Shown here one piece after another: positions 1-64,000 of a stretch of 64,000 nt of DNA; position 1 is the stretch's first letter, and each line of letters starts with the position of its first letter. The stretch comes from Actinobacteria bacterium HGW-Actinobacteria-7 (lineage in GTDB: Bacteria; Actinomycetota; Coriobacteriia; Anaerosomatales; PHET01): assembly GCA_002841275.1 (NCBI GenBank), contig PHET01000002.1, positions 62,001 through 126,000 on the forward strand, given 5' to 3'. A model generated the notes under the pieces. It was not told the DNA's origin, ran no database searches, and saw nothing but the letters and a program-made list of their open reading frames with translations. Position numbers and translations under genes: made by a program.

Positions 1-1224
1 ACCCTCACGCCACAGATGATCGAGAATCAGGTCCTTGGAGAAGAACCCCGAGAACGGCATGATGCCCGAGAGGGCCAGCGTTCCCACCGTGAAGGTCACG
101 GTGGTCACCTTCATGCTCTTGCCGACCCCACCCATCTCGCGCATGTCCTGCGTGTGGAGTGAGTGGATGATGCTACCGGCGCCCAGGAAGAGCAGGCTCT
201 TGAAGAACGCATGGGTGAACAGGTGAAACATCCCGGCCGATACGTTGCCGGTTCCCAGGCCCATGAACATGAAGCCCAACTGAGAGATGGTCGAGTACGC
301 GAGGACCTTCTTGATGTCGTGCTGCACCGAGCCCATCGACGCAGCGAGCAGCGCGGTGGTCGCACCGATGATCAGCACCACCTGTAGGGCGACACCCGAA
401 GCCTCGAAGATCGGCAAGGAGCGGGCCACCAGGAATACGCCGGCCGCAACCATCGTCGCCGCGTGGATCAATGCCGACGCGGGCGTGGGGCCCGCCATGG
501 CGTCAGGCAGCCAGATGTGAAGCGGGAACTGCGCGGACTTGCCCATAGCGCCGAAGAACAGCAGCAGGGCGATAGCTGTGGCCACACCCGGTCCCCACGT
601 ATGAGCGGAACCGAGCACCGTGGGGATATCGAACGATCCGACAGTCGCCCACATGTAGGCCAGTCCAATGGCGAAGCCCACATCACCGACACGGGTTGTG
701 AGAAACGCCTTGATGGACGCCCTGCGCGCCTCGTCGTTCGTGTTCCAGAAACCGATGAGCAGATACGAACAGAGCCCCATGACCTCCCACGACATGTAGA
801 AGAGGAGGAAGTCGCCAGCGAGCACCAAGGTGAGCATCGCTGCGGTGAAGAGCGAAAGTACCGCGTAATACCAGCCGATGCGCTCCTCGCCCTTCATGTA
901 GGAAAGCGAGTAGACCTGGACGGCCATGCCCACGATGGTCACCACGAGCAACATCAGCGCCGCGAGCGCATCGAGCCTCAGCGAGATGTTGAGCGGCACC
1001 CCACCGATGACACCGATGGTGTACGACGTGAACTGCGCACCGTGCTCCGCGAGCTTCTCGGCACCAGGAAAGACCGTAGAGAAGGCCATCAGTGACAGCA
1101 CAAGCGAGACCGCCATCGCCCCGATCGGCAGGAACAGCATCTTCGTGCGAGTTGCGCGCGGCAGCAGGAAGAACAGGAAGAACACCAGTGCCGGAATGAG
1201 AGGGATGGCGACCAGGATATTCAC
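1..1224 (-). CDS. nuoL: NADH-quinone oxidoreductase subunit L (5' part, runs off left edge)
   Basis: Proton-pumping membrane subunit of complex I, an antiporter-like polytopic protein. My reading of the minus strand from a GTG at 1224 gives 408 in-frame codons with no stop down to base 1, so only the N-terminal two thirds is present. The translation has the hallmark segments of NuoL: a Gly-Leu-Cys-Ser-Tyr-Leu stretch, FPLHIWLPDAMAGPTPASAL, and KVLAYSTISQLGFM. The GTG lies 3 nt after the nuoK stop, so it is the ninth visible gene of the nuo operon. nuoM and nuoN would be expected beyond the window. Identification is firm; only the exact start is an inference. Confidence 0.95.
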   Translation of the reverse strand, partial: MNILVAIPLIPALVFFLFFLLPRATRTKMLFLPIGAMAVSLVLSLMAFSTVFPGAEKLAEHGAQFTSYTIGVIGGVPLNISLRLDALAALMLLVVTIVGMAVQVYSLSYMKGEERIGWYYAVLSLFTAAMLTLVLAGDFLLFYMSWEVMGLCSYLLIGFWNTNDEARRASIKAFLTTRVGDVGFAIGLAYMWATVGSFDIPTVLGSAHTWGPGVATAIALLLFFGAMGKSAQFPLHIWLPDAMAGPTPASALIHAATMVAAGVFLVARSLPIFEASGVALQVVLIIGATTALLAASMGSVQHDIKKVLAYSTISQLGFMFMGLGTGNVSAGMFHLFTHAFFKSLLFLGAGSIIHSLHTQDMREMGGVGKSMKVTTVTFTVGTLALSGIMPFSGFFSKDLILDHLWREG

Positions 1225-1227
1225 CGG

Positions 1228-1539
1228 TTATCCCCTCAGCTCGTTGATATGGTCAAGCTCGACGGTCTTGGTCTGGCGATACAGAGCGATGACCAGTGCC
1301 AGACCCAGCCCGATCTCGGCGGCGGCAACTACCATCATGAACATCGCAAAGACCTGCCCTGTCATCTTCTCGGGAGTGAGGAATCGGGAGAACGCGACGA
1401 GGTTGATGTTGACCGCGTTGGCCATGAGCTCAAGAGACATGAGCACCATGACCGCGCTCTTCTTGGAGGTGACTCCGTAGAGTCCCAGCGAGAACAGGAG
1501 AGCGGCAAGCAGCAGGAATGCGGGAAGCCCGACCGTCAT
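1228..1539 (-). CDS. nuoK: NADH-quinone oxidoreductase subunit K
   Basis: Small membrane subunit of complex I (103 aa, three transmembrane helices), the MrpC-like component of the proton-translocating arm. The conserved glutamate sits in the segment MSLELMANAVNINLVAF around residue 39. An in-frame codon upstream would give a 112-residue form, but the ATG at 1539 overlaps the nuoJ stop in an ATGA and gives the family's normal N-terminus (MTVGLPAF), so I chose it. It lies between nuoJ and nuoL in the standard order. Confidence 0.95.
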   Translation of the reverse strand: MTVGLPAFLLLAALLFSLGLYGVTSKKSAVMVLMSLELMANAVNINLVAFSRFLTPEKMTGQVFAMFMMVVAAAEIGLGLALVIALYRQTKTVELDHINELRG

Positions 1540-2042
1540 GAGCGCTTCACCCCCCCAGACCACCACACCGCACCAACCAGTGCGACGAGAAGAATCAACG
1601 AGGCGAGCTCAAAAGGTAGGACCCACGTCGAGAACAGCTCGAGACCCAGCTCGGTGACGCCTGGGGCGACGCTGGGCAGCGAGTCGGGGTAGGCCGGGAC
1701 TAAGGACAGCACCATGAAGCATGCAAGCGCCGCGAACGAAACGGCGAGTGCGAGAGCGGGCAGCGAGAAATCGATGGGACGAACCGCATCTGCCCGGCGG
1801 CGCAAAGTGAGCATGACTACGAACAGCACGAGCACCGCAACCGCACCGGCGTAGACCAGAAGTTGCACCAGCGCGAGAAACTCGGCCGAGAGAAGCAGGT
1901 AGAGCCCCGCCGTCGAGACCATGCTGGCGAGCATCCAGAAGGCCGCGTGCACCACGTTGCGCGAGAACAGCATCATGGCAGCGCAGCCCAGGGTGAGCAG
2001 ACCAAGGATGGCGAATGGGATGAGGGCGACCGTCGGGCTCAC
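1536..2042 (-). CDS. nuoJ: NADH-quinone oxidoreductase subunit J
   Basis: Membrane subunit of complex I, 168 aa with five predicted hydrophobic helices. The N-terminal half has the typical NuoJ pattern (FWMLASMVSTAGLYLLLSAE followed by a long hydrophobic helix), and a second hydrophobic block comes near the C-terminus. It starts with GTG overlapping the nuoI stop (GTGA) and ends in an ATGA overlap with nuoK, so translation is probably coupled across the three genes. Order and length match the family. Confidence 0.94.
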   Translation of the reverse strand: MSPTVALIPFAILGLLTLGCAAMMLFSRNVVHAAFWMLASMVSTAGLYLLLSAEFLALVQLLVYAGAVAVLVLFVVMLTLRRRADAVRPIDFSLPALALAVSFAALACFMVLSLVPAYPDSLPSVAPGVTELGLELFSTWVLPFELASLILLVALVGAVWWSGGVKRS

Positions 2043-2524
2043 GATGCATCTCCCTCCGAAGCGGAAGCGGGCTGCGCCGGGGCGTCCGGAGTCGCGGGCT
2101 TCTCGCGCTTGGGCTTGTAGGCGGGTGTGTCAGTGATGAGGTCGTACTCCAGTGTGTCCGGGTCCACGCGGGCGAGCTCGTAGTCGTGGCTCATTGCGAT
2201 TGCACTGAAGGGACAGGCCTCAACACACAGCCCGCACATCATGCAAGCCCCAAGTTGGTACGAGAAATGGTTGATGTGCTTGCTGCGATCTTCGTTGGTG
2301 GTCACGTCCAAGGCCAAGACATGGTCAGGACACGTCTTCACGCAGGTACCGCATGCGGTGCAAACCGGGACACCCTGCGCGTCGCTAAGCGGCACAACGG
2401 TCCACCGGGCACGCTCGGGCAGTTCGAGCTTCTCGAAGGGGTACTGCAACGTGATGGGGCCCCGACGCATGTTGCGCATGGAGATCCTGAGTCCGTTGAC
2501 AAGCCCGCTTCCCCATAGCTTCAT
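2039..2524 (-). CDS. nuoI: NADH-quinone oxidoreductase subunit I (2x[4Fe-4S] ferredoxin-like)
   Basis: Peripheral-arm subunit carrying the two tetranuclear iron-sulfur clusters (N6a and N6b) that pass electrons toward NuoB. Both motifs are intact: Cys55-X2-Cys58-X2-Cys61-X3-Cys65-Pro and Cys94-X2-Cys97-X2-Cys100-X3-Cys104-Pro. At 161 aa it has the family's usual length, with an Ala/Pro-rich C-terminal tail. The start overlaps the nuoH stop in an ATGA. Confidence 0.96.
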   Translation of the reverse strand: MKLWGSGLVNGLRISMRNMRRGPITLQYPFEKLELPERARWTVVPLSDAQGVPVCTACGTCVKTCPDHVLALDVTTNEDRSKHINHFSYQLGACMMCGLCVEACPFSAIAMSHDYELARVDPDTLEYDLITDTPAYKPKREKPATPDAPAQPASASEGDAS

Positions 2525-3507
2525 CGGGCCACCGCCTCAACGAGCTTGACGGCGACACCGGTCACGAGCAGCCACGCGAGGTTCGCGGGCAGAAGCACTT
2601 TCCATCCCAGCTGCTGCAGCTGGTCCACTCTCACGCGCGGGAACGTTCCTCTGATCCACATGAAGAAGAAGATGACGAGATAGGTCTTGGCGACGAATAC
2701 GATCGGTGCGAATCCGGCCTGTATCTGGGCGGGGATGAACGGCAGCGACCATCCGCCGAAGAACAGGGTCACCGTGAGTCCGGCCATGATGAACAGGTTG
2801 CTGAACTCGGAGAGGAAGAGCAGCCCGAACTTCATCGAGGCGTACTCGCTCGAGAACCCGGCGACCAGTTCGGACTCCGCCTCAGACATGTCGAACGGTG
2901 TCTGGTTGAGCTCGACCAGCGAGGCCACAACGAAGAGCAGCAACGCCGGGAACTGCGGGATGAAGAACCACAGCTTGTCTTGGGCGGCGACGATATCGTT
3001 CAGGTTGAGGGAGCCGACCATCAAGACAACGGGCAGCGCCGAGAGGAGCAGCGGGACTTCATAGGCGATCTGCTGGCCCACTGCGCGCATCCCGCCAAGC
3101 AGAGACCACTTGTTGGCGCTCGACCAGCCCGCCATGAGGATGCCCAGGGGCACCAGCGACATGATGCCGAAGGTAAACAGTAGACCAGTCGCGAGGTCGG
3201 CCATCGCCCACGTCTTGGAGAACGGAAGGGCGGCGTAGGCCGCAAGCGAAGGGATGAACACGACCGCGGGCGCGAGGAAGTACAGTGCCTTGTCGACCGC
3301 GCGCGGTGTGGGGTCCTCCTTGGTCAGCAGCTTCAGAACATCGGCGACCGTCTGGACCGTGCCGTGCCAGCCCACGTTCATCGGGCCAAGGCGCACGTGA
3401 AGATGTCCGAGAACCTTCCGCAGCATGTAGATGAGCACGACTCCGTTGAGGAGCATGAGCCCAAGCCCCGCGAGCACCCTCAGACAGGCGACCAGTATCG
3501 GGTTCAT
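2521..3507 (-). CDS. nuoH: NADH-quinone oxidoreductase subunit H
   Basis: Membrane subunit that joins the peripheral and membrane arms of complex I and helps form the quinone-binding cavity. At 328 aa it has about eight hydrophobic helices and recognisable conserved stretches: RLGPMNVGWHGTVQTVADVLKL near residue 40, LVELNQTPFDMSEAESELVAGF mid-protein, and the IRGTFPRVRVDQL segment near the C-terminus. The ATG overlaps the nuoD stop (ATGA). nuoE, nuoF and nuoG, which often lie between nuoD and nuoH, are absent here. Confidence 0.96.
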   Translation of the reverse strand: MNPILVACLRVLAGLGLMLLNGVVLIYMLRKVLGHLHVRLGPMNVGWHGTVQTVADVLKLLTKEDPTPRAVDKALYFLAPAVVFIPSLAAYAALPFSKTWAMADLATGLLFTFGIMSLVPLGILMAGWSSANKWSLLGGMRAVGQQIAYEVPLLLSALPVVLMVGSLNLNDIVAAQDKLWFFIPQFPALLLFVVASLVELNQTPFDMSEAESELVAGFSSEYASMKFGLLFLSEFSNLFIMAGLTVTLFFGGWSLPFIPAQIQAGFAPIVFVAKTYLVIFFFMWIRGTFPRVRVDQLQQLGWKVLLPANLAWLLVTGVAVKLVEAVAR

Positions 3508-4712
3508 CGGTCGATCTCCCCAAGTACCAGGTCGACGCTGCCCGCAGTGACAATCGCATCGGCGATAAGCGAGCCGGGCATGATGGCCTCGACGACCTGC
3601 AACGCGTAGAGCGCCGGGGGTCGGTAACGCAGGCGATACGGCGTGTCCGAGCCGTCAGAGACGAGATGGACACCCCACTCCCCTCGCGGTGATTCGACTG
3701 CAGCGTAGGCTTCGCCCGCAGGCGGGCGGAGCACCTTGGGAACCTTCGCGGTGAAGTCACCCTCGGGCATCCCGTCGAGGCACTGGCGAATCATACGGAC
3801 CGACTGCCTCATCTCCTCCATGCGCACGGCATAGCGGGCCCAGCAGTCGCCCTCGGTTGCCATTGGCACCGTGAAGTCGAGCTTCTCGTAGGCGGCGTAC
3901 GGACGATCGCGGCGCACGTCAAAGCCCACGCCGCTCGCTCGGAGGTTTGCCCCGGTCAGCCCAAATCCGATAGCGGTCTGCTTGTCGATCACGCCAACGC
4001 CGTGGACACGACTCTGGAAGATCTCGTTGCCGCCCAAGAGCTGATCGTGCTCTTCGATGTGAACGTCAAAGATGTCGACGAATGCTCTGAGCTTCTGATC
4101 GATTCCCGCGGGCAGGTCGGCGAGCACACCACCCGGGCGGACGTAGTTGAACATCATTCGGCTACCGCTGACCGCCTCGAGGATGTCGAGCAGGTCCTCG
4201 CGGTCTCGGACCGCGTAGAGGAACTGGCCCATCGCGCCCGCGTCCAACCCGAAGGTCCCGTACCACACCAAGTGCGAGGCGATACGGTTGACCTCACCCA
4301 TGAGCGACCGGATCCAGTGTGCCTTCTCGGGAACCTCGATCTCGAGGAGCTTCTCGGTGACCATCGCGGCCGCGAGTTCGCCGTGGATGCCGGACGTGTA
4401 GTCGCCGCGGTCCATGAGCGTGCCCAGCGCGTTGTAGCGACGGTGCTCCGCGAGCTTCTCGATACCACGGTGTAGGTAGCCGATCGACATCTCGGCGCCA
4501 ACGACCTCTTCGCCGTCGGCCTCGATGATCATCCTCAACACCCCGTGCGTTGACGGGTGCTGGGGGCCGAAGTTGACGACCAGGTGCTCGGTCGTGACCT
4601 CATCGACGCCCGAAGGCACGCGACGTAGGCCAACGGGAAGCTGAGCGGGAACGTACGCGCCTTCGGATACAGCCGCTCCGACCGGCGCCGTCAGGTTCGG
4701 GTCCTGTGTCAC
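3504..4712 (-). CDS. nuoD: NADH-quinone oxidoreductase subunit D (49 kDa homolog)
   Basis: Peripheral-arm subunit related to the large subunit of [NiFe] hydrogenases; with NuoB it shapes the quinone site. It is 402 aa and has the classical NFGPQHPSTHGVLRM segment near residue 50, the GYLHRGIEKL segment, and a C-terminal Gly-X-Val-Asp-Leu-Val-Leu-Gly-Glu-Ile-Asp-Arg ending typical of the family. It is a separate gene, not fused to nuoC. Translation starts at a GTG overlapping the nuoC stop (GTGA). Confidence 0.96.
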   Translation of the reverse strand: MTQDPNLTAPVGAAVSEGAYVPAQLPVGLRRVPSGVDEVTTEHLVVNFGPQHPSTHGVLRMIIEADGEEVVGAEMSIGYLHRGIEKLAEHRRYNALGTLMDRGDYTSGIHGELAAAMVTEKLLEIEVPEKAHWIRSLMGEVNRIASHLVWYGTFGLDAGAMGQFLYAVRDREDLLDILEAVSGSRMMFNYVRPGGVLADLPAGIDQKLRAFVDIFDVHIEEHDQLLGGNEIFQSRVHGVGVIDKQTAIGFGLTGANLRASGVGFDVRRDRPYAAYEKLDFTVPMATEGDCWARYAVRMEEMRQSVRMIRQCLDGMPEGDFTAKVPKVLRPPAGEAYAAVESPRGEWGVHLVSDGSDTPYRLRYRPPALYALQVVEAIMPGSLIADAIVTAGSVDLVLGEIDR

Positions 4713-5170
4713 CGGGACCGCACCTCCTCGGCGCTTCTGATCTCGACACGCTTGAGCAGCATCGGCTCGAGCCCGTCGGTGGTCAGCAACCTCTTGGGGT
4801 TGGGATGTCCGCTGAGCTTCAGGCCGAACATCTCTGCGACCTCACGCTCGGGCATCAGTGCTGCGGGGTAGATCTCCCAGACACTGGGAAACCCGTCGTC
4901 GTACTCCACGCTCGTACGCACGTAGACATCCTCATCGCGCGAGAGTGAGCGCAGGTGGTAGGTGATCTCGACGAGCTCACCCGTATCGACGCCAAAGAGA
5001 TCCACCATGAAGGTGAACTCAGAAGACGAATCGCGTAGCGCGCTCAGCAACTGCAAGAGCTCCGCATTCTGCGCGCGCACAATCACGCCCAAGGAGGTCT
5101 GCTCGACCTCAACGGACGTCAGCCCAGCGCTTCTGAGAGCGCTAGTTATCGCGGTTACGTCGGGCTGCAA
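4709..5170 (-). CDS. nuoC: NADH-quinone oxidoreductase subunit C
   Basis: 30 kDa-type subunit of the peripheral arm, about 153 aa. The C-terminal half has the expected pattern: [21 protein letters not shown], preceded by [18 protein letters not shown]. The start is uncertain. No ATG is well placed, and I chose a TTG at 5170 preceded by GAGGAG with 4 nt spacing, which gives an N-terminus of normal length. It then overlaps the 3' end of nuoB by 29 nt. Longer in-frame readings run through the nuoB coding region and do not look like NuoC. Confidence 0.88.
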
Positions 5171-5648
5171 CGCGCTCCTCGCTCGCTTTCTTGATCTTGT
5201 TCTGGAGCTCGATGAACGCGAAGTGCACGCTCTCCGGCCGCGGTGGGCATCCGGGGATATAGACATCGACGGGAACGACCTTGTCGACGCCCAGAAGGAC
5301 GTTGGGGTACTCACGGAACGGACCGCCGGTGCAGGAGCATGCACCCATCGCCACGACCCACTTGGGCTCGGGCATCTGGTCGTAGAGGCGCTTGACCGAT
5401 TCGGCCATCTTGCGATTGACCGTGCCCGCGACGATCATGACATCTGCTTGGCGCGGGCTGGCGCGGAAGAAGACTCCCATGCGATCGAAGTCGAAGCGGG
5501 GGCCCGATGCGTGCATCAGACCTTCGATGGCGCAGCAGGCGATGCCGAACGCCAGGTACCACAAGGAGTTGCTGCGGGCCCAGTCGAACAGCTGCTCGCT
5601 GCGAACGAACACGATGGAATTCTCTCCGGTGAGCTTGTCTAGCGCCAC
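5142..5648 (-). CDS. nuoB: NADH-quinone oxidoreductase subunit B (N2 cluster)
   Basis: Carries the terminal [4Fe-4S] cluster N2 that reduces quinone. The ligands are visible: the adjacent Cys38-Cys39 pair, Cys104 in GACSCTGG and Cys134 in [10 protein letters not shown] chose the GTG at 5648 (168 aa), which overlaps the nuoA 3' end by 10 nt and gives a normal N-terminus; an upstream start would add residues that read as non-homologous. It lies between nuoA and nuoC. Confidence 0.95.
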
Positions 5649-6001
5649 TTGAGAGCACCCTCTTTCCACGCATAGGCCAGACCGCCGAAGAGAATCGCGA
5701 TGAAGACGATCATCTCGGTGAACACAAACCATCCGGTCTGCTTGAACACCACGGCCCAGGGATAGAGGAACACCGTCTCAATGTCGAAGATCACGTACAG
5801 CAAGGCGTAGACGTAGTATCCGACGCGGAACTGGATCCACGGAGAGCCGATGGTCTCCACGCCGCACTCGTAGGTCTCGGCCTTCTCTGGCGTGGGGTTC
5901 TTGGGACTCAGCAGCCATGACGTGGAGAGCGCGACGGCGACGAACAGAGCGCCGATGACGACGAAGGCTGCGACCACTATGAGATCGAGCGACGCCGACA
6001 T
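5639..6001 (-). CDS. nuoA: NADH-quinone oxidoreductase subunit A
   Basis: First gene of the complex I operon, a three-helix membrane subunit of 120 aa. It has the family pattern: [20 protein letters not shown] in the loop after helix 1, then [13 protein letters not shown] in helix 2. The ATG at 6001 follows a GGGTGG-like ribosome-binding stretch and gives the usual N-terminus; longer upstream reading lacks support. The 285 nt between this start and the tRNA gene must hold the operon promoter, which I could not pin down. Confidence 0.95.
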
Positions 6002-6251
6002 GGTTTCTGAGACCACCCTTCCCCTGAATAAGCCCGCTGGAATCACCGCAAACAGGCGATGTTGATGCGCCGTACACGCCTTGTGTTTCTCCGGACGGCG
6101 CAACGGATACCGAAGTAAACACACGCCTCCGCCTCAACTACCAGCAAGGTACGTCTCTGCGTCGGTGAACGGCGCCGCGCCAGCGGTGAACGGCAGGAAA
6201 CGGCCGCCTCAGCCGCTTACCGACGCCGCCGGGACTGCCCCGAGAATGCGA

Positions 6252-6277
6252 GAAGGCGGCCCATGAGGACCGCCTTC
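6252..6277 (-). terminator. Hairpin downstream of tRNA-Thr, possible terminator
   Basis: Perfect 8-bp inverted repeat, GAAGGCGG pairing with CCGCCTTC across a 10-nt loop, lying 10 nt beyond the 3' CCA of the minus-strand tRNA gene. It has no clear T-run, so it could instead be a processing or pausing structure. The rest of 6002-6251 holds only the upstream region of nuoA, and I see no gene there. Confidence 0.5.
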
Positions 6278-6286
6278 GAGTAGTTG

Positions 6287-6362
6287 TGGAGCCGACGAGC
6301 GGATTCGAACCGCTGACCTGCGCATTACGAGTGCGCTGCTCTACCAGCTGAGCTACGTCGGC
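6287..6362 (-). tRNA. tRNA-Thr (anticodon CGT)
   Basis: A full cloverleaf can be drawn on the minus strand. The acceptor stem is GCCGACG with CGTCGGC, the D stem GCTC with GAGC, the anticodon stem GCGCA with TGCGC around loop CTCGTAA (anticodon CGT, reads ACG), and the T arm AGCGG-TTCGAAT-CCGCT. The 3' CCA is encoded. Length is 76 nt including CCA. It sits between the PSP1-type gene and the nuo operon. Confidence 0.97.
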
Positions 6363-6380
6363 CTATGTACTGCTGTCACG

Positions 6381-7616
6381 TCACGCTTGCGGTGCCGCGT
6401 CCCCGCCACCGCCACCCGACCTGCGCCGCCTGCGGCGCTTCCTTCCTGCAGCGGGCTGATCCCCGCTCTTCGCCTCGCCGCCGCCTTGCGGCTGCTTCGA
6501 AGGCTGCTCGCTCGCTGCCTGCCTCGCCGGCTCGGAAGCTGGCGGCTGGGCCGCGCCTGAACCGCCACGGCGTCTGCGTCGACGCGGGGTACCGCTCTTC
6601 TCCGCCGATGACTCGGCCTGCGGAGCATCTTCGCGCTCCCCGGACTCGGCCACCGAGACACGCTCACGTCTCTCAGGACGCTCCCGCTTCTGCGGAGCCG
6701 GCTGCGGAGCCTTCATCACCGGTTCGAACTCGACCTCGTCCTCGGCGACCATCGCGATCGCTGCGGCATGGCCGGCTTCAGCAAGCACTTCTCGGTCAAC
6801 CGAACACGGACAACCGCTGCCCTTCGAGCAGCACATCCCGCTCAGCGGAACGGTGATACGGTCGCCGCCCTCGAAACGCATCGTGACGGTTTCCTTCGGC
6901 GTGTTCAGCTCTGCGACCTTGGCCAGTCCTACAGCCGTCTCGATGATCGCACCACGCTTGGGAGCCCGACCCTTGAAGTCCTTGTAGGCATCGAACTCGT
7001 AGCGCAGACAGCACATGAGTCTGCCGCAAAGCCCGCTTATCTTCAAGGGGTTTAGGGGCAGATCTTGTTCTTTTGCCATGCGAATCGAAACCGGGTGGAA
7101 ATCGCCCCCGAAGCGCACACAGCACAGCATCTGTCCGCAGTGGCCCACACCGCCCACCGCGCGCGCCTCATCGCGCACACCGATCTGGCGCATGTCGACC
7201 CGCGCGTGGAAGTTCGCGGCCAGATCCTTCACCAGCTCGCGGAAGTCGACACGCTCCTCCGCCGAGAAGTAGAAGATGATCTTGTCGCCATCGAATACGT
7301 ACTCGACAGCCACCGGCTTCATGTCCAGACGATAGTGCTCGACGAGTTCCCTGAACACAGGGAGTGCCTCGCGCTCCTTGAGCTCAAGCTCTTGGGCATA
7401 GGCCAAGTCACCCTCGTCCGCAACGCGGAGGACGGGCTTCAACACACTCGGCACGGATCCAGCAGCCACCTCACAGGGGGGCTGAACCACGGTACCGAGC
7501 TCTAATCCTCGCTCGGTCTCGACGATAACGAGATCGCCCTCGACCGGCTCTGTGCCGGCAGGGTCGAACCAGAGAGTCTTCGAGAACCGGAGCCTCACTC
7601 CCACTATCGTGGGCAT
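6381..7616 (-). CDS. PSP1 domain protein, RicT/YaaT-like, with Arg-rich tail
   Basis: Homolog of Bacillus RicT (YaaT), which with RicA and RicF binds Fe-S clusters and assists RNase Y-dependent mRNA maturation. The first ~270 residues are the PSP1 core, with Cys-rich segments GHCGQMLCC (about 159-166), GLCGRLMCC (about 196-203) and a CCSKGSGCPC stretch (about 265). From ~300 the protein is a low-complexity tail rich in Pro, Glu and Arg, ending in blocks of consecutive arginines; such tails are variable and probably bind nucleic acid. At 411 aa it is longer than the Bacillus protein because of this tail. The start overlaps the holB 3' end by 13 nt. The tmk-holB-yaaT order is shared with Firmicutes. 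Confidence 0.85.
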   Translation of the reverse strand: MPTIVGVRLRFSKTLWFDPAGTEPVEGDLVIVETERGLELGTVVQPPCEVAAGSVPSVLKPVLRVADEGDLAYAQELELKEREALPVFRELVEHYRLDMKPVAVEYVFDGDKIIFYFSAEERVDFRELVKDLAANFHARVDMRQIGVRDEARAVGGVGHCGQMLCCVRFGGDFHPVSIRMAKEQDLPLNPLKISGLCGRLMCCLRYEFDAYKDFKGRAPKRGAIIETAVGLAKVAELNTPKETVTMRFEGGDRITVPLSGMCCSKGSGCPCSVDREVLAEAGHAAAIAMVAEDEVEFEPVMKAPQPAPQKRERPERRERVSVAESGEREDAPQAESSAEKSGTPRRRRRRGGSGAAQPPASEPARQAASEQPSKQPQGGGEAKSGDQPAAGRKRRRRRRSGGGGGDAAPQA

Positions 7617-8728
7617 CGTAAGACCTCCCGGAGATCGAACAGCATGGCCTCGACGGCCAACTGTGGGGTCACATTATACGAAATACGGCGACGGGCCTCG
7701 TTTACGGCCCCTAACGCACTTGCGGCTGCACCTGGAGTGATGACCGCACCAACTTCCTCCATCGCATCGAGCGCATCGATGTTGACGGCCAAATCACCAA
7801 CTCCCTGAGATAGTGTCAAGCAATCGCGAAGCCAGCTCTCGGCAACGTTGAGGACTTCGGCGACCCCTTCGCGTTCACGAGCCGTCAGCTCACGCTTGTG
7901 CCGCTCCTCGATGGAGCGGGTCGAACCCTTGCCCATGAACTCTGTTCGCGCAGCGAGTTCGGCCGCCTGAACCTGCTTGACTTCGTCGAGAGGCGCCTTC
8001 ACCGCAGTGAGCAGTTCCTTGGCAGCCACGAGCACATCGTACTCGTCCATCGACGAAAGGTCTTTCAGACTGCGAAGAATGACGTCTCGGGCCGCCCGCC
8101 GAGAAGGGCTTGCCAGGAAGTCCCGGGCTCGGGCAACCACTCCGCCCACCGCGGCCAGCGCGGCCGCCGCCTCTGCCGGATCCGCGCCGGACTGCGCCAC
8201 GAGCACCGCGGTTGCCTCGGAAGGCGGGATGCGCCGGAACCGAACCACTTGGCACCGCGAAGCGATGGTTGGGATCACTCGCTCATAGGTGTGAGCCAGC
8301 AAAATGATCACGACATCTGCAGGCGGCTCCTCAAGCGTCTTGAGAAACGCATTGGCCGCCTTGTCGTTGAACAGGTCCGCGCTCTCGAAGATGTAGACCT
8401 TGTAGGGCCCTTCGATGGGCGCCAGCTGGACATCGTGTATGACATCGTCAATCTGGTCCTTCAGATACCCTGCTGTGCCCTCTGGGGTGATGATGCGCAC
8501 GTCCGGGTGTACGCGCCGGCGGATGCGGCTGCAAGCCGGGCAACCGCCACATCCGTTGTCGCCGCAGAACAACGCGCAGGCAAGAGCCAGCGCGGCCGTC
8601 TTCTTGCCCCCGCCAGGAGGACCCACAAAAAGGTATGCGTGGCCTACTCGGCCAGCCTCGGCCACGGTCCGCAGAAACGACGTGACCCTTGGCTGACCCA
8701 CGATGTCATCCCAAGCACATCGTGGCAT
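7604..8728 (-). CDS. holB: DNA polymerase III subunit delta'
   Basis: Clamp-loader subunit of the replicative polymerase (374 aa from the chosen ATG). AAA+ features are visible: a GPPGGGKKT Walker-A-like loop at about 37-45 and a four-Cys zinc module (Cys55, 60, 63, 66) typical of gamma/delta'-type subunits. A sensor-like FLKTLEEPPADV segment follows at roughly residue 120. The ATG at 8728 shares one base with the tmk stop (TGATG), so it is preferred over a longer form starting inside tmk. tmk next door supports the assignment. Confidence 0.9.
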   Translation of the reverse strand: MPRCAWDDIVGQPRVTSFLRTVAEAGRVGHAYLFVGPPGGGKKTAALALACALFCGDNGCGGCPACSRIRRRVHPDVRIITPEGTAGYLKDQIDDVIHDVQLAPIEGPYKVYIFESADLFNDKAANAFLKTLEEPPADVVIILLAHTYERVIPTIASRCQVVRFRRIPPSEATAVLVAQSGADPAEAAAALAAVGGVVARARDFLASPSRRAARDVILRSLKDLSSMDEYDVLVAAKELLTAVKAPLDEVKQVQAAELAARTEFMGKGSTRSIEERHKRELTAREREGVAEVLNVAESWLRDCLTLSQGVGDLAVNIDALDAMEEVGAVITPGAAASALGAVNEARRRISYNVTPQLAVEAMLFDLREVLRCPR

Positions 8729-9372
8729 CAGACAGAGCCCCTGCCATCGAGTGGACCGACAAGATCTGCGACCATGGCCCACACGCGCTGTTCCACTTCG
8801 TCGGCGGTGCCTGAAGCATCGACCACGCGCACTCGCCGTGGCTCGGCCGCGGCGATTGCCAAGAAGCCCGAACGCACGCGCTCGTGAAAGGCCGCGTCCT
8901 CGGCCTCCAGCCGGTCCGCATCTCCGGTACCAACCGCGCGCTCGACTCCCACCATCGAGTCGATATCGAACACGAGTGTGCGATCAGGCACCAACCCTGC
9001 GGTGGCGGTCAGGTTCAACTGGGTGACTTCGCTGAGATTCAGGCCGCGCGCGTAACCCTGGTAGGCAGTGGTCGAGTCGAAGAACCGGTCACAGATGACC
9101 ACTTCTCCGGCAGCCAGAGCAGGCTCGATGACCTCTGCCACGAGCTGTGCTCGGGCGGCCTCGTACAGTAGTAGTTCAGCTCGCGCATCCATGCCACCGG
9201 ACTGAGGGTCGAGCAGGATGTTACGAACCGCCTCACCGATCTCGGTGCCGCCCGGCTCGCGAAGTGCCCGCACGGGCACCCCGACCGACTCGATTCTCCG
9301 AACCAGGCGCTTGAGCTGTGTCGACTTGCCCGAGCCCTCGCCGCCTTCGAGAGTGAGGAAGAGTCCTCTCAT
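8728..9372 (-). CDS. tmk: Thymidylate kinase
   Basis: Phosphorylates dTMP to dTDP with ATP. The P-loop GGEGSGKST is at residues 10-18, and the DRFFDSTTAYQGYARGL segment carries the DR(F/Y/H) motif and substrate-binding residues. The protein is 214 aa from the ATG at 9372, which lies 2 nt past the fumarase beta stop; an in-frame upstream start would sit inside that gene. The C-terminus (VVDASGTADEVEQRVWAMV) is typical of the family. Confidence 0.95.
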   Translation of the reverse strand: MRGLFLTLEGGEGSGKSTQLKRLVRRIESVGVPVRALREPGGTEIGEAVRNILLDPQSGGMDARAELLLYEAARAQLVAEVIEPALAAGEVVICDRFFDSTTAYQGYARGLNLSEVTQLNLTATAGLVPDRTLVFDIDSMVGVERAVGTGDADRLEAEDAAFHERVRSGFLAIAAAEPRRVRVVDASGTADEVEQRVWAMVADLVGPLDGRGSV

Positions 9373-9374
9373 GA

Positions 9375-9947
9375 TCAGCGCTCCCCCTCGGACTGCGCAC
9401 GCCATGCGGCGCGGGCGTCCGCGTACAGGTCTGCGCCTTGAGTATCGATAGCCACGAACACAGGCAGGCCCTCCAGCTGCATGCGAACCAGCGCCTCGGT
9501 GCCCAGCTCGGGCCAGGCCACGACCTCTGATCCAGCGACGAACGTCGCCAGGAGCGCTGCGGCGCCACCTACCGCCGCGAAGTACACGCTGCCGGTGCGG
9601 ACACAGGCCTCACGCACCTCGGCGGATCTCAAGCCCTTACCTATCGTCGCAACGATACCGGCCTCAAGGAGCAGCGGAGTGGTCCCGTCCATCCGTTTGG
9701 CGGTTGTGGGGCCTACGGCCCCCGCAGGCCGACCGGCAGCCGGAGGTGTGGGTCCTGCATAGAACAGCGTCTGCCCCTCAAGCCCGAATGGAAGACGATC
9801 GTCACGCTCGAGCGATTCAGCCAGCTTGGCGTGAGTCGCGTCTCGGGCGGTGAACACCGGCCCGTACAGACGCACTTCGTCACCCACCCGGAGTCCCGCA
9901 AGTACCTCGCGACTCACCGGGAGATCGATCCTCGTCGGGCTAGACAT
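9375..9947 (-). CDS. fumB: Class I fumarate hydratase, beta (C-terminal) subunit
   Basis: Second half of the oxygen-sensitive [4Fe-4S] fumarase that interconverts fumarate and malate; related to the beta subunit of L(+)-tartrate dehydratase, which cannot be excluded. The 190-aa product has the family segments LYGPVFTARDATH, FYAGPTP, GAVGPTTAKRMD and IGKG, and a C-terminal VAIDTQGADLY stretch. The ATG at 9947 overlaps the end of the MFS gene by 8 nt. The alpha subunit is encoded upstream in the same operon, but the transporter gene lies between them. mdh at the operon's head favours fumarase over tartrate dehydratase. The fumA/fumB naming of two-subunit enzymes varies between databases. Confidence 0.88.
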   Translation of the reverse strand: MSSPTRIDLPVSREVLAGLRVGDEVRLYGPVFTARDATHAKLAESLERDDRLPFGLEGQTLFYAGPTPPAAGRPAGAVGPTTAKRMDGTTPLLLEAGIVATIGKGLRSAEVREACVRTGSVYFAAVGGAAALLATFVAGSEVVAWPELGTEALVRMQLEGLPVFVAIDTQGADLYADARAAWRAQSEGER

Positions 9948-11427
9948 CGGACACCTGCTCAGTGGTAGCCGGCTCGTCGTCTGGGCACGGCTCGCAACGC
10001 CGCCACTGTAGGGTGCGGAAGCCATATACGGCCGCTCCGACAACGATCAGGGCCGAAAGCTGCAACGTGATACGCGGCCCGGTGAGCACCATGTTGGCGG
10101 GCACCAGCCCGTTTCTCTCGGCGAACCGCATCACGAAACCGCCCAGCAGGTCGTTGAGCGGCGCTGTCACTATCATCGAGAGCAGCAAGGCGACCCGGAT
10201 CACGCTCTCCAGCGCGGTGAACACCCGACCGCGGAGCTCATCTGCCGTGGTGCGTACGACGTAGCTGTTTCCCGCCACCGTCAACGTTGCGATGCACGCC
10301 CCGGCGCCTATCGCGAACAGTCCGGCCACGCCGTAGAGCTCCACGCTCGCGAACCCGAACATCGACGCACCGAACGCTGCCACGCTGCCCGCGAAGAGCA
10401 GCTGCAGGCGGATTCGCCGTTCAAGACGCGGGACCAGCAGCGCGCCCACGAACATGCCCAGCGCCATGAAGACGAGCATGAACGTCTGTGGTGAACCTGA
10501 CAGCTGCTTGAGCCACACCACTCGGTCGGAGAAGGGAATACCTCCCACCAGCGACGTCACGTAGTCCAGTCCGACAGGGATGATCGCCCCTCCACCAAGA
10601 ATCGCGAAGAAGATCGTGATGAGCAGTCCTCTGAGTTCCTTGTGATCGCGCAAGAAGCGGAAGGAATCCAGCGCGTCTCTGCCCAGAAGCGAAAGATCGA
10701 ACCTGCCGACCGGTCTGTGACTCTTGGCGGTCACTCGGATGCTCGTGACGACGGAAGCCGAGACCAGGAAGGTGATCGCGTCGAGGAAGAAGCCCGCTCG
10801 AGGCCCGAGCAGCGCTGGCGACAGCAGGCCCACGAAGTAGGCGACCACCGGCAGATGTGCGGCCGTGACCACGCGGACAACAGCTTCGAAACTCGCGAGG
10901 ATCGCGCCGGAAGCCGTCAGGCCGATGAGCATCGAGGCTTGCTGGGTCGTGTACATCGCACCGTTGGCAGCGGTCACATCAGCTTCGTCCACCAGATACG
11001 GTATGAGTGAATTGCGAGCGGGCCAGAAGAACAAAGATGCCGTTTCCATCAGCAGGACCACGGTGTAGATGACCACGAGTGAGTTTGAACCTAGAAGCAG
11101 CAGGACCAGGAAGAAGCGCACCAGGTCCGCGGTGATCATCACGCGTCGGCGGTCGAACCGATCTACCAGAACCCCCGTTACCGATGACAGCACCAAGGCC
11201 GGGATGATCTTGGCGATCAAGATGCCGGCAACCGCGAACGAAGAACCGCCCGATAGAGAAGTCACCAAGGGAATCAGTAGGCCGATGACCAGCCAGTCGC
11301 CTATCCCGGACACCAGCTGCGCCGACCACAACCTGCGAAAGCGCGGGTCGCTCATCAATCGGCCGTAGGCACCCTTGGCGCGATCCTCGAGCGGCTCGTC
11401 AATCACGACTGCATCCGGAGATGTCAT
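9940..11427 (-). CDS. MFS transporter (multidrug/EntS-like exporter family)
   Basis: Twelve-helix major facilitator of 495 aa. The N-terminal domain has the loop 2-3 signature GVLVDRFDRRRVM, and a cytoplasmic N-terminus ends in FRRLWSAQLVSGIGDWL, typical of the MFS_3/EntS-like drug or siderophore exporter group. Substrate is not readable from sequence. The ATG overlaps the fumarase alpha stop (ATGA) and the stop overlaps the start of fumarase beta, so it is translationally embedded between two subunits of one enzyme. A dicarboxylate role is tempting from context, but the family does not support it. Confidence 0.85.
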   Translation of the reverse strand: MTSPDAVVIDEPLEDRAKGAYGRLMSDPRFRRLWSAQLVSGIGDWLVIGLLIPLVTSLSGGSSFAVAGILIAKIIPALVLSSVTGVLVDRFDRRRVMITADLVRFFLVLLLLGSNSLVVIYTVVLLMETASLFFWPARNSLIPYLVDEADVTAANGAMYTTQQASMLIGLTASGAILASFEAVVRVVTAAHLPVVAYFVGLLSPALLGPRAGFFLDAITFLVSASVVTSIRVTAKSHRPVGRFDLSLLGRDALDSFRFLRDHKELRGLLITIFFAILGGGAIIPVGLDYVTSLVGGIPFSDRVVWLKQLSGSPQTFMLVFMALGMFVGALLVPRLERRIRLQLLFAGSVAAFGASMFGFASVELYGVAGLFAIGAGACIATLTVAGNSYVVRTTADELRGRVFTALESVIRVALLLSMIVTAPLNDLLGGFVMRFAERNGLVPANMVLTGPRITLQLSALIVVGAAVYGFRTLQWRRCEPCPDDEPATTEQVSDV

Positions 11428-12266
11428 GAACCGACCTCGATCGTCACGGACCTCACTGCACAACAGCCCAGGTTGACTGCCACCGGTAGCGCGGCGATAT
11501 GACAGGGTGCGGTCAACACCTGGACGCCGATCGCGGTCATGTCCCCACCGAGCCCTGCCGGCCCGATACCTGTGGCGTTTACCGCCGAGAGAAGCTCAGC
11601 CTCGAAGGCCGCGAGCTTGGGGTCGGCCGACGGCTCGTCAAGCCTGCGCAGCAGTGCCCGCTTGGCGAGACCCGCCACCTTGTCGAATGTCGCGCCCACT
11701 CCGACCCCGATGAGCAAGGGTGGACACGCACCCGTTGCCCGGGCCTCAACGGCCTCCAGAACGACCCGCCGGACCCCCTCGATGCCAGCGTCGGGCGCAA
11801 GCATCTCAACACGGCTCGCGTTGTCGCTTCCGCCGCCCTTCAGCATCACATGCACGGTAGCTCCGGTGCCCGGCCGCCACGCGATGTCGACGAACGCAGG
11901 TGTGTTGTCTCCGGTATTCGAGCGATCGAACAGTGCGTCGTTCACAAGCGACATGCGCAGATGAGCATCGTGGTACGCCTGAGCGACGGCGACGTTCACC
12001 TCAGCGACCACGTCACCGCACAGACATTCCTCGGCACCTAGCTCAACACGCACCCACACCGTTCCGGTGTCCTGACAGACAGGGACTGAATCCGCTTGGG
12101 CGATGTCCGCATTCTCGAGAAGCTGCTCCAGCACCGCCTGACCCCGAGGCGAACGCTCAGTCGTGACGGCCGAGCGCAGCACGGCCCTGACGTCCTCGCG
12201 AAGGCCGCACGCGGCACGTGGAACTGCGTCCAAGACTGCGGCGGCGATTGCGGAGGCCTGAAGCAC
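11424..12266 (-). CDS. fumA: Class I fumarate hydratase, alpha (N-terminal) subunit
   Basis: Catalytic half with the [4Fe-4S] cluster. Candidate cluster cysteines are Cys64 in VCQDTG, Cys181 in GACPPLLIG and Cys268/269 near the C-terminus; the GGGSDNASRVEML segment near 145 is also characteristic. At 280 aa the length is normal. It starts with GTG one base after the mdh stop. With mdh it forms the malate-fumarate end of a reductive or oxidative TCA pathway. Confidence 0.9.
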   Translation of the reverse strand: MLQASAIAAAVLDAVPRAACGLREDVRAVLRSAVTTERSPRGQAVLEQLLENADIAQADSVPVCQDTGTVWVRVELGAEECLCGDVVAEVNVAVAQAYHDAHLRMSLVNDALFDRSNTGDNTPAFVDIAWRPGTGATVHVMLKGGGSDNASRVEMLAPDAGIEGVRRVVLEAVEARATGACPPLLIGVGVGATFDKVAGLAKRALLRRLDEPSADPKLAAFEAELLSAVNATGIGPAGLGGDMTAIGVQVLTAPCHIAALPVAVNLGCCAVRSVTIEVGS

Positions 12267-12267
12267 C

Positions 12268-13203
12268 CTAGCCCCGCAGGCCGAGCGAGTCTACGGCCTG
12301 CGCCACAGTCTGCGCAGACGCCTGCAGTGCGTCGAGTTCGTCATCATCGAGCGGCATGACGGGAATGTCCTCCACTCCCCCGCGGCCAAGCCGGGCGGGG
12401 ACACTGAGGTAGACGTCCTCGATTCCATACTGGCCGTCCAGGTAGACGCAGCTGGGGTGTGTGTCGCCGGTATCTCCGATGATCGAACGCACCATGGCGA
12501 CGATGCTCCCCGCGGGTGCGTAGAACGCCGAACCGGTCTTGAGCAAGGCCACGACCTCGGCACCACCGAAGATCGTGCGCTCGACGAGCGCCTCGACATC
12601 CGACTGATCAAGCAGCTGCGTGATCGGCACACCGTTTACCGTGCTGAATCGCGGCATCGGCACCATCGCATCACCGTGGGCGCCCATCGCAAGGGCTTCG
12701 ATCTCCGAGATGGGCGCACCGGTCTTGCTCGCAATCGCATAGGCGAACCGCGCAGAGTCCAGTACGCCGCCCATGCCGATCACTCTCTGGCTGGGAAGCC
12801 CGGACTCCTTCCAGGCAAGGTAGGTCATGATGTCGAGCGGATTTGTGACGCACACGAACACAGCGTCCGGCGAGGCCTGTGACGCCTGTGCGATCACGCT
12901 GCGCATGATGGCGCTGTTGGCCGCCAGCAGGTCATCGCGTGTCATACCGGGCTTGCGAGGCAACCCCGCGGTGATCACGACGACGTCAGACCCAGCGGTG
13001 TCGGCGTAGTCGTTGGTGCCGACGATGGTCGGCTCGAAACGCTCTATCGAGCGGAGGTGCATGAGATCGAGGGCCTTGCCCTGTGGCAACCCTTCCGCGA
13101 CATCGATCATGACGACGTCAGCGACATCGTGCAGCAGAAGTAGCTGAGCCGCAGTGGCTCCCACCTGTCCTGCGCCGACCACAGTCACTTTTGGATAGCC
13201 CAT
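12268..13203 (-). CDS. mdh: Malate dehydrogenase (LDH-like type)
   Basis: NAD-dependent interconversion of malate and oxaloacetate. The 311-aa protein has the dinucleotide loop GAGQVG at 10-15, the substrate loop LPRKPGMTR with Arg83 and Arg89, the VTNPLDIMTY segment near 120, Arg152 and the catalytic His176 in MGAHGDAM. The Arg in the loop marks malate rather than lactate as substrate. The ATG at 13203 follows GAGAGGGG with good spacing. It is first in the operon mdh-fumA-MFS-fumB-tmk-holB-PSP1. Confidence 0.95.
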   Translation of the reverse strand: MGYPKVTVVGAGQVGATAAQLLLLHDVADVVMIDVAEGLPQGKALDLMHLRSIERFEPTIVGTNDYADTAGSDVVVITAGLPRKPGMTRDDLLAANSAIMRSVIAQASQASPDAVFVCVTNPLDIMTYLAWKESGLPSQRVIGMGGVLDSARFAYAIASKTGAPISEIEALAMGAHGDAMVPMPRFSTVNGVPITQLLDQSDVEALVERTIFGGAEVVALLKTGSAFYAPAGSIVAMVRSIIGDTGDTHPSCVYLDGQYGIEDVYLSVPARLGRGGVEDIPVMPLDDDELDALQASAQTVAQAVDSLGLRG

Positions 13204-13295
13204 CGAACCCCTCTCGGTAACGGATGCGAACGGCGCGCCGCATCGGGCGCGCACCACTCGGATTCTACCATGCGATCAGAGGCCCAAACCCGAGC

Positions 13296-14009
13296 TCAGT
13301 CGGTCGGGCTGCCTTCCGTCAGGTCAGCGGGGTAGTCTACCGGCGCACGCTCGCCATGATGTGCCGCATACCGTTGTTTAAGTATCGTGGGCAGCTCGGG
13401 GAGCGCATCTCGGGGCTCAGGCTGGGCCAGTGGAATCACAACGTCGGCAACCAGCACATCCTCCTCACCGACAGCCTCGGCGAGTACCTTCCCACACGAG
13501 ATTATCGCACTGCCACCGTGCCCCGGTTGCCCGGGATCACCTCCGGCAGCCTCGGCAACAAGCACCAGCCCCGCCAGCGAGTCCGACAGTGCGATGGCCA
13601 GCTCCAGGAACGCCTCCGCCTGAAGCTCGCTCTCTGCGCGAGGAATGAGCACAGCGAGATCCGGAGCCGCCGCAGCCAGATTCTCGAGTTCAGTTACGTC
13701 GAGGACGGCATCTCCGACCAGCAGGGCCATAGTGCCCAGATCCTCCAAGCCATCCGGCGCTGCAGCGAGTCCGGCGAACCCCTCGGCGTCGGGTGCCAGC
13801 TGAGGTATCAGCCGTTGCCCGGCCACACCGCCCAGCTGTAGGAAGAGCATGCCACGATCCGGGTTGTCGTCGCCGTGTAGCGACGGCACTTCGGGAAAGA
13901 CCACGAACTCCGCACCGGAGGCCGCAGCTGACTCAGCCGCGGCCATGAGTGCTGCCGCATCTTCCCCAGCCACGCCTCTGAGGCGGTGTTGAACGACCGC
14001 AATCTTCAC
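13296..14009 (-). CDS. Nitrilase-superfamily-like protein lacking the catalytic Cys
   Basis: The 237-aa product resembles carbon-nitrogen hydrolases at both ends. Near the start MKIAVVQHR and FVVFPEVPSLHGD include the conserved catalytic-type glutamate (Glu40). Near the C-terminus GGSAIISCGKVLAEAVGEEDVLVADV matches the closing strand of the nitrilase fold. In the middle the expected Cys-containing segment is absent (VLIPRAESELQAEAF at that place) and the expected Lys segment is not visible. I therefore call it a probably inactive or differently working relative. It is followed by mdh on the same strand and separated from topA upstream by about 70 nt. Confidence 0.6.
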   Translation of the reverse strand: MKIAVVQHRLRGVAGEDAAALMAAAESAAASGAEFVVFPEVPSLHGDDNPDRGMLFLQLGGVAGQRLIPQLAPDAEGFAGLAAAPDGLEDLGTMALLVGDAVLDVTELENLAAAAPDLAVLIPRAESELQAEAFLELAIALSDSLAGLVLVAEAAGGDPGQPGHGGSAIISCGKVLAEAVGEEDVLVADVVIPLAQPEPRDALPELPTILKQRYAAHHGERAPVDYPADLTEGSPTD

Positions 14010-14078
14010 TATCTTCGCTCCCTGCGCGCGCCGTGACGTGTGTGACAGTTCATGCCCGCCTGGGTGGTGCGACTCACA

Positions 14079-16625
14079 CTATTCGGCGGCAGGCTTCTTC
14101 TTGGCCGCCGGCTTCTTGGTCGCACGCTTCGCGGCGGGCTTCTTCTTGGCCGCCGGCTTGCGCTTGGCCGCCTCGGCAGCTTCCTTCTTCTTGGCCTGTT
14201 CGGCCTTACCCGGACAGTCCGGGTCGATGCAGATCCTCCACGGCCCGCGTCCCGTCTGTACCACCACGACTGGCGCGCTGCACGACTCACAGGTCTCGCC
14301 GGTGGGTTCGATGGCGCCGCGCTGCGGCAACGGGTAGCTGACCCCGCAAATGTCGTAGTTCGTACAGCGAACGAAACGCTTGAGCGTGCGCGGTGAGCGC
14401 AAGACCTTAAGGTTCCCTTCGCGTCCCTCCTCGGCGCACTTCGAGCACGTGCCGATGATGACCTCAGGCTCGTAGTTCGTCGCGCAGTTGGGATCCAAAC
14501 ACATCACGCGCGGCTTCGTGCGGAATGCGATGACCCTGACTTGCGGCGTACCGCATTCGGGGCATGCTTCGGGGACCGCTTCGATCTTGCCCTGCGGCAG
14601 AGGGTAGGTGACGTCGCACTCTGGCCAGCCCGAGCAGCCCACGAACTGACCGCGGGTCTTGGCCGAGCTCTTCACCAGCAGGTCGTGGCCTGACTTCTTG
14701 CACACGCCCACCTTCGCGTCAGCAGCGGTCGCCTCCTTCAGGGTCTCGCCAAGCTCAGCGGCCTTGGGGATCAGCTCGTCCATGATTCTTCCCAGAAGCT
14801 CACGCGAGTGCCCGACGACTGTCTCTCGCGTAGTGCGCCCGTTGGCGATCTCGTCCATCTCCGCTTCAAGCTCGGCGGTCATGTTGGGCGTGGTGATGCG
14901 CGGCGCGAATGCCGAAAGCGCGTCGATGACCGCGCGGCCCAAGCAGGTGGGCTCAACCGGGTCGTTCTCGGCGTAGCGGACCTCGATGAGGCGCTCGATG
15001 ATGGCGTGACGCGTCGCCTTGGTGCCCAGCCCGCGCTTCTCCATCTCCTGGATCAGCTTGCCCTGACTGAAACGGGCGGGCGGCTCGGTCTGCTTCTCGA
15101 ACAGCTCAGCACCCAGAAAACCAACCGTATCGCCTTCGTGAACGGGCGGCAGCTGTTCGTCCTTCTTGAGCCCATAGGGATAGATCGCACGGAACCCGGG
15201 GACCACCAGGATGTCACCCTTGGCTACGAACGGCTCACCGGCAACATCGATGGTGACCTTGGTGCCCTCGATAGTCGCGGGACCGGACAGTGTCGCCATG
15301 AACCGCCGAGCCACCAGGTTGTAAAGTTTCCACTCCTCGGGCTTCATCTTGTCGGTGTCGCCCGCACCAGTGGGATGTATCGGCGGGTGGTCCGTGGTCT
15401 CCTTGGCGCCCCTCGTGGGCGTGAGCTTGCCTGCCGAGCGGATAGACTTCGCGACCTCACGGTAGACCGGTACCTCTGCCAGCGTGTCGATGATCGCACC
15501 CAGATCGAGCGATGCGGGATAGACGGTGTTGTCGACTCTCGGATAGCTGATGAGCCCGTTCATGTACAAGGACTCTGCGATGCGCATCGTACGGCCGGGA
15601 GAGAGGCCCTCAGCGGCCGCAGCGGCCTGTAGCGCGGTCGTATTGAACGGGGTGGGCGGCTTGACCTGACGGCGCTTCTTCTCGGCGGCCGATACCACGC
15701 CGCTGGTCGCACCCGAGACGGCGGCCATGACGGCCTTGGCCGTGGCCTCGTCGCTGAAGCGATCTGTCGCGTGACCCGCGCTGAACTCCGCCTCATCGCC
15801 GTGAGAACCCTGTGTACGGAAGCCCGCTTTGACCTGCCAGTAGGTCTCGGGTACGAATGCCTCGCGCTCCTGCTCGCGCTCCACGATCAGAGCCAGCGTC
15901 GGAGTCTGCACACGGCCAGCACTCTTCACGTTCCCGAAGCCGGAGTACTTGGCCATCGTAAGGAAGCGCGTGAGTACCGCTCCCCAGATCAGGTCGATGT
16001 CCTGGCGCGACTCCCCTGCCTGGGCGAGGTGGTCATCAACCTCGGTGAGTTCCGAGAAGGCCCGCTCGATCTCATCGCGCGTGATCGCCGAGAACCGCGC
16101 CCGCTGCACAGGTGCGGTCTTGTTCGCTGCTCGAACGATTCCGCGAGCGTCACTTCCGATAAGCTCGCCCTCGCGGTCGAAGTCGGTGGCGATCACGATC
16201 TCGTCGGCCTTCTTGGCGAGGCTCTTGAGTGCACGGATGAGTTCCCGCTCGGCGGGGACCTTGCCCACCGGCGCCCACACAAGATAGGGCAGCGAGGCGA
16301 GCTTCCAGGTCTTCAGGTCGACGCCGTCAACGGTGAACGGCTTCTTCTTGGGCCACGGGGGCACCGGCAGGGAGGGAGGAATCGCAGCCTTGGTCGCTGC
16401 TTCCTCTTCCCATGCAGCCTTCCACGCGCCGTCGAAGACGAGCTGTTGGGGGAAGTCCACCCCAAGGATGTGGCCCTTCAGACCAACCGACACCCAGTCC
16501 TCGCCGTCACGGCGAAACGTGTAGATGGGCGTGTTGTAGACCTTGTCGGTCTTGGGCTTTCCCACGGCCAGGATCTCAGCGAGCTTCTTGGCCGCGATGT
16601 TCTTCTCTGTGACAACAAGCTTCAA
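14079..16625 (-). CDS. topA: DNA topoisomerase I (type IA), archaeal-like
   Basis: Relaxes negative supercoils. The 848-aa protein has a Toprim domain with Glu7 (VVTEKNIAAKKLAEIL) and the acidic DFDREGEL motif at 148-155, and the catalytic tyrosine Tyr361 in GLISYPRVDNTVYP. The C-terminus carries three Cys4-type zinc-ribbon repeats (about 640-800) and a lysine/alanine-rich tail. The N-terminal signature, the IYTF region and the GLISYPR(T/V)DN active-site form look like archaeal TopA, not the GLITYMRTDS form usual in bacteria. The downstream gene is the nitrilase-like ORF; the 135 nt upstream (16626-16760) show nothing I can name. Confidence 0.92.
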   Translation of the reverse strand: MKLVVTEKNIAAKKLAEILAVGKPKTDKVYNTPIYTFRRDGEDWVSVGLKGHILGVDFPQQLVFDGAWKAAWEEEAATKAAIPPSLPVPPWPKKKPFTVDGVDLKTWKLASLPYLVWAPVGKVPAERELIRALKSLAKKADEIVIATDFDREGELIGSDARGIVRAANKTAPVQRARFSAITRDEIERAFSELTEVDDHLAQAGESRQDIDLIWGAVLTRFLTMAKYSGFGNVKSAGRVQTPTLALIVEREQEREAFVPETYWQVKAGFRTQGSHGDEAEFSAGHATDRFSDEATAKAVMAAVSGATSGVVSAAEKKRRQVKPPTPFNTTALQAAAAAEGLSPGRTMRIAESLYMNGLISYPRVDNTVYPASLDLGAIIDTLAEVPVYREVAKSIRSAGKLTPTRGAKETTDHPPIHPTGAGDTDKMKPEEWKLYNLVARRFMATLSGPATIEGTKVTIDVAGEPFVAKGDILVVPGFRAIYPYGLKKDEQLPPVHEGDTVGFLGAELFEKQTEPPARFSQGKLIQEMEKRGLGTKATRHAIIERLIEVRYAENDPVEPTCLGRAVIDALSAFAPRITTPNMTAELEAEMDEIANGRTTRETVVGHSRELLGRIMDELIPKAAELGETLKEATAADAKVGVCKKSGHDLLVKSSAKTRGQFVGCSGWPECDVTYPLPQGKIEAVPEACPECGTPQVRVIAFRTKPRVMCLDPNCATNYEPEVIIGTCSKCAEEGREGNLKVLRSPRTLKRFVRCTNYDICGVSYPLPQRGAIEPTGETCESCSAPVVVVQTGRGPWRICIDPDCPGKAEQAKKKEAAEAAKRKPAAKKKPAAKRATKKPAAKKKPAAE

Positions 16626-16760
16626 GGGAGCGCCTCCAGGGCAGCACGGAAGTTTTGCAGCCGAGTATACACACGCCCGTCAAGCCCGGAAGCAACAAGG
16701 CTCGGTAAGACCGTGCTCTCGGCCCTGTCAGAACAGCCTGCGAACAGGTCGGATGCGGCG

Positions 16761-17315
16761 CTAGAAGCCGATCTCCGAAGCACGGGCCTGCATCGCTTCG
16801 AGTGCGATGGTGAGGAACTCCTCGCGTTCGAGCCCCAGCGCCTCATGCCCCGCCATCTGATCACGGTTGGCGCCCTTGGCGAACGCGCCTTCCTTCCACC
16901 GCTTCTTGAGGCTTTTGACTGCCACCCCGGAAAGGTCCTTCTCGGGACGAACGAGTGCTGCGGCCACGATGAAACCGGTTGTGGGGTCCGCACACCACAA
17001 CGCATGATCCATGACGCTCTCGCGCGGCGCGTGGCCGGCGTGAGCGAGGATGGCGTGCACCATCTCGGCATCAACGACGTCTGCGAGCAGCTCAGCGCTC
17101 ACCTTGCCGTGACGCTCGGGCGACTCTGCCGTCTCGGCGTAGTCCAGATCGTGGAGCAGACCCGCGAGCGCCCAGCGCTCCCGGTCTTGCGCCGAGAGGC
17201 CCAACCGCTCGGCCAGCGCACTCATGATGATCTCGACCGCAACACAGTGCGACACGAGATTGGTCTGCGGGATGCGCTCGGTCACCAGTGCGTAGGCTTC
17301 GTCGCGTGAGATCAT
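16761..17315 (-). CDS. HD-domain hydrolase
   Basis: Predicted metal-dependent phosphohydrolase of 184 aa. The HD-fold ligands are visible as His in NLVSHCVAVE, the His-Asp pair in AGLLHDLDYAE and further His in ILAHAGHA. This family is the short putative HDIG-type group often annotated as hydrolase of unknown substrate. The ATG at 17315 overlaps the hypB stop (ATGA), so it is probably co-translated with the hydrogenase-maturation genes, although no functional link is known to me. Confidence 0.8.
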   Translation of the reverse strand: MISRDEAYALVTERIPQTNLVSHCVAVEIIMSALAERLGLSAQDRERWALAGLLHDLDYAETAESPERHGKVSAELLADVVDAEMVHAILAHAGHAPRESVMDHALWCADPTTGFIVAAALVRPEKDLSGVAVKSLKKRWKEGAFAKGANRDQMAGHEALGLEREEFLTIALEAMQARASEIGF

Positions 17316-17992
17316 TTCGGGGACTTCCCGGCAGCGATCCGGACGGTCTCGATGCGCTCCGCCAGCCACTCGGCCCAGGCGCCGACGCCGTCGCCCTTGG
17401 TCGCGGCGATGTGGAAGATCGGCGACTGCGGGTTGAGAGAACGGACCACACCTTCGAACTCCTCGACGTCGAAGTCGAAAACCGAGAGGGTGTCGACCTT
17501 GTTGAGGATGACCGCCTCTGAGATCTGGAAGATTGCAGGGTACTTGTAGGGTTTGTCATGGCCTTCAGGGACCGAGAGGATCATGACCTTGGCGTGCTCG
17601 CCCAGATAGAACTCCGTGGGACACACCAGGTTGCCCACGTTCTCGATGATGATCAGATCGAGCGCATCGAGATCGAGCGCCGCCACGGCCCGGCCGATCA
17701 TGTCGGACTCAAGGTGACAGGCCCCGCCCGTGTTGATCTGGACCGCGGGGATACCGTGGGCTTTGACCTTCTCGGCATCGACCTTGCTCGCGATGTCACC
17801 TTCAATGACCGCAATACCGTAGCGATCCCTCAGCGCCGCGATCGTTGCCAGGATCGTGGAGGTCTTCCCGGCTCCCGGTGAGGCCATGAGGTCGAGGACG
17901 AACACGCCCTTCTCGTCGAAACGCTCACGATTGGCCGCCGCCAGCTTCTCGTTCAGATCTAGGATCGGCTTCGAAACGTCGATGGTCGCCAT
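17312..17992 (-). CDS. hypB: Hydrogenase nickel incorporation protein HypB
   Basis: SIMIBI-class GTPase that, with HypA, inserts nickel into [NiFe] hydrogenases (and can serve urease in some organisms). The 226-aa protein has a P-loop ASPGAGKTS at about 37-45 and the metal-site pair Cys92-His93 in the GGACHLE segment of the G domain. It lacks the His-rich N-terminal nickel-storage region of some orthologs. hypA is 3 nt upstream. No hydrogenase structural gene is in the window. Confidence 0.95.
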   Translation of the reverse strand: MATIDVSKPILDLNEKLAAANRERFDEKGVFVLDLMASPGAGKTSTILATIAALRDRYGIAVIEGDIASKVDAEKVKAHGIPAVQINTGGACHLESDMIGRAVAALDLDALDLIIIENVGNLVCPTEFYLGEHAKVMILSVPEGHDKPYKYPAIFQISEAVILNKVDTLSVFDFDVEEFEGVVRSLNPQSPIFHIAATKGDGVGAWAEWLAERIETVRIAAGKSPK

Positions 17993-17995
17993 GCG

Positions 17996-18382
17996 CTACT
18001 CCTGAGCTGTCTCTGGAGACGGAACGTCATCCTCGACGTCGTCCTCGGTCTCGATGGAATCAATCTGAAGCTCGCGTCCCTGCAGCAGCGACACGTCGAA
18101 GCCGTCGCAGCGTGGACACACCATCTGGAAGCGGTCGTGCTCGTAGTCTTCACCGCACGCATTGCAGTGAGAGCGGGCGCTCACATGGTTCACGGTCAGG
18201 GTGGCTCCCTCGGCCAGTGTTCCCGGCGTCAGCGCCTCGAACGCGAACTGCAGCGCGAAGTCCACGACCTCTGTCAGCTCGCCAACGCTGATGCGGATAT
18301 CGATGATCCGCTTCGCGCCAGCGGCCTCAGCCGCCTCGAACGAGGCATCCAGAATCCCTTGCGTGATACCCATCTCGTGCAC
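17996..18382 (-). CDS. hypA: Hydrogenase nickel metallochaperone HypA
   Basis: Nickel chaperone. The essential N-terminal Met-His-Glu is produced if translation begins at the GTG at 18382 (read as Met), which has AAGGG seven nt upstream; an in-frame longer form would bury His2 and is rejected. Zinc ligands are Cys73 and Cys76 (CNACG) and Cys89 and Cys92 (CPRC). It has 128 residues with an acidic C-terminal tail (EDDVEDDV) longer than usual. It is followed by hypB. Confidence 0.93.
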   Translation of the reverse strand: MHEMGITQGILDASFEAAEAAGAKRIIDIRISVGELTEVVDFALQFAFEALTPGTLAEGATLTVNHVSARSHCNACGEDYEHDRFQMVCPRCDGFDVSLLQGRELQIDSIETEDDVEDDVPSPETAQE

Positions 18383-18406
18383 GGATTGCCCTTCTGCCAC
18401 GCGCGA

Positions 18407-19180
18407 CTACTCGTCGGCCTCCACCAGGGCCGCCTGCCGCTGTTCCTTGATCTTCTTGGCGAACACGAACCGTGCCAGCGCGAGACTTGCCTCATAAAGC
18501 ACGACCAGCGCGCCGCCCAAAGCACCCATGGTGACCGGAGACCAGTCAGGCGTAGCCACGGCGGCTACCACAGCGAGCACGGTGTAGACGTAGCGCCAGC
18601 TTTCGCGGAGCTTGCTGTACGGAATCAGGCCCAACCCGATCGAATAGAACACCACGATGGGTACCTCGAATGCGATGCCGAACCCGACGAACAGCAGCCC
18701 GATTCCGGTGAGAAAGCGATCCGCCGCGGGCACGACCTTCACCAAGTTTCCGCCCTGGGCGAACATGAACTGGAACGCTGGCTTCATGATCACGTAGTAG
18801 GAGAAGCCCGCCCCTCCCAGGAACAGGATGACCGAGGCCGCGAACGTGGGCACGAACCAGCGCCGCTCCTTGGGCTTGAGGGCCGGGAGGAAGAACGCCA
18901 TGATCTGCCAGATCACGATCGGGCTGAACACGACGATCGAGGCGAACAGCGCCACCTTGAAGCGGAACGTAAACGATTCGAACGGCCCAAAGACATTGAG
19001 CTGGCCACCGGGAAGCATCGCCTTGATCGGCGCGAGAACCCACGCGAGAATCGACGTGTAGAACGGGTCGAAATACAGAATCGACGACCCTACGACCAGC
19101 GTGATCATGATGATGACGAGTCTCTGCCGTAGCTCGGCTAGATGCTGGAAGAACGGAAGGCGCTTAGGGGAGATAGGCAT
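18407..19180 (-). CDS. tatC: Twin-arginine translocase subunit TatC
   Basis: Receptor and core of the Tat export pathway, which moves folded cofactor-containing proteins. The 257-aa product has six predicted helices, the conserved N-terminal HLAELRQRL segment and the FE(S)F region after helix 1 (FGPFESFTFRFKV). The acidic residue expected in helix 4-5 is in the FEVPIVV segment. tatA lies 15 nt upstream. Confidence 0.93.
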   Translation of the reverse strand: MPISPKRLPFFQHLAELRQRLVIIMITLVVGSSILYFDPFYTSILAWVLAPIKAMLPGGQLNVFGPFESFTFRFKVALFASIVVFSPIVIWQIMAFFLPALKPKERRWFVPTFAASVILFLGGAGFSYYVIMKPAFQFMFAQGGNLVKVVPAADRFLTGIGLLFVGFGIAFEVPIVVFYSIGLGLIPYSKLRESWRYVYTVLAVVAAVATPDWSPVTMGALGGALVVLYEASLALARFVFAKKIKEQRQAALVEADE

Positions 19181-19195
19181 AGTGTGTGCCGAGGA

Positions 19196-19495
19196 CTACT
19201 CCTCGTCTTCCTCCTCGTCGTCTTCCTCGGTTGAAGCCCAGATCGTGGCGGCCTTGGTCGCCTGCTGGACCTCTTCCTTGATTTCCACGTGATCGTTCGC
19301 TGCGGCACGATCGTTGTCGGCTGAAGGCGAGTAGACCTCGGCGCGGATGACGCGCTCCATGTCCTCTTGGGCGCGCTTGAACGTGCGCATCGCCTTGCCC
19401 AACATACGGCTAAGCTCAGGCAGCTTGTCGGGCCCGAACACGATCAGCACGAACGCGACGATGATAAGCAGCTCAAAGCCACTGATTCCGAACAC
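19196..19495 (-). CDS. tatA: Twin-arginine translocase subunit TatA/TatB
   Basis: Single-helix Tat component of 99 aa. It has the family pattern: a short N-terminal helix (FELLIIVAFVLIVFGPDKLPEL), an amphipathic helix, and an acidic tail of repeated Glu and Asp. The start is GTG at 19495 after AAGGTGG. A/B subfamily cannot be settled from sequence; the single Tat-A-type gene next to tatC suggests a minimal TatAC system, with more genes possible elsewhere. Confidence 0.85.
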   Translation of the reverse strand: MFGISGFELLIIVAFVLIVFGPDKLPELSRMLGKAMRTFKRAQEDMERVIRAEVYSPSADNDRAAANDHVEIKEEVQQATKAATIWASTEEDDEEEDEE

Positions 19496-19579
19496 AGACC
19501 CACCTTCTCGTGAGAACTGACGGCGACGTACAAGAGAGACGTCGTCCGCGAGCGGTACCTGCCGCCTACGATACGAAGT

Positions 19580-19915
19580 CTAGAAGCGCTGCGCCTCTTC
19601 CCCGTCCGAGAAGATCGGAAAGACCTTGTCGAGGCCGGTGATACGGAAGATCTTGAGGATGTTCTCCTTGGTGCAGATAATGCGCACACCGCCATCACGT
19701 TCGCGTGCTCTGCGCAGAGCGCTCACCAACACGCCCAGCCCTGAGCTGTCAACGAAGCCGACGCCCTCCATATTCAGCACCAGCTGGTTGCATCCGCTGT
19801 CGAGGCGAGCGACAAGCTCTTCTTTGAGTCGTGGTGCGCTGTAGACATCGAGCTCACCTTTGATGACAACGGTACAGACATCGCCTTGCGAGTCACTTGT
19901 TATCTCGAGCTCCAT
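19580..19915 (-). CDS. STAS domain protein, anti-sigma factor antagonist
   Basis: A 111-aa SpoIIAA-like protein. The STAS-type phosphorylation segment VDSSGLGVL is present (Ser63/Ser64 region), along with the ELDVYSAPRLKEEL start typical of anti-sigma-factor antagonists. These proteins release a sigma factor by binding its anti-sigma kinase when unphosphorylated. No kinase or sigma gene is next to it, so the partner is unknown. It is divergent to a second STAS gene at 20068. Confidence 0.85.
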   Translation of the reverse strand: MELEITSDSQGDVCTVVIKGELDVYSAPRLKEELVARLDSGCNQLVLNMEGVGFVDSSGLGVLVSALRRARERDGGVRIICTKENILKIFRITGLDKVFPIFSDGEEAQRF

Positions 19916-20067
19916 GCGGTATGCACTCCTCGGACTCGGGGACGGTGCTAAGGATTGTACCGCTCGCCGTCTACCCTGACCACTTGATATCCCAGCGTGA
20001 TTCTGATGTGCCGACTCCGGCCAGAAACGGGTACCATCTAACCAGCTCCCGGACGAGGAAGGACAAC

Positions 20068-20418
20068 ATGGCTCTCACCATAGACCTCACCCAAGAGCCC
20101 ACTCACTGGCTGATTGCCCTTGATGGCGACTTGGACTACGGAGAATGTGCAACGTTCAGACTGAGTATCGACAGCGTTCTCAAGTCGATGCCGCCGGCTA
20201 CGATCGTCGACCTCTCCCAGCTGGAGTACTTGGACAGCTCGGGACTCGGACTATTGCTCTCGCTTTCCAAGGAGTACGGGTCGCAAGGCGGAAACCTCAT
20301 ACTCGTCACCAACGAGACGGTCGACAATATCTTGTCGCTGACCCGCCTGAACGGGATCTTCTCCACCGCGCCCACGCTCGACGAGGCTCTCCTCATGACC
20401 GGTGTCGATCTGATCTGA
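20068..20418 (+). CDS. Second STAS domain protein, divergent
   Basis: A 116-aa STAS protein on the plus strand. It has the DSSGLGLLLSL motif (about 56-66). The ATG at 20068 follows GAGGAAGGA, so I chose it over an in-frame upstream start with no ribosome-binding site. It is probably another anti-sigma factor antagonist-type regulator with the same unknown partner problem as the gene at 19580; the two proteins diverge in sequence outside the core motif. Confidence 0.8.
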   Translation: MALTIDLTQEPTHWLIALDGDLDYGECATFRLSIDSVLKSMPPATIVDLSQLEYLDSSGLGLLLSLSKEYGSQGGNLILVTNETVDNILSLTRLNGIFSTAPTLDEALLMTGVDLI

Positions 20419-20444
20419 TCCACCCACAGCTTCGATTGCACGCA

Positions 20445-20473
20445 AAACGGGCGCCTCGACGAGGCGCCCGTTT
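20445..20473. terminator. Strong hairpin terminator between convergent genes
   Basis: Perfect 13-bp stem of AAACGGGCGCCTC with its complement around a 3-nt loop, lying between the plus-strand STAS gene and the minus-strand TPR gene. T-rich ends are short on both strands, so it may serve as a bidirectional terminator. Confidence 0.8.
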
Positions 20474-20497
20474 GATTACTGACTGCAGCAGAGTGGA

Positions 20498-21163
20498 CTA
20501 CGGCGTGCTTGTGGTCGCCGCGCTCTTCTTCAACGTGTCGATCTGGGACCTGGCGAAGTCCGGGCTGCCGCCGGTCGCGCCCTTGGGATCGAGTTTGAGG
20601 TACTGCTCGAACGCATTGATCGCCTTGGCGGGCTCGCCGACCGTCTGATAGAAGATGGCCACATTGAACCAGGCCGGGCTGAACGTCGCGTCCTTCTTGA
20701 GAACTGCTTCGCCGACCTCGATCGCCTTGTTCGAGTCGCCGGTGTAAAACAGCGTGATCGCGTAGTCCACCTGGACGGTCGACTCGTCCGGGTTGACCGC
20801 AACCGCACGTGCGTACGCATCCTTCGCCGCGGACCACAGAGGAAGATCCGCGCCCATGGTGGACGTGGAATTCTGGCTCGCCTGCTGCTTCTGAACCGCC
20901 CAATCGAAGTACACATTGCCAAGCGACACAAGCGCGGTGTAGCTCGTCGGGTCGCTTTGCAGCAGACTCGTCAACGACGCGACCTGCGGCTGGAACTGCG
21001 CATCAAGCGAGGTCGCCGTGGGTGCCGTAGCGGTGTTCTTTGGAGCCTGGAACGCCTGCCAAGGGTTGGCAGAAAGAGCAACGAACGACAGAACGAACGC
21101 TACGATCAGGATGATGAGCGTCACACGTACCCATGGCGCCGTATTCGACTTATCGATTGCCAC
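20498..21163 (-). CDS. Membrane-anchored TPR protein
   Basis: A 221-aa protein with one N-terminal transmembrane helix (about residues 12-32) and an extracytoplasmic TPR domain. TPR-like repeats are visible in the segments DPTSYTALVSLGNVYFDWA, LWSAAKDAYARAVAVNPDE and PAWFNVAIFYQTVGEPAKAI. Similar short TPR proteins occur near cytochrome c assembly or secretion genes, but the partner is not clear here. Translation starts at GTG after AAGGAGA. It follows the small membrane protein at 21248 and ends at the terminator before the STAS gene. Confidence 0.75.
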   Translation of the reverse strand: MAIDKSNTAPWVRVTLIILIVAFVLSFVALSANPWQAFQAPKNTATAPTATSLDAQFQPQVASLTSLLQSDPTSYTALVSLGNVYFDWAVQKQQASQNSTSTMGADLPLWSAAKDAYARAVAVNPDESTVQVDYAITLFYTGDSNKAIEVGEAVLKKDATFSPAWFNVAIFYQTVGEPAKAINAFEQYLKLDPKGATGGSPDFARSQIDTLKKSAATTSTP

Positions 21164-21247
21164 CTGACTGTCTCCTTGGCTCGTACAGCAAGCGAGTCCG
21201 GCCCAAGCCCTATTGGCCGGAAACCGGACCCGCCTCAGCTGCGATGT

Positions 21248-21649
21248 CTACTTGCTGCCGGTCGCGTCCCCGGAGGGCGCAGTACTTGTGGCGGCACCGG
21301 CGCCACCGATGTCCGGGTGCCCAGCGGGCAGTTCGCCACCCTGAAGCTGCTCGGGGGTCAACTGCGGAGCCTGCTGAGCCGCACCGCCGTTGATCGTTGC
21401 ACCCGCACCGACACCGGGTACGGCAGAACCGAGTCCGCGACCCACGAAGATGCCGATGATGACGCCGAGAAGCACGGCTACAACGGCGATAAGGGCCATC
21501 ACCGTGACTGTGATGGTCTGCTGTGGCGCCGCTTCAGGAGCCGCAGTACGCCTTGATCCGCCGCTCTGCTTGGAGCCGCCAGAACTTGATGAGTCTTTCT
21601 TTGGCTGCTCGTCCTCGTCGAAGAAGAAGTCTTGGTCGCTCACGTCCAC
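21248..21649 (-). CDS. Small single-helix protein with a GHP-containing tail
   Basis: A 133-aa protein of unknown function. It has an acidic/serine-rich cytoplasmic N-terminus, one transmembrane helix at about 47-70 (VTVMALIAVVAVLLGVII) and an Ala/Gly-rich outside tail with the segment LPAGHPDIGG. Segments like this occur in some cytochrome-associated proteins, but I do not rely on that. The start may be the GTG at 21649 or one codon pair later. It is probably co-transcribed with the TPR gene downstream (84-nt gap). A TATACT -10-like box sits at 21713-21718 on the minus strand. Confidence 0.55.
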   Translation of the reverse strand: MDVSDQDFFFDEDEQPKKDSSSSGGSKQSGGSRRTAAPEAAPQQTITVTVMALIAVVAVLLGVIIGIFVGRGLGSAVPGVGAGATINGGAAQQAPQLTPEQLQGGELPAGHPDIGGAGAATSTAPSGDATGSK

Positions 21650-21789
21650 AATCCTCCAAATGTCTTTCGGGAACTTGTCGCACCCGTGCCTGACCCTGCC
21701 TGAACCTCGCGTAGTATATCACGCGCGCGCACCCGTATAGGGGGTTCCGAGCAATGCTCGGGCCATCGTGGTTGGCTCGATCAAGCCTC

Positions 21790-23136
21790 TTAGACGCGCA
21801 GCTTCATCCGCATCTGTTCAGCCCGAGCGAAGATGCGTTCATGGTCGAGCGTCGGCCACTCGCGAGCGTCGTAGACGACGCGTCCATCGATCATGGTCCA
21901 CAGCACGTTCTCTTGGTTGGCGGTGTGCACCAGCGTGCTGTAGGGATGGTGCGTGGGAATCTGATGTGACTTGGACAGATCGACAGCGATGATGTCAGCC
22001 TGCTTACCCGGCTCGAGCGATCCGACTCTGTCCTCGATACCCAATGCACGCGCCGCATCGAGGGTGGCCATCTTGACGAACTGCCGTGCGACCATGAAGT
22101 GCTGCTCGCCCAGAACGGCTCGCTGCACCAGCAGGCCGATACGCATCTCCTCAAAGACATCCATGGAATTCGACGCCGCAGGAGAGTCGGTACCCAGGCC
22201 CACTCGGATGCCCTTCTCGAGCATCTTGAGTACGGGAGTTATTCCCATGCCTAACTTGGCGTTGCAGCGCGGGCAATGCGCAACAGCGATATTGTGATTG
22301 GCGAGCACCTCGATGTCGCTGTCATCAACCTGCGTGCAATGAACCGCCACGACATTAGGTGCATCGAGGATGCCCCACTGCAGCACGTAGCGCACGGGGC
22401 TCACCCCCGTGGGAAGCCACAGTGGAGCATCTGCGTCGAAGACGTCGCGCACATCGGTCGCGAGCATCGACGAGCCGTACTTCACGAACTGGTACTCTTC
22501 GCGACTCCCGGCCAGGTGGAGTGAGACCGGCGTGCCATCAGCTGCATAATCAGCCACAGCGCGGAAGAGCTCGGGATGGCAGCTATAGGGCGCGTGAGGC
22601 GCGATTCCAATGGTGAGTCGCCCACCGTCGCTAACCCGTCGCCACTCCTCGATGTCGGCCTCGGCGTCTGCCATGACTCCCGCAACCAAAGGCTTTTCCA
22701 TGGTCGCGACTTCTCGGTAGATGATCCCCCTCAGGCCGGCCACCTGCGCTGCACGGCCCGAGGCACCTGTCTCTGTGACATCTGCGACGGTGGTTATTCC
22801 GGACTGCAGGGACTCGAGCGCTCCCAGAAGGGCGGAGTCCTCCCAGTCCTGGGCGTCGAACAACCGCTCCTTCTGAAGAAGCTGGTATTTCCAGCGCGAA
22901 TAGGGCAAGTCGTCGACGAGTCCGCGCAGCGCTGTGTACTCAAGGTGGGTATGCAGATCGATGAAGCCGGGAAGCAGCGCCGCAAGACCGAAGTCCTGGA
23001 CCGGCTCGTCGGGATGCAGCGTGCGCAGATGCTCGATATCACCGATCTCGACGATCTTGTCGTCCCGGACGAGGACGGCCCCGTTCTCGATGTGCGGTGC
23101 GGCTATGGGAAGCACGTAGCGTGCGGTGAGCAGCAT
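21790..23136 (-). CDS. Amidohydrolase/deaminase, candidate aminodeoxyfutalosine deaminase
   Basis: Metal-dependent amidohydrolase of the SsnA/adenosine-deaminase-like group (448 aa). Its metal motif DLHTHLEYTALRG comes at about 60, followed by HAPYSCHPELF, HCTQVDDSDIE and GLGTDSPAASNSMD, which supply the expected His and Asp ligands. Members deaminate adenosine-type or S-adenosylhomocysteine-type substrates. The directly upstream gene is menG, so deamination of 6-amino-6-deoxyfutalosine in the futalosine menaquinone pathway is a reasonable guess. Sequence alone does not prove the substrate. The ATG at 23136 follows GGAGGAG. Confidence 0.75.
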   Translation of the reverse strand: MLLTARYVLPIAAPHIENGAVLVRDDKIVEIGDIEHLRTLHPDEPVQDFGLAALLPGFIDLHTHLEYTALRGLVDDLPYSRWKYQLLQKERLFDAQDWEDSALLGALESLQSGITTVADVTETGASGRAAQVAGLRGIIYREVATMEKPLVAGVMADAEADIEEWRRVSDGGRLTIGIAPHAPYSCHPELFRAVADYAADGTPVSLHLAGSREEYQFVKYGSSMLATDVRDVFDADAPLWLPTGVSPVRYVLQWGILDAPNVVAVHCTQVDDSDIEVLANHNIAVAHCPRCNAKLGMGITPVLKMLEKGIRVGLGTDSPAASNSMDVFEEMRIGLLVQRAVLGEQHFMVARQFVKMATLDAARALGIEDRVGSLEPGKQADIIAVDLSKSHQIPTHHPYSTLVHTANQENVLWTMIDGRVVYDAREWPTLDHERIFARAEQMRMKLRV

Positions 23137-23209
23137 GGGTCTCCTCCAGCTTTGGGGCCTGCAGCAGATTCTACCGCACTGGAAGGGGTGCAGTGGTTCT
23201 CGCGAGCCC

Positions 23210-23932
23210 CTACTTGACCGCCGTATGCAGCGCGACGATGCCGCCGCTCAGGTTCTTCCAACTGATTGCCGAGAAGCCCTGCTCGCGCAGTTCAGCTGCA
23301 AGTTGAGGCTGCGTTGGAAAACGTCTGATGGAATCGTTGAGGTAGACAAAACCCTCCCGATCACCGGTGAGCATGCCGCCGAGCGCCGGGATCACGCTGC
23401 GCAGATAGATGTGATAGGCGCCCCTCCACGGCCCGAACGTCGGCCGGGAGAACTCCAGTATCACGTAGCGGCCTCCTGGCTTGAGAACCCTGAGCACCTC
23501 AGCGAAGTTGCGGTCCCGATGCGGCAGGTTGCGCACTCCGAATGCGACGGTCACCACGTCGAAACTCGCATCCGCAAACGGCAACTCCTGGGCGTCAGCG
23601 TGGGCGAAGGTGAGCGCGGTAGCGCCTGAGTACTTCTGGGCCTTCTGCTCCGCTATCGCGAGCATCTCGGGAGTGAAGTCGGTGACCACGACAGACTCGG
23701 GCTGCGCCTGCGCAGCGATGGCAAGAGCCACATCGCCTGTTCCCGCACACAGGTCCAGCACTCGTGAGTCCGCCCTGAGCGCACACGCTTTGACCAGCTG
23801 CCTGCGCCAGCCTCGGTCGATGCCCATGCTCGCCAACATGTTGAACGTGTCGTAACGCCCAGCTATCCCCGAGAAGATCCCGCGAACGCGCTCGGTCGTG
23901 GCCTCTCCCGGCGCAGGTGTCGACGCTGTCAT
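23210..23932 (-). CDS. menG: Demethylmenaquinone methyltransferase MenG/UbiE
   Basis: S-adenosylmethionine-dependent C-methyltransferase that makes menaquinone from demethylmenaquinone, about 240 aa. Motif I is VLDLCAGTGDVA (about 58-69), and the UbiE signature stretches are FAFG-like VAFGVRNL and LKPGGRYVILEFSRP. It lies 7 nt after the B12 radical SAM gene and 73 nt before the amidohydrolase, forming a likely quinone operon. Confidence 0.93.
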   Translation of the reverse strand: MTASTPAPGEATTERVRGIFSGIAGRYDTFNMLASMGIDRGWRRQLVKACALRADSRVLDLCAGTGDVALAIAAQAQPESVVVTDFTPEMLAIAEQKAQKYSGATALTFAHADAQELPFADASFDVVTVAFGVRNLPHRDRNFAEVLRVLKPGGRYVILEFSRPTFGPWRGAYHIYLRSVIPALGGMLTGDREGFVYLNDSIRRFPTQPQLAAELREQGFSAISWKNLSGGIVALHTAVK

Positions 23933-23939
23933 CGTGAAA

Positions 23940-25772
23940 TCAGCCTTCCGGTGTCTTGGCAGCAGGGCTCACCGCAGCGGGCTGCGGCATCGGTTTGGTG
24001 TGCTGGCTTGAGGACGCCGGCGAGTATTCCCCGCGGATGCCTGCTGTGAGATGGGAAATCCCCTCGCTCACGATCAGGCCGGCGGCCGCAGCCACGTGCT
24101 TGATACTAGCCGAACGCGGCCAGTTCAGCTCGGACTTCTGACAGACGGTTGATTGCGAAAGACGCTCGAATTCGTCCTTGAGCGCCCACAAGGAGCGATC
24201 GCGGTCGCCCGCAGGGCCTTCCATGATGTCGTCAATACGCGCCATCGCGAGCCGTGCTTCTCCGATACGCTTCTCCGTCACAGCCGCGACCTTCTGGTCG
24301 ATCACACCGGCCTCGGCCTTGATACGGTTGATGGCGAGTCCGGCATCATAGGTCGCCTCGACCATTTCATCGGGACTCATGGCGTCGCTCTCGTAGTTCA
24401 TGATGTGCTTCCAGCTGGGCAGCACCAACCGCTCACGATGCTCTTCAAGCGTCTTGGCGCGCAGCGTATACCCATGCTGCTCCGGATTGTCGAACGCCCG
24501 TGAACCCGGGTCGAGGAACGGAGCCATGGGACTCAGAAAGCACAGCAGCCGGGGGTCGTTGCCTACGGCCGCGTAAAGGTGGCGGATGTACTCGGCTGTC
24601 TCGCGCACTGAATCGGCCGTCTGTGTCGGGATGCCGCTCATGAAGTAGAGGTCGAAACGGCTGCAGCCATTGCGCAGCGCATCCTTGACCGTCTGCTCGA
24701 CCTGATCGATGGAGTAGTGGCTCTTCCCGAATGCGGCACGAACTCCGTCATCGTGTGTCTCGACACTGATCTCGACCGACCAGTCGGGCAGATGGGCGTC
24801 GAGGAACTCGTAGAACTCTTCGTGCGGCGGCTTGAAGAACTCAAAGCCGATGGGGTTCTTGAGTTTGATCTTCTCGAGACCCAGTACGAAGTCTCGGGTG
24901 TACGTGCGACCCGCCTGCAGGAAGTCGTTCAGTACGAACATGGGCCCGGGGATGTAGCGCTGGATGTGAGCTATGTCGCGCACCAACAGATCGGGGTCAC
25001 GAAACGCCACCCTGTCGCGCCCGAAGTGCTCGCGGAACGAATACGCGCTTCCGCCGCAAGTCACACAGTCGTGTGTGCACCCTCGGCACGTGAGCGACGC
25101 GCAGACGGGGTAGTTGAGCCAGTCCTTGAACGGCACAACGCCCTTCATGTCGCGATAGCGAATGACCGACTTCATGTTGAACGAGTAGTCCAGTGAGATG
25201 GAGTTCATGTCCGAGGGCACCCAGGACAGAGGGTTGATCGTGACCGCGCCCGTCGAGTCCTTCCAGGTGAGGTTGGGTACCTGGGACAGGTCGCCCTTTC
25301 CCTTGAGTACTTTGAGTAGGATCCTCAGCGGCTCTTCGGTCGAATCACCCCGCATGACATAGTCCACACAGTCGTAGTCCACGAGCTCTTCATGGAAATA
25401 CGTGGACGACAGCCCGCCAAAGAGAACCGGCCGGTTGGGGTGGACCTTCTTGACCAACTTGGCTATCTCGATCGATCCATGAGCATGCGGCAACCAGTGC
25501 AGGTCGATGCCGAACATGCAGGCATCAAGACCGCGAAGATACGCCTCCACATCGAAGTTCGGCTTGGTGAGCATCAGCACCGCGAGGTTGACGATGCGCA
25601 CGCGGATTCCGTGGCGCTCCAGGTACTCGGCCATCGTCGTGAAGCCCAGAGGATACATCTCGAAGACCGGTGTCGAGGGCACCATGTCCGAGACGGGTCC
25701 AAACATGATGGACCGCTCTCGGAAGTCGTAGACGGCAGGGGCATGCAACAGAACAAGATCTACTTTGGGCAT
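23940..25772 (-). CDS. B12-binding domain radical SAM protein
   Basis: A 610-aa radical SAM enzyme. The [4Fe-4S] ligands are Cys232, Cys236 and Cys239 in a CTHDCVTC CX3CX2C motif. The N-terminal ~200 residues resemble a B12-binding Rossmann domain, but the usual DXHXXG cobalamin-loop form appears as D90-L-H92-W-L-P, with Pro replacing Gly. About 80 residues at the C-terminus are low-complexity. It is a class B type enzyme of unrecognised substrate; some archaeal relatives look similar. It is probably co-transcribed with menG, so a role in tailoring quinones or lipids is possible but unproven. Confidence 0.75.
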   Translation of the reverse strand: MPKVDLVLLHAPAVYDFRERSIMFGPVSDMVPSTPVFEMYPLGFTTMAEYLERHGIRVRIVNLAVLMLTKPNFDVEAYLRGLDACMFGIDLHWLPHAHGSIEIAKLVKKVHPNRPVLFGGLSSTYFHEELVDYDCVDYVMRGDSTEEPLRILLKVLKGKGDLSQVPNLTWKDSTGAVTINPLSWVPSDMNSISLDYSFNMKSVIRYRDMKGVVPFKDWLNYPVCASLTCRGCTHDCVTCGGSAYSFREHFGRDRVAFRDPDLLVRDIAHIQRYIPGPMFVLNDFLQAGRTYTRDFVLGLEKIKLKNPIGFEFFKPPHEEFYEFLDAHLPDWSVEISVETHDDGVRAAFGKSHYSIDQVEQTVKDALRNGCSRFDLYFMSGIPTQTADSVRETAEYIRHLYAAVGNDPRLLCFLSPMAPFLDPGSRAFDNPEQHGYTLRAKTLEEHRERLVLPSWKHIMNYESDAMSPDEMVEATYDAGLAINRIKAEAGVIDQKVAAVTEKRIGEARLAMARIDDIMEGPAGDRDRSLWALKDEFERLSQSTVCQKSELNWPRSASIKHVAAAAGLIVSEGISHLTAGIRGEYSPASSSQHTKPMPQPAAVSPAAKTPEG

Positions 25773-25961
25773 GGCGCAGCGGTTCCCTTCGCAAGGCTAT
25801 GACCGGTCCTGCCCCTGCGGCACCCCTGCCGCTCCCCGTCTCGCACACCTTGCCAAGACGACGCACAACTTAGCACCAAGTGCCCTGAAGTGCTTGAAGG
25901 AACATTAAGCGCGATTCGTGCCACTTCAGCCGGATTCACCCAACCCGCCGCCGAGAAAAGC

Positions 25962-25991
25962 GGAGGCCCGCACCAGGTGGTGCGGGCCTCC
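25962..25991 (-). terminator. Rho-independent terminator after seven-heme cytochrome gene
   Basis: Near-perfect 13-bp stem (GGAGGCCCGCACC with its complement) around a short AGGT loop, followed on the minus strand by CTTTTC. It lies 45 nt after the stop of the cytochrome gene at 26037. The remaining 25773-25961 holds only the upstream region of the radical SAM gene; I see no gene. Confidence 0.85.
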
Positions 25992-26036
25992 TGCAATCGC
26001 TTCAACTACACGATCGCTGTGGTAACTCCGTACTGC

Positions 26037-27815
26037 TTAAGGCAGACCCTTGAGGAGCAGATCAAAGCCATAAGACGGACCGTAACCGTACGCATCGACC
26101 GTAGAGGTCACGAACGGGGACGGAGTCGAGATGAAGCTGGCCTTGTCGCCGTTCCAGTAGGAAGCGTCGCCGTGGCAGTCGATACAGACGGAGTCGAGGT
26201 TCTCGGCGGTCTGTCCGCCAAGTCCACCTACGTCGGTACGCACTGCCGGAATGATCGAAGCAGCGTTCTTGTCCTCGGTAGCCCACAAGCCGAAGTTCCA
26301 GCCCGGAGCGGTGGAGCCGGTGCCAGCACCGTCAGCATCGACGATGAAGCCACCGTTGGCCGTACGGGTCGCACCAGCAGCAACAGGGTTGCCCTGGAAG
26401 TCGATACCGTACAGTTCGTCCTTCAGCATGTTCGCGCCCAAGGTGCGGTGCGGGAAGCTGAAGCCGCCGTCAAGGCACTGTCCATTGATTGCAACAGAAG
26501 CGCTCGACTTGAACCAAGTCTGTGAAGCATACGAGGTGAGATTAGCAACCGGCGCGGTGATCGTCGCCGTGTACGCGCCGCCAGAGTGGCAGACGTTACA
26601 GTTGCTTGCGCCAGTGTGGCAGTTGCGACAGTGAGGACCGTCGTTGCTGTCAGTATCATCTACCCCATCGGACTCGATGGGCATCTGGCGTGCTCAATGG
26701 CGAGGCTGTGCATCGTGGCTGTAGGCAATCACGTACGAGGTGCCATTCCACACTTCAGCCCTCTGCGTCGAAACGCCGCCGGTACCGTCGTGACAGTCAA
26801 CGCAGAACTCGGACAGGGCCAAGAAGCCGCCTTCGAGCTTGCCGTCGCCATCAGAATCGGCGACCTGCGGGGCGATCGGGTAGCTCTTGTCGTTGTCGTT
26901 GTTCTGGCCGCCACCATAGGTGCCGTCCGCAGGTCCAAGAGGCTCATCCCAGTTGACCGCGTACTTGTTGACGCCGCCAGTCGCAGTTCCACCAACAGCA
27001 GCGACAACGGTGTCAGCAACCGACTCCGCGTGCGGGTTCTTCAGGAGCAAGAAGCGACCCGACGGCCAGATCGGCTTGGACGCAACGGCGCCCGACGAGA
27101 ACCACTTGAGGTTGCCGTAGTTGGGGTCGATGCCCCACTCAGCAGGCGAGTTGAGCGTTCCGTCGGTGCTGGCAACCGAGACACCCGGGATATTGGGACC
27201 CGAGATGTAGCCAGCGGCGGAGGGCAGCAAGACCGCAGCGCCGGTACCCATGGAACGACCCGGGTTGGCGAACGTGGTCAGGATGCGTGCCGAGTTCCCG
27301 TGCGGGCTGTGACAGCTGAAACACGCGAAGCCGCCTTCACCGGCCGAGTAGGCGGGCTGCACGTCGGCCGGGGCGTTGCCCGTGAAGCCAAGCGTGTGGC
27401 CCGTACCGGGGCCGTTGGTACCGCTGGCAATGGCAACGGCATCATACTTGTCGCCGCCCGCAGAACCTGCAGCGTAAGCGTCGGTGCCAAACGTCGCCTC
27501 AACGGACTGATACGCGTTGTCCATCATGACGTTGATCGTGGAGCCACCGCCACCGCCGTGACAGAAGTCACAGGCAGCCTCAGCGGTGTTCGCACGCAGC
27601 AACTTGTAGCTACCAAAAGCATAGTGCGTTGAGTGACAGTCTTGGCACTTGTTAGTGGTAGTCGTGTAGCCACCGTGCGGACCGGAGAAGTATCCGGTCG
27701 CCTGCGTGTAGTCGCCAGTGCCCGTGGGATTGTTGTAGCCCTCTGCGAATGCCGAAGCAACCGAGAGCGCCACAATAGCCATCGCGACAAGCGCGACGGC
27801 GATGAGCTTTCTCAT
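26037..27815 (-). CDS. Seven-heme c-type cytochrome with in-frame UGA, candidate selenoprotein
   Basis: Exported multiheme cytochrome of about 592 codons. The signal peptide is MRKLIAVALVAMAIVALSV and the export site follows near residue 24 (ASAFA). Seven CXXCH heme sites are read in order: CQDCH, CDFCH, CFSCH, CVDCH, CRNCH, CNVCH, CIDCH. The frame is interrupted once by TGA at 26694-26696; frame before and after the TGA is identical. The part after it (codons to 26037) has no ribosome-binding site and no signal peptide, so it could not be an independent exported cytochrome. I annotate a single gene with recoding as the favoured reading, and nonsense mutation or sequencing error as alternatives. 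Start ATG at 27815 follows AAGGAGG with 8 nt spacing; a longer form from 27860, also with a strong SD, is possible. Confidence 0.7.
26664..26696 (-). promoter_or_regulatory. UGA codon with candidate bacterial SECIS hairpin
   Basis: On the minus strand the TGA at 26694-26696 is followed after 12 nt by a perfect 7-bp stem, CCCATCG (26675-26681) and CGATGGG (26664-26670), with a 4-nt loop AGTC. The loop starts 19 nt after the TGA and its second base is G. Known bacterial SECIS elements have a small apical loop with an early G placed about 16-37 nt downstream of the UGA. No experimental or comparative support is available here. Confidence 0.5.
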
Positions 27816-28124
27816 CTGTATAGCCTCCTTGTTGATTGAGTAGATCGAGTTCCTCGTCATGTTGATTCACCCCCCTCCTGGGACAAGGTCTTCATTCACC
27901 GCGATTGCGGTCAGAAGATGATGTGGGTTCATCCACCGAAGTACATGAACACAACATGAATCATAGTGAACGCATGTTTATAAGACAACATATTTCGTTA
28001 TCTGATTCACTTATGCAAACACTCAGGAATTGCTATATGTGCAGGTCAGGGCATATTTCCGCGGCGTCTATCCACTCATTCGCTACTCGAAGTTCGTGTA
28101 CCTACTCACTAAGCCGCAGGTCAG

Positions 28125-28166
28125 AATACCCCGACAGGCATGCAAAATACCCTGCAGGGCATGCAA
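28125..28166. repeat. Two-copy 21-bp tandem repeat in cytochrome upstream region
   Basis: Two adjacent 21-bp units, 28125-28145 and 28146-28166, agree at about 17 of 21 positions and both start with AATACCC and end with the core GGCATGCAA. The spacing is two helical turns, as for paired regulator sites. It lies some 310-350 nt upstream of the cytochrome start, in a 379-nt intergenic stretch (27816-28194) that is otherwise AT-rich and without a gene; a GGGCATAT sits at 28049-28056. Confidence 0.5.
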
Positions 28167-28194
28167 TTAGAGAAACACCACATGCAACGACAAA

Positions 28195-28224
28195 CGGGGC
28201 GCCCACGTCTCCGTGAGCGCCCCG
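28195..28224 (-). terminator. Hairpin terminator after NHL gene
   Basis: CGGGGCGC pairs with GCGCCCCG (8 bp) around an inner stem CACG/CGTG. On the minus strand it is followed by CGTTTGTCG, a short T-rich stretch. It lies 25 nt beyond the NHL gene's stop. Confidence 0.65.
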
Positions 28225-28249
28225 CATAGGGATCTATATGGACTAGACG

Positions 28250-29770
28250 CTAGTCTGCATCGTCGAACTTGGCGCTGTCCTCGGTTTCAGCCACCTGGGC
28301 CTTCGGCGAACCCTCGGACTCAAGCGAGTACTGAGCGAGGAAACCCTCAAGCGTGATGGTCTTCTTCTTCTCGGACTTGAATGGCTCAGCCTGAACATCG
28401 TCAGCCACCAGGAACCTCAGGCGAGGCAGAAGCAGTCTCCCGAACCTTGAGGGCGTCGCGGCCTTGATCAGGCGCTGCTCGTTGGTCAGCTCGGTCGGCT
28501 CCTCGCCTTCCTCCGGCATATCGGGCTCCGGCTCATCAAGCGCGACAAGATACTCGCCGAAACTGACGCCCTCTTCCTTCACCTTTTCATACTTGTGGAA
28601 GACCTCGGGCAGCACATGAATCTTCGCGTACACCGCGGCGAGCATTCGTAGATCGCCTTCGGCACGTGCAGCATCCAAGAGTTCCACTGTTGCGTAGACC
28701 CGACGCCTGCCCATCAGCAGTGCGAGCAGCAGGAGCGGCAGTGCGGCCAGTACCCACCAGATCCACGGGTTGCGCGCGAAGTAGTTGTTGTCTCCCGGGG
28801 GTAGCAGACGCACGATCTGAACGCGATCGTTGTACGTATCAGTGATTGCGAAGTAGCTGTTACCCAGCGATGCGATACCGGTCGGCAGGTAGAAGCGGCC
28901 GTCCTGGGGACCCTGCAGGTCCTTGAAGCGGTAGGTTTCCTTGCCCGTCTTCACATCCACCACAATGATGTTGTGACGGAATCCATCGAGCACGAACGCG
29001 CGGCCGCGCTCATCGACCGTCACACCGGTGGGAAGACCGAAGACGGTCGCCGTGTCGTCCTGATAACGAGGCGGCTGGCCCAGCACCCACGATACCGTCG
29101 CCGTGACGTCACCCTTCAGTGCAACTCGCTGCAGACGCGTGTTGTTGGTGTCAGCGACGATGAAGGTTCCGTCATTGAGCGGAGCGGTGGCGCGAGGATA
29201 ATCGAACTGGCCCTTGTCGGGACCACGCGTACCCACTTGACGCTGGAATTCGCCCTGGGTGCTGACGAGTGCCAGCGGGCCGAAGGTGGATACCAGCACG
29301 CCGCCGTCAAAGACGGTTGGGGACAGCGGGTTCAGAATCGGACGCTCCCACAGGAACTTACCCTGCAGGTCATAGCAGAGAAGACGGAGACGCGAGCGGT
29401 CGGTCACGTAGACGTGGTTCGATGCGGGGTCTCCGTCCACGCCCACCGGAGCGAGCATCTGACCCGGCTCAAGGCCACGAGCGCCCCAGACACGCAGGGT
29501 GTCACCGTTGCGGTTGAACGCGATGATCTTCTGGTTGTCGCGCAAGGTGACCCAGAAGTTGCCGTTGGCATCGGCGCCGATGCCAACGGGCTTCATGACA
29601 TTGGTATCACCGGCTTTGTAGATTGTGCGAACGTGAATCAAGCCATCCACGCGGGGCGCCTTGGCGTCCTCGGCCTGCTGCGCCCCACCGCTGAGGAACA
29701 GATAGAAGCCACCGAGCCCGAGCAGCAGGAGCAGACCAGCAAGAAGCAAGATGAGTGTGCGACGATTCAT
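28250..29770 (-). CDS. Membrane-anchored NHL-repeat beta-propeller protein
   Basis: A 506-aa protein. An N-terminal hydrophobic segment (about 6-25) exports an NHL/six-bladed beta-propeller domain, recognised by repeats like KPVGIGADANGNFWVTLRDN, YVTDRSRLRLLCYDLQG and FVLDGFRHNIIVVD, each a blade of about 45 residues. A second hydrophobic helix follows near residue 345 (WIWWVLAALPLLLLALL). The ~140-residue C-terminal part is charged and probably cytoplasmic. NHL proteins neighbour extracellular-cytochrome genes in other bacteria. Next gene upstream is a membrane TPR protein, with the seven-heme cytochrome downstream. Confidence 0.8.
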   Translation of the reverse strand: MNRRTLILLLAGLLLLLGLGGFYLFLSGGAQQAEDAKAPRVDGLIHVRTIYKAGDTNVMKPVGIGADANGNFWVTLRDNQKIIAFNRNGDTLRVWGARGLEPGQMLAPVGVDGDPASNHVYVTDRSRLRLLCYDLQGKFLWERPILNPLSPTVFDGGVLVSTFGPLALVSTQGEFQRQVGTRGPDKGQFDYPRATAPLNDGTFIVADTNNTRLQRVALKGDVTATVSWVLGQPPRYQDDTATVFGLPTGVTVDERGRAFVLDGFRHNIIVVDVKTGKETYRFKDLQGPQDGRFYLPTGIASLGNSYFAITDTYNDRVQIVRLLPPGDNNYFARNPWIWWVLAALPLLLLALLMGRRRVYATVELLDAARAEGDLRMLAAVYAKIHVLPEVFHKYEKVKEEGVSFGEYLVALDEPEPDMPEEGEEPTELTNEQRLIKAATPSRFGRLLLPRLRFLVADDVQAEPFKSEKKKTITLEGFLAQYSLESEGSPKAQVAETEDSAKFDDAD

Positions 29771-29803
29771 TCCGGGTTCCTTAATCCGTGTCCTGTGCAG
29801 GCT

Positions 29804-30499
29804 CTACTGACCGTGAGGCGATTCGGCGGGGGCGGGGATAGGAGCGCCCAGCCGCTTCAGGCCGGCAATCGCATCCTCATTGCCTGGCAGGTACTTGAGC
29901 GCCTCAGTGTACTGGGCGATGGCGCGCTTCTTCTTGTCCGCCTTCTCAAGAATCTCGCCGTAGGTGACGCGCATGTCCGCCGCCGTAGGAATAATCTTGA
30001 GGCCCTTATCCATGGTCTTGATCGCCTCGTCGTACTTCTTCTGTTCAGCTTGGATCTGAGCGAGTAGGAAGTATGGTTCGGCCGCCTTGTACTCGGTCAC
30101 AACAAGCTCACGTTCCACCGCCTTGGTGGCAATGTCGAGCTTGTTGTCCTTGATCATCAGCTGCGCATAGCGGAGCTGAATGCCGGACTCCTTCGCACCA
30201 TTTGCGATGGCCTTCTCGGCGTGAGATCGAGCGTCACCCTTGCGCCCCAAATCCCATTCGGTTTCGGCGAGCGTCATCAAGAGCGCCGCGTTCTTCGGGT
30301 TGCGCTTGAGGCCATCCAGCAACAACTGGTAGTCACGTTCGGTGTCGGTCTTGGGCTCGGTGTTGAAGAGCGTACCCGTGAGCAGCAGTCCGATGATAAC
30401 CGCAAGCACAACGATGAACGTTCCGAGGAACGCCCACGTGAGTACGGTCGTGCGCCGATTCGCGCGTTTTACCTTAGGAAGCGAACTTGCATCTGCCAT
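29804..30499 (-). CDS. Membrane-anchored TPR protein
   Basis: A 231-aa protein with a cytoplasmic, basic N-terminus (KVKRANRRT), one transmembrane helix at about 22-44 and at least four TPR-like units in the outside domain (LLMTLAETEWDLGRKGDARSHAE and YFLLAQIQAEQKKYDEAI are two). The ATG at 30499 has GGATGG upstream. It lies 33 nt before the NHL gene, and both are likely co-expressed. A scaffold for cytochrome or pilus-like assembly is a guess only. Confidence 0.75.
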   Translation of the reverse strand: MADASSLPKVKRANRRTTVLTWAFLGTFIVVLAVIIGLLLTGTLFNTEPKTDTERDYQLLLDGLKRNPKNAALLMTLAETEWDLGRKGDARSHAEKAIANGAKESGIQLRYAQLMIKDNKLDIATKAVERELVVTEYKAAEPYFLLAQIQAEQKKYDEAIKTMDKGLKIIPTAADMRVTYGEILEKADKKKRAIAQYTEALKYLPGNEDAIAGLKRLGAPIPAPAESPHGQ

Positions 30500-30610
30500 G
30501 AAGAGACCATCCTTTGTCGGAGCTACCGAACCCCCCACTCGCCTGATAGTTCAGCGGTGAACGTACCTGAACGCACGTGAGGATTCAAGCAAATCCACAT
30601 TATCCTCACC

Positions 30611-31780
30611 TTAAGGACCCGTTGGTGAGAGCATCACCTGATCGTGGCAACGTGCACAGAAGGGCTGCGAGTGACACCTGCACCCCGCGCCACCGTTTGT
30701 GGCCGTGGCGGATGTGCCGTGGATCGGGAACCACTCGGAGTACGTTCCATGCAGATTGGCGTCCTGATGACACCCGCAGGACTCGTACGAATGGGCCATC
30801 TCGTGGCACCGCACGCACAGTGCGGGATCCTTGGCTGAAAGACCCGCGTGCTGTCTGATGAACACACCAGCCGGGTGCGGCAGCTCGAGACCATGACAAT
30901 CGACACATTTCTTCTCGAGCTTGGCCGAATGACACCCTTTGCACGTGGGGAGCAGCGTGGTCTGCTTGTCAGAACCTGAAGCGACCGCCTTGTCCAGTGG
31001 CCCGTCCACATGGCAAACGTCGCAGTCCGACGCCGCGGTCCGGCCGTCATGACAGACAAGGCACCTGGACATCAAAGAACGCACCACGGGCGCCCGTCCG
31101 CGCGCGGCGGCAAGCGTGACCGTCTTGCCAGGGTCCGTATGCCCCGTGCCGCGATGACACAGCAGGCAGTCCATCCCTGCGTCGATCATCTCGGCATGGC
31201 TCACCCGAAGACGGTTGATCTCAATCGGTTCTGTGGCGATAGCCTGGTGACATGACAGGCACCGAGAGGAGGACACGACGCCCTGGCGCGACGTGCCGCC
31301 AGAGATACGGACGACATCGATCGCACTCGCCTCCAGGGCACCTAGGAGGCCTCCGGCCGAGTGACAACCCCAGCACCCGGTCTGAGCATGTGCGCCGTTC
31401 TTCCACTGGCCCACAACATCGGTGATGGCGTGGCAGGAACCGCACGGCTTGGAGCCCGTGGCGGTATACGGTGCGAGGGCGATCAGCGGCAACGCGAGGA
31501 GCAGTACCAGCAACCACAAACGCATGAGGTACAGCCGCCGGGCCCGACGTGGATCGAATCCGAGCCTCCTGCGGGCGGCGGCCGCGTTCACGCCGTCCGC
31601 GATGGCGAAGAATGCAAGCACTAGGAGCATGAAGCCCAATGCCACGACTGCGGCGATCAGCATCGATTCCCGCGGGTAGGCGCGAGGGTCCTCGGCGATC
31701 TTGGGCAGCTGAGTGGACAACGCTCGCCAGCCCGCCAGGATACGGTCCAGACCCTCCCACATGGTTTCCGAGAAACTCAC
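30611..31780 (-). CDS. Membrane-anchored decaheme cytochrome with two CXCH motifs
   Basis: A 389-aa multiheme c-type cytochrome. There are ten canonical CXXCH sites: CGSCH, CWGCH, CLSCH, CLLCH, CLVCH, CDVCH, CKGCH, CVDCH, CVRCH, CARCH. Two shortened CXCH motifs also occur (CGCH and CRCH) just before the last site. The N-terminus has two hydrophobic stretches (about 42-61 and 86-105), so it is anchored in the membrane. Translation begins at GTG overlapping the upstream gene's stop (GTGA). Predicted role is electron transfer from the quinone pool or across the envelope; the partner enzyme is unknown. Confidence 0.85.
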   Translation of the reverse strand: MSFSETMWEGLDRILAGWRALSTQLPKIAEDPRAYPRESMLIAAVVALGFMLLVLAFFAIADGVNAAAARRRLGFDPRRARRLYLMRLWLLVLLLALPLIALAPYTATGSKPCGSCHAITDVVGQWKNGAHAQTGCWGCHSAGGLLGALEASAIDVVRISGGTSRQGVVSSSRCLSCHQAIATEPIEINRLRVSHAEMIDAGMDCLLCHRGTGHTDPGKTVTLAAARGRAPVVRSLMSRCLVCHDGRTAASDCDVCHVDGPLDKAVASGSDKQTTLLPTCKGCHSAKLEKKCVDCHGLELPHPAGVFIRQHAGLSAKDPALCVRCHEMAHSYESCGCHQDANLHGTYSEWFPIHGTSATATNGGAGCRCHSQPFCARCHDQVMLSPTGP

Positions 31781-32775
31781 TGCCCATCACCATGCCCCAT
31801 GCCCACACCCGGGAGATCCGGATGAGCGGATCGCAGGTGGCAGTCGTCACAACCGGCCTGAGCATGGCACCGTGCGCAGGCTTCCTTGCCCGCAGACGTG
31901 GCCAGCTGCCCATGGTCAGGGAGGAACGAAGGCGGGTGCGGCATGTCGATACCGTGGCAGGTGTCGCACCAAGTGGGCTCGTGACAGGTTGTGCACTTCT
32001 CACGCGTCTTGCTGGTGAGTCCGTGACCGTGGACCACGGACCAGTCACTGGTGTGTGGCAAAGGCGTGCCGTGACATTCAACACAGAAGTCGGCTGCGTG
32101 ACACGTACTGCAGGTCTGCAGCTCGCCGAGCCCGTGGGTCGACTTCCACTCCGGACCGTGGGTCACGCGCCATGAAGTATCGGTATCACGCCTCTCCCGC
32201 TGGCTCTGCGTGGAATGGCACATCGTGCAACCGGACACCTCTTGGGCCGATGCTGTGTGGCAGGACATGCACGCGTCCATCTCAGGTAGGGCATATCGAC
32301 GGTTCTCAACCACATGCCCAACCCCGCCATGGCACTCACTGCATGCCTTTTCGATGAAGTCGGCGTGCTGGACACGAATTCCGCGCGCGACACTCACTCC
32401 AGCGCGGATCCTGGAATGGCACTTCAGACACGCAGTGTCATCGACGGTGGTGACCTGTGGCACCACGCGAAACACCGAGCGCAGTGCACGGCGCTGCAGC
32501 GCTATTCCGTCCGGCAATATGCCCAGACGCCCAGACGTCATGTGGCAGACGATGCACTTCACCGAAGGGTGGGCGCTGTCGACTGCGAGAGCCGCATACG
32601 GCTCCATGGTATGGCAGGAGGTGCACAGGTCGTGTGTTCGGGTGAGCGCTCCCAGACCGGCGGTCAGTGCAACCCATACAACGATGAAGACCAGTGAGAT
32701 GGTCACTCCCCGCCCGACGGCACGGCGACGCCGCACAGCGCTTCGCCTCTCAACGCCTGGCAGTCCACGACTCAC
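31777..32775 (-). CDS. NapC/NirT-type 12-heme cytochrome
   Basis: A 332-aa membrane-anchored multiheme cytochrome. One N-terminal helix is followed by CTSCHTM and VKCIVCHM, the start pattern of NapC/NirT quinol dehydrogenases. Twelve CXXCH sites are visible: CTSCH, CIVCH, CLKCH, CSECH, CMSCH, CTMCH, CSTCH, CVECH, CTTCH, CDTCH, CARCH, CDDCH. Likely role is quinol oxidation, with electrons handed to outer cytochromes such as its neighbour. Starts with GTG overlapping the upstream gene's stop (GTGA) and its stop overlaps the decaheme gene. Confidence 0.87.
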   Translation of the reverse strand: MSRGLPGVERRSAVRRRRAVGRGVTISLVFIVVWVALTAGLGALTRTHDLCTSCHTMEPYAALAVDSAHPSVKCIVCHMTSGRLGILPDGIALQRRALRSVFRVVPQVTTVDDTACLKCHSRIRAGVSVARGIRVQHADFIEKACSECHGGVGHVVENRRYALPEMDACMSCHTASAQEVSGCTMCHSTQSQRERRDTDTSWRVTHGPEWKSTHGLGELQTCSTCHAADFCVECHGTPLPHTSDWSVVHGHGLTSKTREKCTTCHEPTWCDTCHGIDMPHPPSFLPDHGQLATSAGKEACARCHAQAGCDDCHLRSAHPDLPGVGMGHGDGQ

Positions 32776-34475
32776 GGAGTAGGCCCTCTCTCGGCCGCCT
32801 CTTGCAGCCGTACCAGATCACGTTGCATAGATGCCGCTTCTTCGTTGCGATTCGCAGCGTAGAGTAGTTGTACAGCCTCCGCGCGGACTTCGATGCCTAG
32901 CGGGTAGAGTTCCACAGAACGAACATAAGCATCCGCGACCTCAGACGCTGGCCGATTCAGTCCGCGAAGCGTTCGCGCCCGTGCAAGCGCGAGATCGTAG
33001 GAGTCCGGCTCGAAGGACAACCCAACATCGATCGACCTCAGTGCGTCATCCAGGTTCGCACCGCCCAGGTACAACGCTGCGTCGGCCTCTGCGACACGGA
33101 ACGTGTCAACGATTGGCACCAGACGTTCCGCAGCATGATGTTCACGAACGGCGACCTCCAACTGACCAGCCGCAAACTGTTCGAGCCCGCGAAAATAGTC
33201 GCCATCGGCCACCAGATAGACGCCGCTGGCCAGCATTATGCAACCGCCAGCGAGCGTCAGGATCGCACGCGCCCACACCGGAAGTGCGGTGCCCGAATCC
33301 GAACGATGGTCTCGCCCGCCTGACCCCACAACGCTGCGAGAGACCGCGATCCCCCCCAAAGTCCACGCGAGCACGCCGGTCTCGACGGTCGTGATACCGA
33401 ACACACCCTGGCCTGCCGCTGCGCACAGACCAACGAAAGCAACGAAGGCCACACCGTCCTTGGCCCGCGCTGCACGAGCGCCTCTGGTCACGGCCAGACC
33501 TAGGAGCGCGAGCAACAACAGCGCAGCCGGTATGCCAGACTCGGCAGCAACCTGCAGCAGTTCACTGTGGGCCTGATCGGCCCTCACATCGCCGTACTCC
33601 AGCGCCGCGCGCTGGAAGGGTTCGTAGCGAGGGAATTCGTAGAGGAACCGGCCTGGACCGACCCCTACGACCGGGTGGGCCGCAATCAGCCGGCCGCTTC
33701 CCCTCCAGATCTGCCACCTACTGGCGGCCGAACCGCTGGAAAGGCTCGACGGATCGAGCTTGGAGAGCGCGGCTGGCCCACCAAGGAGCGCCGCGCCGAT
33801 GAGGGCCCCAGCCGCAACCGCCGAAAGGATTGCCCAGCTTCTGCGCGACCGAAGCACGAACGCCGCCGCCAGCACCGCCACGGCCAGTCCGAACCACGCT
33901 CCGCGCGAGCCACTCATCCCAACCCCCAGCGCGGCAAACGCGGCGGCGACGCCGAGCAGAACGCGCTTGCGCCCAGACGAGACGATTGCCGCCGCCAGCA
34001 CGGTCGACGTCGCGATTGCCAGCCAACCACCAGCAAGAACCTGGTTGCCCATGGTTGAAGCGGGAACCGCGCCGAGCAGCCGCTGGAACACGATGACAAC
34101 GCTGTGCACGCTCGCAACCGTAGCGAGCGGCCAGACCAGCGCGAAGACGTTGCGCCGGAATGCGATCACCCCGACGGCCCCCGCGCACAGATACAACGCC
34201 CCTGCGACAAGACCCTGGAAGCGTCCATGAACGCCGAAGACCGACGACGCCAGACCGCCCGTGATGGCGGCCACGAGATACGTCGCGGCCAGTGCGCCAG
34301 CGAGAATCGCCGGCACCCGCAGACCGGCGCTGATTCTTCGCCTGCCCAGCACAATCCCCGCGAGCGCCACCACACACCCCGCAACGAGGGCGCGCACTGG
34401 CTGGTATGGGTCCGCCGCGGCCGGCAGCATAATGAGGGAGAGACCAACGAACACGGTTCCTAACAGAAACTCCAT
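32772..34475 (-). CDS. O-antigen-ligase-like membrane protein with C-terminal TPR
   Basis: A roughly 567-aa polytopic membrane protein with about ten to twelve hydrophobic helices. An extracytoplasmic loop near residue 290 contains WQIWRGSGRLIAAHPVVGVG and RADQAHSELLQVAAESG, which matches the Wzy_C/O-antigen ligase family. The last ~130 residues hold TPR-like units (LALARARTLRGLNR). The start is uncertain: ATG at 34475 lacks a good SD, and ATG 34508 or TTG 34517 would add 11-14 residues. It is followed, with a GTGA overlap, by the 12-heme gene. Such proteins can be polymerases, ligases or protein O-oligosaccharyltransferases. Confidence 0.72.
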   Translation of the reverse strand: MEFLLGTVFVGLSLIMLPAAADPYQPVRALVAGCVVALAGIVLGRRRISAGLRVPAILAGALAATYLVAAITGGLASSVFGVHGRFQGLVAGALYLCAGAVGVIAFRRNVFALVWPLATVASVHSVVIVFQRLLGAVPASTMGNQVLAGGWLAIATSTVLAAAIVSSGRKRVLLGVAAAFAALGVGMSGSRGAWFGLAVAVLAAAFVLRSRRSWAILSAVAAGALIGAALLGGPAALSKLDPSSLSSGSAASRWQIWRGSGRLIAAHPVVGVGPGRFLYEFPRYEPFQRAALEYGDVRADQAHSELLQVAAESGIPAALLLLALLGLAVTRGARAARAKDGVAFVAFVGLCAAAGQGVFGITTVETGVLAWTLGGIAVSRSVVGSGGRDHRSDSGTALPVWARAILTLAGGCIMLASGVYLVADGDYFRGLEQFAAGQLEVAVREHHAAERLVPIVDTFRVAEADAALYLGGANLDDALRSIDVGLSFEPDSYDLALARARTLRGLNRPASEVADAYVRSVELYPLGIEVRAEAVQLLYAANRNEEAASMQRDLVRLQEAAERGPTP

Positions 34476-34603
34476 CGTGCTAGGCTGGTCTAAGTTTGTT
34501 AATCGCATCACAATCAACGATAAGACCGGTCACACGCCTAGTCAAACTGTGGCCCTTGATCGCTGCGGGTCGTCCGTTACCGATATGCACTTGGAGGTCG
34601 AAC

Positions 34604-35236
34604 GTGAGTTCAGCACCGCATCGCACCGTCAGGCTCGCCGTCTTGGCGACATTCGTCTTCGCAGCGGCCCTTCTGGCTGGCTGCGGACTCTTGGGCGGAT
34701 CGTCGACCCAGACCATCACTGACCCGGGGAACTCGTATCACTTCGATGTCCCGGCATCGTGGACCACCACCGTAACCTCGGGAATGATCACGATCTACGG
34801 TGGCAAGGAAATGCCCTCCGTGGATGCTGCCATCGACAAGGAGCCCTGGTATTTCATTCTGTCGGCCAAAGCGTCCGAGAGTGATCTGGCGACAGAACTG
34901 ACTGGGCTCGCCGAAGCTCGAGCTGAATCGCGCAAGTGGACCAAGGTCACGATGGGCAAGCCCGTGGCGACCAAGCTCGGGAACACCAAGGCCTACGAGA
35001 TGGACCTGAAGGCCACCGATGAGACCAAGCGCAGCTTCGAGGGCAAGCTCCTGCTGGCCCGCCGAGGTGGCATCGACGTTCTGATCTTCGGATTCACCAA
35101 GCCGGGCGCGTTCAAGGGGTCGGGTTACGAAGACCTCAAGAAGGACTTCTTCTGGTTGGTCGGATCCGACGACGAGAAGACCGCGACACAGACCGCGCCG
35201 CCCACAAAGGACGTCAGCAAGCCCACCAAGAAGTAG
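34604..35236 (+). CDS. Lipoprotein of unknown function
   Basis: A 210-aa secreted lipoprotein. The lipobox LLAGC follows a hydrophobic signal peptide (about 9-26). The mature part includes SYHFDVPASWTTTV, a motif common in PsbP-like or DUF1795-type lipoproteins, which have a SYxFxxPxxW start. I favour that resemblance without a specific function. GTG at 34604 follows GGAGG. This is the only plus-strand gene within the cytochrome region. Confidence 0.75.
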   Translation: MSSAPHRTVRLAVLATFVFAAALLAGCGLLGGSSTQTITDPGNSYHFDVPASWTTTVTSGMITIYGGKEMPSVDAAIDKEPWYFILSAKASESDLATELTGLAEARAESRKWTKVTMGKPVATKLGNTKAYEMDLKATDETKRSFEGKLLLARRGGIDVLIFGFTKPGAFKGSGYEDLKKDFFWLVGSDDEKTATQTAPPTKDVSKPTKK

Positions 35237-35260
35237 GCCGTGGACATCAATACCTGATGC

Positions 35261-35292
35261 AAAGGCCCCGAGGCAGCTGCCTCGGGGCCTTT
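35261..35292. terminator. Long bidirectional hairpin terminator
   Basis: A perfect 32-nt inverted repeat, AAAGGCCCCGAGGCAG with its complement, between the plus-strand lipoprotein gene and the minus-strand Rex-like gene. Flanking ends are A/T-rich on both sides (CTTTGAT and CTTTGCAT), so it can terminate both. Confidence 0.85.
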
Positions 35293-35316
35293 GATATTCC
35301 CGCGAATCTCAACGCC

Positions 35317-36015
35317 TCAGCGTGATTGCACGTCATTGATCGTGGGAAATGCTCCGCCTGCGCCCGCTGATTTCACCAGGTCAGGCATCGCACACTGACA
35401 TGCAAGCGACTTCACGTCACAGGGCATACGCACGTGGATGATCTTCATGCCCTCAGGCTTGTCGAGCCGAATCTGAGGCGTGAGAAGCAGCACGCCGGTA
35501 ATACCGGCCTTGTCGAGCAACTCAAGAGTCAGGCCGACCCATGTTGGAGAACACGCCACCATCGCCACGGTGACGTCGAGCTCATTCTCGAACTGAGGAA
35601 GATCAGTCAAATGCCGTACTTCGATACCGTGCACGAGCTTCCCTACGTCCCCCGGCAACTCAGAGTAGTAGGCCACGGGCCTCACACCGTACGCATCCGG
35701 CGGGAAGACGACCGCAAGAGCCTCAAGCATCTGGGCCGATCCTATGCGGATGATCGGATAGCTGTCCTCGAGCCCCAGAAACTGCTGTATGGCCCCAAAC
35801 AGCGTGGTGATGTCGTATCCCGAACCCGGGCGACCGGCCGCGCTGACAAACGACAGGTCCCGGCGGACGGTTTCTTCTTTGATTCCCAACTGCTCGGCAA
35901 GCTCGCGCGAGGTCACCTTGGCTGCGGCCCCGGCGCGCACCACATCGCCCAACCAGCAGTGATACAACGCCAGACGGTATACAGACGCTTCAGAAACGGC
36001 AGCTGCTTCAGGCAC
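35317..36015 (-). CDS. Rex-like redox regulator with altered NAD-binding site and Cys-rich tail
   Basis: The N-terminal ~80 residues look like the winged-helix domain of redox-sensing repressor Rex (SVYRLALYHCW, TSRELAEQLGIKEETVRRDLSF and GSGYD). The following Rossmann-type domain lacks the glycine-rich NAD(H) signature, GXGXXG; the corresponding place is PIIRIGSAQMLEALA. Near the C-terminus Cys201, Cys208 and Cys210 form a CX6CXC cluster. The sensor may therefore use a cluster or thiol in place of NADH. A GTG at 36015 with AAGGA at good spacing is the preferred start; ATG at 36021 lies too near the SD. It lies just before a cytochrome operon and may control it or another target. Confidence 0.72.
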   Translation of the reverse strand: MPEAAAVSEASVYRLALYHCWLGDVVRAGAAAKVTSRELAEQLGIKEETVRRDLSFVSAAGRPGSGYDITTLFGAIQQFLGLEDSYPIIRIGSAQMLEALAVVFPPDAYGVRPVAYYSELPGDVGKLVHGIEVRHLTDLPQFENELDVTVAMVACSPTWVGLTLELLDKAGITGVLLLTPQIRLDKPEGMKIIHVRMPCDVKSLACQCAMPDLVKSAGAGGAFPTINDVQSR

Positions 36016-36038
36016 CAACATTCCTTGATCTCTGCGAA

Positions 36039-36078
36039 CGGTTCCGAACCGATGCTGCGACTATACCTTGGTGGTATA
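36039..36078 (-). promoter_or_regulatory. Two inverted repeats and a -10 box upstream of the Rex-like gene
   Basis: Two perfect inverted repeats lie upstream of the Rex-like gene: CGGTTC-C-GAACCG at 36039-36051 and TATACC-N5-GGTATA at 36062-36078. On the minus strand TATAGT (36060-36065) fits a -10 box, which would put the first repeat at the start of transcription. The arrangement suits autoregulation. The rest of 36079-36180 shows nothing further. No Rex-type TTGTGAA consensus is present. Confidence 0.5.
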
Positions 36079-36180
36079 TGTCCCGCAGTGTGGTGTCACG
36101 AAACCGAATACGTTAACAGAACCCCACTGACCCGAACGGCAAATGATATGCCACGGAAGACCACGCCCGGGAAACGGCGA

Positions 36181-37353
36181 CTACTTGCCGCCCCGAACGT
36201 GGCAACGTGCGCAGTATGTCGGGTCGTGGCACTTGAAGCAGGGGGAAGCGCCGGTCTGCTTGACCGCGCTGGGATGCTGCTTGCGCCAGGGGGTCTTTGT
36301 GTCGTACTCCCAGGTTATCGACTTCCCGTGGTGGCACTCATCGCAGAACTGATCGGCATCACCGTGGCAGGTCGCACAGACCTTGGGCTTGGTCTGACCG
36401 AGCTTCGGGTGAGTGTCTAGGAAATCAACCGGGTGAGGCATGGGTAGCCCATGGCAGTCCGAGCAGAACTTCTCGGAGTGGCAGGTATTGCACTCGTTGA
36501 TGGCTTCAACCTTCTTGAGCTTAGCGCCGACGCCCTCCTCGGTACCCTGCGCGCGCCCCTCAGCAGCAGCCTGCTTCTTGCGCTCGGCCTCGTCGAATTC
36601 GAAGTTGGCTACGCGGCTCGCCTCTTCCGCACCCAATTTGGCGTGTCCCTTGGGGAAGAAGCCATTCTTGAGGTGACTGGCGGGCTTGAGCTCGAAGGCC
36701 GCCGAGTGGCACGCCTCACAGTCGCCGGGCGCCTTGATTCCACCTTCGGGCGTCTCACCCTGCGAGTGGCAGCGGAAACATGCGGTCATCGACATGAAGT
36801 TCTCGTGGGCGTGGTTAGGCTTCTTGGTCTTGGGATCCGAGAGAACCATCTTGAAGTCCTCTTTGTGCGCAATCCGGTTGTGGCAGATCGCGCAGGTGAC
36901 CTCTGCCTCCTCATGCGACTTGTGGTTGATGAGTATGCCGCTCGATGGTGTGATCGTGCGCTTGTCGAGATTGTGGCACTGAGTGCACTGCCTCGATGCC
37001 ATAGTGAGTCCGAGTTCGCTCTCACCGTTCAGTGGCAGCTCGAAGTTGTCGGTGAGTGTGAGATAGAGCTCGCCCAGGGCCTCGGCCTTGTGCAGCATGA
37101 AGGTGACCGGGCTGGCCCCAACCGGCATGTGGCAGGCCATACAGCTGATCTCGGCATGCGTCGAACGCTGATATGCCTTGATGGTGTCGTCCTGGACCTT
37201 GTGACAGCCCTCGGCACAGAACCAGCGAGTCGAAGTGACGCCCAGAGTCGCAAGCAAGACCGCCGCAGCCACAAGTACCGCCACGAGCGTCCACAGAATG
37301 TATCGTGGCCGCCGAATGGGGTCCTGGAAGCCTGCTAGTGAGATTCGCGGCAT
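36181..37353 (-). CDS. NapC/NirT-type cytochrome, 11 hemes plus a CX3CH motif
   Basis: A 390-aa membrane-anchored cytochrome. One N-terminal helix (about 20-40) is followed by an unusual CAEGCH (CX3CH) at the position of the first NapC-type heme. Eleven canonical sites then follow: CMACH, CTQCH, CAICH, CFRCH, CEACH, CNTCH, CSDCH, CATCH, CDECH, CFKCH, CARCH. A charged linker of Glu, Arg, Lys and Ala lies near residues 240-275. The NapC/NirT-like STHAEISCMACHMP segment suggests a quinol-oxidising role. ATG follows AAGGACGAC. It sits 9 nt after the 14-heme gene. Confidence 0.85.
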   Translation of the reverse strand: MPRISLAGFQDPIRRPRYILWTLVAVLVAAAVLLATLGVTSTRWFCAEGCHKVQDDTIKAYQRSTHAEISCMACHMPVGASPVTFMLHKAEALGELYLTLTDNFELPLNGESELGLTMASRQCTQCHNLDKRTITPSSGILINHKSHEEAEVTCAICHNRIAHKEDFKMVLSDPKTKKPNHAHENFMSMTACFRCHSQGETPEGGIKAPGDCEACHSAAFELKPASHLKNGFFPKGHAKLGAEEASRVANFEFDEAERKKQAAAEGRAQGTEEGVGAKLKKVEAINECNTCHSEKFCSDCHGLPMPHPVDFLDTHPKLGQTKPKVCATCHGDADQFCDECHHGKSITWEYDTKTPWRKQHPSAVKQTGASPCFKCHDPTYCARCHVRGGK

Positions 37354-37362
37354 GTCGTCCTT

Positions 37363-38841
37363 CTAGTAGTCAATTCCAACCCGGCTACCCTGTGTCACAG
37401 CGTGGCACATGAGACAGGTTCCGTCTCTATGATAATCGAAATACCGCAGCATCCTATTGAGTCGCGTGCCATGCGGGTCGTGACACGACGAGGTGCAGGT
37501 CAACGGAGCCTCCGCGTTCACGTCGTAGTGAGCTCCGCGGACCGGGTGGTTCTTGTTCGCGACACTGTGCGTCCGCTCGTCGAAACCGGAACGGGAATGG
37601 CACTGGAAACATAGTGAAGGATTGCGCTCTTGAAGCAAGGGGACATTGTTCGACCCGTGCGAAGTATGACAGCGGTCGCAGCGAACGGGGGCATGCGATG
37701 ACGTGTCGTATAGTTCGCGCTTCTGCTCATGGCACTGGTAGCAGAAGTTGTTACCCGTTGCCGCGACCAGGTTCAGATACTGCGCCGCGTGTGGATCGTG
37801 GCAGCTCGTACACATGAACGTGCCGCCCACCGGATGGTGGCTGGGCCTCCTGAAGTCTTTCTCGGTACTGTCATGGCACTGGTAGCAGAGATCCGGCTGG
37901 ACCGCGTTGAGTAGCGGTGTGTAGCGCGAACCATGAGGCTGGTGGCATCCGGTGCAATCACCATTGAGGAATGGTACGTGCTGGATGGCCATGGTCGATT
38001 TGAGTTCAACGGACGGGTGGCACCGAGTGCACAGCACGCGCTGTGAACTGACGAGCATCCCCTGGTAGTTGGATGCGTGTGGGTCGTGACACTCCAGACA
38101 ACGACCCTCCTTTGCGGGGGGATGTGTCTGCATCCGGTCAAGCTCACCGACCATCGGGTGGCAGGTGAAGCACAGGTCCTGGGGGGCCATCAGGAGTAGC
38201 GATTTGTACTTTGAAGCGTGCGGGTTGTGGCAGTTGGTGCACCGTCCTGCGGCGAACGGCTCGTGCGGGAACTCGTCGCCGAGCTTCGCACCCATGCTGC
38301 CGTGACAGGTCCAGCACAGTTCGGTCTCGGGCATGATCAGACCGGAATCGGTGGCCTTGATCGACTTGGAGCTGCTGGTTGAAGGATCGGCGGTCGTCGA
38401 AGACGAACCCACCTGGGCGGCGTCGCTTTCGGAAAGCGACAGCCACCAGCGAATCGGAGCCCACTGCAGGATTCTGCTGAAGCGCTGCATCAAATCGCTG
38501 CTGACGGTGGCCGAAGTGACCGAGACCTTCTTGCCGTGCGGGACGTGGCACGTGGTGCACTGCTGCAGCGCGAAGGGGTCGTGCACCGCAGGTTCGCTGA
38601 AGTCGGGGATCAGGTCGGTATGGCACTCCAGACATTCGATATTGCGCGCAAGAAAGCGTGCCTGCTCGCGTCCGCCGGTCAGCCAGACCTGTGAGACCGT
38701 CGTGCAGCAGCACATCAGAAGCAAGAGCAGCAGAATGACTGCAATCAGTCCACGGCGCCTGCGCGCACGCCGCTCGTCCTGCTCCTCCTGGGCGTCGATG
38801 TCGAGGTCGTCTTCTTCGACGACGTCTCGATCGCTCACCAT
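37363..38841 (-). CDS. Membrane-anchored 14-heme cytochrome, doubled-CXXCH repeats
   Basis: A 492-aa protein with an acidic cytoplasmic N-terminus, a short basic stretch and one helix (about 31-54). Fourteen CXXCH sites plus a CX3CH (CTSSCH) are visible, many followed by DPH or SHG as in doubled-CXXCH repeats, roughly every 45 residues. A Ser/Thr-rich, heme-free linker (about residues 135-165) separates the second and third sites. The start may be ATG 38841 or the adjacent GTG at 38838, which is better spaced from GGGAGGA. Probable role is extracytoplasmic electron transfer; no reductase partner is visible. Confidence 0.87.
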   Translation of the reverse strand: MVSDRDVVEEDDLDIDAQEEQDERRARRRRGLIAVILLLLLLMCCCTTVSQVWLTGGREQARFLARNIECLECHTDLIPDFSEPAVHDPFALQQCTTCHVPHGKKVSVTSATVSSDLMQRFSRILQWAPIRWWLSLSESDAAQVGSSSTTADPSTSSSKSIKATDSGLIMPETELCWTCHGSMGAKLGDEFPHEPFAAGRCTNCHNPHASKYKSLLLMAPQDLCFTCHPMVGELDRMQTHPPAKEGRCLECHDPHASNYQGMLVSSQRVLCTRCHPSVELKSTMAIQHVPFLNGDCTGCHQPHGSRYTPLLNAVQPDLCYQCHDSTEKDFRRPSHHPVGGTFMCTSCHDPHAAQYLNLVAATGNNFCYQCHEQKRELYDTSSHAPVRCDRCHTSHGSNNVPLLQERNPSLCFQCHSRSGFDERTHSVANKNHPVRGAHYDVNAEAPLTCTSSCHDPHGTRLNRMLRYFDYHRDGTCLMCHAVTQGSRVGIDY

Positions 38842-39018
38842 TCCTCCCTTGCCGCGTCTCCCCCGAAACCGCGCGCGCGGAATCCCGATATCCGCCTCAC
38901 TGCCAGTAGTTCTCAGATGACTCTACCATGCCCCCATGGGCATATGAATCGGCATTATGTGAAATGAAGATGAATGGCTCGCAATTGAGCGCCGACCGAC
39001 CGAGGTGGAGGCGTGCGG

Positions 39019-39693
39019 TTAGCGCGCCTGCGGTGCCGTGCTCGTGTCGGTGTGGCTCCCTGTGGCCTCCGAGCGCTGGTCCAATCGCCGCAGACGAGTG
39101 CGGGCGCTCGCTAGGTCGGGCGCGTATTTGAGGGCCTTTCGATAACGTGCGCGAGCACCCTCGAAATCGTTCTTCCCCTCAAGTCCACGGCCCATGAGGT
39201 ACTGGAGTTCACCGGCTTCAGGATGTAGTTTCACCGCGGGCCCAACGACCTTGCGAAGGTTGGCGTACTCTCCTCTCGCCAAGTAGTACTGTCCCAATGC
39301 AATCGCGGCGAGCACGTGGTCCTTCCTGATTTCGAGGACACGGAGCAACGTGTCGCGTGACTGGATGTCCGCCCCCATGTCGCGATAGATCAGGGCACGA
39401 AAATACAGGGTCGACATGCTTCTGGGGCGACGCTTCAGGATGATGTCGTACTGCTCGAGCGCCTCCGAGTATCGCTTTGCCTGCTGGTACGTCCAACCCA
39501 AACGGAGCCGACTGTCAAAGTCGCTGGGGTTGTCCGCTACCGAATGCTTCAACCGCAGAATACGCGCCTCTTGGGCGGTCAGTGCGCTCGCCGGCTCGCG
39601 GGTCGTTTGCTGGCTGACGGCAACGCCGACAACCCCAGCGACGATAAGCACCGGCACCAGTATCGAGAGTATCAGCCAGTATCTTCGGTGCAA
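39019..39693 (-). CDS. Membrane-anchored TPR protein
   Basis: A 224-aa protein with one N-terminal helix (about 7-27) and an outside domain with about four TPR-like units, for example LRLGWTYQQAKRYSEALEQY and LIYRDMGADIQSRDTLLRVL. It starts with TTG after GGGGGGCG. The upstream neighbour is the larger O-antigen-ligase-like TPR protein and the downstream neighbour is the 14-heme cytochrome. The 177 nt between (38842-39018) hold an ATGCCC-CCAT-GGGCAT inverted repeat at 38928-38943 and no gene. Confidence 0.75.
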   Translation of the reverse strand: MHRRYWLILSILVPVLIVAGVVGVAVSQQTTREPASALTAQEARILRLKHSVADNPSDFDSRLRLGWTYQQAKRYSEALEQYDIILKRRPRSMSTLYFRALIYRDMGADIQSRDTLLRVLEIRKDHVLAAIALGQYYLARGEYANLRKVVGPAVKLHPEAGELQYLMGRGLEGKNDFEGARARYRKALKYAPDLASARTRLRRLDQRSEATGSHTDTSTAPQAR

Positions 39694-39718
39694 CGTCGCC
39701 CCCCGTGCGTTGCCCTGC

Positions 39719-41833
39719 CTATGGAGTGATCGTGGCGCTGACCTCGACGGTCGCGCTCGCCTCCATGCGCTTCAGCTCGTCTGCAACGCCCGGCAGGTTC
39801 TCACTCTTGCGGAGCACTGCGATGGCCTTGTCGGTCTGACCCAGGCCCTGGTACGTGTTGGCAAGGAGTAGGACGACGTCCGGGTAATTGGGGTCCATCC
39901 GGGACGCGAACGCGAGGTGCTGGATCGCCTCTTCGGACTTACCGGTCTCGATGAGTGCTCTAGCCAGCTGGTATCGGATCGCCGGGCCGTACGGTTCGAT
40001 CTTGACCCCAAGGCGGCCATACTCGACGGCCTTGTCATAGTAGGTCGGATCGAAGACCGCCCCGGCAAGCGTGTACAAGTTGGTGATGAAGACGTAGTTA
40101 TCGTACTCATTGGGCACGAAATCGATGGTGCTACGTAGGCTAGCCTCTGCTTTGTCAAAGAGGAGCTTGGCCTGGTCCATGGTCACGCCCTGTCCTTGCC
40201 TCGCCGCATCGACGGCGCTGAACAGTTCGTCAGTGTAGGCGAGCCCAACCTCGGCACGATACATGTCGTTATAGGGATTGAGCTCAACGGCCTTCTGCGC
40301 GAGCGCAGTCCTTTCCGCACCCTGCGCCGCGATGCGCGCCCGCAGGTAGTAGTTGTCGGCGCGCATGTAGACAACCTGGTAGGCGACACCGAAAAGTGAG
40401 AGCACGACGAGACCGACCGCCAGCGGAATGCCCCACCTGGGTGCCTTCACCTCGTGCGTGACCGCAGTTGGCGCCAAGACGATCGCCATGCATACCCACA
40501 GCAAGAAGCTGGTCCCGGTAACGGACAGGCCGAACATCAGGTGCACCAGGTAGGCGGCGCAAGCAGTCCAGAAGCCGGCAAGCACTACCCGGTTGGGGCC
40601 ACCGTCCCGATTGAACACCGCGGGGAATGAACGTGCTGCCGCCCATCCGAAGATGCCGTACAACAACGCCATACCCGGGATGCCGATACCCGCCATGAGC
40701 TGCAAGGGGTAGTTGTGGACGTTGTCGGCGACTGAAAGATAGCCCGCGTCCGCCACATACTGGATGGGCTTGTAGCGCGGGAACACCAGTCGGAACGTGT
40801 CAGCTCCGAAGCCGAACAAGGGACGTGCCTTGGTCGCACGCCAGGCCGCCGACCAGATCTCGAAACGTGTCTTCGAGCTGCCCTGATCGAACTGCAGGAT
40901 CGACGCGAAGCGGCGGCCGAAGTTCATGACCTCATTGGGATTGGAAAGGCTCTTGATGATGGCAGCGCCAGCCACAGCAGCGGTCGCTCCCGAGAAGACC
41001 CAGTCCTCGGTCTTCCACGAAGCACGCTGGTAGACGGCGAAGACAACAATGATCACCATTCCGGCGAGCCCACCAACCCACGCACTGCGTGAGAATGCCA
41101 CAACGGTGCACCACATATTGAGCAGGAATCCGAACCAGTAGACCCCGCGCAGAACCAGCTTCTCCTCGGCGAGAGCGAGGCCCAGCGAGATAAAGACCGA
41201 GAACATGAGGAAGCCGGCGAGCAGGTCAGGGTTGCCGTAGGTCGAGAACGCCCGGTTGACCTCGAAGGGCAGTGCACCCCAGGTCAGCGGATCCAGGCCC
41301 AAGCTCTGCAAAACGCCGTACCCGGCAACAACGATTCCCGAGGCGAAGAGCGTCTGAGCGATCTTGCGGATGCGCGAGGGGCGGTCGGCGTACTGCAGGA
41401 CCAGGAAGTAGATCACCGCGTAGTTGATAAGCGAGAGCAGGCCCTCGAAGCGGCGGTACTTGCCGAAGAAGGCGGTGGCGGGGTGAATCGAGAGGAACAT
41501 CGAGATGGTGACCCAGCCCAGGAAGGCGAGGATGAGCCATTCGACGGGCGTGCGGCGGATCTTGCCACCGTTGACCAGCAGGTCCCAGCCCCATGCCGCA
41601 AGGGCTATCAGTGCAAAGACCCGCTGCATGAACACCTTGATGATGTCGAACTGGTCATAGCTCAAAGGCAGCGAGAACCCCAGGAAGGTGAGGTTGCTGA
41701 TGATGATAGGTGTGATGAAGATCATCGCAAGCAGTGACCACCACGCGATGGTGCCGTAGATGCTCAGCTTCTCTGACTGTGCCGCGACTACCGGCTTCGC
41801 AGCGGGGCCGGACGACTTCTTGCGCTTCGCCAT
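39719..41833 (-). CDS. O-antigen-ligase-like membrane protein with long TPR domain
   Basis: A 704-aa protein with at least ten hydrophobic helices in the first ~460 residues. An outside loop near 330-380 has SSKTRFEIWSAAWRATKARPLFGFG and DNVHNYPLQLMAGIG, which fit the Wzy_C/O-antigen ligase pattern. The last ~230 residues contain TPR-like units (YDKAVEYGRLGVKIEPYG and SEEAIQHLAFASRMDPNYP). It resembles the gene at 32772 in layout, but is longer. The ATG has AGGAG nine nt upstream. The 150 nt upstream (41834-41983) hold nothing I can name. Confidence 0.75.
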   Translation of the reverse strand: MAKRKKSSGPAAKPVVAAQSEKLSIYGTIAWWSLLAMIFITPIIISNLTFLGFSLPLSYDQFDIIKVFMQRVFALIALAAWGWDLLVNGGKIRRTPVEWLILAFLGWVTISMFLSIHPATAFFGKYRRFEGLLSLINYAVIYFLVLQYADRPSRIRKIAQTLFASGIVVAGYGVLQSLGLDPLTWGALPFEVNRAFSTYGNPDLLAGFLMFSVFISLGLALAEEKLVLRGVYWFGFLLNMWCTVVAFSRSAWVGGLAGMVIIVVFAVYQRASWKTEDWVFSGATAAVAGAAIIKSLSNPNEVMNFGRRFASILQFDQGSSKTRFEIWSAAWRATKARPLFGFGADTFRLVFPRYKPIQYVADAGYLSVADNVHNYPLQLMAGIGIPGMALLYGIFGWAAARSFPAVFNRDGGPNRVVLAGFWTACAAYLVHLMFGLSVTGTSFLLWVCMAIVLAPTAVTHEVKAPRWGIPLAVGLVVLSLFGVAYQVVYMRADNYYLRARIAAQGAERTALAQKAVELNPYNDMYRAEVGLAYTDELFSAVDAARQGQGVTMDQAKLLFDKAEASLRSTIDFVPNEYDNYVFITNLYTLAGAVFDPTYYDKAVEYGRLGVKIEPYGPAIRYQLARALIETGKSEEAIQHLAFASRMDPNYPDVVLLLANTYQGLGQTDKAIAVLRKSENLPGVADELKRMEASATVEVSATITP

Positions 41834-41983
41834 GCGGGGGAGCTCCTGTACTTGAGGTTGTCACGACACCGGGCGCGCTGATCGATCTCGCGGATACCGC
41901 GTGGCCGCCCGATTCACGCACACAGCATTGTGACGCAAACACGCTCCCCTGACACGCGGATGCACAAAGACACCAGAAGTGGC

Positions 41984-43375
41984 CTAGCGCGCTCCGCGAC
42001 CGGTGAGCACCACTTTGAACGTCTCGGCAAGTATCTGCGCGTCCATCGCGAAGTTCTGGTGGAACATGTAGATGAGGTCGTACTTGAGCTTGCGCTCGGG
42101 GGTGGTGGCGTACCCGCCCGAGACCTGCGCGAGGCCCGTGACGCCCGGCTTGACCCGGAACCGCTCGCGGTAGCCGGGTATCTCGGCAAGGTAGGTCTGG
42201 ACGAAGAAGTCACGTTCGGGGCGGGGGCCCACGAAGCTCATCTCTCCGCGCAGGATGTTGAAGAGCTGCGGCAGCTCGTCGATGCGGTAGTTGCGCAGGA
42301 AGCGGCCCACGCGGGTGATGCGCGGGTCGTCCTCCTCGGCGAGGACGGGTCCGGACAGCTTCTCGGCATCCTTGACCATGGTGCGTAGCTTGTAGACGTG
42401 GAAGGGCTTGAGATCGCGGCCCACGCGCTCCTGGCTGAACAGGACCGGGGCGCCGTCTGTGAGCACTATCGCGATGGCCGCGAGCAGCAGAAACGGGCTC
42501 ACGAGAATGAGGACCACGAGTGCGATGACCAGGTCGATCGCGCGCTTGGCAACGCGGTAGTAGCGCGGGACGAACGACTCGGTGATCTTCATGAGCGGGA
42601 TATCGCCGATGAGTGCATCGACGCGGCCGATGAAGATCTCGTAGAGCTCGGGAACCACGTCGACGCGGACTTTGAGCTCGTCGGCGAGCACGAGTGATTC
42701 GACCAGCTCGCGCAGTGCGATGGGACTCACCACGACCACGCGGTTCGCCTTCTGCTCGCGGGCGATGCGCGCGACGTCGTGCGCGGTGCCCAGCACGGGA
42801 TAGCCCTCGACCGAGGTCGGGCACTCCTCCCCCGGGCTGGTGCTGGCATCGAGCAGGCCGCAGACGCGCCAGCCCCATTTGGCGCGGCGCTCCATCTCTT
42901 GAGCGAGCTCGATGGTCACAGGACCGGTGCCCACGAGCACCACGCGCTGTTCGGGCCAGTGGACGCCGCCCACACGCAGGAAGACCCAGCGCCAGCCAAC
43001 GAGCAGCAGCAGAATGAACACGGGCCCGATCGCCAGGACCGAACGGGCGAAGGCGATGGTGCGCTGGCCGCCCAGGAAGGCGACTGCCAGCACGAGCAGC
43101 GTGCCCAGGAACACTGCCGAGAAGACCGAGCGCACCACGGTCCACAGCGTCTCGGTGCGCTCGGGATCGTAGAGGCCGTAGGCCCACGCGGCTACGAGGT
43201 AAGCCACCACGACGACGGGAGCGATGACGAGAAACGCCGCGAAGTTGCGCGCCGGTAGAGAGCCGGTAGCCAGCACTTCTTTGTAGAAGCGGACGTAGAA
43301 CGCCAGCACGAAGCCCGCTGCGACGAAGAGCGCGTCGAGCACGACCGACAGGACGACGAAGCGGGTGCGTGACAT
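41984..43375 (-). CDS. Priming polyprenyl-phosphate sugar-1-phosphate transferase
   Basis: Initiates surface polysaccharide synthesis by moving a sugar phosphate from a nucleotide sugar to undecaprenyl phosphate. The 463-aa protein has an N-terminal group of four helices, a middle Rossmann-like region, and a C-terminal catalytic domain with the typical KRAIDLVIALVVLI helix, LFSQERVGRDLKPFHVYKLRTM and SFVGPRPERDFFV. It is a CpsE/WbaP-type enzyme whose sugar cannot be told from sequence. ATG at 43375 lies 4 nt after the upstream stop; longer in-frame readings cover the upstream glycosyltransferase and are rejected. Confidence 0.88.
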   Translation of the reverse strand: MSRTRFVVLSVVLDALFVAAGFVLAFYVRFYKEVLATGSLPARNFAAFLVIAPVVVVAYLVAAWAYGLYDPERTETLWTVVRSVFSAVFLGTLLVLAVAFLGGQRTIAFARSVLAIGPVFILLLLVGWRWVFLRVGGVHWPEQRVVLVGTGPVTIELAQEMERRAKWGWRVCGLLDASTSPGEECPTSVEGYPVLGTAHDVARIAREQKANRVVVVSPIALRELVESLVLADELKVRVDVVPELYEIFIGRVDALIGDIPLMKITESFVPRYYRVAKRAIDLVIALVVLILVSPFLLLAAIAIVLTDGAPVLFSQERVGRDLKPFHVYKLRTMVKDAEKLSGPVLAEEDDPRITRVGRFLRNYRIDELPQLFNILRGEMSFVGPRPERDFFVQTYLAEIPGYRERFRVKPGVTGLAQVSGGYATTPERKLKYDLIYMFHQNFAMDAQILAETFKVVLTGRGAR

Positions 43376-43379
43376 CGCG

Positions 43380-44534
43380 CTACGCCCCCGTTCGGGCCGA
43401 GTGTCGCTCGATGGCTTCCTGGTACACGGCCAGAGCACTCGCCGCCATGCGCGGGATGGTGAAGTCGCGCAACGCGCGCTCTTGGGCCTGCGCGCCCAGG
43501 CGAGCACGCAACTCGTCGTCTGAAAGCAGCCTGCGGAGCGCGCCGGACAGCGCATCCACGTTGCCCACCGGAACGGTGAGACCGGTGACGCCGTCGAGGT
43601 TGGCATAGGGAACGCCGGTGGTCAGCTCGGTGGAAACCACCGGAGTGCCTGCGGAGTGCGCCTCGATCTGCACCAGACCGAAGGCTTCGCTGCGCGCAAC
43701 GCTGGGCAGGCAGAAGACGTCGGCAGCGTGATACCAGGCCGCAAGCTCGGTGTCGTCAAGCGGATGGAGGAATGTGACGCGGCTCTCGATGCCGCGCGCT
43801 GTTGCGACCTCGCGCAGCTCGGACTCGAGCGGGCCTCGACCCACCATCACCAGATCCGCATCGATGCTCTCCATCGCCTTGACCAGCACATCAGCGCCCT
43901 TGTAGTACACGAGCCGTCCCACGAACAGCACTATCTTGCGACCGCGGTGGGCAGCGCGCAGTTCGACGGCACGAGAGATAGCTGCCGGATTGTGAGCGGT
44001 GCGATCGACGTGCAGACCGTAATCGACGTGACGGCACTTATCCTTACGGGCCGCCAGATACGGGGAGTGCTCGATCATATTGGGCGAGCCGGCGATGATG
44101 AGGTCCGCGGCATCCAAGAAGCGCTCCATGAGCGGGCGATACGCCGCGAACGCCGCCTTCTGGCGGACGATGTCGCTGTGGTAGGAGACCACACAGGGCA
44201 CGTCGGGTCGCGCGGTCAGCCATGCGATCTCACCCCAGGGATACGGGAAGTGGAAGTGGAAGACGTCCGGCGCGGGATCACGACGCGCTTCCTTGGCGAG
44301 CTCGCGGGCAAACCCCCACGAGATGGGCGTTGAGGAGAGCTCCGCCGCCCGGGGCAGTCTCACAACCTCCACCCCACCCATGGTCTCCTCGGCCCGCTCG
44401 TTGACGGCGTTGCAGACCAGCGCGCGCACCTGCGCGTCTTCGTACTTGACCAGTCCCTCCGCGAGGTCGTGGAGGTGAGACTCCACGCCGCCAAGATGCG
44501 GTGCGTAGTACTTGTTGACCATCGTTACGCGCAC
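43380..44534 (-). CDS. Glycosyltransferase, GT4 family
   Basis: A 384-aa GT-B enzyme. The N-terminal domain starts with VTMVNKYYAPHLGGVE and the C-terminal donor-binding domain has SEAFGLVQIEAHSAGTPVV and LDDTELAAWYHAADVFCLPS, the classic EX7E region. The donor and acceptor are not predictable. The second GTG at 44534 is preferred because AGGAG is five nt upstream; the first GTG lies inside that SD. Confidence 0.88.
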   Translation of the reverse strand: MRVTMVNKYYAPHLGGVESHLHDLAEGLVKYEDAQVRALVCNAVNERAEETMGGVEVVRLPRAAELSSTPISWGFARELAKEARRDPAPDVFHFHFPYPWGEIAWLTARPDVPCVVSYHSDIVRQKAAFAAYRPLMERFLDAADLIIAGSPNMIEHSPYLAARKDKCRHVDYGLHVDRTAHNPAAISRAVELRAAHRGRKIVLFVGRLVYYKGADVLVKAMESIDADLVMVGRGPLESELREVATARGIESRVTFLHPLDDTELAAWYHAADVFCLPSVARSEAFGLVQIEAHSAGTPVVSTELTTGVPYANLDGVTGLTVPVGNVDALSGALRRLLSDDELRARLGAQAQERALRDFTIPRMAASALAVYQEAIERHSARTGA

Positions 44535-44566
44535 GGGCACTCCTGGATTCGCACTCGGTAGCCGGA

Positions 44567-45958
44567 CTAGGGACCTTCGACCAGCGCGCGTCCGGCGGCC
44601 AGCAGGTCATCGACCACTCCTGCTGAAGGCGCCTCGGCGTAGATGCGTACCAACGGCTCGGTGCCGCTTGTGCGCATAAGCAACCATGCGTCGTCGGCAA
44701 GGAAGAACTTCACGCCGTCGAGGCGGGATATCTCATGCACCTCGATGCCGGCGAGTTCGGTCTGCGCGAACTGGGGTGAGCGAGCCAGGAAATCGGCCAT
44801 GACCTCAGGCGTGAGCCGCAGGTCGAGCCGCGAGTACTCCATGGGGCCGGTGAGCGCGAAGAGCTGCTCGACCAGGCCGCCCAGCGTCGCACTGCGCTGC
44901 GCCATCATCTCGGCGAGCATGAGCGCCATGAGCAGGCCGTCGCGCTCACGAACGTGCGAGGGGATGCCGATGCCGCCGCTCTCTTCACCGCCGAGCAACA
45001 CACCGCCCTTGACCATCTCTTCGTAGATCCACTTGAAGCCCACCGGAGTGGTGATGGTCTCGAGCCCAAGGCGCTCGGTGAGGCGATCGACGATGACCGA
45101 GGTCGACACCGTCTTGACCACCTTGCCGGTGAGCTTCTTGTCCTCAACCAGGTGGCGGACCACGAGCGCGATGATCTTGTGGGGGCTGATGAACCGGCCC
45201 AGCGAGTCGATAGCACCGATGCGGTCCGCATCACCATCAGTCACGAATGCCGCATCGAAGCCGCCGTCGCGGACGGCCGTGGCCGCATCATCGGTCCAGG
45301 GCGGGATGGGCTCGGGGTGCAGACCGCCGAAGCCCGGATTGCGCGTGCCGTGGATCTCGACGACTTCCATGCCGAACTCGCGCAGGATCGTGGCGAGATA
45401 GTTCTGACCCGCTCCGTAGAGTGGGTCGACAATGACGCGCAGACCCGCGGCCTTGATCGCTTTCGCGTCCACCTTGCTGCGGAGGGTGTCGAGGTACGGT
45501 CCAACAAGGTTGACGGTCTCGTACTCACCACGCGCCGTGGGTGGATCGGTCCACAACGCCTCCTCCACACGGGCAGTGAAGGCCACCGGTGAGGCGCCAC
45601 CATCCGCCATGCGGAGCTTGAAGCCCAGATACTCGGAGGGGTTGTGACTCGCGGTGAGCATGACGCCGCCAACGGCCTCGTCCTCGGTCGCAACCGACCA
45701 GCACAGCGCCGGCGTGGGGAGATAGCTGTCTGACAGGCGCACCCGCAGCCCGTGTGTTGCGAGCACTTCGGCGGCCGCGGCAGCGAAACTGCCGGCCTCG
45801 AAGCGCGTGTCGTAGCCCACAATGATCAGTCCGCCGGGGTTATCTTCCGAGAAGACCCTGCCTGCAGCGTCCGCCACGCGCCTGAGCGAGTCGTAGGTGA
45901 ACTCGGCGCCGATGACCGCACGCCAGCCGTCCGTACCGAACTTGATGTCAGCGCTCAT
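44567..45958 (-). CDS. Phosphohexomutase (phosphoglucomutase/phosphomannomutase)
   Basis: Interconverts hexose 1- and 6-phosphates to feed nucleotide-sugar synthesis. The 463-aa protein has the phosphoserine loop TASHNPSEYLG (Ser104), the metal-binding loop DGDADRIG (about 241-248), the sugar loop GEESGGIGI and the C-terminal phosphate-binding loop MRTSGTEPLVRIY. Glucose or mannose specificity cannot be decided; both rml and GDP-mannose-type genes are nearby. ATG after AGGAG. Confidence 0.9.
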   Translation of the reverse strand: MSADIKFGTDGWRAVIGAEFTYDSLRRVADAAGRVFSEDNPGGLIIVGYDTRFEAGSFAAAAAEVLATHGLRVRLSDSYLPTPALCWSVATEDEAVGGVMLTASHNPSEYLGFKLRMADGGASPVAFTARVEEALWTDPPTARGEYETVNLVGPYLDTLRSKVDAKAIKAAGLRVIVDPLYGAGQNYLATILREFGMEVVEIHGTRNPGFGGLHPEPIPPWTDDAATAVRDGGFDAAFVTDGDADRIGAIDSLGRFISPHKIIALVVRHLVEDKKLTGKVVKTVSTSVIVDRLTERLGLETITTPVGFKWIYEEMVKGGVLLGGEESGGIGIPSHVRERDGLLMALMLAEMMAQRSATLGGLVEQLFALTGPMEYSRLDLRLTPEVMADFLARSPQFAQTELAGIEVHEISRLDGVKFFLADDAWLLMRTSGTEPLVRIYAEAPSAGVVDDLLAAGRALVEGP

Positions 45959-46072
45959 GCTGCCGCTCTCCTGAACCAGGGGGACCCGCCTATGGTGACC
46001 AGCGTCAATCCTACCATCGAGAGATGACTTTAGGCTTATCCGGGAGGTGAACGGCCGCCAATGCTGCAGCCT

Positions 46073-46681
46073 CTATCCGCCCTCACCCCGGCGTGCCATC
46101 AGCTTGCGGTACAGCTCAAGATGCATCTTCACGCTGCGGCGCGTGCTTCCCTCGCCTGAAGGCTCGGTGACGATCCTGCCTGCATCGACTCCTGCCAGGA
46201 CGACCTCCAGGCGCGTCGCGTCGGTGTCCACCACGACCGCAGCCGCACTCTTCATGCCCACCTCGTCGAAGCGCCGCATCAGGGCGTCCATTGGGCGTCG
46301 TCGGCGAGTGCCTTGGGGGTCGGCAGCTACGGTATGGACGGTCTCTACCGAGGGGACCTTGCGCGCGGCCCAGCGAAGCAGGAGATCGGCTTCAAGCCCG
46401 GTTGAATGGGCAGCCACCGGCACATAGCGCTTCAGGTACTTGCGCAGGCGCGAGCGCGAACGCACGATGTTCCACTTGTCGAGGATGTAGGGGTCGACAT
46501 GGGCACCCAGCGCGCGGGCCCGCTCACCCGCTGGGCTGTCCATCAGACACAAGAAGCGCACGTTGGCACCCAAGCGGATCAGCTCGGCCATGACATCGAA
46601 CCAGCGGTCTTCAACCCCTCCGACATCATGTCGGGGGTTGGCGGATATGAACACAAAGGTGGAATCCGTCCAAGACCTCAT
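46073..46681 (-). CDS. Truncated glycosyltransferase, acceptor domain only
   Basis: A 202-aa protein resembling the N-terminal half of a GT4 glycosyltransferase (FVFISANPRHDVGGVEDRW at the start). The C-terminal donor-binding domain, with its glutamate motif, is missing. The last residues, MHLELYRKLMARRGE, look like the final helix of a complete GT, so an internal deletion of about 150 residues is likely. It lies 7 nt after rmlD and could be a remnant or a stand-alone domain. Confidence 0.55.
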   Translation of the reverse strand: MRSWTDSTFVFISANPRHDVGGVEDRWFDVMAELIRLGANVRFLCLMDSPAGERARALGAHVDPYILDKWNIVRSRSRLRKYLKRYVPVAAHSTGLEADLLLRWAARKVPSVETVHTVAADPQGTRRRRPMDALMRRFDEVGMKSAAAVVVDTDATRLEVVLAGVDAGRIVTEPSGEGSTRRSVKMHLELYRKLMARRGEGG

Positions 46682-46688
46682 AGGCTCG

Positions 46689-47588
46689 TCATGATAGCAG
46701 CGTGCGAGCCAGGCAGCGCGCGAGGGCGTCCTCCCACAGAGGCATCGTCACGCCCAGTACGGCGGCCTTGGAGCAGTCCAGCACCGAATTCGCAGGCCGG
46801 GCTGCCTTCATCTGGAAGTCACGCGCCGATACCGGCTCGACCACGACATCCTGCAGACCGGTCAGTCTCAGCGCTTCGCGCGCAAGCTCGAATCTCGAGC
46901 ACGAGCCCCCACCCACAAGGTGGTAGATCCCGCTCGCCCCAGCGCCCGCGAGTCCCAGAATCCCTCGCGCAAGATCGACCGTGTAGGTGGGCGACCCGAC
47001 CTCGTCGGTAACCACGGACAGCGATCCGCGCTCTCGCGCTGCGGCCACGATCTTGAGCGGGAAGTTCGCCCCGACCGGCGCGAACACCCACGCCGTACGA
47101 ACCACCAGGGCGTCAGGCATCTCATAGAAGACCGCGCGCTCCCCCGCGAGCTTTGATGCCCCGTAGACGGACACGGGGTTGGGCTGGTCGGTCTCGTCGT
47201 AGGCACCGCTCTTGGTGCCGTCGAAGACAAAATCGGTGGAGACGTGCACGAACGCCAAATCAGCGTCCCGCGCGGCCCGCGCAAGGTTGGCCGCCCCGGT
47301 CTCGTTGACGAGGAACGCGAGCTCTCTATCGTCCTCGGCGCGCTCCACGTTGGTGTACGCCGCCGCATTGACGAGCACTCCCCGCTCGCCGTCTCTCAGA
47401 GATGCCGAGAAGCCCCTCACGGCCTCGCGAATCGCCGGCGGGCTCGTGATGTCGAACTCCGCCTCGGCGGGTGCTGCGCAGCGCATGCCCAGCTTCCCCA
47501 GGACCTCCTGCAACGCCGTGCCCAGCATCCCGCTGGCACCGGCGACAAGCACGGCGAGCGAGTCGCTTCTGCTAGGAGCGCTCGTCAT
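46689..47588 (-). CDS. rmlD: dTDP-4-dehydrorhamnose reductase
   Basis: Last step to dTDP-L-rhamnose. The 299-aa protein has the NAD(P) motif VAGASGMLG near the start, VHVSTDFVFDG, and the Tyr-Lys pair in VYGASKLAGE. The ATG at 47588 overlaps the rmlB end by 17 nt; a longer in-frame reading runs across rmlB and is rejected. Confidence 0.92.
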   Translation of the reverse strand: MTSAPSRSDSLAVLVAGASGMLGTALQEVLGKLGMRCAAPAEAEFDITSPPAIREAVRGFSASLRDGERGVLVNAAAYTNVERAEDDRELAFLVNETGAANLARAARDADLAFVHVSTDFVFDGTKSGAYDETDQPNPVSVYGASKLAGERAVFYEMPDALVVRTAWVFAPVGANFPLKIVAAARERGSLSVVTDEVGSPTYTVDLARGILGLAGAGASGIYHLVGGGSCSRFELAREALRLTGLQDVVVEPVSARDFQMKAARPANSVLDCSKAAVLGVTMPLWEDALARCLARTLLS

Positions 47589-48594
47589 ACCAACGCTTCC
47601 GCCAGTCCGCGAACTCCTCGGTATGGTGCTTGATCTTGCTCCACCACCACTCGTTGTCGCGATACCAGCGAATGGTGTCACGGAGCCCATCGGCGAAGTC
47701 GACCGCCGGCTGCCAGCCGAGCTGCTCGCGCGCCTTGGCGCAACTGATCGAGTAGCGGCGATCGTGGCCCGGGCGGTCGGTGACCTGCCGGACGGTGGTA
47801 TCCCAGTCCAACCCCAGCTCGTCGAGGATGATCGTGGTGATCTCGCGGTTGGTGCGTTCGTTGCCGCCGCCGATGTTGTAGACCTCGCCCAACTGACCCA
47901 GGAGCAGCGCGGCCTCGATGCCATCTGCATGGTCATCGACGTGCAGCCAGTCGCGCACGTTGAGTCCGTCGCCGTACAGCGGCAGCTGGCCTCCCTCGAG
48001 CGCGTTGGTCACGAACAGCGGGATGAGCTTCTCGGGGTACTGATACGGGCCGTAGGTGTTGCTGCCACGTGTGACCAGCACCGGAGCGCCGTAGGTGGTG
48101 TGGTACGCGAGGACCTGCAGGTCGCCCCCGGCCTTGCTCGCCGAGTAGGGGCTGGAGGCCTGGATGCGGTCGGTCTCGCAGAAGGAACCCGTCTCGATCG
48201 AGCCGTACACCTCGTCGGTCGAGACTTGGAGCATGCGCCCTATGGAGCGTTCGCGCACCACCTCGAGCAGCGTGTGGGTGCCCAGGATGTCGGTCTGCAG
48301 AAACGCCTCAGGCTCGGCGATGGAGCGGTCCACGTGGGTCTCGGCCGCGAAGTTGACGATCGCGTCGACGCCACCGGCCGCGTCGATCGCAGCATCAACC
48401 GCAGGCCGGTCTCCGATATCGCCACGCACGAACGAGTAGCGTGGGTCCTGGGCGACGGGCAGCAGATTGTCGAGGTTGCCCGCGTAGGTGAGCTTGTCGA
48501 AGCAGACGATCTCCCAATCCGCATGTTTGGCGAGCATGCGCCGAACGAACGCACTTCCGATGAAACCGGCACCACCGCAGACCAGGAGCCTCAT
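47572..48594 (-). CDS. rmlB: dTDP-glucose 4,6-dehydratase
   Basis: Second step to dTDP-rhamnose, an extended short-chain dehydrogenase of 340 aa. It has VCGGAGFIGSAFVR at the start, TDEVYGS in the middle, and the catalytic pair in SPYSASKAGGD. ATG at 48594 overlaps the rmlC stop (ATGA). Confidence 0.94.
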   Translation of the reverse strand: MRLLVCGGAGFIGSAFVRRMLAKHADWEIVCFDKLTYAGNLDNLLPVAQDPRYSFVRGDIGDRPAVDAAIDAAGGVDAIVNFAAETHVDRSIAEPEAFLQTDILGTHTLLEVVRERSIGRMLQVSTDEVYGSIETGSFCETDRIQASSPYSASKAGGDLQVLAYHTTYGAPVLVTRGSNTYGPYQYPEKLIPLFVTNALEGGQLPLYGDGLNVRDWLHVDDHADGIEAALLLGQLGEVYNIGGGNERTNREITTIILDELGLDWDTTVRQVTDRPGHDRRYSISCAKAREQLGWQPAVDFADGLRDTIRWYRDNEWWWSKIKHHTEEFADWRKRWYDERS

Positions 48595-49046
48595 CCGTTC
48601 TTCACGCTCCAGTCGTAGCCGATGGACGCGTCGTCGGCCGGCAGACGGTACTCGTCCGGGTCGTCGTAGTCGTAGACCTCTGTAGGGATGTTGATGATGT
48701 ATGCGGGCTCGGTGCCTACTGGCGTGAATCCGTGGTAGACACCCTGCGGGATGACGATCATGCGCTGGCGCTGCCAACCGATCACGAACTCGTTGGTCTT
48801 TCCCTTTGTGGGCGAGCCGTCGCGGGAATCGTGCAGCACGACCTTCGCCATGCCGCCCACACAGACGAAGTGGTCGGTTTGCAGCTTGTGGTAGTGCCAC
48901 GCCTTGACGACGCCCGGGTACACCATGGTCACGTAGACTTGGCCGAACTTCTGGAAATCGGGGTCGTCGCTGCGAAACATCTCCATGAGCAACCCGCGCT
49001 CGTCGGGCATGACCTTGAGGTCCTTGACCTTCACGCCGTCGATCAT
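48591..49046 (-). CDS. rmlC: dTDP-4-dehydrorhamnose 3,5-epimerase family protein
   Basis: A 151-aa cupin of the RmlC family, placed between rmlA and rmlB, which supports the rhamnose role. It has a PDERGLLMEMF segment and a central WHYHKLQTDHFV segment, followed by GVYHGFTPVG. The classical RGLHYQ form of RmlC is replaced by KAWHYHK, so this may be a diverged subgroup. Confidence 0.82.
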   Translation of the reverse strand: MIDGVKVKDLKVMPDERGLLMEMFRSDDPDFQKFGQVYVTMVYPGVVKAWHYHKLQTDHFVCVGGMAKVVLHDSRDGSPTKGKTNEFVIGWQRQRMIVIPQGVYHGFTPVGTEPAYIINIPTEVYDYDDPDEYRLPADDASIGYDWSVKNG

Positions 49047-49056
49047 GACACGCTCC

Positions 49057-49917
49057 TCACAGCTCGAGTAGGTACTGGTAGTACTCTGCTGATGTCCCTT
49101 GCGTTGCCCGCTCGACGGCAGCCCCGTCGATGAACCCCATCAGAAGTGCGATCTCCTCGAGACATGCGACCTTCTGGCCCTGCCGCTTCTCGATGGTCTG
49201 TACGAAGGAACTCGCCTCCATGAGCGAATCGGGTGTACCTGTGTCGAGCCATGCCATGCCGCGGCTCATGAGCCGGACACTGAGGCTGCCATCTTGCAGG
49301 TACAGGTTGTTGAGCTCGGTGATCTCGAGCTCGCCGCGCTGCGAGGGAGTGACCCGCTTGGCCATCTCGCAGACGCGCCCGTCGTAGAAGTACAGACCAG
49401 TGACTGCGAAACTCGAACGGGGGTTGGCGGGCTTCTCCTCGATGGAAAGCACATTGCCATCTGCGTCAAAGTCGACGACGCCATAGCGTTCGGGATCGCG
49501 GACCTTGTAGCCGAAGACGACCGCACCGCCCCGCATGGCGTCTGCTCGCGCACTGCGCAGCATGTCGATCAGACCGGTACCGTAGAAGATGTTGTCGCCC
49601 AGAACCAGACACGCGGGGCTGCCGTCCAGGAACTCCTCGCCTATCAGGAATGCCTGCGCGAGGCCCCCCGGATTGGGCTGCACCGCATAGCTGAGCTTGA
49701 TTCCCCACTGAGAACCGTCACCCAGTGACCGCTGGAAAGCGGGCCCGTCGGTCGGAGTCGTGATCACAAGAATCTCGCGGATTCCCGCAAGCATGAGCAC
49801 CGACAGCGGGTAGTAGATCATCGGCTTGTCGTAGACAGGGAGCAGCTGCTTGGACGTGCCCCGTGTGATCGGGTGCAGACGAGTGCCCGAGCCCCCTGCG
49901 AGAATGATCCCCTTCAA
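49057..49917 (-). CDS. rmlA: Glucose-1-phosphate thymidylyltransferase
   Basis: Makes dTDP-glucose, first step of the rhamnose branch. The 286-aa protein has the nucleotide-binding [20 protein letters not shown] segment at the N-terminus, [16 protein letters not shown], and VLGDNIFYG. No ATG is at the right place, and I read a TTG at 49917 as the start because it gives the family's MKGIILAGG form. Confidence 0.92.
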
Positions 49918-50005
49918 ATCCCCGACTACCTCCCCCGGCTCCGACCCCACTCGGCGCAGATGATGCAGCAGTCCGTTGATTGTACGCTCGCGATGTGTTC
50001 CTACT

Positions 50006-51097
50006 TTACCCCAGCAGCTCCCGGTACACCTCGACCGTTCGCTCTGCGGCTGCGGCCCACGTGAGTTCCTCCGCTCGCGCATGGCCTGCCTTGACCAGAC
50101 GCCTGCGGGTCGCGGGCTTGTCCAGCACCTGCGCGATCGCATCCGCGAGGGCCGTGGCATCACCGGGATCAACGACGAGCGCAGCCTTCTTGCCCACGAC
50201 CTCGGGTAGCGAGGCGGCGTTGGTTGTCACCACCGGCGTGCCCAGGGCCATAGCCTCGAGCGGCGGCAGCCCGAACCCCTCGTAGCGCGACGGGAACGCA
50301 AGCAGCTCCGCATGGGTGTAGAGCGCTCGCAGCTCATCGTCTGTGATCGAGCCAGTGAAAGAGACCCGCGAACGCACGTCCTCTGAGACGCCGGCGAGCT
50401 GGGCGTCGAGATAGCCGTCCTCGCCCGTTCCCGCCAGGACCAGCCGCAGATCGGCGCGCTCCGCAGCCAGCGCAGCAAACGCGCTGAGCAGCGTGGGTAG
50501 GTCCTTGTGCGGCCGAGTAGACCCCATCGACAGCACGTAGCTCGCCCCGGCGATCTCAGCGAGGCGACCTTCGAGTATAGCCACAGGCCCCGCGGCGAAG
50601 TCATCCGCCCCCGCGAGCGTCACGCGGCCCTTGCTCGCAGCCGAGGGGAAGACCGAGGAGACCTGCTCGAGCGAGAACTCCGACAGCGTGACGATGCGGT
50701 CAGCCACATGCACCGCTCGCCGAACCGCATAGCGGTAGATCGCGCGTTTGGCACCCGAGGGCATCACACCCGGGACCAGCAGCGGCGTGAGGTCGTGCAT
50801 GGTGACAACAAGCGGGTGCGTCGCCGGAAACGGCGTGGGAAAGTGCAGACAGTGCGTGAGGTCCGGCTTGACGCGCTGCAGCGTCTCCGAGAAGTGGTAC
50901 GAACCCGCAGGCGAGAACGGGTGGCCTTCGACGTGATGTCGTTCGCAATCACACAGGAGCTCGGGCACGGACTCGTTAGCCGCAAGGACCAGTACCGGCT
51001 CGACTTCCGGATGTCGTGCCAGCGCGCCAGAGATCCCCACCGAGTACCGGCCCACGCCGGACCACGAGGCCATCCGAAGATCTAGCGCGATACGCAC
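50006..51097 (-). CDS. Glycosyltransferase, GT4 family
   Basis: A 363-aa GT-B enzyme starting with [18 protein letters not shown], a mannosyltransferase-like form, with [21 protein letters not shown] in the donor domain. Substrate unknown, and mannose is only a guess. It starts at GTG. Its promoter region may be shared with the divergent GT at 51145. Confidence 0.87.
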
Positions 51098-51144
51098 AAG
51101 TGGCCCCCGGACCTCGTCGACAACCCATCACAACCTAGACTACC

Positions 51145-52411
51145 ATGCGGCTCATGGACTCCAGCCCTAAAACACCAGCGTTCGGCGTCAATCTGTTTGG
51201 CTACCTGACCTCGAATCTGGGCTTGGGAGTCGCTGCGCGCAACACCGCGCAGATGCTGCTGGCCAACCACATCCCCACGCGCCTCGTGGACGTGAACCCC
51301 GGCGGAGGCATGCAGGGTAAGGACACCACCTTCGCCGAGCAGATTGCGGCAGCGCACGACGTCGAGCCGTACGCGGTCAACCTGTTCCACATCAACCCGG
51401 ACCAGGTCCTCTACCTGCTGAACCCCTTCAGCGACACCGTAACGCTCCAGAATCGCGTCAACGCATGCGTACCGTTCTGGGAGCTGCCCCGACTGCCGGA
51501 TTCCTGGGTCGAGCCGCTGCAGGCTATGGACGCGATCTTGGCACCAACACGATTCGTTGAAGCGGCTGTTCGCGACCGATTGCCATCTGCACGGCTCATC
51601 CGCTATCCGCAGGCGGTGCACGTTCCCAGCGACATCACGCCTGACCGTTCCGCATTTGCCTTGCCTGATGGCGCGCTCATCTTCGTGATGAGCTTCGACA
51701 TGCGCAGTGACATCGAACGCAAGAACCCGTGGGCGGCCATCGAAGCCTTTCTGCAGGCATTTCCCGACCGAGGCGACGTGAGACTTGTGATCAAGGCCTC
51801 AAACGTCGAGACCATCGCGGGTCTCGAGCGCAACGTGGCCCGCCTACGCGAGGTCGCCGCCGACCCACGAATCATCGTGCTGGACCGCCCTATGGGCTAC
51901 CGGGAGATACTGACCCTCTACGCCTCATGCGACGTGCTGGTCTCGCTTCACCGAAGCGAGGGATTGGGGCTGAGCCTTCTCGAGGCTATGGCGCTCGGTA
52001 AGGCGGTCGTGGCCACGGGCTGGTCCGGAAACGTCGACTTCATGACTCCCGAGAACTCCATCCCCATCGGCTTCGATGAGGTCGAAGTGGTCTCGAGCAC
52101 GCAGCCGGCCTACGCGGCCACCATGGCCGGACGCCAGTTCTGGGCCGAGCCCCGAGTGGCTGAAGCCGCCCAAGCGATGCGATCACTCGCCGAGAACCCC
52201 GAGCTGCGAATCCTACTTGGCATTCAGGCCGCCAAAGATGCTCATGCGCTCACCGAACAGTACGACCGTGGAGGCGCAATCGTCCCTTCACTGCGAGCGC
52301 TGGCAGCCGATGGCCCGGGGGCGGGTTCTGCGCGGATGGCGCGGCTGAGGCTGAGATACCCGTGGTACTACTCGCGCCGGGTAGTGCGGGCGGTACTGCA
52401 CCGAGCGAAGA

Positions 52412-52428
<17 letters not shown>
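51145..52428 (+). CDS. Glycosyltransferase, GT4-like, plus strand
   Basis: A 427-aa protein, the only plus-strand gene of the polysaccharide locus. It starts with FGVNLFGYLTSNLGLGVAARN and has the donor-domain segment RSEGLGLSLLEAMALGKAVV. A C-terminal basic tail (RLRYPWYYSRRVVRAVLHR) may touch the membrane. Start may be ATG at 51145 or 51154; no SD decides. Its 3' end overlaps the convergent dehydratase gene by 17 nt. Confidence 0.85.
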
Positions 52429-54456
<2,028 letters not shown>

Positions 54457-55791
54457 TCATCGACCGGACTTCGCCTCAATTGCTTCCCGGAACGCCTCAA
54501 CGTACTGGCGGCCCACGCGTTCCCATGTGTAGCCCGAGATGGCCTCCTGGGAACGGGCCGCCATCGCCTTCATCGCCTCAGGATTGCGAAGGGACCTCTC
54601 AACCGCGTCAGCGATCGACACGGGATTGAGCGGGTCGAACGTCAGCGCCTCGACTCCGAGCGTTTCAATCTGCTCGAGAAACGGCGGGATGTTCGAAAAC
54701 CCGACCGGGACCCCGGCCTTCCATGCGTCCATGGCTGGCCCGCAACCCGCCTCGTACAGTGACGCCGAGACCAACATGTTGGCGGACTGCGTGAGAGCAT
54801 CCACCTCGATGTCAGACACATAGCCGAGAGCAAGCACATCCGTGCCAAGGACGAGACCAGCGTCACGTAGGGCGTCTTGGATGGAACTGACATATCCGGC
54901 AGGCGCCTCGCGGCCGATCTCGTCGGTACCCATGCCCGTTATGACAAACTTCGGAGCATCCGGGCCCATACGTGACTTGAGCACCCCTGCCGCCTGCACG
55001 TACGACTTCAAGTTCTTGTGGCGAGTGATGTTGGCAGGGTAGACAACGAACGGTGAGCCAGAGAGCCCGAAACGATCAAGCGCGGCCCGTCTTTGCTCTT
55101 CGCTCACTTCACGCACTGAGTAGGGAGCGAGATAGACGACGCGGACCTTGGGCTCAACGTCAGGAAACGCCGCCACGAGTTCATCTTTGATGAAGCGCGT
55201 CGACGTAACCGCAATCTCGGCCCTCTCGCTCCAGAAGCGGAAATCACTGTCCCACTTGCGATAGTCAGCTGCAGAGAAGTTGTCCGGGAACCGGCGGTGG
55301 TTCAAATCGTGGAAAGTGCCGACAACGGCAGCGTCTGTCTCAAAGGGTTCGATCCACAGTGGAAGCGCGAGATACACCACATCGTAGGAGTTCAGACTAG
55401 CCACCGCATCGCGCGGCATCGAGAACATCGACCAGTGCTTCTCTCCTTTGATACTCGCCCGCGCCTGGGTGAACGCGCCCGTGGCGAATCGGTGCAACGC
55501 CGGCCACTTCTTGAGCATATCCCGGCCTGCCCGCCAGGCAAGGCTCTTCTCGGCCTCTGTCTTGCCAGACTGTCTAGCGTGATGAACAACCGCAGAATCT
55601 CTTACAGGAATAACCTCGACCGACATGCCATCGAAGTGCCTGTCGAGACCGTCAAGTTCAATCAGGGCCTCGTCGGCGAAGAAGCCAATCTCCGCGGAGG
55701 GTTCGGCGCTCAGGATCCCGTCAATCAACGCGTACGCGAAGCGCGAGATACCACCGGACGTCGCCATGTGGAGAACGACAGCAATGCGCAT
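54457..55791 (-). CDS. Glycosyltransferase, GT4-like
   Basis: A 444-aa protein with the GT-B start MRIAVVLHMATSGGISRFAY and a donor-domain segment SASLYEAGCGPAMDAWKAGVPV, in which the second Glu of the EX7E pair is Asp. The middle carries TRHKNLKSYVQAAGVL and the AALDRFGLSGSPFVVYPANI linker typical of GT4. ATG follows the NeuD-like gene's stop by 9 nt. Confidence 0.85.
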   Translation of the reverse strand: MRIAVVLHMATSGGISRFAYALIDGILSAEPSAEIGFFADEALIELDGLDRHFDGMSVEVIPVRDSAVVHHARQSGKTEAEKSLAWRAGRDMLKKWPALHRFATGAFTQARASIKGEKHWSMFSMPRDAVASLNSYDVVYLALPLWIEPFETDAAVVGTFHDLNHRRFPDNFSAADYRKWDSDFRFWSERAEIAVTSTRFIKDELVAAFPDVEPKVRVVYLAPYSVREVSEEQRRAALDRFGLSGSPFVVYPANITRHKNLKSYVQAAGVLKSRMGPDAPKFVITGMGTDEIGREAPAGYVSSIQDALRDAGLVLGTDVLALGYVSDIEVDALTQSANMLVSASLYEAGCGPAMDAWKAGVPVGFSNIPPFLEQIETLGVEALTFDPLNPVSIADAVERSLRNPEAMKAMAARSQEAISGYTWERVGRQYVEAFREAIEAKSGR

Positions 55792-55800
55792 GAAGGAGCC

Positions 55801-56466
55801 CTAGCTACGAGACGTGGACAACGGACGGGCCGGAATGCCGACAACGGTCACTCCGGGCTCAACGTTCTTAGTCACTACCGCACCCGCCCCAACGGTGGCT
55901 CCCCGGCCTACCGTCACTCGTGGAAGTACCACGGAGCCGGTTCCGAAGTAGCAATCATCTTCGATGGTGCACCAGCCGGATATGTGAACACCCGGACTCA
56001 GAACGCAGTGGGTGCCGATAGTGACATCGTGACCCACCGTCACGCCCAGATTCAGTATCACGTGATCACCGACCACGATGTTGTTGGTGAGTATCGTGCC
56101 CGCTGTGATGACGGTGCCTACACCGACCGTCACGAATGGCGACATCACGACCGAGGGGTGGATGAGCGTGAGCGGCTCGATTCCATGCTGCTGCATCTCA
56201 GCGACCTGCCGCTTGCGCGGAGCGATCTCCCCCGCGCCAGCGATTCCGTGTACGGGCTGGGAGCGATCGACCTGCATAATCGTGCCCAGAATGGGTGTGT
56301 CGTTGAGTATCTGGCCCGCATGGCTGTCGTCGCGATCAACGAAGCCCAGCAACTCGACTCCACCCGAATGGCCCAAATCACGCACGACATCTGCAATCTC
56401 TCTTGCGAATCCACCGGCGCCCATGATCACAAGCCGCTGTCCGGTTCGGTTCCTGGAGGGGGACAT
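55801..56466 (-). CDS. NeuD/PglD-like acetyltransferase
   Basis: A 221-aa left-handed beta-helix acyltransferase. The N-terminal Rossmann-like part is LVIMGAGGFAREIADVV and the C-terminal part has hexapeptide repeats (VTVGVGTVITAGTIL and CVLSPGVHISGWCTIE). Family members O- or N-acetylate sugars or sialic-acid precursors. It lies next to an aminotransferase two genes upstream, so acetylation of an amino sugar (N-acetylation) is the likely reaction. Confidence 0.85.
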   Translation of the reverse strand: MSPSRNRTGQRLVIMGAGGFAREIADVVRDLGHSGGVELLGFVDRDDSHAGQILNDTPILGTIMQVDRSQPVHGIAGAGEIAPRKRQVAEMQQHGIEPLTLIHPSVVMSPFVTVGVGTVITAGTILTNNIVVGDHVILNLGVTVGHDVTIGTHCVLSPGVHISGWCTIEDDCYFGTGSVVLPRVTVGRGATVGAGAVVTKNVEPGVTVVGIPARPLSTSRS

Positions 56467-56468
56467 TC

Positions 56469-57263
56469 CTAAGCCAATCTGACAGCTAGTGCCACGCCTG
56501 GAGTATTTGTCGCGTACTCAATGGACCGATAGGACGGGAATTGCACAATCGCATGTCGCCACACTCCCAACAAGTCCATCCAGCCGTGCGGATCATCGCC
56601 CGCTTCATTCTTGGTCTCGACGGAGTCTACGTACGAGGGATCGGGCGTGATGTCATCGAAGACAAGAACACCGCCGACCGACAGGTGGGGCAGTGTGTCC
56701 ATCAGATCCTGGTATGCACCCAGCAGGGAGTGATCACCATCAACGAGCATCAGATCCAGAAGCTCAGGACGTCCGGGAGCCAGCCGATCCATTCGGCGCC
56801 GCCTAAGCCAGCCTGAGCTTGGATCCGAGAAGAACGCCGGGAGTGTCTGGTGGCTATTCCCGGACAGGAACACGGGCGAACCTGTGTAGCCGATGCCAGC
56901 AAGCTCAGACCGGACGTAGTCCGGGCCGGGATTCTCACTACCGGCATAACCTTTCAGCCACATATCGAAGCCGTATATCTGGACATCCTGAACAGCAGAA
57001 GCCACCATCGACATCGAGAATCCTCGGCGTACCCCGATTTCCAAATAGGTCTCGGGCTTGAGTGTTTCTGCCAGCCAACGAATGAAACAGCGCGTCTCGA
57101 GCTTGCCATTCCGAACGAGCTCAAGAACCACCTCCGTCCAGTTGTGGTCAACCGTCAGCTGGTTCATGACCGTCTCAACACTTGCGAGGTTCTCGCTCGC
57201 GGCAACTAGACGAAAGAGCGCCTCGTCGTCAACGTCGCTCCAGTCGATGCTCCCTCTGTTCAC
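56469..57263 (-). CDS. Class I SAM-dependent methyltransferase, CmcI-like
   Basis: A 264-aa protein. The SAM-binding segment YLEIGVRRGFSMS (about 72-84) and the acidic LDLMLVDGDHSLLGAYQDL near 170 match the group of methyltransferases that modify polysaccharide or antibiotic precursors. Substrate unknown. Start is GTG. It lies 13 nt after the DegT gene. Confidence 0.75.
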   Translation of the reverse strand: MNRGSIDWSDVDDEALFRLVAASENLASVETVMNQLTVDHNWTEVVLELVRNGKLETRCFIRWLAETLKPETYLEIGVRRGFSMSMVASAVQDVQIYGFDMWLKGYAGSENPGPDYVRSELAGIGYTGSPVFLSGNSHQTLPAFFSDPSSGWLRRRRMDRLAPGRPELLDLMLVDGDHSLLGAYQDLMDTLPHLSVGGVLVFDDITPDPSYVDSVETKNEAGDDPHGWMDLLGVWRHAIVQFPSYRSIEYATNTPGVALAVRLA

Positions 57264-57275
57264 GGTGATGCCTCT

Positions 57276-58370
57276 CTACGACAGTCTGTCTTCGGCAAAA
57301 CGCTCAACCAGTCGGCAGATCGAGTCAACTTCGTCATCCGTTAGATCGGGGAAGGACGGGAGATTGACTCCTGCTGCGGCCACTCGCTCTGAGACCGGAA
57401 AGGCTTCGCCACGGTCGTACATCGGCAACGTATGCGCGGGGTAGAAGAACGGACGCGTCTCAACACCGTTGCTCCGGAGATGCAGCATCATCTCGTCACG
57501 CAGACCGTTCTCAACGAGAATCGAAACCATCCAGTAGACGCTTGTGGCCCACGGCATCTCTGTCTGCAGGACAATGCCCCGCAACCCCCCTAGAGCGGCC
57601 TCATAGCGCTTGGCAATCTCTCGCTTGCGCGAGATCGTGGACTGGATCCGCTCCAACTGAGCGCACCCAAGTGCTGCAGCGATATTCGTCATCCGATAGT
57701 TGAAGCCGACTACGTCGTGCCAGTATGTTCGCGTGGGCGAGACTCCCTGTCCCCTGAGGTGTCGGCAGACACCAGCGAAATGAGCATCGCTAGTGACAAC
57801 CATCCCGCCTTCCCCTGTGGTGATGATCTTGTTTCCGAAGAATGAATACGAACCCGCCAGTCCGAAGCAGCCTACCCTTCGGCCTCGGTATTCCGCGCCG
57901 TGAGCTTCGGCGGCGTCTTCAATAACCGGGATCCCGTGCGTCCTGCTAATCTCCATTATCGGATCCATGTCGGCCGGATGACCGTACAGGTGCACGACCA
58001 TAATCGCCTTCGTGTTGGCCGTAATCCGTTCCTCAATCAGTTCAGGATCCAAATTCCAGTAGTCCGGATGGCAATCGACGAACACCGGAGTCGCCCCCGT
58101 GTAGGCTATTGCGTTGACCGAGGCAACGTAGGTCAGAGTCGGCACAATCACCTCGTCACCGGGGCCCACACCGAGTGCGACGAGCACCAAATGCAGGGAC
58201 ACGGTACCGTTGCACGTGGCAATCCCATTCTGGGCTCCTACATACTCGGCAAACCCAGATTCGAAACGGTCGAGATACTCGCCCCTTGACGACACCCAAG
58301 TCGACTCGACGGCATCAAGCACATACTTCTTCTCGTTCTCGCCAATGTGAGGCTGGTAGACAGGAATCAC
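57276..58370 (-). CDS. DegT/DnrJ/EryC1 family sugar aminotransferase
   Basis: PLP enzyme that transaminates a keto sugar nucleotide, 364 aa. Visible features are GTVSLHLVLVALGVGPGDEV, VIEDAAEAHGAEY and the PLP lysine in FFGNKIITTGEGGMV. It makes an amino sugar, probably from the keto-deoxy sugar made by one of the dehydratases, and the acetyltransferase would follow. GTG start directly after the flippase stop. Confidence 0.9.
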   Translation of the reverse strand: MIPVYQPHIGENEKKYVLDAVESTWVSSRGEYLDRFESGFAEYVGAQNGIATCNGTVSLHLVLVALGVGPGDEVIVPTLTYVASVNAIAYTGATPVFVDCHPDYWNLDPELIEERITANTKAIMVVHLYGHPADMDPIMEISRTHGIPVIEDAAEAHGAEYRGRRVGCFGLAGSYSFFGNKIITTGEGGMVVTSDAHFAGVCRHLRGQGVSPTRTYWHDVVGFNYRMTNIAAALGCAQLERIQSTISRKREIAKRYEAALGGLRGIVLQTEMPWATSVYWMVSILVENGLRDEMMLHLRSNGVETRPFFYPAHTLPMYDRGEAFPVSERVAAAGVNLPSFPDLTDDEVDSICRLVERFAEDRLS

Positions 58371-59939
58371 TTAGGCCTCCGGACTTGAGCCAGGGGAAGT
58401 GCCTTTGAAGCGCTGCAGCAGCAAGGATACCAAACGGCGATCGCCGTCCTGGACCAATCCAAACACCCAGTATCCCATGGGGAACGTGAGAGCCGAGAGG
58501 ATCATGAGACCCATGGTCGCCCACAGGTTCACCGCGCCGAATCGCAGCGGCAACGCAACGACTGCCTGCAAGAGCCCAACCGCTGCCACTGGCAAGAAGA
58601 TCTGAGCTCCCCGAAAACCGGACAGGCCCAGGACGCGTCTCTCAAGGAACCCCGTGAGCAGTGGAACCCCAATTGCGGCGCTCACAAGATAGGCCGCAGC
58701 GGCGCCGGCAACTCCATAGGGCCGGATCCAGAGAAGGAACAGACCGATGTCAGCGGCTGCGATCGCTAGAGTGAAGAACGCGTTGATTCCTGCCCGTCCC
58801 GACCCGTTTGCAATCCCCCAAGGAATTGCGGACGCTCCCAGAATCGAATACGTCCCGACCAGTAGGACCATAGCCAGGGCGCTGTTTCGCGCTATCTCTG
58901 CTCCCATCCAGTACAGAAGGAATTTGTCGGCAAACACCGCCATTGGCACAGCAGTCATTACGACGAGAATGTACACAAGACGTGTTCCCTCGGAGTACAG
59001 CCGCCGAAGTGCATCATGATCGCCGCTTTCGAAAAGCGCCGACGACACCGGAAAGACGATGCTTGTTGCGGCAGCGACCAGACCTTGAATTCGCTGAGCC
59101 AGTCCGCCCGGCACAACGTAGTAGGTGACTGCGGCAACACCCAGGATAGACCCCAAGAGCAGCTTGTCCGCCTGATATAGCAGCACCACTCCCATTGACG
59201 AAAGCAGAAACGCAGTTCCAAAGGTCATCAGTTCCCGGAAGACCGCCCAACTGAACCGGGGCAGCACCCTTAGCGACGGGAGGACCCGGCGGGCCATCAT
59301 GTACATCACGGGAATCGCAATGATGTTCAGCACTAGCCCCGAGACAACAACCGCTAGAAGGCCCTCCCCCATTGCCAGCAGAATGAGTGTCAACGCTGTC
59401 GTGGCGGTGTTCAGAGCCATAGTTGCCTTTGATGCCACGTCAAAACGCTGGAGTGCCCGAGGGATTGAGCTCAAGACGCCGAGCACGAGCGACACCGTCA
59501 GGGCAGGCGCGGAAATATAGAACGCGATGCGGGCCGCACTGACATACTCAGGAGGAATCGAGAGCCATTTGGTGACCATGATCTCTGCCAGAGCGATTAT
59601 GGCCAGGCCACCGACTAGGCCGATGGCGAGATAGAAGGCCAGAACCGTGCTAATGACCGTGTTGATGCCTTCCAAGTCCTCCTGAGCATAGAATGCTGCG
59701 ATCTGGCGAGTCGCAGCCCCCCCAATCCCTAGGTCAAGGAATCCGAAGAACCCCAACGTGACGCCGACAATACTCAGAAGTCCGTATGCATCGTCGCCCA
59801 GCGTGCGCACAATATATGGCGAGGCGACGAGTGCCACAAGGATGGGCCACCCGAACTCCATCATTCCGTAGAAGGAGTTCTTCAGGGTCCGCCATGCAAG
59901 GCCCGGAGACCCGCCTGTGTTCCCGTGTTCGTTACTCAT
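58371..59939 (-). CDS. Wzx-type lipid-linked oligosaccharide flippase
   Basis: A 522-aa polytopic membrane protein with about 12 to 14 helices, of the MOP/polysaccharide exporter superfamily (start: VRTLGDDAYGLLSIVGV; middle: FLLSSMGVVLLYQADKLLLG). It moves lipid-linked repeat units across the membrane. The matching polymerase is not obvious in this region; the two O-antigen-ligase-like genes at 32772 and 39719 are candidates. ATG at 59939 is 3 nt after the upstream stop. Confidence 0.88.
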   Translation of the reverse strand: MSNEHGNTGGSPGLAWRTLKNSFYGMMEFGWPILVALVASPYIVRTLGDDAYGLLSIVGVTLGFFGFLDLGIGGAATRQIAAFYAQEDLEGINTVISTVLAFYLAIGLVGGLAIIALAEIMVTKWLSIPPEYVSAARIAFYISAPALTVSLVLGVLSSIPRALQRFDVASKATMALNTATTALTLILLAMGEGLLAVVVSGLVLNIIAIPVMYMMARRVLPSLRVLPRFSWAVFRELMTFGTAFLLSSMGVVLLYQADKLLLGSILGVAAVTYYVVPGGLAQRIQGLVAAATSIVFPVSSALFESGDHDALRRLYSEGTRLVYILVVMTAVPMAVFADKFLLYWMGAEIARNSALAMVLLVGTYSILGASAIPWGIANGSGRAGINAFFTLAIAAADIGLFLLWIRPYGVAGAAAAYLVSAAIGVPLLTGFLERRVLGLSGFRGAQIFLPVAAVGLLQAVVALPLRFGAVNLWATMGLMILSALTFPMGYWVFGLVQDGDRRLVSLLLQRFKGTSPGSSPEA

Positions 59940-59942
59940 TCT

Positions 59943-61049
59943 CTAGCGCTCATAGACGTAGAAGCCTTGGCCTGACTTGCGGCCCAAGTGCCCATCGGCG
60001 ATCTTCTTCCGGAGAAGGGGCCGGGGGGCGTACGTGTCATCACCCGTGCGTTCGGCAAGGTTTGTCATGATGTTCGCAACGACATCCAGACCGATCAGAT
60101 CGGCCAGCGCAAGCGGACCCATCGGGTGATTGAGCCCCAGTCTTACCGCCTCATCGATTGCCTCCGCGTCAGCAACTCCCTCTTCGAGTTCACGAACTGC
60201 CTCGTTGAGCAACGGCATCAAAGCGCGGTTGACGGCAAATGCGGGAGTGGCCGCGACCCGAACGGGAACCTTGCCCAGTGACCGCGAGAACTCGTCAAGA
60301 AACGCTGCCGTCTCGGGGCTTGTCCGTCCCCCAATTGCAGTCTCGACCAGCCTCATGCGGTTGGCCGGGTTGAAGAAGTGCAGCACACCAAAGTTCTGTG
60401 GGCGCTGAAGCGCGTTCGCCAGATCGTCAATCGATAGCCCCGATGTATTGGTCGCCAGAATCGCGTCAGACCTCATGTGCGCCTCGGCCTGTGCCAACGC
60501 AACCTTCTTGGGCTCCATCTCCTCAACTACGGCCTCAATCACCACGTCACACGAAGAAAGCTCCGCATACCCGACTGCGACGCCTAGGCGACACTCCGCC
60601 TGGCGTACTTGTTCCTCATCCATGACTCGCCCGAGGCGGTCGAGCACCTTGGCCTTCGCCGCAGCCAGTCCATCTTCGGAGCGGCCACACAACACAACTC
60701 TATGACCGCGCGCGAGCAGTAGTTCCGCCAGACCACGACCCATGACTCCCGTGCCAAGGATGCCGACAACTTCAAGGTCCACCTCCGTGTGCCGGCCGAA
60801 GCGAAGGGTCTCCCCCACATTGATTGCGTAGTCCAGCTTCACAATCGAGCCGACACCGTCCGCTCCTCGCACAAGCGCGCACCAGTAAGGAACGTCCTCA
60901 TGTCCCACGCTGGGCACGGCGACTTCTGTTGTCGCGAGCACTTCCGCCGAGACTGGCGTAACCCGGACGAGCGGAACGTGGCACCACGTACAGGCGTCGA
61001 GTTCATAGGCATAATCGCGATTGCATGTTGGGCAGCTCCAGTGGTTCAC
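59943..61049 (-). CDS. 3-hydroxyacyl-CoA dehydrogenase with N-terminal DUF35-like domain
   Basis: A 368-aa fusion. The first ~90 residues form a zinc ribbon (Cys6, Cys9, Cys20, Cys23) and a short beta-rich OB-like part, as in DUF35 proteins that usually accompany thiolases. From 93 on it is a 3-hydroxyacyl-CoA dehydrogenase: GILGTGVMGRGLAELL for NAD, ATNTSGLSIDDLA, the catalytic HFFNPANRMRLVE, and the C-terminal PMGPLALADLIGLDV domain. It starts at GTG overlapping the thiolase stop (GTGA), so the pair is coupled. Reaction: oxidation or reduction of 3-hydroxyacyl/3-ketoacyl-CoA. Confidence 0.85.
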   Translation of the reverse strand: MNHWSCPTCNRDYAYELDACTWCHVPLVRVTPVSAEVLATTEVAVPSVGHEDVPYWCALVRGADGVGSIVKLDYAINVGETLRFGRHTEVDLEVVGILGTGVMGRGLAELLLARGHRVVLCGRSEDGLAAAKAKVLDRLGRVMDEEQVRQAECRLGVAVGYAELSSCDVVIEAVVEEMEPKKVALAQAEAHMRSDAILATNTSGLSIDDLANALQRPQNFGVLHFFNPANRMRLVETAIGGRTSPETAAFLDEFSRSLGKVPVRVAATPAFAVNRALMPLLNEAVRELEEGVADAEAIDEAVRLGLNHPMGPLALADLIGLDVVANIMTNLAERTGDDTYAPRPLLRKKIADGHLGRKSGQGFYVYER

Positions 61050-62197
61050 GTCGCACCGCCCAAGACGTGCACCGAGCAGGTTCCGCCCACTCCACCTACG
61101 TTGTGGGCAACACCGACGCTAGCACCTTCGACCTGCCGAGATCCCGCCTCGCCGCGGAGCTGAAGTACCGACTCATAGATCTGACCGACTCCGGTTGCGC
61201 CAATCGCGTGCCCACCCGCCTTGAGCCCGCCACTGGCGTTTACAGGAATGCGACCTCCGATAGAAGTCTGTCCGTCCCGGACGAGCATCGTCGCTTGGCC
61301 CCTGTCGGCCAGTGCGAGATCCTCCATCGCCACAAGTTCTGCGATCGTGAAGCAGTCGTGAACTTCCGCGAAATCAATGTCACGCGAATCGATGTGTGCT
61401 TCCGCATAGGCTGCTTCTGCTGCGGCACGTGCCGCCGGAAACGAGGTGCATGTGCTGCGCTGGGCAAGCGATATCACATCGGACGCTACGGCCGACCCGA
61501 GAATCGGGACGCTGCGACTGTCCGCACGTCGAGAACTGATGATCACGGCAGCTGCTCCGTCAGAAACCGGGCAGCAATCGAACAAGCGCAATGGAGAGGC
61601 CACCGGGGGGCCGGCGTCAATGTCGGCCTGGCATACCTCTTTGAGGTGAAAGTGCGCCTTGGGGTTGAGATTGGCGTTGGCGTGGTTCTTGAGGCTGATG
61701 AGTTCGAGGTCGCGTGGCGTGGTTCCGTACTCCGCAAAGTGACTTTGGGCCACCAGAGCGTAGTTCGCCGGGAAGTTCAGACCCGCGATCTGATCGAGTA
61801 CGACATCACCTGCCATGCCTATGTTGCGCGTGAGCTCCATGCCAACGACGTTGCTCATACGTTCGACACCGACCACAAGTATGTTGTCATAGCGAGAGAG
61901 GGCAAGAACGGCTTGGTGGACCGCAACGCCACCGGAAGCGCATGCGGCCTCCGTGCGCCAACTTGGCAGGTTCAATCCCGGCAGCAGGCCAGCCACAACC
62001 GAGTTCAGGTGGAGCTGGCTCTCGTTTGGACCACCAAGGAAGTTGCCGACTATCACGGCACCGATGTCGCAAGGGTCCAATCGGGCGTCCGACAAAGCCT
62101 CGATGATGGCTTCTTGCGCGAGCTGAGGAATTGTCTTCGAGGTGGGACCGAAGCGAGTCTTGCCCGCGCCCAGTACGTATGCGCATGGCTTCGGCAT
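61046..62197 (-). CDS. Thiolase (SCP-x-like acetyl-CoA acyltransferase)
   Basis: A 383-aa thiolase-fold enzyme. Nucleophile Cys86 is in EAACASGG, the HDCF segment (EVHDCFTIAE) and the SGGLKAGGHAIGATG loop complete the active site. It resembles the SCP-x/archaeal thiolase group, which usually works with a separate DUF35 protein; here that domain is fused to the next gene. Likely role is acyl-CoA condensation or cleavage. The 241 nt upstream (62198-62438) hold no gene I can identify. Confidence 0.85.
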   Translation of the reverse strand: MPKPCAYVLGAGKTRFGPTSKTIPQLAQEAIIEALSDARLDPCDIGAVIVGNFLGGPNESQLHLNSVVAGLLPGLNLPSWRTEAACASGGVAVHQAVLALSRYDNILVVGVERMSNVVGMELTRNIGMAGDVVLDQIAGLNFPANYALVAQSHFAEYGTTPRDLELISLKNHANANLNPKAHFHLKEVCQADIDAGPPVASPLRLFDCCPVSDGAAAVIISSRRADSRSVPILGSAVASDVISLAQRSTCTSFPAARAAAEAAYAEAHIDSRDIDFAEVHDCFTIAELVAMEDLALADRGQATMLVRDGQTSIGGRIPVNASGGLKAGGHAIGATGVGQIYESVLQLRGEAGSRQVEGASVGVAHNVGGVGGTCSVHVLGGAT

Positions 62198-62438
62198 AGC
62201 GAACCTCTCAACTCAGTGATCCAGCGAACAGTCCGTTCGTGCACATGTTAGACAGAATACGACAAAGTCCTTCGTAACAAACGCCGGCCCGCATCGGCGG
62301 GAAGATTCCGATTCTCACACGAATCTGCTGACGACCTGTTCCAGCAACAGGAGTTATCTCGGGATTCCTCGGGGCCAAGAGACTTCCGACCGGCGCTCTG
62401 CTGGGGTCGACCAGCTAAGCGGACATTCAATTGCCGCC

Positions 62439-64000
62439 CTATCGGATGAACTGGTAGAAGGCATAGCGGCCGTCAGGGCTCACAATGGGCGCACTCCCAC
62501 CGACAGACGCGGCAATTGAGGCCTCGGTGACCTTTCCTCCGTCGTCGTAGCCCCATCTGTCGACTGCGATTCCGGCGAAGCTCCGAGCTTGCAGCGCCGT
62601 AGTCATCGCCGCGACTGGCGCCTTGCTGATCTGCGCCTGCCACTGGGCATCAGCTCGGCCCATGAAGGCGCCTGCACTCCAGCGGAGATTCTCGGAGTGC
62701 AGGTACATTCGGAGTTCATCGTACCCTCCAGTTCGTCCGACTGGAGCGCCTTCCGGGAACTGCACGTACGGCAGCTGGAAGATGCTGGACTCGTTAGGCA
62801 CCACAGATTCGATCCGTTCTACAAACACCCGATCGCTTTCGAAGACCGCTCTGTTCTTCGCATAGTCCGGAACCATCGCGGGGCTTGTCTGATCGAGAAA
62901 GCCAAGCAGCAACACAGCGGCGAAGCACGCAACGACAATCCCCCTACGTACGCCGGCTGAACCAAGGCCGCTACTGGCTATTCGCCGAGCGAGAGTATCG
63001 GCCACCCAGGCTGCGGCGCAGAGGCTCAAGAAGCCCAGGTAGACCGTTATCCGCTCATAGGCGCGAATCTGAGGGAATCCCAAGTAGGCGATGATCTCAC
63101 CAACTCCACCTACCGTGGCGAGGAGGAACGAGCCCAACGCCATGATTGCAAGCTTGCTGGGTACCCCGTCAGGCACATGAGGTGGGCCACGCAACGGAGA
63201 GGCTACCGCCCAGAACAACAGCACGAAGAAGCCCATCACACCGACCAGCCCCAGCGACGAGTCGTCAGCGATTCCTCTGTACTTCTCGGTGATTCCAGCC
63301 AGCGACGACAGGTAGAGGGACTTGATACTGGCGAACGCTGCGAGGCGGTGGTTGGTCATCGGAAAGACCAGCTCGGTCATGCGAAGCGCATAGAGATCAG
63401 AGTCCGATGGGACTCGCTGCTGCGCGATGCTGTTGTGCCCGGCCCTCTGCCAGTAGATGAAGCTGGGGACGTACTGCATCGCAAGCACGGCTACGATTGC
63501 CGCGCACACAACGAATGCGGGGTACAGACCACGCAGCCCACCATTGGCGAATGCTCGGAGCAGCCCCGCGAGAAGCATCAGAACGAAGCAGAAGAACGCG
63601 TAGTAGACACCGGATGTCCCGACTATGACGGCGGCAATCCAGCCCCATACGGGGACGCCGAGAAGTCGGCGATTCCACCAGCCTTCCAGAGACTCCGCCT
63701 GTCCCGCTCCGAACCCTACCTCTGCCACAAGTGCGACGGCGAGGGGGACAGCGAAGTACGCCGCGAGGTAGAGATGGAATGAGATGCGTGACTGGTGATA
63801 CGGCAGGAGGGCGTAGAGCAGCCCGAAGACGAAGGACGATGCGCGACTGAAGCCGAGGCGCCGAATGGCCCAAGTCGCAGAGAGCGCAATCAGTGGATAG
63901 CTCAGTAAGGCGAACAGATTCAGCACGAGCACGTAGTTGTTCGTAAACAGAGAGAGAAGCCAAAACTCAAGCACAAAGATGCCGTCAGCCGCCGGGAAGT
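62439..64000 (-). CDS. Large polytopic membrane protein, GT-C/YfhO-like (5' end beyond window)
   Basis: The frame stays open from 62439 to the right edge; a GTG at 63974 was considered as a start, but the residues before it (FPAADGIF) read as continuing protein, so the start lies outside. About ten hydrophobic helices are followed by an outside domain (PDYAKNRAVFESDRVFVERI, then SIFQLPYVQFPEG). The layout is like YfhO-type or GT-C membrane glycosyltransferases. Substrate unknown; it lies next to the polysaccharide genes. Confidence 0.65.
   Translation of the reverse strand, partial: FPAADGIFVLEFWLLSLFTNNYVLVLNLFALLSYPLIALSATWAIRRLGFSRASSFVFGLLYALLPYHQSRISFHLYLAAYFAVPLAVALVAEVGFGAGQAESLEGWWNRRLLGVPVWGWIAAVIVGTSGVYYAFFCFVLMLLAGLLRAFANGGLRGLYPAFVVCAAIVAVLAMQYVPSFIYWQRAGHNSIAQQRVPSDSDLYALRMTELVFPMTNHRLAAFASIKSLYLSSLAGITEKYRGIADDSSLGLVGVMGFFVLLFWAVASPLRGPPHVPDGVPSKLAIMALGSFLLATVGGVGEIIAYLGFPQIRAYERITVYLGFLSLCAAAWVADTLARRIASSGLGSAGVRRGIVVACFAAVLLLGFLDQTSPAMVPDYAKNRAVFESDRVFVERIESVVPNESSIFQLPYVQFPEGAPVGRTGGYDELRMYLHSENLRWSAGAFMGRADAQWQAQISKAPVAAMTTALQARSFAGIAVDRWGYDDGGKVTEASIAASVGGSAPIVSPDGRYAFYQFIR

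Follow-up and report, generated by a model that had tools for sequence, protein, structure and literature searches.

We asked how the cell reads a TGA codon that interrupts an otherwise continuous cytochrome gene. In the window, by which we mean the whole stretch of 64,000 nucleotides analyzed, translation of the minus strand from 27815 to 26037 gives a frame of 592 residues and a TAA stop, with seven CXXCH heme motifs and a single interruption, the TGA at 26694–26696 (minus strand, residue 374). An earlier, sequence-only reading had described this frame of about 592 codons as we find it, leaving only its strand unstated, and had proposed selenocysteine (Sec) at the TGA in the context HDAQPRH-U-ARQM. 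Our comparisons support that proposal: we put the probability at roughly 95% that codon 374 of this exported seven-heme cytochrome encodes Sec. The assignment is based on a site at which homologs have only TGA or a Cys codon, the presence of tRNA-Sec, selA and selB in the genome, a hairpin specific to the Sec forms, coding constraint across the TGA and the use of UGA as a normal stop codon.

The predicted protein combines a signal peptide, recognized by inspection, with several CXXCH motifs, as in exported multiheme c-type cytochromes. Its ATG start has AAGGAGG upstream, and the N-terminal segment (MRKLIAVALVAMAIVALSVASAFAE; 27741–27815, minus strand) is hydrophobic and signal-like. Four heme sites precede the TGA (CQDCH, 27633–27647; CDFCH, 27558–27572; CFSCH, 27309–27323; and CVDCH, 26790–26804), and three follow it (CRNCH, 26616–26630; CNVCH, 26586–26600; and CIDCH, 26172–26186), all on the minus strand; Pfam models PF14522 and PF09699 score above their cut-offs. 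The only non-heme cysteines invariant in the family are position 374 and Cys447 (26475–26477, minus strand). The latter opens the motif C(L/I)DGGFS(F/Y/W)PHRTLG at 26439–26477, for which the family also has the variant C.DDG.SWPHRTLG, and it is retained across Sec and Cys forms except in one truncated row. Nearly all full-length family members finish exactly in (K/R)GLP (window 26040–26048).

If the TGA were a true stop or an assembly error, the locus would hold a pseudogene or separate four-heme and three-heme proteins. UGA does end genes normally in this genome, with TGA terminating the neighboring radical SAM (rSAM), cytB and O-antigen-ligase genes, and an ATG lies close behind the interruption. 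This first ATG (26684), however, is preceded by TGAGCACGCCAG, which has no Shine–Dalgarno sequence, and the part 3′ of the TGA carries three CXXCH sites with no signal peptide, as had been noted before. Amino acid identity between the window and seven homologs is 59–68% before the TGA and 55–64% after it, and substitutions are in excess at codon position 3 on both sides, so the frame remains protein-coding beyond the TGA. Because the identical TGA also recurs in independent genomes of two classes, and paralogs read through the site with Cys, we consider a true stop or an assembly error highly improbable. We also rejected a reassignment of UGA to sense; the neighboring genes that end in TGA indicate that the genetic code is unaltered.

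The homologs exchange TGA for Cys and for nothing else. Across two classes of the phylum, 25 distinct homologous sequences share the aligned TGA, in the context HD..xRH-U-xR, and seven further homologs, one of them from the same genome, have Cys at aligned residue 374. No third residue appears at this position in the 25 Sec and seven Cys sequences; the Trp, Arg or Gly that had been named as evidence against Sec did not occur. Within the window's own order, every homolog covering the site has TGA or a Cys codon there, with TGA, in the context HD..xRH-U-AR, in the main copies. The family distribution was searched in 396 genomes of the window's own phylum, and genomes of the second class each carry several family members, with the TGA again at this residue; a contig pattern scan (DGGFS[FYW]PH, CHSTHYAxG) missed this class, which has DDG[FL]SWPH. 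A 30-sequence tree requires four switches between Sec and Cys, and well-supported branches force at least three of these. The full-length Cys paralog in the window's genome (G000:C17:29431–31662, minus strand; loci L011/L087; site SHDENSRG-C-ARAQ) resembles the window cytochrome in overall sequence (64% and 46% in two segments), in its seven hemes and in Cys447 with its flanking motifs, but it has Cys at the Sec site and Gly in place of His373, and it lacks the hairpin.

Three parts of the selenocysteine machinery, among those that the sequence-only reading had named as a check, are encoded in the genome: tRNA-Sec (69.3 bits), selA (595.8 bits) and selB (317 bits), the last cut by the end of its contig, its C-terminal part lying on a different one. 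Among 30 genomes tested, all Sec-bearing genomes that are at least 90% complete have both selA and selB, and the Sec-bearing genomes without selA and/or selB are 77–86% complete.

Downstream of the TGA lies a SECIS-like hairpin (26664–26681, minus strand) composed of CCCATCG (26681–26675), the loop AGTC (26674–26671) and CGATGGG (26670–26664). Its geometry is as first described, with a perfect 7-bp stem 12 nt past the TGA and a loop, with G as its second base, that starts 19 nt beyond the TGA. The bacterial SECIS model places the loop 16–37 nt after the UGA, with G in the first two loop positions (PMC13188914), and the hairpins of the Sec forms, with loops 18–23 nt after the UGA, fit this geometry. 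The proposal that the hairpin is a SECIS element holds across homologs but not for the window alone, where the hairpin does not stand out from codon-shuffled versions and thus by itself proves nothing (13/60 for this single sequence against synonymous-codon shuffles; p = 0.51 in a fixed-position test). For single sequences, a free test of hairpin energy seldom reached significance over synonymous shuffles, and we relied instead on the fixed-position test and on covariation. The 25 Sec sequences had a mean fixed-position stem score of 6.84 where synonymous shuffles gave 3.19 (Fisher p about 1e-19 to 2e-19, from rows that are not independent), and the seven Cys sequences had one of 2.36, against 1.82 in shuffles (p = 0.36). 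Covariation differs in extent among groups. In one subgroup of five sequences, 35/35 pair cells are standard and three pairs changed on both sides (slid controls, 11–49%); in twelve sequences of the second class, four pairs show two-sided changes and 90.7% of cells are paired, against 33–59% in slid positions. The window's own subgroup of seven sequences covaries weakly, with two-sided change in 2/7 pairs and similar slid controls. The codons AAT CCG GAG GAT for NPED (synonymous sites AATCCGGAGGAT) are found in 12/12 second-class Sec forms and vary in Cys forms. Judged by these comparisons, the SECIS-like hairpin is real, with its position kept and its stem covarying in the Sec forms and not in the Cys forms.

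Any UGA could be leaky in principle, and a UGA read as Trp or by another near-cognate would yield a regulated pair of short and long cytochromes. Against this, homologs without the TGA have Cys in every case, never Trp, Arg or Gly, the hairpin is conserved in TGA forms and absent or decaying in Cys forms, and sel genes are present; near-cognate readthrough therefore has very little probability. Comparison strongly supports decoding of UGA codon 374 by SelA, SelB and tRNA-Sec, which the hairpin just downstream would direct.

Multiheme cytochromes containing Sec are themselves known, if little studied. ExtKL of Geobacter (GSU2937–GSU2936, NF040886) is a predicted Sec-containing five-heme cytochrome; like the window cytochrome, it is an exported c-type protein with several hemes, has a single in-frame UGA and is encoded in a conserved electron-transfer gene cluster (PMC1914089, PMC5877670). 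Its five hemes all precede the UGA, whereas those of the window cytochrome lie on both sides. In the 2007 study no SECIS was found for ExtKL, which was described as having no Cys homologs (PMC1914089), whereas the window family has both Cys paralogs and a covarying hairpin. A 2026 selenoprotein catalog includes ExtKL together with a GSU2204-family CXXCH protein (NF041027) and a tetrathionate-reductase-family octaheme cytochrome (TIGR04315) (PMC13188914); the latter two are likewise heme-motif proteins with predicted Sec. None of NF040886 (cut-off 250 bits), NF041027 and TIGR04315 matched the window cytochrome at E ≤ 10, and the sole NF040886 match in the genome falls at another locus and scores under the cut-off. 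Because no NCBIfam selenocytochrome model matches, we conclude that the window cytochrome represents a previously uncatalogued selenoprotein family. The literature searched contained no description of this selenocytochrome gene, and the accessible part of a paper on Anaerosomatales mentions selenium only as selenate or selenite (PMC9686372).

The gene sits beside a conserved set of neighbors, all on the minus strand: genes for an NHL-repeat (β-propeller) protein (28250–29770), a TPR protein (29804–30538) and two NapC/NrfH-like multiheme cytochromes, cytA (30611–31780) and cytB (31777–32775). The gene order throughout the order is O-antigen ligase, cytB, cytA, TPR, NHL, Sec cytochrome, radical SAM, UbiE and amidohydrolase; the second class shares the core from cytB to the Sec cytochrome, and some of its genomes carry Sec copies in tandem. 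Relatives of NHL, TPR, cytA and cytB were not found beside the Cys paralog on G000:C17. A terminator-like hairpin, a consensus match only, follows the cytochrome gene (25962–25991, minus strand), and a second on the same strand marks its other flank (28225–28194), so the Sec gene may be its own transcription unit. Directly downstream is a B12-binding radical SAM protein (23940–25772, minus strand), conserved with the selenocytochrome across the order at 62–79% identity in most loci. Upstream of the module, two further multiheme frames (36184–37362 and 37366–38922, minus strand) have 12 and 15 heme motifs (CX2-4CH) and no inner TGA.

The resemblance of cytA and cytB to NapC/NrfH suggests a chain from quinol to the cell surface. 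Electrons would pass from the quinol pool through these membrane-anchored cytochromes to the Sec cytochrome outside the cell. NHL and TPR proteins are functionally diverse, and those encoded here might act as assembly or surface partners of the chain. At its end, the Sec site could serve extracellular acceptors, for example Fe(III) minerals or sulfur species, as a redox-active gate or as a point of substrate contact. A cultured relative that likely belongs to the window's own order (Anaerosomatales/OPB41) is an obligate Fe(III) reducer; it can use ferrihydrite for growth, and its multiheme cytochromes are the presumed agents of Fe(III) reduction. In the same source, no quinones were detected in cultured relatives, which counts against a quinol-fed chain (PMC9686372). 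Overall, we consider a role of the Sec cytochrome in extracellular electron transfer probable.

How residue 374 would contribute is suggested by the conserved residues around the hemes. Further histidines are conserved at positions 47, 64, 140, 172, 367 and 456 and, with exceptions, at 395 and 373: His395 is replaced by Arg in six homologs and His373 by Gly in three, but the two are never missing together. These exceptions leave the assignment of heme ligands incomplete. Loss of His373 (26697–26699) is confined to the Cys paralogs of one class, and that of His395 (26631–26633) to some of the other class's Sec forms. We propose that the mature protein carries seven c-type hemes whose second axial ligands come from seven further conserved histidines; these would suffice for bis-His ligation, and the hemes thus probably do not require Sec374 for ligation. 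Residue 374 (Sec, or Cys in the paralogs) and Cys447 could instead form a selenenylsulfide/selenol–thiol pair beside hemes 5 and 6. That this pair is a redox-active site is a tentative proposal, to which we give somewhat less than even odds. A different role for Sec374, as the axial ligand of a His/Sec heme rather than half of a redox pair, would be in keeping with the loss of His395 in some members and of His373 in others, since one heme might then use residue 374, and His/Cys-ligated c hemes occur in other families, such as TsdA and SoxA. The seven extra histidines suffice for seven hemes in most members, however, His373 and His395 are never both lost, and the invariant second Cys is better explained by a pair, so we regard axial ligation by Sec374 as distinctly unlikely. 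The broader idea that Sec works directly with hemes in terminal extracellular electron transfer of Gram-positive anaerobes, either as a Sec–Cys gate by hemes 5 and 6 or as a His/Sec ligand, is one we would advance with caution and do not favor over its converse.

The cytochrome could also be a subunit of an extracellular filament (nanowire), with Sec374 forming an inter-subunit selenenylsulfide cross-link or serving a structural role. It is exported and large and has few hemes per residue, its C-terminal GLP is conserved, and tandem copies occur in one class; moreover, a locus reported in Geoalkalibacter brings together an OmcE homolog, a putative quinol-oxidizing cytochrome and NHL proteins (PMC12016550). 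A functional analogy to the surface multiheme cytochromes OmcS and OmcE is possible, but the window family has no detectable sequence similarity to solved chains, its profile giving no match to any of them at E ≤ 1. We know of no Sec in OmcS/OmcE-type cytochromes. AlphaFold2 models were unusable (mean pLDDT 31 with 13 homologs and 38 with 30). On balance, we consider a filament subunit unlikely.

Annotation pipelines that take UGA as a stop would split this gene in two and are thus likely to overlook or misdescribe a surface cytochrome conserved in iron-reducing actinobacteria of the deep subsurface. The family, which has a covarying SECIS hairpin and whose genomes also encode Cys paralogs, has better sequence support than the first selenocytochrome candidate had in 2007, and its natural Sec and Cys forms make the role of selenium in a multiheme cytochrome directly testable. 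In the other class, seven-heme copies cluster at two loci, with three Sec copies in L117 (6788–16776) and the series Sec, Cys, Sec in L118 (6821–13215). The Cys form of L118 (9162–11306, locus L072; RHCKRQM) still has part of the SECIS hairpin and groups with Sec forms on the tree, and it looks like a recent Sec-to-Cys change.
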